From: Candidatus Altimarinota bacterium
GTDB lineage: Bacteria > Patescibacteriota > Gracilibacteria > UBA4473
Assembly: GCA_021736215.1 (NCBI GenBank)
Contig: JAIPGI010000007.1
Location: forward strand, 1-55,072
DNA length: 55,072 bases
Direction of reading: 5' to 3'
The notes beneath the pieces are model-generated. The model searched no databases and was not told the origin of the DNA. It was given only the letters and a program-made list of their open reading frames with translations. The translations under genes were made by a program, and so were the position numbers. This document shows positions 1-55,072 of this stretch, piece by piece (position 1 is the stretch's first letter; each line of letters opens with the position of its first letter).

Positions 1-486
<486 letters not shown>

Positions 487-638
487 TTTACTCACTTACT
501 TGTTTATCCTTACGGTGAGCAATTTGCAGGAAGCACCACAATATTTCTTCTAATTTTCGTTGTATTTGAAAGGCCAGTTAGCAAAGCTTGCGCGATATCG
601 TACATAGATACATATCGCCCTTTGCTACCTGTTCTTTC

Positions 639-682
639 AAAAAAGAAGACTTTGTGCCTGCTCCGCTTTAGTGGAGTTGATG
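639..682 (-). repeat. Hairpin repeat CATCAACTCCGC family, copy 1 (inverted)
   Basis: The copy reads, on the minus strand, CATCAACTCCACTAAAGCGG followed by a sequence similar to the other two copies at 949-990 and 1510-1550. It lies in the 23S-5S spacer in the opposite orientation to the copy after 5S, so the 5S gene is bracketed by inverted repeats. The core TCCGC-TTTAG-TGGA forms a small hairpin. The rest of the 487-707 spacer holds no gene and no tRNA that I can see. Confidence 0.7.
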
Positions 683-707
683 GTAAGAGTTTTCAATCAA
701 TATTATT

Positions 708-852
708 CTTTGAGAGTAAAATTCCCGATGCTTGGAGCGAAGGGGCCACACCTGATCCCATTCCGAACTCAGAAGTTAAGACCTTCAGCGCCGATGATAC
801 TTGGGGTTAGCCCTGGAAAAGTAGGTCAGTGTCGGGAATTTTGTTCTCAAAG
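708..852 (+). other. Processing stem around 5S rRNA
   Basis: Bases 708-728 (CTTTGAGAGTAAAATTCCCGA) pair with 832-852 (TCGGGAATTTTGTTCTCAAAG) apart from the central GT/GT. This extends the 5S terminal helix well beyond the mature ends. Such long stems around rRNA are normally RNase III type processing sites; that role is inferred. Confidence 0.7.
720..841 (+). rRNA. rrf: 5S ribosomal RNA
   Basis: The loop with CCATTCCGAACTCAGAAGTTAAG, split here as CCATTCCGAACTC and AGAAGTTAAG, is the universal 5S signature. The ends are set by helix I: ATTCCCGA at 721-728 pairs with TCGGGAAT at 832-839. The length of about 120 nt is normal. It follows 23S by about 230 bases without an intervening tRNA. Confidence 0.96.
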
Positions 853-867
853 TTACAGAATTTAGCC

Positions 868-916
868 CGTAAGCGCCCGATGGTGCTTGGCGAGTTAGCC
901 CTGGGAAAAGTAGAGC
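868..916 (+). pseudogene. Truncated second copy of the 5S 3' half
   Basis: AGCGCCCGATGGTGCTTGGC...GTTAGCCCTGGGAAAAGTAG repeats, with scattered changes, the part of the 5S gene at 788-824. The 5' half and the closing helix are absent, so it cannot fold as a 5S rRNA. It is followed by a CCCGTACTTGATACGGG hairpin (920-936). It is most simply a leftover of a tandem 5S duplication. Confidence 0.7.
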
Positions 917-948
917 TTGTCCCGTACTTGATACGGGATCGACATCAA

Positions 949-990
949 CATCAACTCCGCTAAAGCAGACCATGCATTGAGTCCTTTTTT
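949..990 (+). repeat. Hairpin repeat CATCAACTCCGC family, copy 2
   Basis: CATCAACTCCGCTAAAGC, then GACCATGCATTGAGTCC and a run of six T. It matches the copy at 1510-1550 at nearly every base. The hairpin followed by T residues could terminate transcription after the rRNA genes, so the element may be a mobile terminator. That function is inferred. Confidence 0.75.
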
Positions 991-1052
991 AAATGAACTT
1001 GCTTTTCTAAAGAAATTCTCCAGAATAAAAATAGCCCCTAACCCAATTTTCT

Positions 1053-1376
1053 ATGAAAAAGTTATTTTTTGCTTTCATAGCCCTTTCTTTGCCAACTATG
1101 GTTTTGGCAGGAGGATATGGCGTACCAGGTCCAATTATTCTTTCTCCTGTAGAAAAGCAGGTTCCTCAAACAGAATCTTCTGTTGTGCCTGAGCAATCTC
1201 CAGTAGTACGAACACGAACACTTCCTACTGCAAATCGTTTATCACGACGATTTTCAGATTCTTCAGCCCCAGTTCTATCGAGTACGGACTTTTCGGGAAC
1301 CGATTTACAACGTGAAAACTTGCGGCAATCTGCAGCTCGTCAAAAATTGATGAGACTTCGATCAATCGGACGATAA
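1053..1376 (+). CDS. Small secreted protein of unknown function
   Basis: 107 residues. The N-terminus (MKKLFFAFIALSLPTMVLAG) is a clear signal peptide with probable cleavage after VLA. The mature part is rich in Ser, Pro, Arg and Gln, without cysteine, with basic segments such as TANRLSRRFSD, and looks largely disordered. I do not recognise a family. The gene stands alone between repeats and ends before a strong terminator at 1408-1435. No Shine-Dalgarno site precedes the ATG. It could be a small surface or periplasm-like protein. Confidence 0.7.
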   Translation: MKKLFFAFIALSLPTMVLAGGYGVPGPIILSPVEKQVPQTESSVVPEQSPVVRTRTLPTANRLSRRFSDSSAPVLSSTDFSGTDLQRENLRQSAARQKLMRLRSIGR

Positions 1377-1407
1377 TAGTTCATTCTTATTATGTATTCA
1401 TTTGAAG

Positions 1408-1435
1408 GGGTCGCAGACTCTGCGATCCCTTTTTG
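1408..1435 (+). terminator. Rho-independent terminator
   Basis: GGGGTCGCAGA pairs with TCTGCGATCCC around a single C, followed by TTTTT. It ends the transcript of the small secreted protein. Confidence 0.85.
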
Positions 1436-1509
1436 TATACCAGGAAACCCCGCACTTCTGTGCGGGGAGTAGGTCATTGAAATACTAAATATTAGGCGAC
1501 GAAGACTTA

Positions 1510-1550
1510 CATCAACTCCGCTGAAGCGGACCAAGCATTGAGTCTTTTTT
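1510..1550 (+). repeat. Hairpin repeat CATCAACTCCGC family, copy 3
   Basis: CATCAACTCCGCTGAAGCGG, then ACCAAGCATTGAGTC and a T run. The hairpin is perfect here (TCCGCTGAAGCGGA), whereas copy 2 has one mismatch. The same layout as copy 2 supports a shared origin. Confidence 0.75.
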
Positions 1551-1661
1551 ATTAAAGAAGGGACTTGCGTCCCCCCTTTAGAAATCCCCCTCAAATCTGT
1601 ATTCGCTCGCTTTGGGACCCATCAAGACACCCAAAGCTCGCTCATGACTTTATAGCATTTT

Positions 1662-1687
1662 GTCATTCCCAACTTGATTAGGAATCT
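1662..1687 (+). repeat. GTCAT...ATCT hairpin element
   Basis: GTCATTCCCAACTTGATTAG then GAATCT. It belongs to a family in which the outer bases GTCAT and ATCT are fixed while the stem sequence changes from copy to copy yet stays complementary. Confidence 0.6.
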
Positions 1688-1755
1688 ATTTATCAATGAC
1701 GAATCGACATCAATATTGAAAATAAGTTACAATTACATCACTTAATTTTTTTAAC

Positions 1756-2172
1756 ATGAAAACAAAGCGAGTTTTGCTTTCTGCCATCGTTTTATCCATT
1801 TTTAGCTTTTTGTACGCGGGTCTTACTTGTGGACATTTCTTCAAATGGGTGTATGAAATTGAACCTATTATTTGGATTCCTGAAGCTGAAATGATGGCCA
1901 ATATGCCAGCCATGTTTGGAATCACATTTTTGATGGCTTTATTTTTCTCTCTTGTATATGCCATCCTGTACAAAGGAATTCCAGGAACAGGCGTGAGGAA
2001 GGGAATCAATTATGCATTTTTTATGTGGCTGGTTGGTCCTTTTTTGGGAATGGCAGGAATGCCGTTGTATATGACAATTTCTTGGACAGTAGTAATTTAT
2101 TGGGTAGTGAGTTTTTTGGTTTCCATGCTCATTCAGGGAGCTCTCTTGGGAGCAATCTACAAAGAAAAGTAA
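1756..2172 (+). CDS. Four-helix integral membrane protein, unknown function
   Basis: 138 residues with four hydrophobic segments, roughly residues 7-27, 50-72, 84-104 and 108-132. The start MKTKRVLLSA has positive residues before the first helix. The segment NYAFFMWLVGPFLGMAGMP contains small residues typical of helix packing. I recognise no catalytic motif. It belongs to the kind of short uncharacterised membrane proteins that are common in CPR genomes. No partner gene is evident; the next gene is 142 bases away. Confidence 0.75.
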   Translation: MKTKRVLLSAIVLSIFSFLYAGLTCGHFFKWVYEIEPIIWIPEAEMMANMPAMFGITFLMALFFSLVYAILYKGIPGTGVRKGINYAFFMWLVGPFLGMAGMPLYMTISWTVVIYWVVSFLVSMLIQGALLGAIYKEK

Positions 2173-2191
2173 AAAATCCTCCCCCAGACTC

Positions 2192-2219
2192 TTGACACGG
2201 AACAAAAAATTTGTACAAG
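2192..2219 (+). promoter_or_regulatory. Possible promoter with overlapping inverted repeat
   Basis: TTGACA (2192-2197), 16 bases, TACAAG (2214-2219). The -35 box lies inside CTTGACACG (2191-2199), which pairs with CGTGTCGAG (2226-2234) apart from one base, so a regulator or an RNA hairpin could act here. It would drive the gene at 2315. Confidence 0.45.
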
Positions 2220-2314
2220 GTGGGGCGTGTCGAGAAATTTTTAAATAACTAAAAATAAAACACTTCTCGGCCTGGTTCTTTGACTTAGGCGCGAGAAAAA
2301 AATGGAGAAAAAAA

Positions 2315-2677
2315 ATGAAAGAAGAGCAAAGATCCTTCAGAGAAGCCTCTGAAGACGACACGGTGGAGACCCCTGGTCCGTCGTGGGAACAGAAAAAAAG
2401 ACAATTATGGGTTATCTTCCTTTGGACGGTAATACTCAGTATTGTCTTAATCCCAACTTATATTTATCTACAGATTAATGCAGATAAGTATACGGAGGGG
2501 GGGATTAACCTATTGGGGATAATCGTTATTTTATTGGTGACTTTTCTGACGGATTTAATAGTAAATAGGAAAGAACACCAAAAAATAATAAAGAAATTTG
2601 TAAAAAATTTAAAAAGATTTTTCCGTTATTTTTCGATACGACTAAGACGGAAAATTTTAAAAGCCCTTCATTCTTAG
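2315..2677 (+). CDS. Small two-helix membrane protein, unknown function
   Basis: 120 residues. An acidic, Pro-containing N-terminus (residues 1-28) is followed by two hydrophobic helices at about 31-52 and 64-83 and a strongly basic C-terminus (KEHQKIIKKFVKNLKRFF and onward). The hairpin topology with cationic tail suggests contact with the membrane surface or nucleic acid, but no family is recognised. AT-rich codon use. It ends directly at a terminator. Confidence 0.65.
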   Translation: MKEEQRSFREASEDDTVETPGPSWEQKKRQLWVIFLWTVILSIVLIPTYIYLQINADKYTEGGINLLGIIVILLVTFLTDLIVNRKEHQKIIKKFVKNLKRFFRYFSIRLRRKILKALHS

Positions 2678-2692
2678 AATGGGGGCTTTTTT
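2659..2692 (+). terminator. Rho-independent terminator
   Basis: AAGCCC...GGGGGCTT with inner ATTC-TTA-GAAT pairing, followed by a T run. It overlaps the last codons of the preceding gene. Confidence 0.8.
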
Positions 2693-2734
2693 AACGATCA
2701 TGCTTATGAAACGCTTTCTCTTTAAAAATGATTC

Positions 2735-2767
2735 ATCCCGGGTTCTTTGAACTCTTGAACCCGGGAT
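2735..2767. repeat. CCCGGG palindromic element, intergenic copy 1
   Basis: ATCCCGGGTTC, an 11-nt loop, then GAACCCGGGAT: 33 bp. It is one of ten copies of the family in this window and one of only two outside genes. The others are at 27488, 35462, 35838, 36174, 43169, 53547, 53968, 54183 and 54431. Confidence 0.9.
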
Positions 2768-2784
2768 GGAAAATCATAAAAAAA

Positions 2785-2811
2785 CACAAAAAGACCAAGC
2801 ATACTTGGTCC
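2785..2811 (-). terminator. Terminator facing left, beyond the rnj remnant
   Basis: On the minus strand GGACCAAG-TATG-CTTGGTC is followed by TTTTTG. The only gene reading this way is RNase J, whose present stop is at 3238, over 400 bases away. The remnant of an RNase J 3' end at 2858 lies just before this terminator, which suggests this was the original rnj terminator. Confidence 0.75.
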
Positions 2812-2857
2812 CTCCTGAAATACAGAATACTTGATACCTAATACTTAATACTTGATA

Positions 2858-2903
2858 CTAAATTACCACTTCAACCAATTGTTCTTTTTGCGAATTTTTA
2901 CAA
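2858..2903 (-). pseudogene. Remnant of an RNase J 3' end
   Basis: Read on the minus strand the end translates to KNSQKEQLVEVVI and a TAG stop. The intact gene ends QKFRKEPLVEIVI with TAG at 3238. The DNA aligns without gaps over roughly 45 bases from the stop codon (ATTAC-ACTTCAACCAAT against ATTACTATTTCAACCAAT). Upstream of this the similarity stops and no further reading frame is present. Confidence 0.7.
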
Positions 2904-2935
2904 TCAATAATATAGCGTCTTTTTATAAAAAAATG

Positions 2936-2963
2936 TTGACAAAATTTATTTTTTATATATAAA
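2936..2963 (+). promoter_or_regulatory. Strong promoter of the small Cys-containing gene
   Basis: TTGACA (2936-2941), 16 bases, TATAAA (2958-2963). Transcription would start near 2970, at or just before a GTG codon (2971) that is in frame with the downstream ATG (2989). Confidence 0.8.
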
Positions 2964-2988
2964 GCATAGTGTGTATTCTTTAAATATT

Positions 2989-3237
2989 ATGGAGAAAGAA
3001 AAAATACCATTCCCGAAACCTGGATGTGATTTATCAGAAGGAATTTTGGCCTTGAAAAATGGAAATATTTGCCCGAATTTACATGCTTGTACGCAGGGAG
3101 TTAGATTTAGTGTGAATAACAATTTAGCGATGGATCCTCACAAGAAAAATTGTGTCATCGTTCAACAACAAATACTTGGAAACACAAAAACGATAGAAGA
3201 TTTAACGAAGCCAGTTGAGATCTGTTGTGATCTTTAA
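2989..3237 (+). CDS. Small cysteine-containing protein, unknown function
   Basis: 82 residues from ATG 2989; a GTG at 2971 in the same frame would add six residues and would make the message leaderless. Six cysteines (GCD, CPNLHAC, NCV, ICC) suggest metal binding or disulfides. There is no signal peptide or membrane segment and no family is recognised. The stop codon at 3235-3237 abuts the stop codon of the convergent RNase J gene at 3238 with no base between. It has its own strong promoter and lies exactly between the intact and the duplicated rnj 3' ends, so it may have arrived as an insertion. Confidence 0.65.
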   Translation: MEKEKIPFPKPGCDLSEGILALKNGNICPNLHACTQGVRFSVNNNLAMDPHKKNCVIVQQQILGNTKTIEDLTKPVEICCDL

Positions 3238-5211
3238 CTAGATTACTATTTCAACCAATGGTTCTTTTCTAAATTTTTGGTAAAAGAATTTTTGTGCAGA
3301 TTTTTTCAAAGCTTCTTCTAATGCTTTCTCTGGGCGAGAAGGATCAAAGTTGCGCTCGAAAACATTTTTCATTTCGCTCCCGAGTTGTGTAAAAATTTCG
3401 TGTTTTGTATCCATATAACGGAACCCGCGGGAACGAATATCAATTTTTTGAACCTTTCCAACATTGTGTTTTACCGTCATAAAAATAGCGCCACCTTCTG
3501 CCATAAGAGTCCTTTCAGCAAGAATATGTTGTCCGAGTTTTTCACCAAGCTCTATCATCACGTCGCTTGCGGGGATAGCTTCTTTGTCCGTCATAAGGCG
3601 AACACCTTTTTCGTTTATAACGGCACCTTGTCCATTTTTCATAATCAAAGTTCGTTCTCGAGCAAATCCAAGTTCCTTAATGACCATCTCTTTGTGTCCA
3701 TGGCGCATATAGAGTTCTCCATGAATAGGCGCGAAATATTTCGGATTCAATAAAGTTGTCATCAGTTTTACTTCCTCAGCGTGTCCATGTCCAGAAACAT
3801 GGGTATCCAATTGTTTATTATCAATCATGTGTACCCCGATTTCTGAAAGATTATTCATCACTGATACAATAGCGAGTTCATTTCCCGGGATAGGAGAAGA
3901 AGAAAAAACAACGGTGTCATCTGGGCGCAACTTCACGTCTTTGTGTGTCTTCGCCGCCATACGAGTGAGAGCTGCTAATTCCTCTCCCTGGGATCCAGTT
4001 GAAAGAATCAATACCTTTCGAGGATCCATGGTATCGGCCTTGCGTCCCATAGGCTGAATCGTTGATTCTTTGTATTTGAGATAGTTCAATTTTTTGGCAA
4101 TAACAAGATTCCGTTCCATGGAACGTCCAGAGAGAAACACAGTTCTTCCTTGCTCTTCGGCGGTTTGCACGATTTTTCCAATTCGACCGATGTTGCTGGC
4201 AAAAGTCGTTACAATAAGTCGCCCTGGGGTATCACGAACAATTTTTGCTAGCTGATCTTCAATAAATGTCTCAGACAAAGAGTGTCCAGGTCGTAACGCA
4301 TTGGTAGAATCTACCATGGCAAGAATTACCCCTTCGGCTCCAATTTTGGAAATACGTCCGAGATCGGCAGGTTGATCATCAGAAGGGTTATAATCAATTT
4401 TGAAATCCGAAGTATGGATGATGTTTCCGTATGGTGTTTTGGCAACAATGCCCACTCCATCAGGAATGGAATGGTTGATATGAAAAAATTCAAACTCAAA
4501 CTGTCCCAAGCGGATATGAGACTTTGGATTGATTTCCATAATGTTGAGCTTGGAACTAACTCCAGATTCTTCACTATTTGCCAAAATAAGTTCTTTAGTG
4601 AGTCGAGTGGCATACATTTGAGGGAACCCTAATTCTTTGGCCAAGTAGGGGACGCCTCCGATATGGTCGAGATGTCCATGAGTAAAGATAACTCCTCGAA
4701 TTTTTCTTTTATTTTGAACAAGGTAAGAAATATCAGGGACCAAGACATCGACTCCCAGATGTTCTGGACTCGGGAAAAGAATCCCCATATCTATGATAAC
4801 GATGTCATTTCCCCACTCGAGGAAACACATGTTTTCTCCAACCTGTTCAAGTCCTCCCAAAGGAACAACGCGGATATCCCCTTTCTTTCCAGAGTTCAAG
4901 AAATTTGTCGGATGAAATTTTTCTTTTTTTGCAAGAGTCGGTCTTCCAATGGTTGGATTATAATCATTTCTTGATGATTTAAACCCAGTTCTCGGAGCAC
5001 CTGAACGCTGCGGAGCATACGGTCGATTTTGGTTATCTCGACGAGGAGGAAGTACCTTTTCCGTTTTTTGAGGGATAGGGGGCTGGGTGGAAGAATGAAT
5101 AATCGGTTGTGTTTGAGGGGGCTGCGTGGAAGCAGGTGAAGTATTATCTGATGCAGGAGATTTGATAAAACCCTCCCCTTTGAGCCATTGGCTCAATTTA
5201 TCGGTTGCCAT
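3238..5211 (-). CDS. rnj: Ribonuclease J
   Basis: 657 residues. The metallo-beta-lactamase core carries THGHLDHIGG (His178, His180, Asp182, His183), HTSDFKID, and the beta-CASP motifs STNA and SGHGHAEE; this is the 5' exonuclease/endonuclease that processes and decays RNA in the cytoplasm. The C-terminus includes the GSQGEE and IHGE segments of the family. Unusual is an N-terminal extension of about 110 residues rich in Pro, Gln, Ser and Arg before the core begins at GDIRVVPLGG; it is probably disordered and could bind RNA or partners. Its 3' end seems to have been rebuilt: a remnant of a second 3' end and the likely old terminator lie beyond the small gene at 2989-3237. Confidence 0.95.
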   Translation of the reverse strand: MATDKLSQWLKGEGFIKSPASDNTSPASTQPPQTQPIIHSSTQPPIPQKTEKVLPPRRDNQNRPYAPQRSGAPRTGFKSSRNDYNPTIGRPTLAKKEKFHPTNFLNSGKKGDIRVVPLGGLEQVGENMCFLEWGNDIVIIDMGILFPSPEHLGVDVLVPDISYLVQNKRKIRGVIFTHGHLDHIGGVPYLAKELGFPQMYATRLTKELILANSEESGVSSKLNIMEINPKSHIRLGQFEFEFFHINHSIPDGVGIVAKTPYGNIIHTSDFKIDYNPSDDQPADLGRISKIGAEGVILAMVDSTNALRPGHSLSETFIEDQLAKIVRDTPGRLIVTTFASNIGRIGKIVQTAEEQGRTVFLSGRSMERNLVIAKKLNYLKYKESTIQPMGRKADTMDPRKVLILSTGSQGEELAALTRMAAKTHKDVKLRPDDTVVFSSSPIPGNELAIVSVMNNLSEIGVHMIDNKQLDTHVSGHGHAEEVKLMTTLLNPKYFAPIHGELYMRHGHKEMVIKELGFARERTLIMKNGQGAVINEKGVRLMTDKEAIPASDVMIELGEKLGQHILAERTLMAEGGAIFMTVKHNVGKVQKIDIRSRGFRYMDTKHEIFTQLGSEMKNVFERNFDPSRPEKALEEALKKSAQKFFYQKFRKEPLVEIVI

Positions 5212-5432
5212 ATTGTATGGTGGTAAAAAAATAAGTCATTGGTGCGCTCGCTTTCGGCGCTTTTATACAGATACAGCACACGAAGTCTGACCTGTCCTTC
5301 ATTTTTGTCTTCGGTATTGAAGAGTTATTTCCCTGAAGGTGGGATATCTTATCCGCCAAGAAGCGGAAAAGTCACAACAAGTATACCGGTTTTCCCGGAA
5401 AAAGCAAGCTTCTTGAGTTTTGACTATTGAGT

Positions 5433-6434
5433 CTAAAGCTTCTCAGCGAGTTCAACAAGGCGGCATGTATATCCCCATTCGTTGTCATACCAAGCCAAAA
5501 CTTTGACCAGATCACCAATCACTTTGGTTTCTGCTGGATCAACGATGGAGCTTCGAGAATCACCCTTAAAATCAATGGATACCAATGGTTTTTCTTCGTA
5601 TCCCAAAATATGTGGCATTTTTTTTGATGCTTTTTGAAGGGCGGCATTCACCTCTTCGACGGTAACTTTCTTTTTGAGGCGGGCGGTGAGGTCAACGAGG
5701 GATACGGTAGGAGTTGGAACACGAATAGCGAGGCCATTGAGTTTCCCTTGAAGTTCAGGAAGAACAAGTCCGACGGCTTTGGCGGCACCAGTTGATGTAG
5801 GAATCATGCTGAGTGCTGCTGCACGTGCGCGACGAAGATCCTTATGTCCGACATCAAGGATTCGTTGATCATTTGTGTACGCATGAATCGTAGTCATGAG
5901 TCCGGCTTCGATACCAAAACATTCTTGCAAAACTTTAGCAACAGGCGCCAAACAATTGGTCGTACAAGAGGCATTGGAAATAAGAGTTTCTTTTCCTTTG
6001 AGCGATTTTTCATTCACTCCCAGAACAACCGTCTTAAATTTATCATCTTTTGCAGGAGAAGAGAGCAATACTTTTTTGGCTCCTTGGATAATGTGTGGTT
6101 GGCAAGAATCTCCTGTTCGGAAAACGCCAGTACATTCAAGAACAACATCAATTTTCAACTGTTTCCATGGGAGCTCGGAAATTTCCCGACTAGAGAATTT
6201 TTTAATTTTTTGTCCATTTACATTCAGAATTTTTCCTCCATCTTCGATTTTTACATCTCCTTGGAATCGTCCATAATTAGAGTCGAATTCAAAGAGGTGT
6301 GCCGTTGTTTCGGCGGGAGAAGGATCATTAATAGCCACGAGTTCCAATGTTTTGGAATGCTGAGACAAAATAATACGTGCAGCAGCGCGTCCAATACGTC
6401 CGAAACCATTGATAGCGATACGTTTTTTTGCCAT
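5433..6434 (-). CDS. gap: Glyceraldehyde-3-phosphate dehydrogenase
   Basis: 333 residues, full length. NAD-binding INGFGRIGRAAAR lies at residues 8-20, and the catalytic Cys157 in SNASCTTNC. The conserved ends TIHAYTNDQRILD and WYDNEWGYTCR are present. It oxidises glyceraldehyde 3-phosphate to 1,3-bisphosphoglycerate in glycolysis. It precedes rnj on the same strand, with 221 bases between. The TACAAT on the minus strand near 6452-6457 is a possible -10 box. The start MAKKRIAINGFG fits the family. Confidence 0.97.
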   Translation of the reverse strand: MAKKRIAINGFGRIGRAAARIILSQHSKTLELVAINDPSPAETTAHLFEFDSNYGRFQGDVKIEDGGKILNVNGQKIKKFSSREISELPWKQLKIDVVLECTGVFRTGDSCQPHIIQGAKKVLLSSPAKDDKFKTVVLGVNEKSLKGKETLISNASCTTNCLAPVAKVLQECFGIEAGLMTTIHAYTNDQRILDVGHKDLRRARAAALSMIPTSTGAAKAVGLVLPELQGKLNGLAIRVPTPTVSLVDLTARLKKKVTVEEVNAALQKASKKMPHILGYEEKPLVSIDFKGDSRSSIVDPAETKVIGDLVKVLAWYDNEWGYTCRLVELAEKL

Positions 6435-6512
6435 GGAATAAAAAAGAAAAAATCGAGTGTATTGTAATGAAATATTGAGGAGAAAAAAAGAATTTTAAAA
6501 AAGAAAAAAAAT

Positions 6513-6541
6513 TTGTTTTATCAATAGTATGAATTTATACT
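6513..6541 (+). promoter_or_regulatory. Putative promoter of the large lipoprotein gene
   Basis: TTGTTT (6513-6518), 17 bases, TATACT (6536-6541). The predicted start point gives a short leader of about 20 bases before the ATG at 6569. Confidence 0.55.
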
Positions 6542-6568
6542 TTAGGGCAGTATTTTTCTGTCCAAAAA

Positions 6569-9500
6569 ATGAAAAAATTCATTTCCCCGAAATCGCTTCT
6601 TTTTCTCGCGTGTCTTTGTATTCTTGGAATTACCATTGGAGGGTGTTCCCAGGAGGACACAACAGTTTCATTTGCCACAGACTCGGTAGAGTCTCCGACG
6701 ATGTCATTGTCAGCGAGTAGTTTTTTTTCTGATTATATAAAGTATTTTTTAGAGAAACATCAATCTCCAAAACAGGAAGTTCTGAAGTCATCAGAGAATC
6801 CTTCGTCAGCCTCTAATATGCCAAAGAAGAATACGGGGGAAAGAGCTTCTTCATCAGATCGACGAAGTGAGGGGACGGCATTTTGTGTAGATTCAGATGC
6901 GTCACTTGGGGATACGGATGCTCAAATCTATACACCTGGGACTGTACGATGGGGAGATTCTAGTAAGAATTTCGAACAGGTGTATACCGACTCAGCATTC
7001 AAAAATGGAATTCTAGAATATTACTGCCAAGGGAATAATTCAAGGGGGAAATATTATCCTTGTGAAAATGGAGTTTCTGGAGGAGCTTGTATACCCGTTG
7101 GAGGGCAAGTGGCTGCAAGAACTCAAAGTGGTACTTCAAGTGAACGATCCACTTCCCCAAATGTTCCAGAACTAAGGGGAATGCCGAGTACTTGTGGAAA
7201 TAACCAATGTGATGGGGATTATGATTTGAAATTTTGCCCTACGGAATGTAGTCAGGGAGATGCTGTTTGCGGTGATGGAAAATGCAATGGATCAGAAACT
7301 TTTCAAACATGTCCGCAGGATTGTCCAATGGGAGCATACTGTGGGGATAAATTATGTAACGGTGATGAAACGAAACAAAGTTGTCCACAGGATTGCTCAT
7401 TCTCTGCCGGAGGAGGAAATGGATGGAATAATCCTTCAGAGACTCCGGTTAGTATCATCACTGCCTCACTTCCCGATGGAGATATTGGCACAAGTTATAG
7501 TTATCAATTAGAAGCTACTGGAGGAAAAGTTCCATACACATGGTCTATTTCCAACGGAAACTTGCCATATGGAATCACTCTATCTAGACAAATTGGAATT
7601 TTAAGTGGATCTCAAGATAAGGAGGGGAGCTATACTTTTACGGTAAAAGTAACCGACAAGCTCGGAAATACTGATACGCAGGAATTTACTTTAAATTTCC
7701 AAAAATCCTCTTTCAAGATTGTGACGACGTCAATTCCTAATGCTTATGTGGATAGTCCGTATCAGGCAGTGATAGAAGCCACGGGAGGGGATGTTCGCAC
7801 CATAAGATGGCGGATTCCAGACTTAAGAGGGAAATTAAATCCCACGGTCGGGTGGTCGCATACATCAGGACGTAAGATAGTTGTAGGTGCAGATTGGAGC
7901 AAAGATCCATTAAAAAGTTCATATGTTGGTGATTATGTTTGGGATGTAGAAGTCGCTTACTGGGATTCTGTGACAGGAAATATAGTGGAGACAGTTCGAG
8001 CAAGCTTTCCCTTTACTATCCGCGCCGGATCGGATCCAACAAATTGTACTTTACCTTGGGGGGGAACTATTGGTGGAGGACAAAGTGTTAAAGCCTACTG
8101 GGAATCAAATAGCATAAACGATACCTGCGAAGGAAATAGCGAAATGAGGCTCTGTACAAATGGAGTTTTGATGGGGAGTTATCAGTATCAAACTTGTACA
8201 CATGCTCCGGAAGATGGAGGACCGATAGTAATCTACCCAATAGATATGACACTTCCTGCGGGGACTGTCGGAAGCCTATATAATGCCTCCATAAAGATAT
8301 TTGGGGGACAAGGAGATTATAAGTGTTCTCTTACTTCAGGGGCTGTTCCTGCTGGACTTCAATTAAATGAAAATTGTACGATTACAGGAACTCCGAAAGA
8401 AGAGGGTTTAGGTTGGAGTACTTTTGGTATAAGAGTGAAAGATTCCAAGGTGCCGTATCCGAATACGCTCACCAAGGACGGGCTAAGGCTTTTAATAAAC
8501 ACTCCAGATATATGTGATCATACACCTCCTACAGTCAATATAAGTGCAGTTGTAAATGGGAATGTGGCAACCGTTACAGGAACAGCATCAGATGAAAAAA
8601 GTGGTATCTTTGAAATAGTACTATATATGTCCAAGTATTATAACTCCTCATCAACTAACTACTTTGGATATGGTCCAAATGAGTTTCTTAATATTCCCGG
8701 GACAGGAAATCCATGCATGGGGAAAACTACTTGCACTGTCACAGTGGATTTAACTAATGATGTTCAACAATATGGGGTCAGCAAATTTATGGTGTACGCT
8801 GAGGCGATGGATAATGCTTCCTGTGATGGTGGTTTCCGTTATACCAGAAACAGCGGCAGATCTGATACGAAAGAATATGTACTCTCTAGTGGAGAATCAT
8901 CGCAGGAAAAGCCAATAACTCAAACTCCACCTACTTCCTCATCAACACAAACATCTACAACGACTAGTCAGACATCGTCATCGACCGCTACAAAAGGAAC
9001 AACAGAGGAGAAGGTGGATGCTTCAGCAACTTCCGTAACAACTCAGAGTTCGGCAAGTAGTACGGCTACAGCTACTGCCACAAAACCGGCACAGGTACTA
9101 GCTCCTTCTACAACAACTACGGAAACACCAACAACGACGACAAGCGTAAAAGCGGAACCTACTTCTACGACAAAGGTAGAAAGTATAGATGCAGTAAAGC
9201 AACCTACCACGATACCAATTACGACTCCTCCAATAAAGGCTGAAGGTATCGATGAAGTAAAGCCTACTGCCACTGCCGCACCAACTACGGCTTTCGCGAC
9301 AAAGACTGAGAGAGTATATGAATCAAAATCTGCCACTACGGCTACTTCTTCAACAAGCGGAATTTCTACTACCGTGCCATCCGCTCCGAATATTTCGGCT
9401 ATTACACAAGGAGGGAAAGTGATTCTTTCTTGGACAGTGGAATCATCTATAGCAAATTCGATTCTTTCGTACCAATTACAAAGGGCGACACAGAATACAA

Positions 9501-9688
9501 GCGTTTGGACGAGTTTGGGCAGTGTGTCTGGACAATCTCACATTGATATGCCTCCCATTACGTCAGCGAGTGGAACAAATTACTCTTATCGAGTTCGGGC
9601 CAAGAATAGCAATGGATATGGAGAATGGTCACCCATAAAAAATGTGGTGATTACTTCCTTCGATCTTGTTCCAGTATTTAATCGTTGA
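6569..9688 (+). CDS. Large surface lipoprotein with Cys repeats, He_PIG-like and FnIII-like domains
   Basis: 1039 residues. A lipoprotein signal peptide ends ITIGGC, so Cys26 would be lipid-modified. Around residues 208-275 there are three repeats of the form CG(D/N)xxCNGxExxxxCPxDC. They are followed by Ig-like modules resembling He_PIG (GTSYSYQLEATGGKVPYTWS at about 310-330; again near 565-590), then a Ser/Thr-rich stalk (about 790-935) and a C-terminal fibronectin type III-like module (VPSAPNISAITQGGKVILSW). The architecture is that of a long adhesin or surface-display protein anchored to the membrane. It is monocistronic, with a terminator at 9706-9741. No enzyme motif is visible. Its partner or ligand cannot be inferred. 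Confidence 0.85.
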   Translation: MKKFISPKSLLFLACLCILGITIGGCSQEDTTVSFATDSVESPTMSLSASSFFSDYIKYFLEKHQSPKQEVLKSSENPSSASNMPKKNTGERASSSDRRSEGTAFCVDSDASLGDTDAQIYTPGTVRWGDSSKNFEQVYTDSAFKNGILEYYCQGNNSRGKYYPCENGVSGGACIPVGGQVAARTQSGTSSERSTSPNVPELRGMPSTCGNNQCDGDYDLKFCPTECSQGDAVCGDGKCNGSETFQTCPQDCPMGAYCGDKLCNGDETKQSCPQDCSFSAGGGNGWNNPSETPVSIITASLPDGDIGTSYSYQLEATGGKVPYTWSISNGNLPYGITLSRQIGILSGSQDKEGSYTFTVKVTDKLGNTDTQEFTLNFQKSSFKIVTTSIPNAYVDSPYQAVIEATGGDVRTIRWRIPDLRGKLNPTVGWSHTSGRKIVVGADWSKDPLKSSYVGDYVWDVEVAYWDSVTGNIVETVRASFPFTIRAGSDPTNCTLPWGGTIGGGQSVKAYWESNSINDTCEGNSEMRLCTNGVLMGSYQYQTCTHAPEDGGPIVIYPIDMTLPAGTVGSLYNASIKIFGGQGDYKCSLTSGAVPAGLQLNENCTITGTPKEEGLGWSTFGIRVKDSKVPYPNTLTKDGLRLLINTPDICDHTPPTVNISAVVNGNVATVTGTASDEKSGIFEIVLYMSKYYNSSSTNYFGYGPNEFLNIPGTGNPCMGKTTCTVTVDLTNDVQQYGVSKFMVYAEAMDNASCDGGFRYTRNSGRSDTKEYVLSSGESSQEKPITQTPPTSSSTQTSTTTSQTSSSTATKGTTEEKVDASATSVTTQSSASSTATATATKPAQVLAPSTTTTETPTTTTSVKAEPTSTTKVESIDAVKQPTTIPITTPPIKAEGIDEVKPTATAAPTTAFATKTERVYESKSATTATSSTSGISTTVPSAPNISAITQGGKVILSWTVESSIANSILSYQLQRATQNTSVWTSLGSVSGQSHIDMPPITSASGTNYSYRVRAKNSNGYGEWSPIKNVVITSFDLVPVFNR

Positions 9689-9705
9689 AATATAATATAC
9701 GAAAT

Positions 9706-9741
9706 AAAAAAATACCCAGCGTCTACGTTGGGTATTTTTTG
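9706..9741 (+). terminator. Rho-independent terminator
   Basis: AATACCCA pairs with TGGGTATT around GCGTCTACGT, flanked by A and T runs, so it can work in both directions. The T run merges into the -35 box of the next promoter. Confidence 0.88.
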
Positions 9742-9742
9742 T

Positions 9743-9770
9743 TTGACTTCTTAGTAGTTTTTTTTAAAGT
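9743..9770 (+). promoter_or_regulatory. Promoter of the thrS leader transcript
   Basis: TTGACT (9743-9748), 16 bases, TAAAGT (9765-9770). The start point would fall only a few bases before the leader-peptide ATG at 9779, so the leader would be read from an almost leaderless message. Confidence 0.5.
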
Positions 9771-9778
9771 TCCTGTGC

Positions 9779-9823
9779 ATGGGGATAAAAAAATCATCTA
9801 CCACAACTACCACTCGAGTCTAA
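9779..9823 (+). CDS. Threonine-rich leader peptide of thrS
   Basis: A 14-codon reading frame, MGIKKSSTTTTTRV then TAA, with five Thr codons in a row (ACC ACA ACT ACC ACT, 9800-9814). It has the composition of leader peptides that sense aminoacyl-tRNA supply, such as that of the enterobacterial thr operon. The Thr codons form part of strand 1 of the attenuator that follows, and the next gene is the threonyl-tRNA synthetase. A ribosome stalled here for lack of Thr-tRNA would prevent strand 1 from pairing. Confidence 0.8.
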   Translation: MGIKKSSTTTTTRV

Positions 9824-9882
9824 CCGACACGGAGGTGTGGTAAATGTACCGAATCTCCGTGGAAGACACGGGGATTTTTTTT
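9799..9882 (+). promoter_or_regulatory. Thr-tRNA-responsive transcription attenuator of thrS
   Basis: Four strands are visible. Strand 1 TACCACA (9799-9805, over the Thr codons) pairs with TGTGGTA (9836-9842). Strand 2 CACGGAG (9828-9834) can pair with strand 3 CTCCGTG (9855-9861). Strand 3 can instead pair with strand 4 CACGGGG (9867-9873) to form a terminator, AATCTCCGTG-GAAGA-CACGGGGATT, followed by T residues to 9882. Pairing 1:2 leaves 3 free for 4 (termination); a ribosome stalled on the Thr codons blocks strand 1 and allows 2:3 (read-through). The mechanism is inferred from the base pairing. Confidence 0.78.
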
Positions 9883-9989
9883 ATAACTCACGTATACCGC
9901 ACTGCTTTTGCCACAATCGAAAATATTTTTGAGGAGAACTAGAAAAGCATGCGGTTTATACAATCCTTCATTTTTAACACTACGGAATA

Positions 9990-9995
9990 TATAAT
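9990..9995 (+). promoter_or_regulatory. Second, near-leaderless -10 box for thrS
   Basis: A consensus TATAAT ends 9 bases before the thrS ATG at 10005; the -35 region is weak (TTCATT at 9967). If used, it would give a message that starts at the ATG and bypasses the attenuator. Confidence 0.5.
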
Positions 9996-10004
9996 TCATC
10001 TGGC

Positions 10005-11792
10005 ATGGACAAAGATCAACTCGGCATCAAACGACGACATACTGGCTCTCATGTGATGAGTGCCGCTGTCAAAATGGTATATCCTAATGCCAAACGCGGC
10101 GTAGGACCATGGACAGAGACAGAATTTTATCAAGATTTTGATTTTGGAGAAAACAAAGTTTCCGAATCTAATCTTAAAGAAATTGAGAAAAAAATGCGTT
10201 GGATTGTGAATAAAAACTTTAAGATTGAACAAAAAATGTGTTCAGAAAAAGAAGCCAAAGAAATTTTCAAAGGCGATGAATACAAAATCGAACTGATTGA
10301 TGAAATTTCCGCACGAGGAGAAAAAATCAGCCTTTATGCTTTCATTGGTGATGAAGGAAGAATCGTGTATTCAGATTTGTGTGCAGGACCCCATCTAGCA
10401 ACAACTGGAGAATTAGGAGTATTTAAGCTAACTCGTTTGGCAGGAGCCTATTGGCGAGGTGATGAAAAAAATAAAATGCTCACTCGTATTTATGGTGTGG
10501 CCTTTGAAAAAGAAGAAGAGCTTAAAGAATATGAACATCTAATTGAAGAAGCTAAAAAAAGAGATCATCGAAAACTGGGGAAAGAATTAGGAATCTATAC
10601 GATTGATCCAACAGTGGGTTTAGGATTACCGCTTTGGAAACCCAAAGGAGCGATGATCTTGACAAAGCTTCGGCGATGGTTCGAAGACGAACAACTTCGC
10701 CGAGGATACGTTCCCGTTTACACACCCCATATTGGACGCAAAGCACTCTGGGAAACTTCTGGTCATTGGGGATTTTATAATAATTCCATGTATCCACCAA
10801 TTCAGGTGGGACAATCGCTGGCAGATTATCAGGATAATCGAAAGCCACAAGAAAATGAAATCTACCTTCTCAAGCCCATGAATTGTCCAGCTCATATGGT
10901 GATTTATAACGATGACATGCATTCATATCGTGATCTGCCACTGCGAATGTATGAGTTCGGAACAGTCTATCGATATGAACAAAAAGGGGAGCTGGGGGGG
11001 TTAACGCGTGTACGTGGATTTACGCAAGATGATGCACATATTATTTGTCGACGAGATCAGGTGGAGCAGGAAATGAAAAACATTATTGATCTTGCTTGGT
11101 TTGTGCTCAAAGAGACATTTGGATTTGAAATTGAAGTTTATGCTTCGCTTCGTGATCCAGAGAGTGATAAATATTTAGGAGAAGGAAAGGATTGGGATAT
11201 GGCAGAAGCATCAATCAAGAAAGTTCTCAAGGAAAAAAATCTTCCCTATACCGAAGAAAAGGGGGAGGCCGCTTTCTACGGTCCCAAGATGGATTTCAAG
11301 GTCAAAGACTGTCTCGGACGAAAGTGGCAATTATCAACGATCCAGTTTGATTTCAATTTACCAACACGTTTCGACATGAATTATATCAATGAAAAAGGAG
11401 AACAGGAACGACCATTTGTTATTCACCGAGCAATGCTGGGAAGTTTGGAGCGATTTATGGGAATCTTGATCGAGCATTATGCGGGAGCATTCCCAACCTG
11501 GTTGGCTCCCGTACAGGCACACATTTTACCAGTAGCAGATCAACATGAAGGATTTGCTTCTGAGCTTCAACAGAAAATACAACTTGCAGGTGGGCGAGCA
11601 GAAATGCACAACGCTTCCGAAACCCTTGGAAAAAGAATTCGCAATGCACAAATGCAAAAAATTCCGTTTGCTGTTGTAATCGGAGACAAAGAAGTGGTGT
11701 CCGGAAGCGTGACGGTACGAAAATATGGAGAAGAAAAAGACCAAACGATGAAGGTGGAGAAGTTTATCAATCAATTAACAGAGAACAATTAA
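10005..11792 (+). CDS. thrS: Threonyl-tRNA synthetase lacking the TGS domain
   Basis: 595 residues; it charges tRNA-Thr. The N2 editing-type domain is at the N-terminus (RRHTGSHVMSAAVK, HxxxH; later DLCAGPH). The catalytic core has MNCPAHM with the zinc Cys, motif 2 YRYEQKGELGGLTRVRGFTQ, DDAHI, and motif 3 HRAMLGSLERFMG, followed by the anticodon-binding domain. The N-terminal TGS domain of the usual roughly 640-residue enzyme is missing: in frame upstream there is a TAA about 30 bases before the ATG and no other start. It is preceded by a Thr-rich leader peptide and attenuator and by a TATAAT box. Confidence 0.96.
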   Translation: MDKDQLGIKRRHTGSHVMSAAVKMVYPNAKRGVGPWTETEFYQDFDFGENKVSESNLKEIEKKMRWIVNKNFKIEQKMCSEKEAKEIFKGDEYKIELIDEISARGEKISLYAFIGDEGRIVYSDLCAGPHLATTGELGVFKLTRLAGAYWRGDEKNKMLTRIYGVAFEKEEELKEYEHLIEEAKKRDHRKLGKELGIYTIDPTVGLGLPLWKPKGAMILTKLRRWFEDEQLRRGYVPVYTPHIGRKALWETSGHWGFYNNSMYPPIQVGQSLADYQDNRKPQENEIYLLKPMNCPAHMVIYNDDMHSYRDLPLRMYEFGTVYRYEQKGELGGLTRVRGFTQDDAHIICRRDQVEQEMKNIIDLAWFVLKETFGFEIEVYASLRDPESDKYLGEGKDWDMAEASIKKVLKEKNLPYTEEKGEAAFYGPKMDFKVKDCLGRKWQLSTIQFDFNLPTRFDMNYINEKGEQERPFVIHRAMLGSLERFMGILIEHYAGAFPTWLAPVQAHILPVADQHEGFASELQQKIQLAGGRAEMHNASETLGKRIRNAQMQKIPFAVVIGDKEVVSGSVTVRKYGEEKDQTMKVEKFINQLTENN

Positions 11793-11811
11793 CAATTATC
11801 AATTGAAAAAA

Positions 11812-11838
11812 GTAGGGGCGAACGGTGTTCGCCCTTTT
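11812..11838 (+). terminator. Terminator-like hairpin of the GTAGGGGCG repeat family
   Basis: GGGCGAAC pairs with GTTCGCCC around GGT, followed by TTTT. It probably ends the thrS transcript. The start GTAGGGGCG links it to palindromes at 34952-34980 and 41757-41784. Confidence 0.7.
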
Positions 11839-11843
11839 AATAA

Positions 11844-11898
11844 GTCATCCTGGCTCTCGTCGCTGCGTAGCTATGGCGTAGTAGGGTGTCCAGGATCT
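11844..11898 (+). repeat. GTCAT...ATCT element, long form
   Basis: GTCATCCTGG at one end and CCAGGATCT at the other pair with each other. The centre holds CTCGTCGCTGCGTAGC and a further repeat-like stretch. It belongs to the same family as the elements at 1662 and 41951. Confidence 0.55.
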
Positions 11899-11972
11899 TA
11901 TAAGTATAGAAATTCTTTACAGAACGAAGTGCGTCATGCAATGTGCGTAATCGAAGTTTTTCTTACTGCATA

Positions 11973-11996
11973 AGATTCCAAACAAGCTGGAATGAC
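11973..11996 (-). repeat. GTCAT...ATCT element, inverted
   Basis: AGATTCCAAACAAGCTGG then AATGAC: on the minus strand GTCATTCCAG...TGGAATCT with a complementary stem. Confidence 0.55.
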
Positions 11997-12004
11997 TTAA
12001 ATAC

Positions 12005-12033
12005 TAAAAAACCCCACTTTCGCGGGGTTTTTT
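12005..12033. terminator. Bidirectional terminator between thrS and tuf
   Basis: AAAAACCCC-ACTTTCGC-GGGGTTTTTT is symmetrical with A and T runs, so it serves both convergent genes. Confidence 0.88.
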
Positions 12034-12068
12034 CTAAGTGCTAAAAACCAAGAGCTAATAACTAACAA

Positions 12069-13262
12069 CTATTTTAATATCTTTGTAGCAACTCCAGCAC
12101 CAACGGTTCGTCCTCCTTCTCGGATGGCGAATCGAGTTCCATCGCTCAAAGCGATTGGAGCACCCAAGATAACTTTGAATTTAGCGTTGTCTCCAGGCAT
12201 AACCATTTCTACTCCGTCTGGAAGGATGATTTCACCGGTAACATCAGTCGTTCGGATGAAAAACTGAGGTTTGTATCCTTTAAAGAATGGAGTGTGTCGT
12301 CCACCTTCTTCTTTCTTCAAAATCAACACTTCAGCTTCAAATTCAGTGTGAGGAGTAATAGTTCCCGGCTTTGCCAAGACCTGTCCTCGTTCAATATCTT
12401 CTCGTTCAATACCTCGAAGCAAAAGTCCAACATTGTCTCCAGCTTGTCCTTGATCGAGAAGCTTTTTAAACATCTCAACACCAGTAACAACTGTTTTTCG
12501 CGTTGGACGAATTCCAACAACTTCAACTTCCTCGTTGATTTTGATAATTCCTTGTTCAACACGTCCAGTAGCAACAGTTCCTCGTCCCTTGATAGAGAAA
12601 ACATCTTCTACAGACATCAAGAATGGCTTGTCAATATCACGTTTTGGATCAGGAATAGTGTCATCCAAAGCTTTTACGAGCTCCAAGATTTTGTCTCCCC
12701 AAGGTCCCTTTGGATCTTCCAAAGCCTTAAGAGCAGATCCTCGGACGATAACAATCTTATCTCCGTTATAATCTCGTTTTGAAAGTTCTTCACGAATTTC
12801 CATTTCAACAAGGTCAATCATCTCTGGATCGTCGACCATGTCGCATTTATTCAAGAAAACAACGATATTCTGCACTCCAACCTGACGAGCTAACAAAATA
12901 TGCTCTTTGGTTTGAGGCATTGGACCATCAGTAGCAGCAACAACAAGAATAGCACCGTCCATCTGAGCGGCACCGGTAATCATGTTTTTAACGTAGTCAG
13001 CGTGACCTGGACAGTCAACGTGAGCGTAGTGTCGTTTTTCTGATTCATACTCCTGATGAGAAGTCGCGATAGTAATACCACGAGCTTTTTCCTCTGGAGC
13101 GTTATCAATCTGATCGAACGCTACTTTTTTGTTTACCTTCGAAGGAAGGCGTTCTGCAAGTACGTAAGTAATTGCAGCGGTCAAGGTCGTCTTACCATGG
13201 TCAACGTGTCCAATGGTTCCGACATTGACATGAAGTTTGGATCTGTCGAATACGTCTGCCAT
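12069..13262 (-). CDS. tuf: Elongation factor Tu
   Basis: 397 residues, full length. G1 GHVDHGKTT is at residues 18-26, followed by [19 protein letters not shown], and the domain 2-3 sequences [20 protein letters not shown] and [16 protein letters not shown]. It brings aminoacyl-tRNA to the ribosome. It stands alone here, without rpsG, fusA or rpsJ neighbours. A strong promoter is visible upstream and a terminator downstream. Confidence 0.98.
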
Positions 13263-13304
13263 GACAATGAGAATTAAAGGTTAAAAAGACAAAAATACGG
13301 GCGG

Positions 13305-13332
13305 ATTGTAGGACTGGAGAACTGTTTGTCAA
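13305..13332 (-). promoter_or_regulatory. tuf promoter
   Basis: On the minus strand TTGACA (13332-13327), 16 bases, TACAAT (13310-13305). A perfect -35 and a near-perfect -10 fit a highly expressed gene. The leader is about 35-40 bases. Confidence 0.85.
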
Positions 13333-13364
13333 ACTTTTTTATATATATATTTACCTTTTAAGCC

Positions 13365-14963
13365 TTAGTACAAATTTCTCATGATACTCTGTATGGCAGT
13401 ACTCGTAACAAATTGAGAATTTTGAATTTCATTTTTTCTGTTCGCAATGGGCCAATGGACTATTTGGAATTTTGCCCCTTCGCCATTAAGACTACTTCCG
13501 TGCGGATAGGGAACAATAATTGTATCGGACAAAATAAGCTTTTTTTTGGCTTCGCCTAACCCCATGCCACGAGTAGCATCTCCAGTTTCTGATACACCAG
13601 ATAAGAATATTCGATCAATATTTTTTCCAGAAAATTCGGAATGAATAATTCCGTTCCCATCGTCTTCTATGAGAATTTCAATTTGCCCTTCACTTCCTTG
13701 AGAAAAAGTGAGTTGTATATTTGTAGCTTTTCCATGAATGCACGCATTTCGAATGCAATTTTGAATAATAGTATAAAAACTTCCGTCATCTATGTTAAGG
13801 ACTGCGTTTTCCATTTTTGGAGGAAGTTGATTTTGGAAATGTACTTGGATGTTCCAATCTTTTCGAAGGTGTTCAAAAACATAATTTTTTTCGAATACAA
13901 TTTGAAGATTTTCGATAAATTCGGATAGGTTTACGTCTCGATTGTGTGGTTTTTCTTTTTCTAAAAAATATTGCATAGACTTTGTTCCGTAATACAATTC
14001 AATGATTTTAGTAAGTAGTCCAGAGCGGAATGCTTCAGTGAATACCTCTTGAGGAGAATCCTCTTCAGTTATACAGCCATCTAATAATGCGGGAACGGAA
14101 AAAGAATTCTTAAAATTGTGATCAGAATTTTTCATAATTTCGTCCCAGATAGGGAGTTTCCAAAGGGTTTGCTGAAAGAATGTATTCAAACAAGATAGCT
14201 CTTCTTTTAAATGAAGGATATTTGTATCTTTCCCGTTTTTTTTGAATTGACAAATGATTGTTTGAAAAGACAAAAGAATATCAGGAATTTTTTGCTTCAT
14301 GGTCTCCCGAATATTGAGGCGATCTAATTCTCTCTCAAGAAATGATATGACTGTTTGGATAGATCTTGTTATAAAAATTGCTTTTGTAAAAGTTTCACTA
14401 CTTCCGCCACCTTGAGAAATGATCACGAGTTTTTCAAAATCTTCTTCTTTTATTTTTCGCAATGACAGTATTGTTTCCATCATATAGAAAATAGAATCTT
14501 GATGGTTTACCAAAATTTTAAATAAATCAGCTTGTTGTTGGTTGTTTCTACTCGCTTCAAAATCTTTTTCAAATTCTCGCATATCGGAAGAGGTGAGAAG
14601 AGATTTTTCTTTAAATGTTTGAAGAACGTGTTCAAGAAGTGTTATGACTTTATGACTACTGAGGAAATTTATATTTGGAGAAGAAGAGTCATTGTTGTCA
14701 TTCACCAATTTAGAAAGCAACTGAATAATATTGTTCTCTTCTGAAGGTATAAATTCATCCCCAATAACTTGTTGAATATATTCAATGGCACGACAGACAT
14801 CTTCTCGATATTGTTGAAACAACTCCTCGGTTAATCCTTCTCGATCAATTATACCATCAAATTCTTGAAGCTGAGACAAGGTGAATTGCAGTTCTTTAAT
14901 GTCGTGTTGTTCGGAGGAAAGCGGATCTTTTTCATTAGAAAAAGAAGGCAAAAACTGATTCAT
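13365..14963 (-). CDS. Cytoplasmic protein with C-terminal histidine-kinase-like ATPase domain
   Basis: 532 residues without signal peptide or membrane helix. The last 140 residues form an HATPase_c domain: N box NCIRNACIHG (about 406), G1 DDGNGI (about 438) and G2 GMGLGEAKKK (about 467). Before it, DVNLSEFIENLQIVFEKNYV resembles the linker after a dimerisation domain. The N-terminal 330 residues are helical and coiled-coil-like, with no clear phospho-acceptor H box and no known sensor domain. It could be a divergent histidine kinase or another GHKL ATPase. No response regulator is encoded nearby. Its stop lies 33 bases upstream of the tuf promoter. Confidence 0.75.
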   Translation of the reverse strand: MNQFLPSFSNEKDPLSSEQHDIKELQFTLSQLQEFDGIIDREGLTEELFQQYREDVCRAIEYIQQVIGDEFIPSEENNIIQLLSKLVNDNNDSSSPNINFLSSHKVITLLEHVLQTFKEKSLLTSSDMREFEKDFEASRNNQQQADLFKILVNHQDSIFYMMETILSLRKIKEEDFEKLVIISQGGGSSETFTKAIFITRSIQTVISFLERELDRLNIRETMKQKIPDILLSFQTIICQFKKNGKDTNILHLKEELSCLNTFFQQTLWKLPIWDEIMKNSDHNFKNSFSVPALLDGCITEEDSPQEVFTEAFRSGLLTKIIELYYGTKSMQYFLEKEKPHNRDVNLSEFIENLQIVFEKNYVFEHLRKDWNIQVHFQNQLPPKMENAVLNIDDGSFYTIIQNCIRNACIHGKATNIQLTFSQGSEGQIEILIEDDGNGIIHSEFSGKNIDRIFLSGVSETGDATRGMGLGEAKKKLILSDTIIVPYPHGSSLNGEGAKFQIVHWPIANRKNEIQNSQFVTSTAIQSIMRNLY

Positions 14964-15053
14964 ATGAAGAAATGAGCAATATTAAATTTGTATTAAATTT
15001 ACTCAAAAAAACAACAAAGTCAATAGTGATAAAGAGCCGTTCCCTATGAAGTA

Positions 15054-16118
15054 TTATTTGATTACATGAATAGTTTGAGTTGGGAATGCCATCTCAATTT
15101 TTTCCTTTTCGAAAACTTCTTTTATTCCTAAATTAATGGATTGTTGAATATTTAAATAATCATCGTAGTCTCCCGTTTCCACGTGATACATGATTTTGAA
15201 CTTGAGACTGAAATCACCAAATTCATGGAAATGAGTTCGTCCGTATTCAGCGAGTTTTTGAGCTTTGATAACTTTTTTTACGAGATTGGGGATGAGTTTT
15301 AATTTTTCTACACTCGTGTCATAGGTCACTCCAATTTGAAAATCAACACGACGGGTTTTGAGCTTTTTCAAATTCTGAATATGCGATTCGGTAAGCTCTT
15401 TATTAGAAATAACAATTTCTTCTCCTCGAAGAGAAATCAAGCGAGTGGTTTTAAGTCCAATATGTTTCACCGTTCCGTCTACTAAGCCATTTGGACCCGT
15501 CACGATTACATAATCACCGACAGCAAAAGGTTTATCAAAATAAATTGTGAACGAGGAAAAAAGATCTGCCAAAATATTTTGTGCGGCAAAAGCAATGGCA
15601 ATACCTCCAATTCCCAGGGAAGCGGCAAGGGCTGAAATATTGAATCCAAGGTTTGATAAAACTAAGAGTAATGCAGTGGCCCACAGAATAATTCGAATCA
15701 CTAAACGAAGTCCATTCACCACGGTTTCATCTTTATTCTGTTGTACTTTTTGTAGGCCATATTCTACGGATCGTTGAGCGATTTTTACAAGTTCCCAAAC
15801 GATAAGAACTAAAAAAGCTCCATCGAGAATTTTCTCAAAGTCATTCGCAAGATTGAGTGTTTTAATCGTGAAATAAAATGCCATAAACCAAAAAAATCCT
15901 CCTGAAATTTCTTTTACAATCAAAAACAATTGGTCATCCAGTTGCGTTTTTGTTTTACGAACGATTGATCCTAGCCGATTCAGAATAAATCCTCGGAAGA
16001 TTTTGAGTCCAATCCAAAATCCTAGAAAAATAAAAATAGCTGAACTATATCGTTCCAATGAATTTCCAAAAATCTGTATTTGAAGGATCGTCTCGAAATC
16101 GGAAGGAGTGAGTATCAT
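15054..16118 (-). CDS. mscS: Small-conductance mechanosensitive channel (MscS family)
   Basis: 354 residues. Several membrane helices precede the pore-lining helix ASLGIGGIAIAFAAQNILAD, which is the family signature. The beta domain follows (DKPFAVGDYVIV...GTVKHIGLKTTRLISLRGEE) and then the C-terminal alpha/beta domain with VTYDTS. It releases solutes on hypo-osmotic shock. Longer at the N-terminus than E. coli MscS (286 residues), with extra helices. It is divergent from trxB; the intergenic region is 130 bases. Confidence 0.92.
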   Translation of the reverse strand: MILTPSDFETILQIQIFGNSLERYSSAIFIFLGFWIGLKIFRGFILNRLGSIVRKTKTQLDDQLFLIVKEISGGFFWFMAFYFTIKTLNLANDFEKILDGAFLVLIVWELVKIAQRSVEYGLQKVQQNKDETVVNGLRLVIRIILWATALLLVLSNLGFNISALAASLGIGGIAIAFAAQNILADLFSSFTIYFDKPFAVGDYVIVTGPNGLVDGTVKHIGLKTTRLISLRGEEIVISNKELTESHIQNLKKLKTRRVDFQIGVTYDTSVEKLKLIPNLVKKVIKAQKLAEYGRTHFHEFGDFSLKFKIMYHVETGDYDDYLNIQQSINLGIKEVFEKEKIEMAFPTQTIHVIK

Positions 16119-16183
16119 GCAATGTGGAGTTTATCGTTCTTCCGTGCTTGGCGCAAATAGTTGTCTAAGCGACATCTCCTGGG

Positions 16184-16211
16184 TTGGCAAATGAGAGAAA
16201 ATCAGTAGGAT
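16184..16211 (+). promoter_or_regulatory. Putative trxB promoter
   Basis: TTGGCA (16184-16189), 16 bases, TAGGAT (16206-16211), about 30 bases before the inferred leader end at the ATG 16249. Confidence 0.5.
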
Positions 16212-16248
16212 GGTCTCGAATTTTCAGTTGCCAATTTCCAATTTTTGA

Positions 16249-17181
16249 ATGAAAGAAAAACTTATCATTATCGGTTCAGGTCCAGCAGGTTTGACAGCAG
16301 CAATTTATGCGGCACGGGCAGAACTTCATCCCTTAGTTTTTGAAGGAGAAAACGCTGGAGGACAGCTTATGGGAACGACGGAAATCGAAAATTTCCCAGG
16401 ATTTCCAGAAGGGATTATGGGGCCGAAACTCATGAATGATATGCGAGAACAGGCCAAAAAATTCGGTGCCCGAACAGAATTTAAAAAAATAGACAAAGTT
16501 GATTTCTCAGAACCCACGAATCTCAAACTCTGGTCAGGAGAAACAGAATACACTGCGGAAGCAATTATTATTGCTACAGGAGCATCCGCCCGTTGGCTTC
16601 ATCTTGGCAAAGGGGAAGAAATGTACTGGGGAAAAGGATACACGGCTTGCGCGACGTGTGACGGAGCTTTTTATCGCAATAAAGTCGTTGCGGTCGTTGG
16701 GGGTGGGGATTCCGCTTGCGAAGAAGCAACTTTTCTCACACGATTTGCGTCCAAAATTTACCAAATTTACCGTGGACCTCGTGAACAAATGCGAGCTTCA
16801 AAGCCTATGCAACAGAGAGTTTTTGAAAACGAAAAAATTGAACTTATTTTTAACAAGCAAGTGACCGACTTACGGGGAGAAGGAAAATTGGAATCAGTAG
16901 AGCTTACCGATTCTGAAACAGGGGAAAAATCAGAACTAAAAATTGACGGACTCTTTATGGCGATTGGACATGATCCCAACACGAGTTTCTTGGACGGACA
17001 ACTAGAACTCCTCCCTAATAAATATCTCAAAGTTGAGAACTTTACGAGAACAAAAATTCCATCAGTCTTTGTGGCGGGGGATGTATCAGATCATCACTAT
17101 AGACAAGCTGTCACCGCGGCAGGAGCTGGATGTATGGCGGCATTAGACGCGGAGCACTACTTGACGAATAAGAAATCATAA
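16249..17181 (+). CDS. trxB: Thioredoxin-disulfide reductase
   Basis: 310 residues. FAD-binding GSGPAGLTAAIYAARA is at the N-terminus, the redox-active CATC (Cys134, Cys137), the NADPH-binding VVGGGDSACEEA, and the C-terminal FAD motif FVAGDVSDHHYRQAVTAAGAG. It transfers electrons from NADPH to thioredoxin. No thioredoxin gene is adjacent. Confidence 0.97.
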   Translation: MKEKLIIIGSGPAGLTAAIYAARAELHPLVFEGENAGGQLMGTTEIENFPGFPEGIMGPKLMNDMREQAKKFGARTEFKKIDKVDFSEPTNLKLWSGETEYTAEAIIIATGASARWLHLGKGEEMYWGKGYTACATCDGAFYRNKVVAVVGGGDSACEEATFLTRFASKIYQIYRGPREQMRASKPMQQRVFENEKIELIFNKQVTDLRGEGKLESVELTDSETGEKSELKIDGLFMAIGHDPNTSFLDGQLELLPNKYLKVENFTRTKIPSVFVAGDVSDHHYRQAVTAAGAGCMAALDAEHYLTNKKS

Positions 17182-17185
17182 CATT

Positions 17186-17283
17186 TCTCTCCCCTTGCGG
17201 GAGAGAATAAAAGAGAGGGGGGAAAATGTGTACGAACACCCTCTCCTTACTCCTCTCCCGCGTCAGGGGAGAGGAAGGGGGTT
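17186..17283. repeat. Purine/pyrimidine-rich palindromic repeats (CTCTCCC family)
   Basis: CTCTCCCCTTGCGGGAGAG (17186-17204) and CCTCTCCCGCGTCAGGGGAGAGG, the latter inside a longer CCCTCTCCTTACTC...GGAAGGGGG structure. They lie between the convergent trxB and crp-like genes and may act as terminators. Related palindromes occur at 28034, 44680 and inside ribD (36514). Confidence 0.65.
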
Positions 17284-17290
17284 ATATTTT

Positions 17291-17965
17291 TTATTCAATT
17301 ACCACAATTTCTCCCGTTTTGTCATCCACCTTGAGGCGGTTTTCATCTCGTAATTCACCGAGTAATTTTGTCACAGTCACACGATTGAGTCCTGTTTTTT
17401 CTGCTAACTTTTGATGAGAAATCCGTAGTGGAATATGAAACATTTTCGCGAACATATTATTTTTATTTTTGTCATGGAGACGCATGAGTTCGTCCAAAAT
17501 CTGATCTTTGGCAGATTTCCCAAGCGAAGCAATTTTCTGTTCATAGTCCATAGTTTTTTCTGCAAGAACTTTCATGAGTCGGAGCGCCATCTCTGGGTGA
17601 GCTTTGACGAGATCCAAAAACTCATTTGTCGGAGTGCGACAAATAGTGCTTTGTCGAGTTACTTCAGCATAATAACCAGTTTTTCCAACTCCGAAATCAC
17701 CAAAAATATCGCCAGGGAAAAGGGTCTCAAAAATAGTTTTTTTCCCTTTGTCTAAATGATAAAGTTCAACTTCTCCCTGCTTGAGGATACAAACATCACT
17801 GGCAGGTTGATGAGGAGAAAAGAGAATCGTCCCTTTGCCATAGGCATCCATGGTGGCGGACTTGGCAATTTTGACGCGTTCCGCATCATCAATTCCCTCA
17901 TAAATATCGACATGGCGCAGACAAAATACCTTAGACGGAAGTGTATTATTACTTAGAATGGGCAT
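17291..17965 (-). CDS. Crp/Fnr-family transcription regulator
   Basis: 224 residues. An N-terminal cyclic-nucleotide-type beta-barrel domain (about 12-130, with LFPGDIFGDFGV) is joined by a long helix to a winged helix domain with ISHQKLAEKTGLNRVTVTKL (about 168-190). The arginine and Ser/Thr pair that binds cAMP phosphate in E. coli Crp is not obvious, and no Fnr-type cysteine cluster is present, so the ligand is unknown. It lies 11 bases after the YifB gene and is probably co-transcribed with it. Targets are unknown. Confidence 0.88.
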   Translation of the reverse strand: MPILSNNTLPSKVFCLRHVDIYEGIDDAERVKIAKSATMDAYGKGTILFSPHQPASDVCILKQGEVELYHLDKGKKTIFETLFPGDIFGDFGVGKTGYYAEVTRQSTICRTPTNEFLDLVKAHPEMALRLMKVLAEKTMDYEQKIASLGKSAKDQILDELMRLHDKNKNNMFAKMFHIPLRISHQKLAEKTGLNRVTVTKLLGELRDENRLKVDDKTGEIVVIE

Positions 17966-17976
17966 GATATCGAGGA

Positions 17977-19509
17977 TTATCGAGTCCGCTCGCGATACTG
18001 AACCGCTTCAGCTGTGTGAGCCAATTGAATACGAGGATTTTCTGCTAAATCGGCAATAGTGCGAGCAAGTTTCAGGATACGATAAAATGCTCGTCCACTC
18101 AAGTTCATTTGTACAACTGCTGCATGAAGGAGATTATTTGTTTCTTCGTCAATCTCACAAAACTCTTTGACCATGGGAGAAGTCATTTCGCTGTTACACT
18201 GAATATGTTTTGATGCAAATCGTTGTCGTTGAATTTCTCGTGCTTTTTCAACACGAGCACGAATATCTTTGGAAGATTCGGTTGTTTGGATTCCTGCCAA
18301 TTTCTCAAAAGGAATACGAGGGACTTCTACATGGAGATCAATGCGGTCGAGTAACGGTCCTGACAATTTATTCTGATACCGAATAATCTGTTGGGCGGGG
18401 CAAGTACAATCTTTGTGTGGATCCCCTTGAAATCCGCAGGGACAGGGATTCATCGCGGCAACGAGCATCATCTGAGCGGGAAATGTACACGTTCCCGAGG
18501 CTCTAGAAATCGTAATCGTTCCGTCTTCGAGAGGTTGTCGGAGCACTTCGAGAGTTTTGACTGAAAACTCTGCAAATTCATCCAAAAAAAGTACGCCCCT
18601 GTGCGAGAGCGAAATCTCTCCAGGACGCGGGGGATTCCCACCTCCGACAATTGCTACACCCGAAGATGTATGATGGACGGACCGAAACGGCCGTTGCAAA
18701 ATAATCGGTTCATTCTCATGAATGAGTCCCGCAATGGAATGCACTTTGGTGATTTCCAACGCTTCTTCGATAGTCAGCTTTGGGAGGATTGTCGCCAGAG
18801 ATTTTGCGAGCATACTCTTTCCAGATCCGGGAGGTCCAATCATCAGAATATTGTGTCCGCCTGCGGCAGCGATTTCGAGGGCTCGTTTGGCGTGTTCTTG
18901 ACCTTTGATGTGGCGCATATCGTATTCGAAGTTTTCGGGGAATTCGACGGTTTCGAGAATTGTGTGGGGCACAGGAGAGAGCTTGGTACTCCGCATGAGA
19001 TGTTCGCAACACTCTTTGAGACTTTTGATACTGAAAACATCAATATCCTTGATGACGCTCGCTTCCCGGGAGTTCTCACTCGGGACATAGATTTCACGGA
19101 AACCCCTATCGGCGGCATTGGAGGTGCTGGGCAAAATCCCTGGGATGGGTCGCAGGTCGCCTTGGAAGCTGAGCTCCCCGAGAAAAATCTTTTCATCCCA
19201 ATTCTCGGGCAGGACAATCTGTCCCGTCGCATGCAGAATTCCCAGCGCAATCGGGAAATCAAACCGAGGTCCGTGTTTCCGCAGATCCGCTGGGGCAAGG
19301 TTTACCGAAACCACTCCTCGAGGGAATTCGAAACCCGAATTTTTAATCGCTGATCGCACTCTTTCTTTGGCCTCTTGGACGGCAGTATCTGCGAGTCCTA
19401 CAATCGTAAACCGAGGGAGTCCTCGATGAAGGTCGACTTCTACCTCGACTTCCTCTCCCGAGAGCCCTAGCAGTGATAATGATTTCAATCGTCCAAGCAT
19501 TTTTTCCAA
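17977..19509 (-). CDS. comM: YifB/ComM family Mg-chelatase-like ATPase
   Basis: 510 residues, full length. The N-terminal Lon-protease-like fold (GLSGEEVEVEVDLHRGLPRF) is followed by the AAA+ core with Walker A GPPGSGKSMLAKSL, Walker B GVLFLDEFAEF, the CPCG zinc-like cysteines (NPCPCGFQGDPHKDCTCPAQ) and the C-terminal domain. ComM is a helicase that promotes branch migration during natural transformation in Vibrio. The gene is retained in many CPR genomes along with competence pili, which fits DNA uptake. Confidence 0.93.
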   Translation of the reverse strand: MEKMLGRLKSLSLLGLSGEEVEVEVDLHRGLPRFTIVGLADTAVQEAKERVRSAIKNSGFEFPRGVVSVNLAPADLRKHGPRFDFPIALGILHATGQIVLPENWDEKIFLGELSFQGDLRPIPGILPSTSNAADRGFREIYVPSENSREASVIKDIDVFSIKSLKECCEHLMRSTKLSPVPHTILETVEFPENFEYDMRHIKGQEHAKRALEIAAAGGHNILMIGPPGSGKSMLAKSLATILPKLTIEEALEITKVHSIAGLIHENEPIILQRPFRSVHHTSSGVAIVGGGNPPRPGEISLSHRGVLFLDEFAEFSVKTLEVLRQPLEDGTITISRASGTCTFPAQMMLVAAMNPCPCGFQGDPHKDCTCPAQQIIRYQNKLSGPLLDRIDLHVEVPRIPFEKLAGIQTTESSKDIRARVEKAREIQRQRFASKHIQCNSEMTSPMVKEFCEIDEETNNLLHAAVVQMNLSGRAFYRILKLARTIADLAENPRIQLAHTAEAVQYRERTR

Positions 19510-19546
19510 TTATCAAGAAGCAATGAACAATGAGCAATTGAGGATT

Positions 19547-19567
19547 TAATGAGAATTTCAGGTTTGG
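19547..19567 (+). repeat. Direct repeat TAATGAGAAYTTCAGGTTTGG, left copy
   Basis: A 21-bp sequence that recurs at 20228-20248 with one C/T difference. The two copies flank the NYN gene in direct orientation, 681 bases apart. Confidence 0.6.
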
Positions 19568-19618
19568 GAAAATGAAATACAGATGAAATCGGGATTCGAC
19601 GATTTATAATTTGTTTCA

Positions 19619-19624
19619 TACAAT
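19619..19624 (+). promoter_or_regulatory. -10 box for a leaderless NYN message
   Basis: TACAAT ends 8 bases before the ATG at 19633, so transcription would begin at or near the start codon. A weak TTCGAC lies 18 bases upstream. Confidence 0.5.
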
Positions 19625-19632
19625 TTTTTTGA

Positions 19633-20124
19633 ATGCCCGAGGAAAACAAAATTTATGCTTTTATCGACAGCCAAAATTTAAATCTTTCCATAGAAAAACT
19701 TGGATGGAGGCTGGACTTCAATAGGTTTAGGAAGTTCCTCAAGGATAAATATGGAGTAAAAAAAGCCTTTTTATTTATGGGATATGTATCGGGAAATGAA
19801 GCTTTGTATACAGCTATGCAAGAGAAGGGATATATCGTTGTTTTTAAGCCTACGCTTGAAAACGATGGAATTATTAAAGGAAATTGTGATGCAGAGTTGG
19901 TACTGCATTGCATGATTGAATATAAAAATTTCTCTCAAGCTATTATCGTTTCTGGTGATGGAGACTTTCATTGTTTAATTGAATATTTGGAATCCAAGAA
20001 AAAGCTTCTCAAAGTCGGAATTCCAAATAGAAATCGATATTCCAGCCTTTTGAAGAAATTTAGAAGTCCGTACTTTTTTTATGTTTCAGACCTTAGATCA
20101 AAACTGGAATTCAAAAAACGGTGA
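19633..20124 (+). CDS. NYN-domain (LabA/DUF88-like) putative nuclease
   Basis: 163 residues, a single PIN-like NYN domain. AFIDSQNLN (Asp12, Asn16) gives the first acidic site, NCDAELVLHC the second, and VSGDGDFHCLIEYL the third; this is the usual metal-binding arrangement of NYN ribonucleases. It also has the family's middle segment FMGYVSGNEALYTAMQEKGY. RNA substrate unknown. Likely leaderless (TACAAT just before the ATG), and flanked by 21-bp direct repeats. Confidence 0.85.
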   Translation: MPEENKIYAFIDSQNLNLSIEKLGWRLDFNRFRKFLKDKYGVKKAFLFMGYVSGNEALYTAMQEKGYIVVFKPTLENDGIIKGNCDAELVLHCMIEYKNFSQAIIVSGDGDFHCLIEYLESKKKLLKVGIPNRNRYSSLLKKFRSPYFFYVSDLRSKLEFKKR

Positions 20125-20227
20125 AGAGGGGTAAAGGGACAGAACCCAATACCTGTGCTTCACCATCGTGATGGCTCTAGTATAGAAAAGATGCTGAATG
20201 TTGTCAATAATTAGCCCTCCCAGAAGT

Positions 20228-20248
20228 TAATGAGAACTTCAGGTTTGG
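20228..20248 (+). repeat. Direct repeat TAATGAGAAYTTCAGGTTTGG, right copy
   Basis: Second copy of the repeat at 19547-19567, here upstream of the cytosine deaminase gene. Sequence similarity weakens after the 21 bases. Confidence 0.6.
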
Positions 20249-20302
20249 AGAAAAAAGAAATGAGACCTACAATTCTTATAACTTTTAAAAAAACAAAACC
20301 CC

Positions 20303-20740
20303 ATGGACCCATTTCTCCAAGCCGCACTCGATGAAGCTCGTCAAGGATACGCCGAAGGCGGTATTCCGATTGGATCGGTTATTGTGCATAAGGGCAAGAT
20401 CATCGGTCGCGGGCACAATCGCCGTGTACAGAAGGGAAGCGCGATATTGCATGGAGAGATGGACGCTTTCGAAAATGCAGGTCGTCAGCCAGCATCCGTT
20501 TACCGCGAGTGCGTACTCTACACGACGCTTTCTCCATGCAGTATGTGTAGTGGCGCGATTGCGCTCTATGGCATCCCTAAGGTGATAGTCGGAGAAAATC
20601 AGACTTTTATGGGAGAAGAAGAGTGGTTGCGTTCCAAGGGGGTTGAGGTAGAGGTGGTCGACAATCAAGATTGCATTGATTTGATGAATGAGTTTATTGC
20701 GGCGAAGCCACAGCTCTGGAATGAGGATATTGGAGTGTAG
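20303..20740 (+). CDS. Cytosine deaminase, yeast Fcy1-like
   Basis: 145 residues, zinc-dependent deaminase fold: HGEMDAFENAG (HxE) and TTLSPCSMCSGAI (PCxxC). The whole length resembles yeast Fcy1: GGIPIGSV, GRGHNRR, QKGSAILHGE, YTTLSPC, YGIPKVIVGEN, and the end PQLWNEDIG matching the yeast C-terminal W-EDIG that closes the active site. It deaminates cytosine to uracil. Base composition is richer in GC than in the AT-rich neighbours on both sides, which suggests transfer. A CMP/tRNA adenosine deaminase is less likely given the C-terminus. Confidence 0.9.
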   Translation: MDPFLQAALDEARQGYAEGGIPIGSVIVHKGKIIGRGHNRRVQKGSAILHGEMDAFENAGRQPASVYRECVLYTTLSPCSMCSGAIALYGIPKVIVGENQTFMGEEEWLRSKGVEVEVVDNQDCIDLMNEFIAAKPQLWNEDIGV

Positions 20741-20786
20741 TTATTGAACAAATTATGTGTTCAAGAAGATGTTTTAGATTGTAAAT

Positions 20787-21638
20787 ATGGACAAAATAAA
20801 AATTAAAAATAAAACAATACAGGAATTATTGGAAGATTATGAGAATAGTGAAGGACTTTGTTGGTATGATTTTTTCATTTGTATTGATTATAGTTTCTAT
20901 TCCTTTCGGGAGAATTTTAAAGAATTAATGAAGCATATTGAAAAATATGAAAAAGAAATTTTTTCTACGCAAAAAAATACGGAATTCAAAGATGTACACC
21001 TTTCTTTAACAAAGACTAGGAATTATAGAAAGAAATTCTTTAGACTTTTTTATAATTATGTAGCTACAACATATTCTCTTGAAGAAAATTATATTAATTT
21101 TTTGGTAGACAAAAAGGAAGACCCTATTATCGGAAAAAATTTTGAAACTATTAACAAGGTTCCAGAAAGATTATTTGTTTTTGCATTAAGAAATTTTACA
21201 ACTCATCACAAAACTTTTAATTTTTCTAATTCAATTGAGCATATTAAGACACCTGATTTTCAGGGGGGAAATTTCATTATTACAACAAAGGGGCAATTTG
21301 TTATAAAGAAAGCAGATATATTATCAGATTTTGATAAAGTGCTTTGCGATAAATCTGTTCCCCAGAAAAATAAGAATTCAGAATATCTTTATAACAAGAA
21401 GTCTTTATCTACATTACATTCTTACATTCATCAGAACTTTAAAAATTTGAACATAAATCTGAAAGATGTTGTTCAAACTCATTTTGATTTGTTTAATAAG
21501 CATTTAAATACTATTAACGATGAGATTAAAACTAAAAACAAAAAAGCTATTTCTGAGGCTAGGGCTTTAAATAAGGAAATCGTGAAAAAACAAAACTCAA
21601 TAGTAAAACAAAAAATTGCTGAAAAAGTAAAAAGATAA
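20787..21638 (+). CDS. HEPN-like protein, unknown function
   Basis: 283 residues, very rich in Lys, Asn and Phe, no membrane helices. The segment FALRNFTTHHKTF has R135-x4-H140, the catalytic pattern of HEPN ribonucleases, in a helical context. The C-terminal third (from about 205) is a charged coiled coil ending in KKQNSIVKQKIAEKVKR. Codon use is much more AT-rich than the preceding deaminase. It sits between the deaminase and a RelBE pair, where defence or stress genes are common. The HEPN assignment rests on a short motif only. Confidence 0.6.
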   Translation: MDKIKIKNKTIQELLEDYENSEGLCWYDFFICIDYSFYSFRENFKELMKHIEKYEKEIFSTQKNTEFKDVHLSLTKTRNYRKKFFRLFYNYVATTYSLEENYINFLVDKKEDPIIGKNFETINKVPERLFVFALRNFTTHHKTFNFSNSIEHIKTPDFQGGNFIITTKGQFVIKKADILSDFDKVLCDKSVPQKNKNSEYLYNKKSLSTLHSYIHQNFKNLNINLKDVVQTHFDLFNKHLNTINDEIKTKNKKAISEARALNKEIVKKQNSIVKQKIAEKVKR

Positions 21639-21655
21639 AATTCTCACAAAATAAT

Positions 21656-21928
21656 TTATCCCGTCCCTAACGCATTATGCGTCCCCGCATAGCGAATAAA
21701 AATATCACAGCCCTCCTGCCTGAGAATAATTCGATAATCCTTAGCAATTTTCACTTCGAGATATTTGAATTTTTTGTATTTCCCTTTGAGCGTGTCTATC
21801 GGATAGGGTAGGCGATGAAGCCCATTTTCCGTGATGTGCCGAAGACAATCAAAAACCTTCTCTCGAATTTTCAGAGGGAATTTATCAAATGCCTTTTGAG
21901 CATCTTTGTGAATGTGAAGCGTGTACAT
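21656..21928 (-). CDS. RelE/ParE-superfamily toxin
   Basis: 90 residues with the RelE-type fold: KDAQKAFDKFPLKIREKVFD helices, LKGKYKKFKYLEVKIAKDYRIIL strands and a C-terminal FIRYAGTHNAL. It is expected to cleave mRNA at the ribosome. The start overlaps the antitoxin stop by one base (TAATG), so it is translated by coupling. Partner is the DinJ/RelB-type gene. Confidence 0.9.
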   Translation of the reverse strand: MYTLHIHKDAQKAFDKFPLKIREKVFDCLRHITENGLHRLPYPIDTLKGKYKKFKYLEVKIAKDYRIILRQEGCDIFIRYAGTHNALGTG

Positions 21929-22167
21929 TATTCAATTCCGAGAAGGGATTTGAGATGAGCTTCGTCTTTGATGGTGGTGTACTGAGAAGGAATGTCATTT
22001 TCCTCCAGTGACAACTGAAATGGTAACCCCTTGTGCGTCACGATCTGTGAGAAAAAAAGCACAATCGCTTGAGATTGGCTTAACCCTAATTTCTCCAAAA
22101 CCGCCTCGGCTGATGCTTTCAAATCAGGAGAAATTCGTGCTCGGACAGTCGCTTCTTTGGTTGCCAT
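21928..22167 (-). CDS. RelB/DinJ-type antitoxin
   Basis: 79 residues. The N-terminus ATVRARISPDLKASAEAVLEKLGLS is a ribbon-helix-helix DNA-binding motif of the RelB/DinJ family, followed by QAIVLFFSQIVTHKGLPF, the family signature, and a toxin-binding tail. It neutralises the RelE-type toxin and represses its own promoter; a palindromic operator over the -10 box is visible at 22184-22207. Confidence 0.92.
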   Translation of the reverse strand: MATKEATVRARISPDLKASAEAVLEKLGLSQSQAIVLFFSQIVTHKGLPFQLSLEENDIPSQYTTIKDEAHLKSLLGIE

Positions 22168-22183
22168 TTTTCTTGGTACTTAA

Positions 22184-22213
22184 ATTGTAGCACAAATGGG
22201 CTACAATAATCAA
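22184..22213 (-). promoter_or_regulatory. RelBE promoter and operator
   Basis: On the minus strand TTGATT (22213-22208), 18 bases, TACAAT (22189-22184). A perfect inverted repeat ATTGTAGC...GCTACAAT (22184-22191 and 22200-22207) covers the -10 box and most of the spacer, as expected for autorepression by the ribbon-helix-helix antitoxin. Confidence 0.75.
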
Positions 22214-22345
22214 ATTATTTTTATCAAAAACAAAACAACAGTCTTCCCATGTATAAAAAATAACCCCAAAAATACCAAATACAGATTTTAACTTTATTTC
22301 ATATTCAATATTTCTCATCTTTTCGTTATCATTCTCTCGACCCCA

Positions 22346-23494
22346 ATGAAACACATCCTCATCTGCCCCGACTCGTTCAAAGGCACGCTGACTTCCCTGC
22401 AAGCAGCAGAATGTATCCGTGAGGGACTGCGGGAAGTGCTGGGAAATGATTGTGAATATAGGATTCAACCCATCGCCGATGGAGGCGAGGGTACGGTGGA
22501 TGCGGTGCTCTATGGACGAAAAGGGCAAAGACACAGCAGTCCCGTACGCAACCCCTTGAGAGAAGAAATCATGGCAGAATATGGAGTCATGGAGAATACG
22601 GCGGTTATCGAAATGGCGGCATCGAGCGGACTTTGCTTGATCTCAGAAAAAGAACGAGATCCTCTCAATGCCACGACTTTTGGAGTGGGACAGCAGATTA
22701 AAGAAGCCTTGAGTTTGCAAGTCAAAAAAATCATCATCGGTATCGGTGGGAGTGCCACCAACGATGGAGGTATCGGTATGGCAGGGGCGCTGGGGGTACG
22801 ATTTTTGAACGAGTCAGGAGAAGAACTGAGTGCCTATCAAGGACCACAAATTTTAGACAATCTCGCTTCAGTAGATATTTCAAACCTTGATCCACGCATT
22901 GCGAAAACAGAAATTGTCGTCTTTTCCGATGTCGAGAATCCGCTTCTCGGACCCCGTGGCGCAACGACTGTCTATGGTCCGCAGAAAGGGGTTACCGATA
23001 TTGCGAAATTCGAGAAACTTCTCTCGCATCTGAGAGAAGTCGTAGAGCGTGACCTCGGCAAAGATATGAATGCCATCGTCGGAGGCGGAGCTGCGGGGGG
23101 ACTGGGGGCGGGACTGGCAGTGTTTTTGAACGCTCACATGACATCGGGTATCGAAATGATTGCCAAATTGACCGACCTCCATTCTCAAATAAAAAAAGCC
23201 GATATCGTTATCACGGGAGAGGGCTGTATGGACGATCAGACATCTTTTGGCAAAGCTCCCGCATTTATTGCCAAACTGACAAAAAAATACGGTAAAACCG
23301 CCTACGCCTTGAACGGTTTCCTGAAATCCGCTCCTGATACTTTTAACCTAGCTTGGGGGACAAATTCATTGCCAAATTTCGATGCAAAAAACGTATCAAA
23401 AAATGCACTCCCTCTTCTCCGACTCCTCTCCAAAAGACTGGCACAAGAAAAAATTTTCCCTACAATGAAACAAATAACACCACGACAAATATGA
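22346..23494 (+). CDS. glxK: Glycerate 2-kinase (GlxK/GarK family)
   Basis: 382 residues. The start HILICPDSFKGTLTSLQAAE, IADGGEGTVDA, the GIGGSATNDGGIGMA loop and GEGCMDDQTSFGKAPA are the signatures of this family, which phosphorylates D-glycerate to 2-phosphoglycerate. Its stop overlaps the next ATG (ATGA at 23491-23494), so it is translationally coupled to the hydroxypyruvate reductase. TATCAT at 22327-22332 gives a very short leader. The G+C content is higher than in the surrounding toxin and HEPN genes. Confidence 0.95.
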   Translation: MKHILICPDSFKGTLTSLQAAECIREGLREVLGNDCEYRIQPIADGGEGTVDAVLYGRKGQRHSSPVRNPLREEIMAEYGVMENTAVIEMAASSGLCLISEKERDPLNATTFGVGQQIKEALSLQVKKIIIGIGGSATNDGGIGMAGALGVRFLNESGEELSAYQGPQILDNLASVDISNLDPRIAKTEIVVFSDVENPLLGPRGATTVYGPQKGVTDIAKFEKLLSHLREVVERDLGKDMNAIVGGGAAGGLGAGLAVFLNAHMTSGIEMIAKLTDLHSQIKKADIVITGEGCMDDQTSFGKAPAFIAKLTKKYGKTAYALNGFLKSAPDTFNLAWGTNSLPNFDAKNVSKNALPLLRLLSKRLAQEKIFPTMKQITPRQI

Positions 23495-24459
23495 AAGTCT
23501 ATATTGCTCGTCCCATTCCCCAAAATGCTTATCAAATACTTCGTGATGGGGGGCTGGACGTCGAAATAAATCCTGAGAACAGAATTTTAACCAAATCCGA
23601 ACTTATTCAAAAATTGCAGGGCAAAGATATTTTGCTTTCGCTTTTGACAGACCCCGTTGATGGAGAAGTCTTGGACGGCGCACCCAGCGTGAAGCTCGTT
23701 TCCAATTATGCTGTTGGGTACAATAATATCGATGTCGCTGCCGCCACTTCCAGAGGAGTGCTGGTGACCAATACTCCCGGAGTACTCACCGAAACAACTG
23801 CCGACTTGGCATTTTGTTTACTGGCAACTTGTGCTCGCCAAATCCTGCCTGCGGATTCGTTTACCCGTGAAGGAAAATTTGATAAATGGGAACCTCTGGG
23901 TTTTTTGGGACAGGAAATGTATGGGGCAACGCTTGGAATTATTGGTGCGGGACGTATTGGAACGGCAATGGCCAAACGAGGAGCCAAGGGATTTGATATG
24001 AATATTCTTTATTCTGATCCGAAACCAAAATCAGATATGGAATCCCTTGGCGGACGGAAGGTTGAGATGGACGAACTTTTGGCTCAATCAGATTTCATCT
24101 CCCTCCATGTGCCTTTGAATGAATCCACGAAACATCTACTGGGAAAACAGGAATTCAAAAAAATGAAAAAATCAGCCATTCTTATCAATACTGCTCGTGG
24201 ACCAGTAGTCGATGAAGCCGCTCTTGCGGAAGCACTTGAAACAGGAGAAATCGCAGGAGTAGGTTTAGATGTTTATGAAAATGAACCTACGATTCATCCT
24301 GGACTCCTCAAAACTCAAAAAGCAGTTATCGTTCCTCATATCGGATCGGCTTCTCTGAAGACGCGAGAAGCGATGGCACGCATCGCCGCAGAAAATATTG
24401 TCGCTTTTGTGAATGGCACTGAAATTCCAGCGCCCGTCAATCCCGAAGTTCTTCCTTAA
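23491..24459 (+). CDS. ghrB: Glyoxylate/hydroxypyruvate reductase (D-2-hydroxyacid dehydrogenase)
   Basis: 322 residues from ATG 23491; a longer frame upstream only overlaps the kinase gene and is not homologous. NAD(P)-binding GIIGAGRIGTAMA, the catalytic arginine region INTARGPVVDEAAL, glutamate in YENEP and the His in VPHIGSAS. The substrate loop SNYAVGYNNIDVAAATSRGV fits glyoxylate/hydroxypyruvate reductases (GhrB/GyaR). With the coupled glycerate kinase it would turn hydroxypyruvate into D-glycerate, then 2-phosphoglycerate. Confidence 0.93.
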   Translation: MKVYIARPIPQNAYQILRDGGLDVEINPENRILTKSELIQKLQGKDILLSLLTDPVDGEVLDGAPSVKLVSNYAVGYNNIDVAAATSRGVLVTNTPGVLTETTADLAFCLLATCARQILPADSFTREGKFDKWEPLGFLGQEMYGATLGIIGAGRIGTAMAKRGAKGFDMNILYSDPKPKSDMESLGGRKVEMDELLAQSDFISLHVPLNESTKHLLGKQEFKKMKKSAILINTARGPVVDEAALAEALETGEIAGVGLDVYENEPTIHPGLLKTQKAVIVPHIGSASLKTREAMARIAAENIVAFVNGTEIPAPVNPEVLP

Positions 24460-24529
24460 AGTTAATAGTTCATAGTTTAGAGTTTATAGACCATGAAAAA
24501 TGTAAAAAAAAATCAAAAAATTTCTCCTC

Positions 24530-24567
24530 CCTCCCCCTTTGTAAAAGGGGGAATGAAAAGGGGGATT
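24530..24567. repeat. CCCCCTTT...AAAGGGGG palindrome
   Basis: CTCCCCCTTTGTAAAAGGGG then GAATGAAAAGGGGGA: a perfect hairpin followed by a second G-run. It belongs to the same family as the material at 32030-32060, 35641-35674, 36386-36446 (inside ribD) and 44722-44766. Confidence 0.7.
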
Positions 24568-24621
24568 TTCTTCACTCTCAACTATTAACTCCTTTCTCTT
24601 AATTCTTTATTTTTTCATCCC

Positions 24622-25821
24622 ATGAAATTCGCCAAACGAATGTCTCGGCTCGGAACAGAAACCGCTTATGCGGTCGCGGCAGATGCCGCTGCTTACGCAG
24701 AAAAAGGCAACAAAGTCTATGCCTTTCATCTCGGGGATATCAATATTTCAACTCCACCAAATATCGTTGCTGCTTGCAAAAAATACCTCGATGAAGGCAA
24801 AACAGGATATTGTCCTGCCGCAGGAATTAAACCCCTTCGCGAGGCCATGGCGGCAGAAATTAACCGCACTCATGGAACGGATTACACATGGGAAAATGTC
24901 TCTATTCAATCAGGAGGAAAGCCTATTATCGGAAAATTTCTTATGACTGTTATGGAAGAAGGCGATGAAGTCCTCTATCCGTCCCCTGGGTATCCGATTT
25001 ATGAATCGCAAGTAGACTTCTTTGGCGGGGTTCGCAAACCCTACATCTACAAGGAAGATGACAAAGGATTCTCTATGGATATGGATCATTTCAAATCTTT
25101 GATTTCTCCTCGTACGGTGGCTTTTGTCTACAATAACTACCAAAATCCTATGGGCGTCTGCTCTTCTCCAGAAGAGATGAAAGAGCTAGCAGAATTAGCT
25201 GTCAAAAATGATTGGATTGTGCTCTCTGATGAAGCGTACTTCGACCTCGTGTATGAGGGACAACCCCAAAGTATCGTGTCGCTTCCAGGAATGAAGGAAC
25301 GAACCGTCATCCTCTACACTTTTTCCAAAAAATACTCCATGACGGGGTGGAGGCTAGGAGCGGCTATCGGTCCCAAGGAAGTCATCGATAAAATCAATAA
25401 AATCAATACCAACGATGAAGCTTGTACGACGCATTTCATTCAATGGGCGGGAATCGAGGCTCTGAAAGGGGATTTAGCGTACTGCGATAAATTGGTCGAG
25501 ACTTTGAAAGAGCGTCGAGATGTGTGCATCGAAACGTTGGTAGATTGCCCGGGTATTCGTGTGCATGTACCGAAGGCGACTTTTTATCTCTTCGTCAATG
25601 TTACCGAAGCCATGGTCAAAATGGGTATTACCAAATACGAAGAATTCCGTCTTCATATGCTCGAAAAAACAGGCGTTTCTTTCTGTACGCGGGAGCATTT
25701 CGGAGCTGTGTTGCCTGGGGAAACCGATAAGTATATCCGTTTCGCGTACTCAGGAATTGAAGTCCCTCAAATTCGTGAAGGACTGACAAAATTCAAAGAA
25801 TATATCAAGACGTATTTTTAA
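24622..25821 (+). CDS. Class I/II PLP-dependent aminotransferase
   Basis: 399 residues. The PLP lysine lies in YTFSKKYSMTGWRLG; YNNYQNPMG, DEAYFDLVYEG and the C-terminal RFAYSG arginine are the fold type I signatures. It belongs to the aspartate/alanine-type group; substrate cannot be fixed by sequence. The place after glycerate kinase and hydroxypyruvate reductase suggests transamination of serine to hydroxypyruvate, or the reverse, but the 162-base gap with repeats makes common transcription uncertain. A terminator follows at 25846-25874. Confidence 0.92.
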   Translation: MKFAKRMSRLGTETAYAVAADAAAYAEKGNKVYAFHLGDINISTPPNIVAACKKYLDEGKTGYCPAAGIKPLREAMAAEINRTHGTDYTWENVSIQSGGKPIIGKFLMTVMEEGDEVLYPSPGYPIYESQVDFFGGVRKPYIYKEDDKGFSMDMDHFKSLISPRTVAFVYNNYQNPMGVCSSPEEMKELAELAVKNDWIVLSDEAYFDLVYEGQPQSIVSLPGMKERTVILYTFSKKYSMTGWRLGAAIGPKEVIDKINKINTNDEACTTHFIQWAGIEALKGDLAYCDKLVETLKERRDVCIETLVDCPGIRVHVPKATFYLFVNVTEAMVKMGITKYEEFRLHMLEKTGVSFCTREHFGAVLPGETDKYIRFAYSGIEVPQIREGLTKFKEYIKTYF

Positions 25822-25845
25822 GGCAATTTAGAGTATCCAATAAAA

Positions 25846-25874
25846 AATACAGAGCAGGTGCTCTGTACTTTTTA
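25846..25874 (+). terminator. Rho-independent terminator
   Basis: TACAGAGCA-GG-TGCTCTGTA, then CTTTTT. It ends the glycerate/aminotransferase region. Confidence 0.85.
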
Positions 25875-25882
25875 TAAAAGAT

Positions 25883-25910
25883 TTGATTTTTTATTTATAT
25901 CATATATAAT
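25883..25910 (+). promoter_or_regulatory. Promoter of the Phd-RelE pair
   Basis: TTGATT (25883-25888), 16 bases, TATAAT (25905-25910). A second TATAAT at 25922-25927 lies 12 bases before the ATG at 25940. The region is full of AT palindromes such as TATATAATTAATTATATA, which may bind the antitoxin. Confidence 0.65.
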
Positions 25911-25939
25911 ATGAATAGATATATAATTAATTATATAAA

Positions 25940-26188
25940 ATGTCAAAAATCATCACCACTTCACAGCTCCAAAAAAACATAGGGAAAATAGATGAATATG
26001 TTTCGAACTCATTTGCCATCATTGTGAATCGCGGAAAACCGGAGGCAGTGCTGCTTCCTTATTTTGAGGATAATGATGAGATGGTGTTAGAATATTTGGA
26101 GGATTATGAAATGATGAAAAATAAAAAAATATTAAAGGAACGATACAAAAAATCCTCACAGAGCGGTCCTTCTTCTTTGTTTGTTTAA
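25940..26188 (+). CDS. Phd/YefM-type antitoxin
   Basis: 82 residues. SKIITTSQLQKNIGKIDEYV and the segment FAIIVNRGKPEAVLLPYF are the Phd/YefM fold; the acidic helix DNDEMVLEYLEDYEMM would wrap the toxin. It lies three bases before the toxin gene and is in the same operon. Confidence 0.88.
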   Translation: MSKIITTSQLQKNIGKIDEYVSNSFAIIVNRGKPEAVLLPYFEDNDEMVLEYLEDYEMMKNKKILKERYKKSSQSGPSSLFV

Positions 26189-26191
26189 TAA

Positions 26192-26449
26192 ATGAACGCA
26201 TTTATTTTTACAAAATTTGCGGAGAAAAAATTTTATTCGCTGTCTCCCGATGTACAGCAAAAGATTTTGGGTAAGTTACAATCTTTAAAAAAACATGATC
26301 ATATTTTTTCAGTATTAAAACATTTGATTGATTTTGGAGAAGCTACACACAGGCTTAGAATAGGACAATACCGAGTTATTCTGTCATGCCAAAAAAAAAG
26401 CGTTTTCTTGATTTTAGACGTAGGACATCGGAAAGATATTTACCAGTAG
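26192..26449 (+). CDS. RelE-type toxin
   Basis: 85 residues: FIFTKFAEKKFYSLSPDVQQ, then FGEATHRLRIGQYRVILSCQ and DVGHRKDIYQ, the usual RelE C-terminus with basic and His residues. A ribosome-dependent mRNA interferase is expected. It is the second toxin-antitoxin pair in 5 kb. Confidence 0.9.
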   Translation: MNAFIFTKFAEKKFYSLSPDVQQKILGKLQSLKKHDHIFSVLKHLIDFGEATHRLRIGQYRVILSCQKKSVFLILDVGHRKDIYQ

Positions 26450-26456
26450 TTCTTCC

Positions 26457-26485
26457 TTGAATTTCTCGCTTGTTTCTGGTATAAT
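26457..26485 (+). promoter_or_regulatory. Promoter of the TIM-barrel gene
   Basis: TTGAAT (26457-26462), 17 bases, TATAAT (26480-26485). The start point would be about 20 bases before the ATG at 26514. Confidence 0.75.
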
Positions 26486-26513
26486 AGAGAGATAAAATAA
26501 AAAAAACACATAA

Positions 26514-27263
26514 ATGATATTTCTTCATTCGCAGTCATTTCCACACTACGGTCTCGAACGATTTTTTGAATTTGCTCAGAAAGCTGGATTCGATGGAGTC
26601 GAAATTACCGTTAATGAAAACTACGACACTCAAAACGCTGAGTACCTCAAAAAACTTGAAAAAAGGTACAATATACCTATTAAGGCATTTTCGCTGCCTC
26701 ACAAGAAAGAGGAGAACTTTGTAGATGCATTTCAGGATGTCGTGAAGGAATTTCCAAAGGCTCATTTGAATTTGGCATCACCACAGTCATTTTCTTTTAA
26801 ATACAAACGATGGATGGACGGAATAGTACCCAAACTTTGTAAAAAATATGACTTAAAACTTAATCGCCGAAATGCCCCCTTTCAACTTATGTTTGGAATG
26901 ATTCCAGAACGAACTGATAATTCGCTTTTTTCACTCCGAGAAAAAGGATATGTTTGCTTGGATTTATCGGCACTTTGGGCCAGTAAAGAAGAAATTATGC
27001 GAAGTATTGGATTTTTGGGAGATAAATTGCGTTTTGTCTATCTCTCGAATGTAAATAGAAATACTCCTTATTCCCCACTTCCTACTGGAGTACTCCCACT
27101 AGAAAGTTTTTTGACAAAATTAGCAAAAAATAGATATCAGGGACATTTTACACTCAAGGTTTCTCCTCAAGAACTTCACGAAGGAGATGACACAAAATTA
27201 TTGGAAACACTCATTGAATCTCGAAAGTTCTATGAAGAATATTTTGTAAATATTCAGGAGTAG
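26514..27263 (+). CDS. Xylose isomerase-like TIM-barrel protein (sugar phosphate isomerase/epimerase)
   Basis: 249 residues. The opening FFEFAQKAGFDGVEITVNEN and the repeated barrel strands resemble the AP endonuclease 2/IolE fold. The metal-binding His and Glu set of true endonuclease IV is incomplete, so the protein is probably a sugar isomerase-like or inactive member. It has its own promoter. The substrate is unknown. Confidence 0.75.
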   Translation: MIFLHSQSFPHYGLERFFEFAQKAGFDGVEITVNENYDTQNAEYLKKLEKRYNIPIKAFSLPHKKEENFVDAFQDVVKEFPKAHLNLASPQSFSFKYKRWMDGIVPKLCKKYDLKLNRRNAPFQLMFGMIPERTDNSLFSLREKGYVCLDLSALWASKEEIMRSIGFLGDKLRFVYLSNVNRNTPYSPLPTGVLPLESFLTKLAKNRYQGHFTLKVSPQELHEGDDTKLLETLIESRKFYEEYFVNIQE

Positions 27264-27336
27264 AGAAAAAGAGGGAAGTTTATAGTTACGAGCACACAGA
27301 AGAAATGCTCACTTGTTCAATAAGGAATGATTCATA

Positions 27337-27342
27337 TACAAT
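27337..27342 (+). promoter_or_regulatory. -10 box for a leaderless tsaB message
   Basis: TACAAT ends 6 bases before the GTG start at 27349; TTGTTC lies 18 bases upstream of it. The first base of the message should be at the start codon. Confidence 0.6.
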
Positions 27343-27348
27343 AGCTTT

Positions 27349-27960
27349 GTGAAATTCATTCTCAACACCGCCGTTGACCCTCATTTTTGTGCTCTTTTTG
27401 ATGAAAACAATGAGTTGATAGAGCGACGAGAATGGACGAATCGTCGTATGGATGGACGAGAAGTTTTTGAGTTTTTAAATAAATTTCATCTCGGGTTCAA
27501 AAAAATCCAAAACCCGGGATTGTCTTTTACTTTTCTCGGTGGGGTAGCCGGACCAGGAGGATTCTCAAGTCTGCGGGCTGGAGCTGGAGTTCTAAACGCC
27601 TTGTCTTTTTCTTACAAATTACCAGTGCATCAGGTGCGTGCGGACAGATGGATTCAGGAATTTTTGCGCACTCAAGGGGAAAATGCTCAAGCATTTGTGC
27701 TGAATTCGTTTTCAGATGGAGTGTTTATTTCCGAAGGGGAGAATCCAAATGCTCCCCTTCAAAGAGTAGATGTGAATGAGGCGGTTCAGCGGTTTTCGGA
27801 ACCAGTTTTTGTTGGACTTTTGCCGATAGAAAAACAAAAGAAATTTTCCAAATCACTTGATATTCCTTTTGAAAATACAGAGCTCGCTCTGCTCACGGTT
27901 CTCGAAAAAACGAACCCTCAAGAAATTTTTCTTCCCGACTACGAATTCCCTCCCGTGTAA
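27349..27960 (+). CDS. tsaB: tRNA threonylcarbamoyladenosine biosynthesis protein TsaB
   Basis: 203 residues from a GTG start. The ASKHA-fold signature is present as GGVAGPGGFSSLRAGAGVLNALS, matching the GPGSFTGLR motif of TsaB; it is the scaffold partner of TsaD in making t6A37 of tRNA. The N-terminal ILNTAVDPHFCALFDE is the family start. A CCCGGG palindrome (27488-27520) is read in frame as HLGFKKIQNPGL near residues 47-58, before the signature. Likely leaderless. tsaD and tsaE are not in the window. Confidence 0.88.
   Translation: MKFILNTAVDPHFCALFDENNELIERREWTNRRMDGREVFEFLNKFHLGFKKIQNPGLSFTFLGGVAGPGGFSSLRAGAGVLNALSFSYKLPVHQVRADRWIQEFLRTQGENAQAFVLNSFSDGVFISEGENPNAPLQRVDVNEAVQRFSEPVFVGLLPIEKQKKFSKSLDIPFENTELALLTVLEKTNPQEIFLPDYEFPPV
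27488..27520. repeat. CCCGGG palindromic element inside tsaB
   Basis: ATCTCGGGTTC, 11 bases, AAACCCGGGAT. Two bases of the arms differ from the consensus, so it is probably an older insertion. It adds HLGFKKIQNPGL in frame. Confidence 0.75.
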
Positions 27961-27961
27961 A

Positions 27962-28086
27962 TGTCATTGCGAGCTTGCCTACCGGCAGGCAGGTTCGCCT
28001 CAGGCGGACGTGGCAAGCTTTTTTATTTTAAATCCCTCTCCTTCACTTCCTCTCCCTAAGGGAGAGGATAAAGGCGAGAGGAGTTT
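27962..28086. repeat. Palindromic repeats after tsaB
   Basis: A GTCATTGCGAGCTTGCC...TGGCAAGCTT hairpin (to 28020) with inner GCCTACCGGCAGGC and GTTCGCCTCAGGCGGAC arms, and T residues that could stop transcription. Then CCCTCTCCTTCACTTCCTCT and so on (28034-28067), which recurs in ribD at 36514-36547 in inverted orientation with a single mismatch in 34 bases. Confidence 0.8.
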
Positions 28087-28148
28087 TCTTATTTAAAAAA
28101 CAATATCTCCATATCCTACTTTGGTGGGAATTATGGCAATAACACGCT

Positions 28149-28544
28149 TTAAACCAAATCTCTTAGCGCCCGAATAAACGCCAGTCTCGCTGCCTGCGAA
28201 TCTTCGTAGGAAACCGGTACATCCATTTGATGGGCGATTTGATTTCTCAATCGATGAAATTGCCAGATCTCGTGTTCATTCTTGAAGCATCCAGATACTT
28301 GACTCAGGATTTCAGCGGCAGTCATATCTCCAGTATCGGGAGAGAACATCCCTTTAATAGTTGACACAAAAATTTTATGAGACTCAAGAATAGCATGGGC
28401 TGGGTCAAGATTTTGCGTATTTTTTATTTTTTGACACCCCAAAGAACAAGCTTCAAGAGAAAGTTTTTTCTTCTTGTGAAAAACCAAAATCGCTATTCCT
28501 GCAAGAATAAGGACAATAATTAATCCAAGAAAAAAATAAATCAT
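28149..28544 (-). CDS. Membrane-anchored protein with RNxxxH motif
   Basis: 131 residues. One N-terminal membrane helix (about 2-22) is followed by a basic KKKK stop and a helical cytoplasmic domain. FHRLRNQIAHQMD (R100-x4-H105) recalls the RN-x3-H pattern of HEPN-like helical bundles. It follows the penicillin-binding protein gene by 52 bases on the same strand and may be co-transcribed. No function is known. Confidence 0.6.
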   Translation of the reverse strand: MIYFFLGLIIVLILAGIAILVFHKKKKLSLEACSLGCQKIKNTQNLDPAHAILESHKIFVSTIKGMFSPDTGDMTAAEILSQVSGCFKNEHEIWQFHRLRNQIAHQMDVPVSYEDSQAARLAFIRALRDLV

Positions 28545-28596
28545 TTGCTGTTTCGCATTCTATAAGACTTGTCCTTTAAAAGCAAAATTGAAAAAT

Positions 28597-31500
28597 CTAG
28601 AAATCAACTCGTTTTACGGGACTTTCGAAAACATCATCGCTTCCCTTGAATTTACTGACAAGTTTGAGATTTGTCTTTCCAGAAAAATTACGTGTGATTT
28701 GAAATTGTGCAAATTTAGGAGGGTCGGTAATTCTTTCCAAAAACACAACACTTTCCGTTTGATCTGCCATCAGTTCCGCCCATTCGATCATTTCTGGGCT
28801 GGGGAAGGTGACATCCACCGACACCGAATTTCTATATACAAGAACATTGCTAATTTCGGGTTGAGTTCCCTGAATGAGTTTTTCTCGTTCATAAATAATG
28901 GGGATAGTCCGTTCGCTTATGTTGTCATGGTAATCCCAAGCCTTAATTTTTAGCTCATGAGTTCCTAGTTTTTCGCTGGCGAGGAAGTTCTTTTGGAAAG
29001 GAGCTTTTTCGACGGTGCCGAGACTTTGTCCGTCTAGAAAAAACTCAGAGATCTTCACTCCCGATGAAGAGTCTTTGATATCAGCTAATATTTGGATGTA
29101 AGACCCCAAAGGTATTTTTTGATTGGCGAGGGGACCCAAGAAACTAATAACTGGTCCCGTCTCGTCTTGAGCGATAGAAACTTCGACTTCGTGTTCTGAT
29201 GCATTCAAGAGTTTATCAATAGCTACGGCTCGAATAGTATGTTTTGTATTGAGGTCTACGGAAGAAGGAATTTCAAATCGTCCCTGCCAAGGAAATTCTG
29301 TGCTGTCCGCAACAATTTGATCATCAACATAATACTCAACAGCTTTCATTCCAAATTGAGCAGAAACAGAAACATCAATTTCGACTAGTCCACGAGCAAG
29401 TGCACCACCAGTGCGAGGAGAAATAATTTCAATTTTTGGAGCGTTCCGTTGAGTATAGTTATTATGAACATCATCTCCAAAATTTTCGAGGCGAGAAACA
29501 AGCGTTCGGTTTCGAAAATCATCGTTTTCGGTATCCTTGTTTTTCTCCTCGTCCATGATAGCTCCAAGACTTGTAAGAAATTTTGGATGATTTTTGATCC
29601 AATCTTGCACCGGATTTTCCCAATTTGGCATATCAGGACGAATGGAATGAAGTCCCGTGATGGCATATTTTCGCGTACGAGCATAGAACGGAGTGAACTG
29701 AGTTGCCGGACGACCAGAGAGTTTATCAATTTCTATGAGTTTTACAGAATCATCAATTTGAGTTGGGACAGCAAAAGAAGCAAATACTTCTTCCCGAACG
29801 AGTTTTGGGGGAGTGAGCTCATTGGCGATTTTCCCTGAATACTTATTTATAGATCGGACGACCAAGGGTTTGGGTTCATTGTATAATTTATCAGGATCGG
29901 ATCCTTTTTCGACAAGTATGGCAAGACCATCGGTCATAAATTTTTTCCAAATGGGGGCCGCAACAGCGAGGCCAGTTGACCCTGACTTCATAGGTTCTCC
30001 TCTATTATTTCCCACCCAAACTCCGGTTACTATTTGAGGAGTAAATCCAATAGTCCAGGAGTCTCCAGGAACGGTGATAAACTTAGGATTTTTTTCGGGA
30101 TCTTCGGTTTTTTCTTTATCAAATGCAGGATTTTCTGCTTGTCGATTCGAAGTTCCAGTTTTAACACCATTGTTATAATGATCCAATTGAAGCAATTTAT
30201 TCCAGTCAAATCCATCGGTTGTTGGACGTGTTGCTTCATCCGTAAGGATATTTCGTACAAGCGCAGAAACTTCAGGATCAAGTCCATCATGTTTCGTTTT
30301 ATCAGCGTTAAATTTCTCCAAAACCTTTCCTTCGGAATCATGTACTTCCAAAATAGCGGTGGGTTCATAATACGTTCCATCGCCAGCAAATACCTGAAAG
30401 GCATTGATATGAGAAAGTGGCTCTACTTCCGCAACACCAATTCCAAGAGCAACACCATGAACTTCAGCATTGCCTTCATATTTAATCCCGAGTTTTTTGG
30501 CTAACTCAAGTATTTTTTGGGGAGTGGCGAGATAGGTACTTTTGATAGCCGGAATATTGAGACTGCGATTGAGAGCTTCTCTCATAGAGACAGGACCAGC
30601 GAATGTGCCACTGAAGTTCTGAGGTTGATAATTCCCTCCGAAGTCGGTCTCTACATCAAAAAGAACCGTTGAAGGGCTATACCCTTGAGCGAAAGCAGAA
30701 GCATAGGCGAATGGTTTGAAACTGGATCCCGGTTGTCGACTTGAGGTCAGTACATCGACCTGTCCATCGTTTTCCACATCAAAATAGTCTTTTCCTCCAA
30801 CGTACGCGAGGATTTCTCCATTTTCATTATCAATTGATACGAGAGCAACATTTTTGGCTCCATACGTTTCTAGATAATGAGGCGATTTAAGGGCAATGGT
30901 ATCTTCGGCGAGCTGTTGTAAATCGGGGTCAAGTGTTGTGAAGATACGTAATCCTCCATTTTTTAAAAACTCTTTCCCATATTTTTCTTCCATTTTTTCC
31001 CGTACATAAAATACGAAATGAGGAGCCTTGATGTCGGTCCGATAAGTTTTAAATTCAACATCCTTTGCAGCAGCCCAAGCGGTCTTAAAATCTTCAAAAG
31101 AAATCATTTTGAGATCAAGCATTCGCTGTAAGACCAAATCTTTTCGACCTTTTTTATACTCACGTTCGCCCGTTTTTTCGTTGTATTCATAAAACCCCAT
31201 AAGGAGATCTTTATTACTTCCATACGGGCTAAATCGTGTTGGGGCAACGGGTAAACTTGCGAGTATTACGCTTTCAGAAAGTGTTAAATCGCGAGCAGAT
31301 TTTCCAAAAAAAGTTTTGGCAGCAGCTTCAATTCCATGAGCATTATTTCCATAGGGAATATTATTCAGATATAGCTCGAGTATTTTATCTTTGGAGTACA
31401 CCCACTCTACTTTCATTGCGAGTAATATTTCATTGAATTTTCTGGAAATGGAACGTTCGTACGCTTGGTCACTCAGAAAGGTGTTTTTTACGAGTTGCTG

Positions 31501-31965
31501 AGTGATTGTAGATCCTCCGCGTCGAGCACCGAGACCAAAAACGTAGTTTAATGCCGCCTTTGCCACTCCTCCGATATCAAATCCAAAATGGTGATAAAAT
31601 CCATCGTCTTCGATTGCAATAGTTGCATTTTTTAGATGTTCGGGAATCTCGTCCAAAGGAATATATTCTCGGTTTTCATCTCCATGAATAACATACAAAA
31701 TATGATCGTTTGGGTCTTCCGCCGGACTTAGAGCCTCTCGATCATAAATAATAGTAGACTCAGCAAAAGCAAGCTCGGAAGATTCCCCTACGGGAGGGAG
31801 AATTAACCATGTATACAATAGAACCAATCCAAAGAATATCCCGCCTCCCAGAAAAAATATTTTTTTCCAGTTGCGCTTATGATTTTGATTCGGAACCAAC
31901 TTGCTCCACACAGAGCGAATAATGCTTCGAAAAGTGCTTCGGCGATGAAAAGTACGAATTCTCAT
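28597..31965 (-). CDS. pbp1A: Class A penicillin-binding protein (PBP1A family)
   Basis: 1122 residues, bifunctional peptidoglycan synthase. A basic cytoplasmic tail and one membrane helix (about 36-56) precede the glycosyltransferase domain with IEDDGFYHHFGFD (catalytic Glu119) and RRGGSTITQQLVKN. The transpeptidase has SSFK (Ser414, in RQPGSSFKPFAYA), SLN and KTGTSN. The C-terminal 270 residues contain Ig-like modules (NAPKIEIISPRTGGALARG; ETGPVISFLGPLANQKIPLG), which would reach the outer face. It is long because of this C-terminal part. The cell thus has a peptidoglycan wall. Confidence 0.96.
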   Translation of the reverse strand: MRIRTFHRRSTFRSIIRSVWSKLVPNQNHKRNWKKIFFLGGGIFFGLVLLYTWLILPPVGESSELAFAESTIIYDREALSPAEDPNDHILYVIHGDENREYIPLDEIPEHLKNATIAIEDDGFYHHFGFDIGGVAKAALNYVFGLGARRGGSTITQQLVKNTFLSDQAYERSISRKFNEILLAMKVEWVYSKDKILELYLNNIPYGNNAHGIEAAAKTFFGKSARDLTLSESVILASLPVAPTRFSPYGSNKDLLMGFYEYNEKTGEREYKKGRKDLVLQRMLDLKMISFEDFKTAWAAAKDVEFKTYRTDIKAPHFVFYVREKMEEKYGKEFLKNGGLRIFTTLDPDLQQLAEDTIALKSPHYLETYGAKNVALVSIDNENGEILAYVGGKDYFDVENDGQVDVLTSSRQPGSSFKPFAYASAFAQGYSPSTVLFDVETDFGGNYQPQNFSGTFAGPVSMREALNRSLNIPAIKSTYLATPQKILELAKKLGIKYEGNAEVHGVALGIGVAEVEPLSHINAFQVFAGDGTYYEPTAILEVHDSEGKVLEKFNADKTKHDGLDPEVSALVRNILTDEATRPTTDGFDWNKLLQLDHYNNGVKTGTSNRQAENPAFDKEKTEDPEKNPKFITVPGDSWTIGFTPQIVTGVWVGNNRGEPMKSGSTGLAVAAPIWKKFMTDGLAILVEKGSDPDKLYNEPKPLVVRSINKYSGKIANELTPPKLVREEVFASFAVPTQIDDSVKLIEIDKLSGRPATQFTPFYARTRKYAITGLHSIRPDMPNWENPVQDWIKNHPKFLTSLGAIMDEEKNKDTENDDFRNRTLVSRLENFGDDVHNNYTQRNAPKIEIISPRTGGALARGLVEIDVSVSAQFGMKAVEYYVDDQIVADSTEFPWQGRFEIPSSVDLNTKHTIRAVAIDKLLNASEHEVEVSIAQDETGPVISFLGPLANQKIPLGSYIQILADIKDSSSGVKISEFFLDGQSLGTVEKAPFQKNFLASEKLGTHELKIKAWDYHDNISERTIPIIYEREKLIQGTQPEISNVLVYRNSVSVDVTFPSPEMIEWAELMADQTESVVFLERITDPPKFAQFQITRNFSGKTNLKLVSKFKGSDDVFESPVKRVDF

Positions 31966-32104
31966 GGATTTTCTCAGGGGAGAAAGTAAAGAAAATTAAA
32001 GGATTTATCAAATGAGAAATAAAGAAAATGACCCCCCTTGGGAAAAAGGGGTTGGGGATCTGAAGATTTTTGATAAATGTTTAAAATTATATATCCTATT
32101 CTTG

Positions 32105-32740
32105 ATGAAAATTTCTCCTTCGATTTTGGATGCGGATTTCAGCAGACTTCAAGAAGAAATAAATTCTATACGTACAGCTGATAGAATTCATCTAGATATA
32201 ATGGATGGGCAATATGTGCCCAATACCACATTCAGAGCTTCAAACATAAGCCATGTCCAGTTTTCACTCCCGCTAGAAGCTCATCTCATGGTTCTTCATC
32301 CAGAAGAATATTTTGAAGAATTTAAATCATTGGGATGTAAAGGCATTACCATTCATACCGAAACACAAAGCGAAAAAAAAACACTGCAATTATTGCAAAA
32401 ATTGAAAAATCTCGGAATAAAAGCGGGGATTTGTATTGATGGATTTACTTCCGTAGACACAGTTTCTGATTCGGTATTACATCAAGCTGAACAAGTTCTT
32501 GTTATGTCAGTGAAAGCAGGAAAGGGGGGACAATCTTTTATGATGGAATCCTTGGATAAAATTAAAACACTTCGGTCTCGTAAGTTTACCGGCGAAATTG
32601 AAGTAGACGGGGGAGTGAATCTAGAAAATATTTCAAAAATTGCTCATGCGGGAGCTGATATTGTGGTCGTGGGGAGCTTTCTCATGAAGAAAGAAGCTTC
32701 CTTACGAAGCGAAATAATCGCACAATTTCAAAAAGCATAA
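32105..32740 (+). CDS. rpe: Ribulose-phosphate 3-epimerase
   Basis: 211 residues from ATG 32105. The N-terminal 31 residues of a longer frame are encoded by a CCCCCTT repeat and unrelated sequence, so the start at MKISPSILDADFSRL is preferred. HLDIMDGQYVPN, AHLMVLHPEEY, and VDGGVN with GADIVVVGS are the family signatures. It interconverts ribulose 5-phosphate and xylulose 5-phosphate. TATCCT lies 7 bases before the ATG, so the message may be leaderless. Some catalytic positions (usual H35 and D37 are here in HLDIMDG) are present. Confidence 0.93.
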   Translation: MKISPSILDADFSRLQEEINSIRTADRIHLDIMDGQYVPNTTFRASNISHVQFSLPLEAHLMVLHPEEYFEEFKSLGCKGITIHTETQSEKKTLQLLQKLKNLGIKAGICIDGFTSVDTVSDSVLHQAEQVLVMSVKAGKGGQSFMMESLDKIKTLRSRKFTGEIEVDGGVNLENISKIAHAGADIVVVGSFLMKKEASLRSEIIAQFQKA

Positions 32741-32794
32741 AATCGATTTTCAAAGTTAAAAAAACAGATACAATCTCGCTCGTCCAATTCTTGC

Positions 32795-33355
32795 ATGAGT
32801 GTTTTTACTTCGTCTCAAAAAGATCTTATCATCCTGACGGAGCGATTTGTTTTGCGTCCGTTGAGAAAAGGTGATATTGCCATTCTCTTTGAAAAAACAT
32901 CTCGCAATTCCGAACTGGCAAAGTATCTCAAATGGGATCCGCCCAAGACACTTGAGGAAGCGCAAAAACTTTTTCTTCCCAAGAAGAAAGACATGATACG
33001 GTGGGGAATTTTTTGGAAGAATCAGTTTGTAGGGTGTGTGTCGCTTCTCAACATCATTCGCAGTCTCGGAAGTCGAGAAATCAATGCAGCGGAAATGGGA
33101 TATTGGATTCTCCCAGAGTTTTGTGGACAAGGGTGTGCAACAGAGGCTGCCAAATACATGATACGGTTTGGTTTTCAAGTTCTCAAACTTCATAAAATCA
33201 TGGCTTCCTGTACTGTCGAAAATGAACCATCAAATCGGGTTCTTGAAAAACTCGGTTTCCGATTTGTAGGAACTCGGAAAGACCACTACTTCAAATATAA
33301 CCGTTGGTGGGATATGAAACTCTATGAAATGACGAAGAACGAACTTATTGATTAG
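32795..33355 (+). CDS. GNAT acetyltransferase, RimJ/RimL type
   Basis: 186 residues. LTERFVLRPLRKGDI opens the fold; MGYWILPEFCGQGCATEAAKYMI is the acetyl-CoA loop, and the end NEPSNRVLEKLGFRFVGTR fits the RimJ/RimL group that acetylates protein N-termini or small molecules. It follows rpe by 54 bases. Its end overlaps the convergent lipoprotein gene by 11 bases. Confidence 0.9.
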   Translation: MSVFTSSQKDLIILTERFVLRPLRKGDIAILFEKTSRNSELAKYLKWDPPKTLEEAQKLFLPKKKDMIRWGIFWKNQFVGCVSLLNIIRSLGSREINAAEMGYWILPEFCGQGCATEAAKYMIRFGFQVLKLHKIMASCTVENEPSNRVLEKLGFRFVGTRKDHYFKYNRWWDMKLYEMTKNELID

Positions 33356-33611
33356 GAAGTTCTTTCGCGCTTTGATCAGGTTCTACGCCAAGTCCATATT
33401 TGAGAATAAAAAGCCCTTGCTCTTGTTTGCTCATTTCCCTCCAATTCTCAGGTAATTGGGTTCCGACTTTTTCGAGAATTTTATTAATTTCGGCTTCTCG
33501 TTCACTTTCGGTCATATGAGAAACTTCTTCGGGGGTGAGTTCTTTTTCAGAAGATTTTCCACATCCTACCAAAAGGAGTCCTATTCCAACCATTAAAAAT
33601 ACTTTTTTCAT
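33345..33611 (-). CDS. Small lipoprotein, unknown function
   Basis: 88 residues from the ATG at 33611; the upstream ATG at 33650 would add 13 residues and spoil the signal peptide. MKKVFLMVGIGLLLVGCGK has a lipobox ending in Cys17. The mature part is helical and charged (SHMTESEREAEINKILEKVG). No family is recognised. Confidence 0.75.
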   Translation of the reverse strand: MKKVFLMVGIGLLLVGCGKSSEKELTPEEVSHMTESEREAEINKILEKVGTQLPENWREMSKQEQGLFILKYGLGVEPDQSAKELPNQ

Positions 33612-33659
33612 CGAGTTTAATGTAGTCAAAAAAGAAAAAAGTAACAACAATTTTCACGT

Positions 33660-33683
33660 AGGCGAGATTCGCCAATCTCGCCT
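33660..33683. repeat. AGGCGAGATT palindrome
   Basis: AGGCGAGATT-CGCC-AATCTCGCCT, a perfect 10-bp stem upstream of the lipoprotein and tRNA. It resembles the GTAGGGGCG-type palindromes in build. Confidence 0.65.
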
Positions 33684-33787
33684 GCAATTTTTGAAGGAAA
33701 AAAGTTCCTCTTGAATTTTTTCGAGAAATTCGCACAATCTCCGCGTTCTATTGGAATACGCGAATATGGAGAAAGCTCCATGTGGGA

Positions 33788-33862
33788 GGCGCCATCGTCT
33801 AGTGGTTAGGACGCCAGGTTCTCATCCTGGTAACAGGGGTTCAATTCCCCTTGGCGCTGCCA
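33788..33862 (+). tRNA. tRNA-Glu (anticodon CTC)
   Basis: A full cloverleaf: acceptor GGCGCCA pairs with TGGCGCT (first pair G-T), D arm TCTAGTGGTTAGGA, anticodon stem CCAGG/CCTGG with loop TTCTCAT giving CTC, and T arm GGGGTTCAATTCCCC. The CCA end is encoded (33860-33862) and the discriminator is G, as in other tRNA-Glu. TTGAAT (33711) and CACAAT (33733), spaced by 16, may be its promoter. The stop codon of the convergent gene begins at the very next base. Confidence 0.97.
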
Positions 33863-34213
33863 TTACTTCGCTTTCCCTCGTAAAAATCCTACATACGGGA
33901 TAAGGAAAAGAAGCTCAGTGAGTACTGACATGATAGCGAATTCTTCCATCCATTCGCCGATATGTCCCATGAAGAATGGTAATCCGACCGATCGACTGAT
34001 AACAAATGCAGCGATAGAGAGAATGCTGATAACCATTCCTAAGTGCCAACCAGAAGGTTTTCCTTTTTGAATCAACCAGCAGGCGTAGAGAGCGCCTATG
34101 AAGTTCAAAACGAAAAGAATCCCCACATAAGTAGCTTCTTCGAAGTATTCGGGAGCTTCAACGATGTGGAAAATTCCCGTGAGGAAAAGCGTCGCCAATG
34201 CGAATTTTTTCAT
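33863..34213 (-). CDS. Four-helix integral membrane protein, unknown function
   Basis: 116 residues with four hydrophobic helices (about 3-20, 30-48, 58-76, 90-112). GWHLGMVISILSIAAF and GIFHIVEAPEYF contain His and Glu within or beside helices. No family is recognised. The stop codon directly abuts the CCA of the tRNA-Glu gene; the start overlaps no other gene but the next frame begins about 100 bases away, divergent. Confidence 0.75.
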   Translation of the reverse strand: MKKFALATLFLTGIFHIVEAPEYFEEATYVGILFVLNFIGALYACWLIQKGKPSGWHLGMVISILSIAAFVISRSVGLPFFMGHIGEWMEEFAIMSVLTELLFLIPYVGFLRGKAK

Positions 34214-34316
34214 GAAAAAAGAAAAGAAATCATCGAAATCCTATGCTTCTCCCTTTCGGGAGGCAAAAATTTTTCGACTGGAAAAAAAAATCTTTTGGGG
34301 CAGAATGATTCTCGAG

Positions 34317-34925
34317 ATGAAAAAACTGGTTATCATCACCGCTCATCCAGAGAAGGATAGTTTGTGCATGGCCAATGCCGATGCGCTAGAGCGAGGAGCC
34401 AAGAAGCAAAATTTAGAAGTCGCTCGATACAATGCTTTCGACTTTCCGATGCTTTCAGGGAGTCCTTTTAAGTCCGGATTCCCATCTACTTTTGATGTGC
34501 CGACCGTAGATTTGGAAGAAGCAGATTTTGTAGCCGTGGTTTCTCCCATGTGGAACTTTGGTTCTCCGGGAGCTTTGAAAAACTTTCTTGATGGAGTGGT
34601 GCAATCTCGGAAGCTTTTTCAGTTCTTACCACATCCGATTTTGACATTTTTGCGACAACTTCCTGGCACCAAATACATTGTCCCAGAAGCTCGTCCTGTG
34701 GGATTGATGAAAGCGAAGAAAGTACTTTGTGTGTGGACGGCAGATGGTCCCAATTGGTACTATCATATCTTCCCTTGGAAAAACGATCTCTTTCGCCAAG
34801 TAAAAAATATTTTCAATTATTGTGGAGTCAAAAGCGTCCAACAAAAACTTCTCGGAATGACACGGAAACGAAACGAGCCCCAAATTAAAAATTGGTTGAA
34901 GGAATTAGAAAATTATAAATGGTAA
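34317..34925 (+). CDS. Flavodoxin-fold NAD(P)H oxidoreductase (azoreductase/NQO-like)
   Basis: 203 residues from ATG 34317 (an ATG at 34305 is also possible). MKKLVIITAHPEKDS begins the flavodoxin-like fold, FVAVVSPMWNFGSPGALKNFLDGVV is the FMN-binding loop of the FMN-dependent NADH-azoreductase group. It probably reduces quinones or azo compounds with NAD(P)H. The longer frame upstream overlaps the divergent membrane protein and has no homology. Confidence 0.88.
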   Translation: MKKLVIITAHPEKDSLCMANADALERGAKKQNLEVARYNAFDFPMLSGSPFKSGFPSTFDVPTVDLEEADFVAVVSPMWNFGSPGALKNFLDGVVQSRKLFQFLPHPILTFLRQLPGTKYIVPEARPVGLMKAKKVLCVWTADGPNWYYHIFPWKNDLFRQVKNIFNYCGVKSVQQKLLGMTRKRNEPQIKNWLKELENYKW

Positions 34926-34980
34926 GAACAGAACATTGTTCTGTTCTTACGCTAGGGCGTATTGCAATACGCCCCTACTT
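34922..34980. repeat. Two strong palindromes after the oxidoreductase gene
   Basis: GTAAGAACAGAAC-ATT-GTTCTGTTCTTAC is a perfect 13-bp stem (34922-34950). It is followed by GGGCGTATTGCAATACGCCC (34955-34974), a perfect 20-bp palindrome of the GTAGGGGCG family. They are in the 74 bases before ribE. No FMN riboswitch core is visible. Confidence 0.75.
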
Positions 34981-34999
34981 TGTGCTAAAAATTTCATGA

Positions 35000-35632
35000 A
35001 TGTTTACAGGGATTGTCGAACAAATCGGAAAAATTCAGAAAATCGAAAAAAATCGATTTACTCTTTCGCATGGATATACGGAACCTTTTGAAATTGGGGA
35101 ATCGATTGCGCTCAGTGGTGCGTGTATGACGATTTTAAAGACCAGTCTCATAAAGGAGACCGGTCTTAGAATTATAGAAATAGAAATGATGGAAGAATCG
35201 CGCAATCGAACAACCTTTAAGCAAGCGCAAGAAGGGGATTTGGTGAATCTTGAGAGATCGGCTCGTATCGGGGATCGAAACTCAGGTCATCAGGTCACAG
35301 GACATATCGATGAAGTAGGGAAAATTTTAAAAATAGAGAAAAAATCAGATTTCTGGGTGTTCAGAATTTCCGTGAGCCAAGAGAATGAAAAGCTAGTCGT
35401 TCACAAAGGATCAATTGCAGTAGATGGAATCTCTCTTACGGTTTCCCATGTTTCAGAACCAAACCCGAGTTCCGAGGTCAAAGAACCCGGGTTTGAAATA
35501 CCTTGGTTTGAAGTGTCGATTCTGCCCTACACTTGGGGAGAAACGAATCTTCATGCCAAAAAAGAAGGCGATGGGGTGAATTTGGAATTTGATATAATTG
35601 GGAAATACTTGCTTCGCCAAAATAATGGATAA
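35000..35632 (+). CDS. ribE: Riboflavin synthase, alpha chain
   Basis: 210 residues. MFTGIVEQIG, GESIALSGACMTI, and in the second half GSIAVDGISLTV and GEKVNLE-like GDGVNLEFDIIGKYLLRQ are the two duplicated lumazine-binding modules of the enzyme, which dismutates 6,7-dimethyl-8-ribityllumazine to riboflavin. A CCCGGG palindrome at 35462-35493 adds NPSSEVKEPGF in frame between VSEP and EIPWFEVSILPYTW, in a loop before a conserved strand. It is followed by ribD in the same operon. Confidence 0.95.
   Translation: MFTGIVEQIGKIQKIEKNRFTLSHGYTEPFEIGESIALSGACMTILKTSLIKETGLRIIEIEMMEESRNRTTFKQAQEGDLVNLERSARIGDRNSGHQVTGHIDEVGKILKIEKKSDFWVFRISVSQENEKLVVHKGSIAVDGISLTVSHVSEPNPSSEVKEPGFEIPWFEVSILPYTWGETNLHAKKEGDGVNLEFDIIGKYLLRQNNG
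35462..35493. repeat. CCCGGG palindromic element inside ribE
   Basis: AACCCGAGTTC, 10 bases, GAACCCGGGTT. It encodes NPSSEVKEPGF in frame. One base of the first arm has changed. Confidence 0.88.
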
Positions 35633-35640
35633 TTTAAATC

Positions 35641-35674
35641 CCTCTCGATCCCCCTTTTTCAAAGGAGGAGGATT
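35641..35674. repeat. CCCTTTTTC repeat at the start of ribD
   Basis: A hairpin-like stretch with CCCCCTTTTTCAAAGGAGG. It lies between ATG 35625 and ATG 35676; the GGAGGAGG at its end is placed 5 bases before ATG 35676 like a Shine-Dalgarno site. The repeat may thus supply the ribosome binding site of ribD. Confidence 0.6.
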
Positions 35675-35675
35675 T

Positions 35676-36827
35676 ATGGATCATGCAGCCGATTTGGCTT
35701 CACAAGTCGACCCGCATTTGACCGCTCCAAATCCCAGAGTGGGATGCGTCGTTGTCTGTGATGGAGAAATTCTTGCTTCGGGAGTCCATGAAAAATTTGG
35801 AGAACCTCATGCGGAAGTGAATTCGATTAGTTCTTTAAACCCGGGTTCTAGGGTCAAAGAACCCGGGTTTTGGGATCAATGCGAAATATATATCACTCTT
35901 GAGCCCTGTGACCACTTCCAAGGCAAAAAAACTCCCAGTTGTACGGAATTACTTTTAAAGCACAAACCCAAGAAAGTAATTGTCGGGTCACTGGACCCGC
36001 AGTTTGGGGGAAAAAATTTAGAAAAATTAAAAAAGGCAGGAATAGAGGTCGTTTTGGAAAAAAACGAAAAGTGCGAGGAGCTCAATCCTTTTTTCGCTCA
36101 TTTTGTGAAGACAAAAATGCCCTATGTGACAGTGAAAATGGCGCAGAGTTTGGACGGGCGAGTTACAAAAAAAATCCCGGGTTCTGGGATCCCTGAACCC
36201 GGGATTGATTATATAAGTAATGAGATTTCCCGACAAAAGGTTCATGAAATGCGAGCGCAATACAGTGCTCTTTTGACGACGGTCAAAACGATCCTAGCCG
36301 ATGACCCACAGCTCAATTGTCGGCTGGACAACCCTCCTTCTTTAGCAAAGAGGGAGATGGAGGGAGATTTTTCAAAGGAGGATTTAAATCCCCCTGCCCC
36401 TCTGTACAGCGGGGCTGTCCCCCTTTTCCAAAGGGGGAGGAATACCTCGGACCCCCAGATTATCGTTCTCGGAAAAAAGTCAGATATACCCCCTTCTGCT
36501 CGAATTTTTCTTTCCTCGCCCTTAGGGAGAGGAAGTGAAGGAGAGGGAAATAGAAAAATTCATTTTTTTGACACGCATGATTTGAAATCAGTCCTTGCCG
36601 AGTGCGCCAAGATGGGGATTGATTCCATAATGACCGAATGCGGTCCAACAGTGGCTACGGAACTTTTGAAATCAGATTTAGTCGATGAGGTGCAACTCTT
36701 TGTCGCTCCAGAGATTTTTGGCAAAGGAAAAGATGCTTTTCTGAACAACGCTATTCTGCAGGACTTTCATTTGCACGAAGTAGAGAATCTCCAAGGGGAT
36801 GTGTGGATGAGATTTGTGAGAAAATAG
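35676..36827 (+). CDS. ribD: Bifunctional riboflavin biosynthesis protein RibD with four repeat inserts
   Basis: 383 residues from ATG 35676; ATG 35625 would add 17 residues encoded by a repeat. The deaminase has PNPRVGCV, HAEVNSI (HxE) and LEPCDHFQGKKTPSC (Zn Cys), and the reductase VTVKMAQSLDGRVT, TILADDPQLNCR and ECGPTVATELL. It carries out the two steps from the pyrimidine intermediate to ribitylaminouracil. It is longer than the usual about 360 residues because of repeats: NPGSRVKEPGF after HAEVNSISS, IPGSGIPEPGI, about 40 residues from a CCCCT-type repeat between LDN and SDPQ, and PLGRGSEGEGN. All active-site motifs remain intact, so it is probably functional. Confidence 0.93.
   Translation: MDHAADLASQVDPHLTAPNPRVGCVVVCDGEILASGVHEKFGEPHAEVNSISSLNPGSRVKEPGFWDQCEIYITLEPCDHFQGKKTPSCTELLLKHKPKKVIVGSLDPQFGGKNLEKLKKAGIEVVLEKNEKCEELNPFFAHFVKTKMPYVTVKMAQSLDGRVTKKIPGSGIPEPGIDYISNEISRQKVHEMRAQYSALLTTVKTILADDPQLNCRLDNPPSLAKREMEGDFSKEDLNPPAPLYSGAVPLFQRGRNTSDPQIIVLGKKSDIPPSARIFLSSPLGRGSEGEGNRKIHFFDTHDLKSVLAECAKMGIDSIMTECGPTVATELLKSDLVDEVQLFVAPEIFGKGKDAFLNNAILQDFHLHEVENLQGDVWMRFVRK
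35838..35869. repeat. CCCGGG palindromic element inside ribD, copy a
   Basis: AACCCGGGTTC, 10 bases, GAACCCGGGTT, read as NPGSRVKEPGF right after the deaminase HxE motif region. Confidence 0.9.
36174..36205. repeat. CCCGGG palindromic element inside ribD, copy b
   Basis: ATCCCGGGTTC, 10 bases, GAACCCGGGAT, read as IPGSGIPEPGI just after SLDGRVTKK of the reductase domain. Confidence 0.9.
36334..36452. repeat. Compound CCCTCC/CCCCCT repeat inside ribD
   Basis: Palindromic segments CCCTCCTTCTTTAGCAAAGA then GGGAGATGGAGGGAG, and CCCCTCTGTACAGCGGGG, and CCCCCTTTTCCAAAGGGGG follow each other. It is read in frame as about 40 residues rich in Pro, Ser, Lys and Gly that replace a short loop in normal RibD. 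Confidence 0.75.
36514..36547. repeat. CCCTCTCC repeat inside ribD, near-identical to 28034-28067
   Basis: On the minus strand the 34 bases differ at one position from the intergenic copy at 28034-28067. It is read in frame as SPLGRGSEGEG. Confidence 0.88.
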
Positions 36828-36831
36828 AAAA

Positions 36832-36858
36832 AGACCGCGATTGCTCGCGGTCTAATTC
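36832..36858 (+). terminator. Terminator of the rib operon
   Basis: AGACCGCGA-TTGC-TCGCGGTCT, then AATTCTT. The T run is weak but the stem is perfect. It also separates the convergent GNAT gene. Confidence 0.75.
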
Positions 36859-36872
36859 TTCGAAAATAGTAC

Positions 36873-37700
36873 CTATTTTACAACTATGCCTATTTTTTTG
36901 AGTTTTTCTCTTAATTCTTCCTTGTCTTCAGTTTTATATAAATCAATATTTGATTCGAGTCCATTGTCTAGGAATATGAACAACAGTGCGTCTTCAATAA
37001 GCATGTCATCTAAACTGTTTATATCATCAGGATACATTTCAGAACTTAATATTTCTTCCCATTTTTCTATTATTTTTTTCTCTTTATTTTGGGAAATATT
37101 TATTTTTAATTTTCCTTCTCGCCTCAAGTCTTCTATCATGCCAAAAAATCCTTCTTTCTTAACTTCATCTTTAAATTTTTCAAAAATATTATATATAATT
37201 TCTCTCAAAGTATTTTCTGAGCAATCAATATCTAATTTTACGAGATTTTTAATTTTTTCTGCAAATGATAGACTGAAGTGGAGTCCTTCTTTGGTCTCAG
37301 CGAAAACATCGATGTTTTTCCTATCAGGCTCTTGATTCATCAATAGATTGATGCGTTTTTTTGCAAGATGTGTAGCAAGTCCCTTGTTTTTGTATTCTTC
37401 TGCGACAACGAAAGTCCCTAAATTTTCTTTTTCATCATCAAAAATAACATTATCGGGAAGGCTCATGGCTGCTACTTTTCCTGATGCATCTCTCAGGATA
37501 ATTATTTTATCTTTGTGGTGTTCTAGAATATCATACGGGGTTTTCCGGAAGGCTCTCTGAAAGACTGTTTCATGTTCTTTATGCCAATTATCAAAATAGA
37601 ATGAAAAAATATCATCAGTTATTTCGGTGGGTGTTTCGAAGGTAAAAGCATTTCCATCGATTTCCAAAGTTTCTATATTTTGTGGGTTTTCTGAATTCAT
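36873..37700 (-). CDS. Protein with N-terminal GNAT acetyltransferase domain
   Basis: 275 residues. LGTFVVAEEYKNKGLATHLAKKR (about 94-116) is a GNAT acetyl-CoA loop. The first 90 residues complete the fold, and residues 150-275 form a charged helical domain without known homologues. Very AT-rich, Lys/Glu-rich composition. Substrate unknown. It is divergent from guaA. Confidence 0.75.
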   Translation of the reverse strand: MNSENPQNIETLEIDGNAFTFETPTEITDDIFSFYFDNWHKEHETVFQRAFRKTPYDILEHHKDKIIILRDASGKVAAMSLPDNVIFDDEKENLGTFVVAEEYKNKGLATHLAKKRINLLMNQEPDRKNIDVFAETKEGLHFSLSFAEKIKNLVKLDIDCSENTLREIIYNIFEKFKDEVKKEGFFGMIEDLRREGKLKINISQNKEKKIIEKWEEILSSEMYPDDINSLDDMLIEDALLFIFLDNGLESNIDLYKTEDKEELREKLKKIGIVVK

Positions 37701-37764
37701 CTAAATTTTATTATAACACATTTAATGCATTTTTGTCAACACTCTACAAATTTTCATTTTCCAC

Positions 37765-37770
37765 TATACT
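37765..37770 (+). promoter_or_regulatory. -10 box for a leaderless guaA message
   Basis: TATACT ends 8 bases before the ATG at 37779. No good -35 box is present at 17 bases; TTGTCA lies at 37733. Confidence 0.5.
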
Positions 37771-37778
37771 CATGTTCC

Positions 37779-39614
37779 ATGGCACACGAAAAAATAATTA
37801 TTCTCGACTTTGGAGGACAGTATGCACACCTTATCGCAAGCCGAATTCGACGATTGAATGTTCTCGCTGAAATTTACGAACCAGATAAAGTCAGTGTCGA
37901 ATTTCTCAAATCACAAAATATCAAGGGAATTATTCTCTCGGGAGGGCCACAGAGTGTTTTTGAAGAGAATTCACCAACGACGGATAGTGCTATTTTTGAT
38001 CTCGGCATTCCGGTTTTGGGGATTTGTTACGGACATCAATTTCTCGCGTATGCGCTGGGAGGCAAAGTGAAACGCGGAGTTGAAGGAGAATATGGTCGAG
38101 CGGAATTTACGCATGACGGGAAGTGTCCGATTTTTGAAAATGTTCCCGAGAAATCAATTTTTTGGATGAATCATCAAGACGAGTTAGAGGCTCTCCCGAC
38201 CGGATTTATCAAGTGTGGATCAACTTCACAGTGTGAACTGGCGGCGTATTGGCATCCAAAAAAGAATATTTTTTCCGTACAGTTTCACCTCGAAGTGACC
38301 CATTCCCAGTACGGGCAACAGGTGTTCAAAAACTTCTTACAAATCTGCAAAGTCAGCTATGACTGGACGATTGAGAAATTTTTTGAAGAAGAAAAGAAAA
38401 AACTTATCGCTCAGGTAGGACAAAAAAATGTATTTCTCTTTGTTTCGGGAGGGGTGGATTCGAGCGTGGCGTTTGCTTTTTTGACCAAGATTTTTGGCGA
38501 GAAGCGTGTGAAGGGGCTCTTCGTTGATACGGGACTTTTGCGTGAGGGGGAAGTGGAGTATGTAGAAAAATCTCTTCGAGGGATTGGGGCTGACTTAACG
38601 GTTTTGAGAGAGGGCGAGTATTTCCTCCAAAAGCTCAAAGGAGTGTGTGATCCAGAAAAAAAACGAGAAATCATCGGTCATGCGTTTTTGGATGTACAGA
38701 AGAAATTTTTTACAGCGAATCATCTTCATTCCGACTGGCTTCTCGCTCAAGGAACTATCTACCCAGATACTATAGAAACGGGAGGAACAAAACATGCTTC
38801 CAAAATTAAAACGCACCACAATCGCGCTCCAGAAGTTCAAAAACTTATTGATGCGGGAAAAATCGTTGAGCCGCTCAAGGAACTCTACAAAGACGAAGTG
38901 AGGAGCTTGGGAGAATTCTTGGGATTACCATCGGAACTCGTTTGGCGGCATCCATTTCCAGGACCCGGACTTGGCGTTCGAATCCTCTGTAGTGATGTTG
39001 GGAGTGATGAGCCCCTTCATAAAAATGTCTCAGCCTTTACGCTTCAACAAAAAAATCCGCCGTTTACAATTCTTCCGATTAAATCGGTTGGGGTGCAAGG
39101 GGATTTCAGAACCTACAAACATCCTGCTATTTTAAAATTTCAAAAAAGTTCAAATTCAAAAGATCCAGAGTTCAAACTTGAGTATTTCGAAAAAATGGCC
39201 ACCAAACTCATCAACCACTACAAAGACATCAACCGTTGCATATTTCTCCTTGATCAAAATTTTAAAGGGAACGTGAAAACTATCCAATTGAACAAAAAAT
39301 GTGTTCAAAAAGGCAGAGTGCAAACACTTCAACGTGCTGACGATATCGTGACCCGAACGCTTCGAGATATGAATCTCTATGATGCAGTTTGGCAATTTCC
39401 AACAGTGCTTTTGCCAATCGCTTTTAATAATGTAGGAGAAGAATCCATCATCCTACGCCCGATTGATTCCATTGATGCGATGTCAGCATCGGTTGGAAAA
39501 TTACCATGGGAATTCTTTGGGAAAGTCGCAGCACAAATATTGGAAGATCCGAAGATTTCAGCGGTGTTTCTTGATGTCACTTCCAAACCTCCTGGCACGA
39601 TTGAGTGGGAGTGA
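37779..39614 (+). CDS. guaA: GMP synthase (glutamine-hydrolysing)
   Basis: 611 residues from ATG 37779. The amidotransferase has GICYGHQFLAYALGG (catalytic Cys) and FHLEVTHS (His, Glu; Leu replaces the common Pro). The ATP pyrophosphatase has FVSGGVDSSVAFAFL, and the C-terminus ends KPPGTIEWE as in the family. It converts XMP to GMP. Longer than E. coli GuaA (525) because of insertions around residues 420-520, including the QKSSNSKDPEFKLEY region. Single gene; -10 box just before the start. Confidence 0.96.
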   Translation: MAHEKIIILDFGGQYAHLIASRIRRLNVLAEIYEPDKVSVEFLKSQNIKGIILSGGPQSVFEENSPTTDSAIFDLGIPVLGICYGHQFLAYALGGKVKRGVEGEYGRAEFTHDGKCPIFENVPEKSIFWMNHQDELEALPTGFIKCGSTSQCELAAYWHPKKNIFSVQFHLEVTHSQYGQQVFKNFLQICKVSYDWTIEKFFEEEKKKLIAQVGQKNVFLFVSGGVDSSVAFAFLTKIFGEKRVKGLFVDTGLLREGEVEYVEKSLRGIGADLTVLREGEYFLQKLKGVCDPEKKREIIGHAFLDVQKKFFTANHLHSDWLLAQGTIYPDTIETGGTKHASKIKTHHNRAPEVQKLIDAGKIVEPLKELYKDEVRSLGEFLGLPSELVWRHPFPGPGLGVRILCSDVGSDEPLHKNVSAFTLQQKNPPFTILPIKSVGVQGDFRTYKHPAILKFQKSSNSKDPEFKLEYFEKMATKLINHYKDINRCIFLLDQNFKGNVKTIQLNKKCVQKGRVQTLQRADDIVTRTLRDMNLYDAVWQFPTVLLPIAFNNVGEESIILRPIDSIDAMSASVGKLPWEFFGKVAAQILEDPKISAVFLDVTSKPPGTIEWE

Positions 39615-39727
39615 GAATCAATGAATAATGAATAATGAGTAATTAGGTGAAATCGTTAATTACTTTTTTTATTTTTTCTTCTTTGAAAATGTATTTTTTC
39701 TTTATATAGAACGAATTTATTGTTTTT

Positions 39728-39756
39728 TTGATTTTTTTAATCTTGTTAACTATAAT
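39728..39756 (+). promoter_or_regulatory. fic promoter
   Basis: TTGATT (39728-39733), 17 bases, TATAAT (39751-39756), ending 11 bases before the ATG. A near-leaderless message is expected. Confidence 0.75.
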
Positions 39757-39767
39757 TTACAAGAATA

Positions 39768-40739
39768 ATGAAAAAAAATATCACATCAGCATCAGTTTTT
39801 TTCCGACAAAAATGGATTTTTGCACTTGGCGGATTACCAAATCCAAGTGTAAAAAATTCAGAATGGTTATATATGTTGGAGGAAGAAATGAGAAACTCAC
39901 TTATGATTGAGGGAGTTTTTGTTTCCAAAAGTGATCTTAAAAATGCTTTATCAGAAAATCCAACTCGGAAAAAAACAATTCCTGAAATTTTAGGAGCATT
40001 TGATGCGGCGAATTTAGCATACGAAGTGTCGTATCAACAATTTCAAGAAAAAACTTTTGAGATACCAAAATATTTTATACGAGGTATCCAGGCGGCATTA
40101 GTGAAGCTCGATGATAAATATAAATGGGACCCCGGGAAATTTCGAGAAGGGAATCTAGTAATTACAGGCGCAAAATTTCAACCACCAGATTATGTACAAA
40201 TTTCAGGATATTTGGATAAATTAGTGTGGTTGGTTGAGAAACATAAAACTATGACCCCTTGGAGGAGGGCTGCTCTTTTTCATGCTTTTTTTGAACATAT
40301 CCATCCTTTTCCAGATGGAAACGGAAGAGTCGGAAGAATATTGGCAAACTGTATTTTGTTGGCACACGGATTTCCAAATATCTCTTTGAAATTCGAAGAC
40401 ACAAAAGAATACATTTCGGCATTGGAACAATCGGATAAGGCAATTGATGATGTTTTGTCTGGTCAGGTAGCTTGGATGAAATTTGATAAAAAAAAGATTG
40501 AAGAATTAGAAAATATATTTCTTGATCGGCTTACTTATCAAATGGATACCTTGATCACAAACCGATTTGAAAAAAATAGAAAAAAACTAATTTCGCTCAG
40601 AGAGGTTGCTCAACAAAGTGGTCGTAATCTGAATTCATTGAAAGTTATGGCATCTAACAAAAATATTGTAAGTGTGTTAAGGAAAGAAGGATTATTTTCG
40701 CACCCTGATTTACTCAAAAATCCGAAAGAATTAGATTAG
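39768..40739 (+). CDS. Fic-family AMP-transferase with N-terminal inhibitory motif
   Basis: 323 residues. The Fic motif HPFPDGNGRVGR is at 179-190. The inhibitory helix pattern (S/T)xxxE(G/N) is present as SLMIEG (44-49), so the enzyme is self-inhibited in its resting state. A winged-helix-like C-terminus (LISLREVAQQSGRNLNSLKV) follows. It probably AMPylates a protein target, as in the Fic/DOC group. It overlaps the convergent guanine deaminase gene by four bases. Confidence 0.92.
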   Translation: MKKNITSASVFFRQKWIFALGGLPNPSVKNSEWLYMLEEEMRNSLMIEGVFVSKSDLKNALSENPTRKKTIPEILGAFDAANLAYEVSYQQFQEKTFEIPKYFIRGIQAALVKLDDKYKWDPGKFREGNLVITGAKFQPPDYVQISGYLDKLVWLVEKHKTMTPWRRAALFHAFFEHIHPFPDGNGRVGRILANCILLAHGFPNISLKFEDTKEYISALEQSDKAIDDVLSGQVAWMKFDKKKIEELENIFLDRLTYQMDTLITNRFEKNRKKLISLREVAQQSGRNLNSLKVMASNKNIVSVLRKEGLFSHPDLLKNPKELD

Positions 40740-41215
40740 TATCTCATTTTGTCCTCTTTCTGTTCCCACTCTTTGAATACTTTGAGTCCATCTTTGTGGA
40801 ACGCTACAACCTGATGAAAAGGGATTGAGAATTTTTCAAACGGTTTCTGGAGCTCCTCATAAATAAAGGCATCATCAAATCCGATTTTTGCTGCATCTTG
40901 GGCAGTATTGGCGAAATACACACTCTCGGGCCTCGCCCAATAAATCGCACCCAAACACATCGGACATGGGTAGCAGGAGGTATATATTGTGCATCCAGTG
41001 AGCTGAAACGAGTTCAATTTTTTACAGGCTTCTCGAATTGCCGATACCTCAGCGTGAGCGCTTGGATCATTGGTTGAGGTTACCTGATTCCATCCTTCAG
41101 CGATAATTGCATTATCTTTGACGATGACACATCCAAAAGGACCACCAGCCCCTTCGTTCATCTTTTGTCGAGAGATTTCTATAGCTCGCTGAATAAATTT
41201 TTTGTGATTTTCCAT
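40736..41215 (-). CDS. guaD: Guanine deaminase (GuaD type)
   Basis: 159 residues from the ATG at 41215; the upstream ATG at 41251 is less likely because TATCAT on the minus strand (41227-41222) lies 6 bases before 41215. GGPFGCVIV, HAEVSAIREA (HxE) and SCYPCPMCLGAIYWA (PCxxC), plus the conserved end KVFKEWEQKEDKMRY, resemble the B. subtilis GuaD enzyme, which turns guanine into xanthine. Confidence 0.9.
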   Translation of the reverse strand: MENHKKFIQRAIEISRQKMNEGAGGPFGCVIVKDNAIIAEGWNQVTSTNDPSAHAEVSAIREACKKLNSFQLTGCTIYTSCYPCPMCLGAIYWARPESVYFANTAQDAAKIGFDDAFIYEELQKPFEKFSIPFHQVVAFHKDGLKVFKEWEQKEDKMRY

Positions 41216-41285
41216 AAAAGAATGATACCAATATTTCTTGGATTCTATCATTTTTTTTGTTACCTTTGCACTACTCATTTTATAT

Positions 41286-41978
41286 ATGACACAACAATTC
41301 AAAGCCATCCTTTGGGACAATGACGGAATTTTGGTGAATACAGAACCACTCTATGCACAAGCGGTGCAACAAGTTTTTGACCGTATCGGATTTGTTGGAG
41401 ATGCTGAGGAATTATACAAACACTACACGATTCGCTTGGGCACGCATGTGTGGGATCCCGTACAAAAACAACTTGCTCTGTCCGAGGAGGATGTCGACGA
41501 ATTGAGGCAAGAAAGGGATAAAAATTACGAAATACTTTTGGATCAGGGAGCGCCCATTATCCCTCATACAGAAGAGGTATTGAAGAAACTTCGTCCTTAT
41601 TTTTCGATGGGGATTGTTACTTCTTGTCAGCGCAAACATCTCGAAATTATCCACACACAAACAGGATTCTTTCAATACTTTGATTTTCGGATAGCAAGAG
41701 AGGATTTCGTTCAGACCAAGCCCAATCCTGAACCGTATTTATTGGCGTTTAAAAAGGTAGAGGCGTTGCATGCAACGCCTCTACAAAAAAACGAAATTCT
41801 TGTCATTGAAGACAGTGAACGGGGTGTTATATCTGCCAAGGAAGCAGGTATGACTTGTTTTGCCATTCCAACTAGTTTAACCAAGGATACGGATTTGAGC
41901 CGTGCGGATAGGATTTTGGAAAGTATAGAGGAATTGCCGAGCCTAGTTCTGTCATCCCACACTTGTTGTGGGATCTAA
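41286..41978 (+). CDS. HAD-superfamily hydrolase (beta-phosphoglucomutase-like) with repeat insert
   Basis: 230 residues from ATG 41286. Motif I LWDNDGILVNTE (DxD), motif II VTSC, motif III QTKPNPEPYLLA (Lys) and motif IV IEDSERGVISAKEAG. It is a phosphatase or phosphomutase of the PGMB group. A perfect 28-bp palindrome (41757-41784) sits in frame between motif III and motif IV and adds VEALHATPL. The last codons and the stop (LSSHTCCGI) come from a GTCAT...ATCT repeat (41951-41976). The gene diverges from guaD. Confidence 0.9.
   Translation: MTQQFKAILWDNDGILVNTEPLYAQAVQQVFDRIGFVGDAEELYKHYTIRLGTHVWDPVQKQLALSEEDVDELRQERDKNYEILLDQGAPIIPHTEEVLKKLRPYFSMGIVTSCQRKHLEIIHTQTGFFQYFDFRIAREDFVQTKPNPEPYLLAFKKVEALHATPLQKNEILVIEDSERGVISAKEAGMTCFAIPTSLTKDTDLSRADRILESIEELPSLVLSSHTCCGI
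41757..41784. repeat. Perfect 28-bp palindrome inside the HAD gene
   Basis: GTAGAGGCGTTGCA followed by its complement TGCAACGCCTCTAC. It is of the GTAGGGGCG family and is read in frame. Confidence 0.92.
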
Positions 41979-42076
41979 GGACAAGGTATTATTCTGAAAA
42001 CAGAGCGAGTCCGCCTGAGGTGGACGAAGCGGGCGCAGGTATTTGAGGTTAGATTCCGGAATAAATCCGGAATGAC
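41951..42076. repeat. GTCAT...ATCT elements, two copies with inner repeat
   Basis: GTCATCCCAC-ACTTGTT-GTGGGATCT (41951-41976) supplies the end of the HAD gene. AGATTCCGG-AATAAAT-CCGGAATGAC (42051-42076) is an inverted copy. Between them lies AGTCCGCCTGAGGTGGACGA, a copy of the TCCGCC palindrome. Confidence 0.75.
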
Positions 42077-42090
42077 AATAATGAGAAAGG

Positions 42091-42966
42091 TTATCTTCCC
42101 ACCATCTTGAGTCCAGCGATACCAATCGCAACAACGATAAGCGCAATCCACTGAACATGTGTCATTTTTTCCTGATAGAGGAAATGAGCAAGGAGTGTCA
42201 TCATCAAAATACTACTCGTTCCAATGGCGGAGACGATCCCTACGGGACCAAGCGTTACGGCAATGGCAAATCCTCCCGTTCCAATAATAGTGGGCCAAGA
42301 GACAAGGGCGATCCGTCCAAAAGTCGGAAGAGAAATTTTTTGAATTGGTTTTTTGAAAATCATCCAACGTAAAAGTCCCATTCCCAAACTCAAAAATCCG
42401 ATGAGTGTTTCCCAAAAGTATCCTGCTACAAAAGGGCTCAAATCTCTGGCAACACTTGTCAAAAACAATGTAAATCCAACGCCTATAATTCCAGTTGCCA
42501 AACATAAAAAAAGACCAATACCACTTCGTATATCTAGATGAGGAAAATGATTTTTGCGTACAGAAAGGTAGGTAGCACTTCCTACAACGAGAGCGATAAA
42601 AACCCATTCCCACACGGAAAGAAACTCTTGAAAAAGAAAAATTCCGGCTCCCAGCACAAGCAGTGTTCGAATACTTCCTGTGATGGCAGATTGGATACCA
42701 ACTGGTAGAAATTTCAGTGATTCAAAATACATCCATGTGGCGACGGCTCCACAAAACGAAGCTGCTAGAATTTGAGGCCAAAAATTAAGGATCCCAAAAA
42801 TTTCCGTCTTCGTTGCAAAAAAAAGTAAAGGCAAAAGAGTTATCGAAAATGAAAGAGTTCGATAGATAGATACCGATAATGGATCAATTTTTCGTGCATA
42901 GTGAACAAGTAAAGTTCCTTGCACAGCATAACCAATCATAGAAGCAAGAGCCCAGAAAAAAAACAT
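42091..42966 (-). CDS. EamA-type (DMT superfamily) transporter
   Basis: 291 residues with ten hydrophobic helices in two homologous halves, the pattern of the drug/metabolite transporter superfamily. The EamA signature region IYRTLSFSITLLPLLFF and the end of the second half LYQEKMTHVQWIALIVVAIG are present. It exports or imports a small metabolite. Substrate unknown. It is 24 bases downstream of the nucleotidyltransferase gene on the same strand. Confidence 0.92.
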   Translation of the reverse strand: MFFFWALASMIGYAVQGTLLVHYARKIDPLSVSIYRTLSFSITLLPLLFFATKTEIFGILNFWPQILAASFCGAVATWMYFESLKFLPVGIQSAITGSIRTLLVLGAGIFLFQEFLSVWEWVFIALVVGSATYLSVRKNHFPHLDIRSGIGLFLCLATGIIGVGFTLFLTSVARDLSPFVAGYFWETLIGFLSLGMGLLRWMIFKKPIQKISLPTFGRIALVSWPTIIGTGGFAIAVTLGPVGIVSAIGTSSILMMTLLAHFLYQEKMTHVQWIALIVVAIGIAGLKMVGR

Positions 42967-42989
42967 GAAAATAGTTTAGAGTTAAGAGT

Positions 42990-43616
42990 TTATAGCTTAG
43001 AGAAAGATTTGTTTTTTGGTCTTGGATGAAAACGGAGTTCGTGGTCGTCCAAAATAATTTTTGCACCGGGAAGTCGATAATCGTGATTTCGTTTGATTTT
43101 TTCCATCTGAGCATATTGTAGGCAGGACTCTATCCACCGCCAGAAAAAAGAAATTTTTTTACATTCCCATCCCGGGTTCGGAGAAGTTTTGAACCCGGGA
43201 TGGGGACGAAACTGCTCCCCGAAGGAGTGTACCCATACTTCATTTTCTTGAACAAATTTTTTATACAATAAACAGGGGTCATACAAAGGAATATTGTGTG
43301 AAAAAAGATTGGCGCTATACGCGTCCTGCTCGCGAATTTGTAGATGAGTGTCGGTGATGAAGTGGTTTGGACAGATTTTTCCTGCATGGCGATCGTCAGT
43401 ACGCATTTGCCAAAAAAATTTCAAAATTCCAAAAACAAAAAACCTTGCTGTCCAGATTTGACCATCTTTGGCAATAAGAAAAAAATCAATATCGGACGTT
43501 TCCTTTGCTCGGTTTTGGGCGACAGATCCCGAAAGAAAAATAGCTTTCACTCCAGGCGCTAGACCAAGAATATTTGCCCAGAAAAGAGCTTTTTTTAGCA
43601 ACGCTTCATTTGTCAT
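42990..43616 (-). CDS. Nucleotidyltransferase-domain protein with repeat insert
   Basis: 208 residues. The pol-beta-type site LSGSVAQNRAKETSDIDFFL (GS, DxD) is present; the rest is a helical domain. It may transfer a nucleotide to a protein or RNA, or be a toxin-type (MNT-like) enzyme; no HEPN partner is adjacent. The start ATG (43616-43614) lies within a GTCATGCTG...AGCATCT repeat, so the repeat supplies the start codon. A CCCGGG palindrome (43169-43201) is read in frame as HPGFKTSPNPGW. Confidence 0.8.
   Translation of the reverse strand: MTNEALLKKALFWANILGLAPGVKAIFLSGSVAQNRAKETSDIDFFLIAKDGQIWTARFFVFGILKFFWQMRTDDRHAGKICPNHFITDTHLQIREQDAYSANLFSHNIPLYDPCLLYKKFVQENEVWVHSFGEQFRPHPGFKTSPNPGWECKKISFFWRWIESCLQYAQMEKIKRNHDYRLPGAKIILDDHELRFHPRPKNKSFSKL
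43169..43201. repeat. CCCGGG palindromic element inside the nucleotidyltransferase gene
   Basis: ATCCCGGGTTC, 11 bases, GAACCCGGGAT. Read on the minus strand it encodes HPGFKTSPNPGW. Confidence 0.9.
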
Positions 43617-43637
43617 GCTGAATTTATTTCAGCATCT
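43612..43637. repeat. GTCAT...ATCT hairpin at the nucleotidyltransferase start
   Basis: GTCATGCTGA-ATTTA-TTTCAGCATCT. The complement of its GTCAT contains the ATG used by the gene at 43616. Confidence 0.75.
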
Positions 43638-43706
43638 CTGTATTCTTTTTGCAAATGGGATTGGGAGAGATTTTCAATTTGCAATTTACAATTGTCAATT
43701 TCCAAT

Positions 43707-44543
43707 TTATTTTATTACTAATAAATCTCCTTGGCTGATGTTGAGTCGTGTCGCGTCCCAGATATTGGCGTCAAATCCCGCTACGAGGGGGGTTCCAATT
43801 TGAAATTCAGCACCCTCAAAAACTACTTCTTTGAAAAAATTATACTTTTGATTCAGTGCTTCTGATTTTTCGGACAAAGCTCGAAATTTCTCTCCATGCA
43901 GTCGATAAAAAACATAACTTTCTGAAAAATCCTCAAAACAATTTGTCATACTGTACCCGCTCACGAAATCCTTTCGTTGGCTTTCGGGTTTTGTGGCAGT
44001 GGCTCCAGCCCAAGAAATACGATAAAAATCGACACTTTTGTCATCTTCAAAAATAGGAGTATTTCCATCTCGGAATTCTGTGGCACCTCCATTAAGACTT
44101 TTGAGTACTCCCAAATCAACAATATGCCCCATTTCGTGAACAAACACAGAAATGAGCTCGTCGGAGGTTTCGATTGATGCAGAATGGAGGATAAGTGTTT
44201 GAGAATTTGCCATACCACGGGATACATTTGTTTGATTTCGAATTTCAATGTTTTTGAGTTGTGCCGTGTGGAGAGGTGGAAGTCCTACGATAGCTTTTCG
44301 CAAATCCTCTCTTATCTTTTTGAGAGCGAGTGTGTCTGTGGGATCTTGTCTAAAATGTGTTGCTGAAAAGTGTCCATCCCAAGGGAGAGCGATCGAAATC
44401 TTGTTGTTCGGTTGTATCGTTGTTGTACGAGATGATCTACTCCAAGAATGATATTGTGCGGCTGAAGCATGATACGAGGGGCTAGAAGGAAGTGTATTCC
44501 ATCCACAGAAGAGACTCGCCAGCAGAAGTATGAAAAATTTCAT
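43707..44543 (-). CDS. Secreted zinc metalloprotease-like protein
   Basis: 278 residues from ATG 44543 (MKFFILLLASLFCGWNTLP, a signal peptide); an upstream ATG at 44594 would spoil it. VFVHEMGHIVD is an HExxH zinc site, and FEDFSESYVFYRLHG about 65 residues later offers a glutamate as third ligand. It is probably an exported peptidase. Its target is unknown. Confidence 0.82.
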   Translation of the reverse strand: MKFFILLLASLFCGWNTLPSSPSYHASAAQYHSWSRSSRTTTIQPNNKISIALPWDGHFSATHFRQDPTDTLALKKIREDLRKAIVGLPPLHTAQLKNIEIRNQTNVSRGMANSQTLILHSASIETSDELISVFVHEMGHIVDLGVLKSLNGGATEFRDGNTPIFEDDKSVDFYRISWAGATATKPESQRKDFVSGYSMTNCFEDFSESYVFYRLHGEKFRALSEKSEALNQKYNFFKEVVFEGAEFQIGTPLVAGFDANIWDATRLNISQGDLLVIK

Positions 44544-45124
44544 AATAAAAATGCACAAAAGGAGAAATGCTTTTGTGTTTATTTTGTAACGCACTTTTAA
44601 ATAAAAAATACATAAATGTCAAGAGTATTTTTCATCTGAATCGTGAAATTAGTTTTCTGTTTTGTTTAAAACATTTCCCCTCTCTCTTTAGAAAAGAGAG
44701 AATCCCGCTAAGGCGGGAAGAGAGATTTGAAATCCCCCTTTTATTCCCCCTTTTTCTAAGGGGGAGGGCACTTTCTCTTGTTCAAGGGTTCTTTCTATAT
44801 TTCATAACTCTAGTAATTTTTCATCCTAAAAAAATCCCCCTCACTTTTGTCGGAGCCAGTGTGGCATAGCCCACACTGGTTCCGTGACATTTTTTCGTAG
44901 AAAGTGTTATGGACCGGATGTCCTACGGAACACCCGCTCCGACAAGGGTATCGTTTAGTAATGAATAATGAACAATAAGTAAGGAGCAATCTTTTGAGAC
45001 CGGTTTCGCATATCGACACGAACTCGGAAAAGTTTAAGTTTAGCAGATATCGCAATGACGATGGAGGAAAGAACAAAGGGCGGTTATTCTTGATTCTTTT
45101 TTTGAAATCCTCAAAATACCCACG
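44544..45124. other. Repeat-rich gene-free region
   Basis: About 580 bases with no supported gene. Palindromes CTCTCTCTTTAGAAAAGAGAG and CCCGCTAAGGCGGG (44682-44720), then CCCCCTTTTTCTAAGGGGG (44746-44766), a three-armed element at 44847-44945 and short ATGAATAATGAA-type tandem repeats near 44950. The small frames here do not resemble proteins. Confidence 0.65.
44847..44945. repeat. Three-armed inverted-repeat element
   Basis: TTGTCGGAGC (44847-44856) pairs with GCTCCGACAA (44936-44945). Inside is CCAGTGTGG-CATAG-CCCACACTGG and a second arm closed by TTCCGT/ACGGAA and CGTAG/CTACG, with GGAC...GTCC at its tip. The fold is a three-way junction and would suit a structured RNA or a mobile palindrome. 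Confidence 0.65.
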
Positions 45125-46156
45125 ATGAAATTAGAAGAAGTTTTTCACGCATTGCTCAGCTCTCCCAATATTGCTTCACAAAAACCTATTTTTGAAAAAT
45201 ACGATAAAAATGTGCAAGGAAATACCGCTTGGGAAAGGGGAGCTGTTGCGGCCTCTATAATGACTCCTTTCCGTGATTATCTGGAATTATCGGAAACAAA
45301 ATCAAAAGTCGGGGTGGCAGTAGCTTCTGGAGGAAATCCAAATATTGCTCGTATTTCTGCTCGTACAGCTGCAGAACATGCAGTAGTAGAAGCAATTGTC
45401 AAAGTTTCCTGTGTCGGGGGGATACCTTTGGCGGTGACGGATTGTTTAAATTTTGGAAATCCAGAAAAAGCTGACCAAATGGGCGAGTTTGTGGAAGGAG
45501 TAGAAGGAATAAAAACCGTTTGTGAAGCGTTCAATATTCCTATCGTGTCTGGGAATGTGTCGTTCTATAACGAATCTTCGGGTCGCTCTATCCCCCCAAG
45601 TGCGATTGTTTCTGTGTTTGCACGTGTTGAAGATCCCAGCCAGATTCCCTGTCTTGCATTGAAATCGAGAGAAACCATATTTCTTGTTGGAGAGCGATCA
45701 AACGAGCTTGGTGGATCAGAATTCCTCAAAATCTGTCATCAGATAGATACTCGGCTTCCCCAATTAAATTACAAAAAACTTCTGAGTTGGTTAAAAATAT
45801 TGAGAGATACTCATACTCAAAAAATAATATCTGCGGCACTTCCCATTCTGAGAGGGGGACTTTTGATGACTTTGGCTCAAGGGTGTTTTCAGGGAAAGTG
45901 TGGAGCTATGCTTGTGGTTCCATCAGATGCTCTAGAAAAAATCCCACAATTTCTTTTTTCAGAAGCACCAGGAGTTCTTATTACAACTGAATATCCAGAG
46001 AAAATAAGGAAGTTTTTTGGAAGTTTTGCACAAGAGATTGGAAAAACAACGGACTTGTTCCATTTAGAGATTCTTTCAAAAAGCAAAAAAATACTAACAG
46101 AAGATTTGACCCAGAGTGCGGAAAGATGGGAAAATAAGTTGCGTGAAATATTCTAG
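45125..46156 (+). CDS. C-terminal half of a PurL-like protein (FGAM synthase-related)
   Basis: 343 residues. It aligns only with the second PurM-like module of PurL (FGAM synthase, about 740 residues): YDKNVQGNT, ARTAAEHAVVEAIVKVSCVG, PLAVTDCLNFGNPEK and VSGNVSFYNESSG are near-canonical. The N-terminal half is missing and no other purine synthesis gene is nearby. The later DxSEGG motif is replaced by LPILRGGLLMTLAQG. It is either a specialised paralogue or a decaying gene, although the frame is intact. It lies 16 bases before the pilin-like gene and seems co-transcribed. Confidence 0.82.
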   Translation: MKLEEVFHALLSSPNIASQKPIFEKYDKNVQGNTAWERGAVAASIMTPFRDYLELSETKSKVGVAVASGGNPNIARISARTAAEHAVVEAIVKVSCVGGIPLAVTDCLNFGNPEKADQMGEFVEGVEGIKTVCEAFNIPIVSGNVSFYNESSGRSIPPSAIVSVFARVEDPSQIPCLALKSRETIFLVGERSNELGGSEFLKICHQIDTRLPQLNYKKLLSWLKILRDTHTQKIISAALPILRGGLLMTLAQGCFQGKCGAMLVVPSDALEKIPQFLFSEAPGVLITTEYPEKIRKFFGSFAQEIGKTTDLFHLEILSKSKKILTEDLTQSAERWENKLREIF

Positions 46157-46172
46157 ATTTTCCGTTTCCAAA

Positions 46173-46715
46173 ATGAACAAAATATTTGCGGTTCTTTTTT
46201 GTACTTTTTTATTTTTTGGAAGCATTTCAGTGGCAAGAGCATCGTGGTGGGATGATGTGACGGGTTTTGCTGAAGATGTTGAATGTATTATTGATTTGGA
46301 TATTGATTTGCAGTTTCAATTTGGAGATGAAGCACCAGTTTTTGATGGTCCTGGACTCAAAAAAGGTGCTCGATTGGTTCGTTGTCAATTAGACCAAAAC
46401 GTATCCAAGGAAAAAGACTTAAAAAAACTTATCGTCGGGTGGATGAATTTTTTGTTGGGACTTACAGCGGTCTTGGCAGTAGTGGCTTTTGTGTGGGCCG
46501 GATTTACTTACGTCAGTGCTATGGGGGACGATTCTCGAGTCGAAACAGCGAAAAATACAATTCTCTATACAGTCATTGGAATCTTACTTATTTTGGGATC
46601 GTATGCGATTGTGAATACACTCATGAACGCTCGATTTGGCACCGAAGGGGGGCAGGCTTCGCGAGGAATACACTATGAGATATCTCACTTTCTTTCTTCA
46701 AATAAAAACATATGA
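46173..46715 (+). CDS. VirB2/TrbC-like pilin-type membrane protein
   Basis: 180 residues from ATG 46173; the longer frame upstream overlaps the PurL-like gene. A signal peptide (MNKIFAVLFCTFLFFGSISVARAS) precedes an acidic stretch (residues 25-60) and two hydrophobic helices (about 90-113 and 126-148) joined by SAMGDDSRVETAKNTILYTV, the standard VirB2/TrbC arrangement. Such proteins are common in CPR genomes. Its stop overlaps the next ATG (ATGA at 46712-46715). Confidence 0.85.
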   Translation: MNKIFAVLFCTFLFFGSISVARASWWDDVTGFAEDVECIIDLDIDLQFQFGDEAPVFDGPGLKKGARLVRCQLDQNVSKEKDLKKLIVGWMNFLLGLTAVLAVVAFVWAGFTYVSAMGDDSRVETAKNTILYTVIGILLILGSYAIVNTLMNARFGTEGGQASRGIHYEISHFLSSNKNI

Positions 46716-49402
46716 AAAAAGTTTTTCTTATTTTCACGGTTTGCTTAGGTATTTCTGCATGGGCGTCCCCTGCGTTGGCAGCGAGTGATTTTTGGGAAGG
46801 AGTGGGAGCAATGGGGCAAGAAATATTTGGAGAAATCACGGGACAAGGAGTGCCTGAAGGAAAGTTTGAACTTCCTCCTTCTGAGTCATTTAATCAAATA
46901 GGAGAAAACACATCGGCAAGGGGATATATTCTCAATGTTTTAAATTTCGCACTTTCATTTCTTGGAATTATTGCGGTAGCGATGATTATTTATGCAGGAT
47001 TTTTGTATGTCACGGCAAGCGGAGACGATGGACAATCAGAAAAGGCCAAAAATATTGTCATGTATGCGGCGATAGGAATTTTGGTTATTTTAGTTTCCTA
47101 TGCGTTGGTAAACACTCTTATTACGCAGGCAGGAAGAGGGGGGGATGATAGAGGAGAATGTGGGAATGGAATTTTAGAAATAGGGGAAATGTGTGATAAC
47201 GGAGAAGCCAATGTAACAGGCGTAGAAGGAGCTTGTCCTACGACTTGTCGTACTATTTGTGGAAATTCAATCAAAGAGTTTGGAGAAGAATGTGATGATG
47301 GGAATAGGCTCAACGGAGATGAGTGTTCTGCGACTTGTAAAACAGGGGATGGTGCAGAAGAGATTTCTTCGAATGGCGGAGGAGTGAGTGACGTTTCTTC
47401 TAATATAAGTATTACATCTGCTACTGGGGGAGCTTCGGATTTTGGAACGAATATTTTTGTTTCACTCGCTGGAGCACAGGAAGGAGAAGGATTGACATTC
47501 GACTTAAATATAGGGGATGTCTCATCGGTTTTATGGAATTTTGGAGATGGCATTCAAAAAGAACTCACTGGGACAAGTACAACAACTCATAGATACGGAT
47601 CGGAAAAAACGTATGTTATAAAAGTTCTTGCTGAAAATTCAAATGGAGATAAATTTATCGGTTCTAAGAATCTTGTGGTCGGAGGAATACAAGCTCAGTT
47701 CTCTTCGAGTCCAGTAGAAATTATGAAAGGGGATATAGTTACTTTTAATGCTGCGCAATCAAAAACAAGCGTTGGCTCTATAGTTGATTATCGATGGAGT
47801 TGTGGTGGAGGGGGGGGGTGTTTTCCTTCTGGAACGGGAAAGCAGTACAATGTAACTTTTACTGAGGCTGGACAATATAGTGTAACACTTGAAGTAGAAA
47901 CCAATATCGGAGCGAAACAAAGTATTTCAAAGGATATTGAAGTTCTCAACAACAAACCAATTGCCAACTTTATTTGTACCAAATCAACCAACTCACTTAC
48001 TCCGGCAGATTATACGTGCGATGCGAGCGAGAGTAAAAATATAACAGGCACTTTAACAGGGCTTGTGTACTTGTGGGATGTAGCAGGAGAAGCCAAGACG
48101 ACAGCAACTCCTTTCTTGAGTGGGACTTTCAATTTTCCAGGAGACAAAACGGTAAGTTTGACCGTAACCCAGGTTCGTCAGGGCGAGGTATTGGAATCAG
48201 ATCCTTTCTCTTTTACAATTCTCAATGTTAAAACACTTGGGGTAGATTTTAATGCACCTTCTTATCCTCTTATCAAAGGAGTGGAATTCACATTCTCCGC
48301 ATCAGGGACTCCAGCAGAAACATATAAGTGGACATTCCCAGCTGAAGCGGCTATTCCTGCTACAGATCCATTATTAAATTTCCCGAGCGTCAAGACGTAC
48401 TTTAATACAGTTGGTGGACCATACCAGGTGGCTCTTACCGTTACCAAGGGGACGGAGTCGAATACCATTACCAAAAATGTATATGTTCGAGAAGAAGGTC
48501 AATTTATGGCTATTCCTGAGGTAACTATCAACGGGCAGATATTTCAAGATCCTACGACTGTAACTCTCAATCGAAAAGATACCCGTTCCTTCGCTTCAAA
48601 ATCCATTGATGAATTCGGAGAGTTTAGTCCTAGTAGTAATATGACGGAAACGTGGTCAGTGGATGGGAGCATTATTTCAGATCCGGCGCAAATCTCTCCG
48701 AAATTTACACAAGTAAAGAACTACTCTGTAAGCCTCAAAGTTTCTCGTCCTGGGAATCCCAATGTGGGAGATACGGCAAGTTTTCAGGTGGTTGTTGAAA
48801 ATATAAATCCACAGGTCTCGAGTGTGACGGAGGATCATACGAACCTGAATAATGTTCAGGTAACAGCAAATGCAACAGACGAAGATGGAACAATTCAGAA
48901 ATATACGTTCAGATTACTGGAAGCGGGACAAATAAAACAAACGCAGATAGTAACAGAAAATATAGCTTACTTTAATATTTCTTCGGAAGGAGGGGGAGAA
49001 CACACATTCCTTTTTGAAGTTCTCGTTGAAGATGATAACGGGGGGACAGCAACCCAAAAAACGAATCCTTTTATCGTAAATATACCAGCAACCAATACCG
49101 CTCCCCAGTTGGGAAGTATCGCTGTATCTCCATCACTCAAAGTTGGGGTAAATGATGATGTATTTTTTACTATCAATGTCCAAGATAATGAGGGGGATGC
49201 TCTTTCTTATACATGGGATTTTGGGGATGGAAACACGTTTGAAGGGCAGTTGGGAGCGGCTCCAGGATTACGAACAATTACTACTTCTCATAGTTATCCA
49301 ACAATAGAGAGTTATACAGTCAATGTTACGGTAGATGATAATATGGCGCCGCCAGTCATTTCTAATTCGGTCAATGTAAGAGTAATGCAACTTGCTCCTT
49401 AA
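46712..49402 (+). CDS. VirB2-like pilin fused to DUF4215 Cys-rich and PKD domains
   Basis: 896 residues. Signal peptide (MKKVFLIFTVCLGISAWASP), then two pilin-type helices (about 70-95 and 105-130) with the same TASGDDGQSEKAKNIVMYAA linker as the preceding gene. Next are two Cys-rich repeats (GECGNGILEIGEMCDNGEAN and CGNSIKEFGEECDDGNRLNG, DUF4215-like), then several PKD modules, with WNFGDGIQ and YTWDFGDGNTFEG in the first and last. A membrane-anchored surface protein that presents long Ig-like modules, made in tandem with the short pilin-type protein. Coupled translation (ATGA). Confidence 0.9.
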   Translation: MKKVFLIFTVCLGISAWASPALAASDFWEGVGAMGQEIFGEITGQGVPEGKFELPPSESFNQIGENTSARGYILNVLNFALSFLGIIAVAMIIYAGFLYVTASGDDGQSEKAKNIVMYAAIGILVILVSYALVNTLITQAGRGGDDRGECGNGILEIGEMCDNGEANVTGVEGACPTTCRTICGNSIKEFGEECDDGNRLNGDECSATCKTGDGAEEISSNGGGVSDVSSNISITSATGGASDFGTNIFVSLAGAQEGEGLTFDLNIGDVSSVLWNFGDGIQKELTGTSTTTHRYGSEKTYVIKVLAENSNGDKFIGSKNLVVGGIQAQFSSSPVEIMKGDIVTFNAAQSKTSVGSIVDYRWSCGGGGGCFPSGTGKQYNVTFTEAGQYSVTLEVETNIGAKQSISKDIEVLNNKPIANFICTKSTNSLTPADYTCDASESKNITGTLTGLVYLWDVAGEAKTTATPFLSGTFNFPGDKTVSLTVTQVRQGEVLESDPFSFTILNVKTLGVDFNAPSYPLIKGVEFTFSASGTPAETYKWTFPAEAAIPATDPLLNFPSVKTYFNTVGGPYQVALTVTKGTESNTITKNVYVREEGQFMAIPEVTINGQIFQDPTTVTLNRKDTRSFASKSIDEFGEFSPSSNMTETWSVDGSIISDPAQISPKFTQVKNYSVSLKVSRPGNPNVGDTASFQVVVENINPQVSSVTEDHTNLNNVQVTANATDEDGTIQKYTFRLLEAGQIKQTQIVTENIAYFNISSEGGGEHTFLFEVLVEDDNGGTATQKTNPFIVNIPATNTAPQLGSIAVSPSLKVGVNDDVFFTINVQDNEGDALSYTWDFGDGNTFEGQLGAAPGLRTITTSHSYPTIESYTVNVTVDDNMAPPVISNSVNVRVMQLAP

Positions 49403-49473
49403 ACAGAAATTCATTGACAATGACGGATAAAATCCATCATTATAAAGTCCAATAAACACCTAAATAAACGCAT

Positions 49474-51681
49474 ATGGATGAGAATAAAAATCCAATTCCA
49501 AGTATCGATAGCGAAGGAAAAACAAATATTCCGGATGTTCCTTTGAAAAATACAGATATTTCATCATTACCAGTTAATAAAAAACCGATGGAGGAAATAC
49601 AAAAAGAAAAAATACAAAACTCTGATTTAGAGGGATACACAGATGGAGAACAACGATCTGGTTCGCATTTTCTTCTCAAATGGTTTTTTATTTTTTCGGG
49701 ATTGCTAGTGGGACTTTTTTATTTCGTACTCTTGTGGGGGTTGGTGAGCGGGAACGTTTCAAACCCCCTATTTGAAACGTTAGGGATTCAACCTCTTGAG
49801 CTGCAACAAACACTACTTCTTCTCACGAATGGAATATTTGGAATATTGGCTTTGATATTCCTTATTGGGACGCTTATTAAGTTTTTTCAGTGGCTTATTA
49901 TCGGAAAGGATGCGGCCAATCGTCGAGAATATGGTATTAAAGCGGGAGTATTTTTTACGCTTTTTGTGGTTAGTTGTGGTATTTGGATAGGACTTTTTTG
50001 GCTTATTACCAATGCAAATGCAGAAAATAGAGGGCTTGATAAATCTATGATACAAACAGATCCATCAAATGTTATTGGTCTCACTTCCCCAGTAAAAATA
50101 GAATTTGATATTGGAACAAAGCTTTTTCAAAGCATAGAGCCAAACCTTATACGGCAGATTAATTGGGACTTTGATGGTGATGGGAAAATAGATGCCTCTG
50201 GCCCGAAGGTAACTCAGCGATTTGTAGACAAGGGAAAAAACAACGGACGCTTTCCTGTTACGGCGACAGTGACATATTTTTCACCTTCGCTGCAAGAGGA
50301 GAAAAGTTTTTCCATGTCCAAGGAAGTTATTATTTCTAATCAAGCGGTAGTTGCTGTTCTAAAAGCGGATCCCATCGCTGGGGAGGTTCCTCTCAAGGTC
50401 AAATTTTCGGCAAAAGATTCGCAAGATCCTGATGGAAGCATTGTCTTGTATGAATGGGATTTGGATGGAAATGGCGAATATGAAATACAAGGAGATTCAG
50501 CCATAACAGCAGAAAAAACATTTGCCAAAGTTGGAGAATTCACCGTCCGACTCAGGACTACTGGTTCTAACAATGATACATCCATTGCTGAACAAACCGT
50601 TATTGCCGGGAGTTCTGAGGAAAATCTCAAAGCGGATATCGTAGCCGAAGAAGGATTTACAGGGGCTGCTCCATTTAGAGTTACCTTGGATGGAGGCCAA
50701 TCTTTTACAAAGTTTGGAGAAATTGTGAAATATGAATGGTTTGTGGCAGGAGATGAAAAAGCTGTTGTGGGACGAAAAATCCAACGGACTTTTCAAAAAC
50801 CAGGCGAATACACAGTTACCCTTACTGTTGAGAATGATCTAGGAGAAAAAAATCGTATTTCAGAAATTTTTCATGTGACGGATGGGCAACAAAAAGTAAA
50901 CCTTCGTGTTAAAACAGTTCCGACAAGTGATCAAGAAGGAGTGGTGAGAGGAATAACACCTTTTGAAGTTGCCTTTAGTGCCAGTCAATCAGAAATAAAA
51001 AACGCTGTTGAATGGCGATGGGACTTTCAAGATGATGGAATTATTGATGCGTATGAAGAAACGGTAGAATTTATCTTCAGAAATGCCGGAAACTATAATG
51101 TGCGATTAACAGTGGTTGATACGGCCAATAAAGAATATATCACATACCAAAAAGTCGTTGTGGCTCGTGCAGGAGCCCAGGCAAAAATATCGGCAAATCC
51201 AACATCGGGCATAGTTCCACTTATGGTAACATTCGATGGATCAGCTTCTTCAAGCGATATAGGGGATATTGTCGATTATATTTGGCAGTTCCCAGGAGAA
51301 GATCCCATAAACTATGGAGCGCATATTGCGTATGAATTTAAAAATGTGGGCACATTTCCAGTCAAACTCAAAATTCTTACTTCAACAGGAGAAACAAATG
51401 AAGTGAGTACTTTGATATCCATCCGATCCCAATATCTTCAAGCACATTTTAAAGCAACTCCAGATGTGCAGGAACCACTCAAAGTATTCTTCGATCCGAC
51501 TTCTTCAATGGGGACATTTACAGAATATTCTTGGGATTTTGGTGATGGTAATTCATCAAAAGAATTTATGGCATCACACACCTACCAAGCAGCTGGTGAG
51601 TACAACGTAGTTTTAAAAATAACAGGGAATACAGGGATCATTTCTACTGAGACAAAAAGAATTACGGTGGTAGCGGAATAG
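49474..51681 (+). CDS. Membrane protein with N-terminal helices and tandem PKD domains
   Basis: 735 residues. A Pro/Lys-rich cytoplasmic segment (1-65), three membrane helices (about 68-92, 112-140, 157-182), and then five or six PKD modules to the end. Three contain calcium-type loops: WDFDGDGKIDA, WDLDGNGEYE and WDFQDDGIIDAYE. It continues the surface locus; TTGACA at 49414-49419 may be part of its own promoter. No enzyme motif. Function: probably an adhesin or stalk. Confidence 0.88.
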   Translation: MDENKNPIPSIDSEGKTNIPDVPLKNTDISSLPVNKKPMEEIQKEKIQNSDLEGYTDGEQRSGSHFLLKWFFIFSGLLVGLFYFVLLWGLVSGNVSNPLFETLGIQPLELQQTLLLLTNGIFGILALIFLIGTLIKFFQWLIIGKDAANRREYGIKAGVFFTLFVVSCGIWIGLFWLITNANAENRGLDKSMIQTDPSNVIGLTSPVKIEFDIGTKLFQSIEPNLIRQINWDFDGDGKIDASGPKVTQRFVDKGKNNGRFPVTATVTYFSPSLQEEKSFSMSKEVIISNQAVVAVLKADPIAGEVPLKVKFSAKDSQDPDGSIVLYEWDLDGNGEYEIQGDSAITAEKTFAKVGEFTVRLRTTGSNNDTSIAEQTVIAGSSEENLKADIVAEEGFTGAAPFRVTLDGGQSFTKFGEIVKYEWFVAGDEKAVVGRKIQRTFQKPGEYTVTLTVENDLGEKNRISEIFHVTDGQQKVNLRVKTVPTSDQEGVVRGITPFEVAFSASQSEIKNAVEWRWDFQDDGIIDAYEETVEFIFRNAGNYNVRLTVVDTANKEYITYQKVVVARAGAQAKISANPTSGIVPLMVTFDGSASSSDIGDIVDYIWQFPGEDPINYGAHIAYEFKNVGTFPVKLKILTSTGETNEVSTLISIRSQYLQAHFKATPDVQEPLKVFFDPTSSMGTFTEYSWDFGDGNSSKEFMASHTYQAAGEYNVVLKITGNTGIISTETKRITVVAE

Positions 51682-51773
51682 TTTTTATCATCCTCGCTAA
51701 GGAAGGATTGAGAAGGAAAAATAGACAAGTGTTTAATTATTTTCACTTCTGGTGAGAAGGCGAAGAACATTAT

Positions 51774-51801
51774 TTGCAATAAAACCACATTGAACTATTA
51801 T
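51774..51801 (+). promoter_or_regulatory. Promoter of the VWA-SLH gene
   Basis: TTGCAA (51774-51779), 16 bases, TATTAT (51796-51801), ending 8 bases before the ATG at 51810. A leaderless message is expected. Confidence 0.6.
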
Positions 51802-51809
51802 TTTGTTCG

Positions 51810-54371
51810 ATGAGAAAAGCGTTCCTGATATTCAGTATTCTGTGGGCAGGAAGTACGGCTGCTTTTTTTCTCCCTGAAACAAAAAATGATGCATTGAGTT
51901 ACCCCGAAAAAAAGATACACATAGAGGTAATCGGAAGTGACACCATTCATGGAGAAATTTCCATGAGAATTCAAAACAAAACACAAATTCCTCAATCACT
52001 TCAGCTTCTACAACCGCTTCCCGAGAAATCGGAAAACATTCATTTTTTTATGGATGCAGCAGGAGGAGAATTTGACATACTAGAAGGAGAGGTGCGTTTA
52101 GAAAAGATTTTTAACTTTGCTGTGCAACATCAAAATAGTCATCTTTTTCGATTCGGGAGAACCGATGTGCCAAAGCTTTTTCTCTCTCGTGAAATGTTGC
52201 TAGGTGGGGAACAGTCGGTTTTATTCAAACTTACCTTTGATTTTCCTTCGATAGAAGTAGGAGATTTTCGTGGAGCGAAATTTTTTTTGGACGAGACACA
52301 ATCTATTGAAAATTTCGAGCTCTCTTTTTCATTGGCTCCAGGATACACAATACAGAAATTTTTGAGCTCTTTTACCGACGAGGCATTTCTCGATGTTCAA
52401 GAAAAAATAATTACAGGAATTGTGAAAAAGGTGAATTACACGCCCTCATCAGAAATATTTCTTCTTTGGACGGACAACCCTGCTCCCAAAGTTTCCGCAT
52501 CATTTCAAGGATTCACTTATGAATCAGATTTTTCAGTTCAGTTTTCTTTGCCAGATATTCAAGAAGTATCAATTTTGATTGATCGGTCGGGATCAGTATC
52601 GGGCGCTTATTGGGAACGGATAAAAGAATGTGTACATTTTTTATTAGAGAGCTTGGGGGAACAAAAAAAAGTGCGTATCGGTTTTTTCGATGAATATACA
52701 GAATGGTACTCTTCGGAGAGCAGAGATCAGAAAACAGAGAAAAAAGAAGAATTTTTTGTACAGAACACTTTTGATTTTCGGAAAGAATTCTCAACCGTAC
52801 TGAATAGCACCAAACCTCTTGGGAAAACAAACGTATCGAGTCTTTTCCAAGCACTCCAAGAAGGATGGGGTGTTCCTCCAGAGCAGAGACTTACAATTCT
52901 CCTGACAGATGAAAAGGATGTTCCAACTCAGTCTTCGCTTGCTTCTTCACTTCTCCTTTTTTATTTTGGGGATAGCGAGGGAAATCAGTTATTTTCACTT
53001 GCGAGGGCATCTGGAGGGTTTGCAATCAAACTTTTTGGGAATGCTTTATCTTTCGTTGAAAAAGAAGAATTTTTGGGAAAATGGAATAACTGGAGAGAAA
53101 AAATTGCCTCGCCTATTTCTCACGACGAATTACAAGAAATATTGCCTAGTTCTTTTTTGAGAGGAAGTTATAAAAGCAATCCTTTTTTTGTGGGAAGAAA
53201 AAGTGAACAATTCCATCCACAAGAAACTTCGCTTGCATATTTTTTGCCTCGTGTTTGGGGAATGCGAAAAATTGGAGAAATTTTACAGAAATTCCAGAGT
53301 CCGGATTCTACAGAGCTTGGACTCGACAGTATTGATGCTCTGTTGGCTTTGGGAAGAACATTTGGTGTTCAGATACCTTTATTTGATGAAACGACGTCTA
53401 GAGGTCAACTCCAACAGAAACTCAAAGATGCAAAGATAACACATGCGCTTTCTCGTATTATTTTGGATTTAGAGAATCCAGACATGCTTTTTCCTCCTAC
53501 GCGCGCGCGGTTTGTCAATGGAATACCACTGTATTTGGAGAATCAAAACCCGGGTTCCAAAAATCCAGAACCCGGGTTTGAAAACATATGGGAACAATTT
53601 GATTATCCAGATCGCGTGAATCCAGATACTCTTATAGAAATTGCTCCATTTTCAGAAGCCCAACGACAACTTTTTGTGCAGTTTCCAGAGTTTGTGGCAG
53701 AAGGGTTTGGGGTAGGGAATAATGTAAATTTTTGCACGGATTTTCGTTGTATTTCAGTTGCCGATGGTGCACGCCAAGAACCGACCCCTCAAGACAGGGC
53801 ATTTTTTCGAGATTTTGACCCAACCCACTGGGCGGCTGGGTATGCGGTGAGGGGTGTGAATTTGGGATTACTTGAGCCAGAACTTAATGGAAAACTGAAT
53901 TTGAATAAAGCTATAGATCGGGGGGAGTTTGTACAAATGGTCGTAAAAGCTTTTCAAAAAACAATTCAACCCGGGTTCAGAAATTTAGAACCTGGGTTGA
54001 AAGATTTGTTTTCAGATGTTTCATCAGATTCCAAGTTTTATGAACCCGTGCAAATTCTTGCAAACAGTGGAGTTATTAATGGGTATGGAGACGGAACATT
54101 CCGTCCGTTGCAGAGCTTGACGCGAGCGGAAGCGGTCAAGATTTTATTGGCTTCAAATGGGTTTGAACCAAGGATCGATCTGAACCCGGGTTCTGAATTC
54201 TTGGAACCCGGGTTCGTAGATGTGTTCAAAGATGTGACTGGCTGGGAGAGTCCTTGGGTCGCAGAGGCGGCGAAAAGAAACATCGTCAAAGGATATCCCG
54301 ATAAAACCTTCCGTCCTCATCAGAATCTTACTCGTGCGGAAGCGCTCAAGATTGTGCTAGAGATGAAATAA
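51810..54371 (+). CDS. Secreted VWA-SLH surface protein with three repeat inserts
   Basis: 853 residues. Signal peptide (RKAFLIFSILWAGSTAAFF), an N-terminal beta domain of VIT type, and a von Willebrand A domain with the MIDAS motif LIDRSGSVSG (about 254). Three SLH modules at the C-terminus (about 667-853; for example INGYGDGTFRPLQSLTRAEA and VKGYPDKTFRPHQNLTRAEA) would attach it to cell-wall polymer. CCCGGG elements are read in frame at 53547 (NPGSKNPEPGF), 53968 (QPGFRNLEPGL) and 54183 (NPGSEFLEPGF), the last two in or between SLH modules. It is the final gene of the surface locus. Confidence 0.9.
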   Translation: MRKAFLIFSILWAGSTAAFFLPETKNDALSYPEKKIHIEVIGSDTIHGEISMRIQNKTQIPQSLQLLQPLPEKSENIHFFMDAAGGEFDILEGEVRLEKIFNFAVQHQNSHLFRFGRTDVPKLFLSREMLLGGEQSVLFKLTFDFPSIEVGDFRGAKFFLDETQSIENFELSFSLAPGYTIQKFLSSFTDEAFLDVQEKIITGIVKKVNYTPSSEIFLLWTDNPAPKVSASFQGFTYESDFSVQFSLPDIQEVSILIDRSGSVSGAYWERIKECVHFLLESLGEQKKVRIGFFDEYTEWYSSESRDQKTEKKEEFFVQNTFDFRKEFSTVLNSTKPLGKTNVSSLFQALQEGWGVPPEQRLTILLTDEKDVPTQSSLASSLLLFYFGDSEGNQLFSLARASGGFAIKLFGNALSFVEKEEFLGKWNNWREKIASPISHDELQEILPSSFLRGSYKSNPFFVGRKSEQFHPQETSLAYFLPRVWGMRKIGEILQKFQSPDSTELGLDSIDALLALGRTFGVQIPLFDETTSRGQLQQKLKDAKITHALSRIILDLENPDMLFPPTRARFVNGIPLYLENQNPGSKNPEPGFENIWEQFDYPDRVNPDTLIEIAPFSEAQRQLFVQFPEFVAEGFGVGNNVNFCTDFRCISVADGARQEPTPQDRAFFRDFDPTHWAAGYAVRGVNLGLLEPELNGKLNLNKAIDRGEFVQMVVKAFQKTIQPGFRNLEPGLKDLFSDVSSDSKFYEPVQILANSGVINGYGDGTFRPLQSLTRAEAVKILLASNGFEPRIDLNPGSEFLEPGFVDVFKDVTGWESPWVAEAAKRNIVKGYPDKTFRPHQNLTRAEALKIVLEMK
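53547..53578. repeat. CCCGGG palindromic element inside the VWA-SLH gene, copy a
   Basis: AACCCGGGTTC, 10 bases, GAACCCGGGTT; encodes NPGSKNPEPGF. Confidence 0.9.
53968..53998. repeat. CCCGGG palindromic element inside the VWA-SLH gene, copy b
   Basis: AACCCGGGTTC, 9 bases, GAACCTGGGTT; encodes QPGFRNLEPGL in a different frame of the element than copies a and c. Confidence 0.87.
54183..54214. repeat. CCCGGG palindromic element inside the VWA-SLH gene, copy c
   Basis: AACCCGGGTTC, 10 bases, GAACCCGGGTT; encodes NPGSEFLEPGF between the second and third SLH modules. Confidence 0.9.
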
Positions 54372-54430
54372 CTCCCCCGTCCCGCTATGACAGCACTTTT
54401 TCCTTCCAATGAGGGGGGACACTTGTTTCG

Positions 54431-54463
54431 ATCCCGGGTTCTGAGTTTCTTTGAACCCGGGAT
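54431..54463. repeat. CCCGGG palindromic element, intergenic copy 2
   Basis: ATCCCGGGTTC, 11 bases, GAACCCGGGAT. It lies between the VWA-SLH gene and the repeats before the GIY-YIG gene. Confidence 0.9.
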
Positions 54464-54488
54464 CGGGGAGATTTAAAAGCTCATATAT

Positions 54489-54571
54489 CGAAGATTCTTC
54501 TCCGCTTCAGCGGACTCAGAAAGACAAAAAGAGTCGTCTTCCTGATCCGCCTTAGGCGGAGAAGGATCTCC
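54489..54571. repeat. Left flanking repeat of the GIY-YIG gene
   Basis: GAAGATTCTTCTCCGCTTCAGC..., ACTCAGAAAGAC, TCGTCTTCCTGATCCGCC, TTAGGCGGAGAAGGATCT. It shares the segments GAAGATTCTT, CTCAGAAAGAC, GTCTTCCTGA and GGAGAAGGATCT-like ends with the right-hand repeat. Confidence 0.75.
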
Positions 54572-54639
54572 TTATATTTATTAAGAGATCTTTAAATCGC
54601 TATTTGATTCAAAAAAAAGATATCCCTATTTTACAAAAA

Positions 54640-54930
54640 ATGGAAAAACAGGGATTCGTTTATATCATGGGAAGTGCAACCCTCGTTTTGTATGTGGGGG
54701 TTACGAGTGATCTAGAAAAGAGAGTATGGGAACACAAAAGTCATTCTGTTTCAGGTTTTACCGATAGATACAATATAACGAAGCTTTTGTATTACGAATC
54801 AGGTGGCGATATGTATGGAGCTATCACAAGGGAAAAACAAATCAAAGGATGGCTCAGGAAGAAAAAGTTAGCACTCATCGAAACAATAAATCCCTATTAC
54901 AAGGATTTAGCAGGGGATTGGTATGATTGA
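54640..54930 (+). CDS. GIY-YIG nuclease-domain protein
   Basis: 96 residues from ATG 54640; the longer TTG start at 54604 is possible. GFVYIMGSATLVLYVGVTSD holds the GIY and YIG equivalents, followed by the Arg and His of KRVWEHK and the Glu in TREKQIKGW. It is a single-domain protein of the small UPF0213/YhbQ type, not part of UvrC. Both flanks carry related palindromic repeats, which suggests that the gene and the repeats move or persist together. Confidence 0.9.
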   Translation: MEKQGFVYIMGSATLVLYVGVTSDLEKRVWEHKSHSVSGFTDRYNITKLLYYESGGDMYGAITREKQIKGWLRKKKLALIETINPYYKDLAGDWYD

Positions 54931-54941
54931 GTGAAAAAAAT

Positions 54942-55072
54942 AGGAAGATTCTTCGTCGTCTGCATAAGGCAGACTTCTCAGAAAGACGAAAACAAAAGCG
55001 TCATCTTCCTGAACGAATGAGAAATAAAATACGTCTTCCTGAGCTCCGCCTTGGCGGGGAGAAGGATCTTCC
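54942..55072. repeat. Right flanking repeats of the GIY-YIG gene
   Basis: GAAGATTCTTCGTCGTCTGC, ATAAGGCAGACTTCTCAGAAAGAC, TCATCTTCCTGAACGAATGA, then a further copy, CGTCTTCCTGAGCTCCGCC-TTGGCGGGGAGAAGGATCTT. The window ends inside it. Confidence 0.7.

Follow-up and report, generated by a model that had tools for sequence, protein, structure and literature searches.

A probable gene-acquisition scar at the 3′ end of the RNase J gene in a Gracilibacterium

The 3′ end of rnj occurs twice

The window (the whole 55,072-nt stretch of DNA analysed here) is contig C10 of a 1.01-Mb genome with a GC content of 39.5%. It encodes RNase J on the minus strand (rnj, 3238–5211, 657 aa; Pfam RNase_J_b_CASP and RNase_J_C, TIGR00649). 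The present 3′ end of this gene (3238–3280, minus strand), which we argue below is very probably a replacement copy, encodes KEPLVEIVI-stop. The final ~40 nt of the gene, whose stop lies at 3238, recur at 2858–2900 on the same strand, and the copies share 26 of their last 30 nt. Compared over window positions 2857–2888 and 3237–3268, which lie 380 apart, the two copies agree at 28 of 32 positions. The displaced copy, read from 2900 to 2858 on the minus strand, retains the last ten codons as KEQLVEVVI-stop, and its frame is broken just upstream by one extra base. An earlier note on this DNA had described this minus-strand repeat as reaching 2903; the repeat is real and extends to ~2900.

The remnant is followed on the minus strand by a TATCAAGTATTAAGTATTAGGTATC tract (2819–2857) and an intrinsic terminator (2788–2815), in which 12 pairs precede a T run (2815–2788). 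Both have counterparts behind rnj in a relative described below: a homologous tract follows the rnj stop there, and the terminators align. We take the two features to be the original sequence after the rnj stop and the original rnj terminator. Between this terminator and the present rnj stop at 3238 we found no other, which bears out the earlier observation that a left-facing terminator follows the remnant and not the present stop, although its position is 2788–2815 and not 2785–2811. The CCCGGGTTC..GAACCCGGG hairpin in the neighbouring stretch 2721–2781 is one of well over a dozen family members in the genome.

We scanned the genome for similar repeats by calling 969 open reading frames (ORFs) of at least 70 aa and comparing the last 30 nt of each with the next 1.5 kb. 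The rnj pair scored 26 of 30 matches at +380. When the gene pairings were shuffled ten times, no value fell at 23–29 and about one per shuffle reached 30/30; these perfect scores, which were not removed, are taken to be a gene paired with itself or with a stretch holding its own end. Among the real pairs one alone scored higher, from a short ORF on contig C11 that contains a 42-nt tandem repeat, and rnj is the only one of the 969 gene ends with a tail repeat that encloses a separate gene. A scan of 973 gene ends in a genome of the same genus, G001, gave no comparable tail repeat at a clear protein gene. The top match there was a tRNA-linked array, followed by matches in repeat-like or short doubtful ORFs.

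A convergent orphan gene separates the two ends

Between the two ends lies a plus-strand gene of 82 residues with six cysteines, convergent with rnj (2989–3237), whose TAA stop adjoins the rnj TAG (3238–3240). It is preceded by a promoter-like TTGACA-16-TATAAA arrangement (2936–2963, plus strand), with TTGACA at 2936–2941, a 16-nt spacer and TATAAA at 2958–2963. We read these elements directly from the sequence; our promoter scanner requires T as the last −10 base and so missed TATAAA. Both the promoter and the abutting Cys-containing gene are present as first described. The promoter seems native to the clade, since other parts of the genome also have AT-rich stretches of the TTGAC type. The gene is probably expressed from this promoter of its own and, because no terminator lies between the two stops, its transcript and that of rnj should overlap tail to tail.

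Cysteine accounts for 7% of the 82-aa ORF, compared with 0.9% in long genes, and the GC content of the ORF is 35%. Its codon score of −0.015 exceeds the −0.158 (s.d. 0.063) obtained for shuffles of its own sequence and resembles that of other short ORFs. Judged from its sequence, the product would be a small Cys-rich protein of no assigned family. We found no significant relative in its own genome, in 60 relatives, or in 353 genomes of the class and 380 of the phylum; no significant match in GTDB and IMG/VR contig scans, phages or plasmids; and none in Pfam, PHROGs, NCBIfam or the PDB. Two weak matches were set aside, one in G002 (E 0.025) that runs antisense within a larger gene and one in G684 (E 0.006 over 39 residues, with 380 genomes searched) that is at chance level. 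A structure model of the protein was unusable (pLDDT 46). The gene is so far an orphan. The earlier note had proposed looking for it beside other gene ends with duplicated termini; no second copy or homologue appeared anywhere searched.

A relative carries the unoccupied site

The earlier note had suggested looking for an empty site in related genomes, and an orthologous one is present in G001. In that genome the single rnj end is followed directly after the stop by ATAGTATTAAGTATTACGTATCAGG and a terminator, and it aligns to the remnant side of the window. When the remnant, tract and terminator (2905–2680, minus strand) were compared with the 973 gene ends of G001, the rnj end scored 84 and the runner-up 41; with the remnant left out, the rnj end still ranked first of the 973 (54 versus 40). 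Because this alignment ranks first both with and without the remnant, the remnant side is the original rnj 3′ end, and the net addition is therefore the interval 2858–3237. None of ~28 other relatives inspected has the unit or a comparable tail repeat. The rnj tail has been preserved as elsewhere in the family.

The same layout could have arisen if the duplicated arrangement were ancestral and G001 had lost the unit by recombination between the tails. A 40-nt repeat could loop the unit out in this way, and the comparison draws on one genome of the same genus. However, neither remnant nor unit is found in family members outside the genus, and the two tails differ from each other at 4 of 30 nt while the present tail differs from G001 at 7 and the remnant at 6 (all counted by eye from the sequences). 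We consider such a loss highly unlikely. Relative to the family, EIVI is derived in the present tail and EVVI is kept in the remnant; changes specific to the remnant are CCA to CAA and the one-base insertion. These differences are consistent with a replacement tail whose source was slightly diverged, but 30 nt cannot decide this, and four differences do not suffice to polarise the tails.

A local duplication or replication slippage could also have copied the rnj tail, with the DNA in between becoming, or already holding, the 82-aa gene. Such events do occur at the end of rnj: in G047, which belongs to another family, a second copy of the rnj 3′ end and of ~40 nt beyond it lies ~165 bp downstream (L037, L159). 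Against this explanation, neither the empty site of G001 nor any of the others contains the 82-aa region; the DNA between the tails must therefore still have had an outside source, and we regard local duplication as quite unlikely.

Insertion at the rnj 3′ end with replacement of the tail, leaving the mechanism aside, is very probable. The G001 site upholds this part of the earlier note's account, in which the unit arrived at the 3′ end of rnj and carried or copied a new end; its likening of the unit to integrating elements has no such support, for reasons given below. The locus offers a clean example of a reduced-genome Gracilibacterium gaining a gene with the target gene unharmed.

Displaced gene ends elsewhere in the genus

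Other displaced gene ends are present in the window and in the genus. An intact 5S rRNA gene (724–837, Rfam) has behind it a partial copy of its 3′ half (~856–921), which scored 65 against a shuffle maximum of 34. This remnant and, after it, an apparent original terminator occupy 856–990, at the opposite end of the rnj convergent interval. In the same region, a 42-nt direct repeat (948–989 and 1509–1550) flanks a 107-aa gene at 1053–1376, and a related palindrome lies near 660–680. Elsewhere in the genome, a CRISPR-like array runs from C17:119952 onward (L058); its repeats end in AATTTCTACTTTTGTAGAT and so resemble those of type V-A (Cas12a) arrays.

At ~10 of the 50 GIY loci tested across genus and family, a single GIY-YIG gene (~85 aa) is flanked by an intact tRNA on one side and by a partial copy of that tRNA on the other. 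Such loci are located at C5:67854–68254 (L088), C13:143223 and C12:15817 and, in G001, at C6:83913–84600, C6:190305 and C1:13401; L173, L180 and L188 are further cases. At the G001 tRNA-Met, two GIY-YIG units stand in tandem. Our literature searches turned up no account of such GIY-YIG units beside tRNAs for the Candidate Phyla Radiation.

Many tRNAs are also followed by structured elements of ~110 nt, with a GAACC-loop-GGTTCG hairpin and further stems, that terminate in the final 14–18 nt of the preceding tRNA together with its CCA. Among others, these elements are found in G000 at C4:55804 (Tyr), C5:81117 (Thr) and C7:56277 (Arg), and in G001 at C6:23875 (Glu), C6:114993 (Tyr), C3:143954 (Gly), C1:13786 (Gln) and C1:195030 (Lys). 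The hairpin motif occurs 53–73 nt behind ~9 of 45 tRNAs in the window's genome and ~15 of 42 in G001, where it often repeats after 171–195 nt. The one element searched against Rfam (Thr) had no convincing match. A covariance model of the elements, built from an automatic alignment, caught just one hairpin and was dropped.

Displaced 3′ ends recur in the genus, and it is conceivable that they have a cause in common with the rnj unit; we saw no sequence shared between that unit and the tRNA or 5S cases. That the genus hosts a recurrent entry of very small units at the 3′ ends of tRNA genes, 5S rRNA genes and rnj strikes us as improbable. In such a process a unit would consist of one small gene or just the structured ~110-nt core, would carry in a new gene end while the old one stays behind, and would rely on recombination machinery acting in trans; if the process were real, the rnj unit would be its protein-gene case. 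Taken with the tRNA and 5S cases, the rnj case points to gene 3′ ends as sites at which these genomes tolerate the entry of very small insertions.

Origin of the inserted segment

As to mechanism, we favour recombination anchored in homology over site-specific integration. The specific proposal, insertion through homology within rnj with illegitimate joining at the far end, is tentative, and we would give it slightly less than an even chance. Once the lineage had separated from that of G001, a segment of ~380 bp comprising an rnj tail, the convergent 82-aa gene and its own promoter would have entered rnj at its 3′ end, ~40 nt short of the stop. With the tail brought in by the segment, RNase J would have regained a normal C terminus, and the old tail, tract and terminator would have been displaced by 380 bp, a step that the empty site supports. 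The most likely source of the segment is a related locus in which rnj was followed by a small convergent gene; a fragment of such a locus may have recombined by homology within rnj at one end and been joined illegitimately within the old tail at the other. Donors of this kind are plausible because in G012 (99 aa) and several other relatives an unrelated small gene immediately follows rnj in convergent orientation. The G012 gene was itself considered as a homologue of the 82-aa gene and rejected, as reciprocal searches of both genomes gave no match.

Against the donor model, the 353 class and 380 phylum genomes contained no donor locus with the 82-aa gene. Outside its poorly aligned N-terminal part, rnj is ~63–80% identical to its G001 counterpart in 90-nt blocks, and this divergence profile has no break near the 3′ end and gives no positive sign of imported DNA. 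Unbroken identity to G001 is what would be expected if the donor came from the same lineage group.

A site-specific event would give an identical layout. The unit could be a tiny non-autonomous integrative element that has the rnj 3′ end as its att site and uses a recombinase in trans, the two tails being attL and attR. Elements at gene 3′ ends leave just this arrangement, in which the gene is restored and the tail displaced; single-gene GIY-YIG units with gene-end duplications exist at tRNA genes of the same genus, and two tyrosine recombinases are encoded in the genome. Yet these are its only two, both lie elsewhere, on other contigs, and the unit encodes no recombinase, which argues for insertion by homology. 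Against a site-specific element, the 380 bp contain no integrase and the unit has no second copy and no homologue. Moreover, no other protein gene end has such a scar in either of the two genomes scanned, and no sequence common to the rnj unit and the tRNA units was seen. The integrating element that the earlier note had invoked is, on balance, rather unlikely.

Comparison with known systems

Prophage e14 in icd of Escherichia coli is an integrative element at the 3′ end of a protein gene. As with e14, the resident end of rnj appears to have been replaced by an imported copy with mostly synonymous differences, and the old end moved to the far side. Unlike e14, the rnj unit is 380 bp long, with one small gene, no integrase and no known att recombination. 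It has the direct repeat of the gene end at both borders, the restored gene and the unoccupied site in a relative (G001) that characterise integrative elements; it encodes no site-specific recombinase, just the 82-aa ORF without a family match, and the same element was not found in other genomes (353 of the class, 380 of the phylum). CIMEs are cis-mobilisable elements that are flanked by att sites and lack an integrase. The rnj unit resembles them in its att-like flanking repeats and absence of recombinase genes, but CIMEs are much larger. It also resembles the GIY-YIG units of the genus, in which one small gene lies between an intact gene and its partial copy. Those units, however, target tRNA genes and encode a GIY-YIG nuclease, a domain for which the 82-aa protein has no Pfam match, and share no sequence that we saw with the rnj unit.

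We know of no demonstration of homology-facilitated illegitimate recombination in this clade. This process (PMC3240628) combines homologous joining on one side with arbitrary joining on the other and would give the rnj layout with the old tail left behind. The rnj unit departs from the comparison in that no donor was found; the divergence profile of rnj has no break. As a scar of gene acquisition the rnj unit is real and has good support, and it is probably ordinary in kind.
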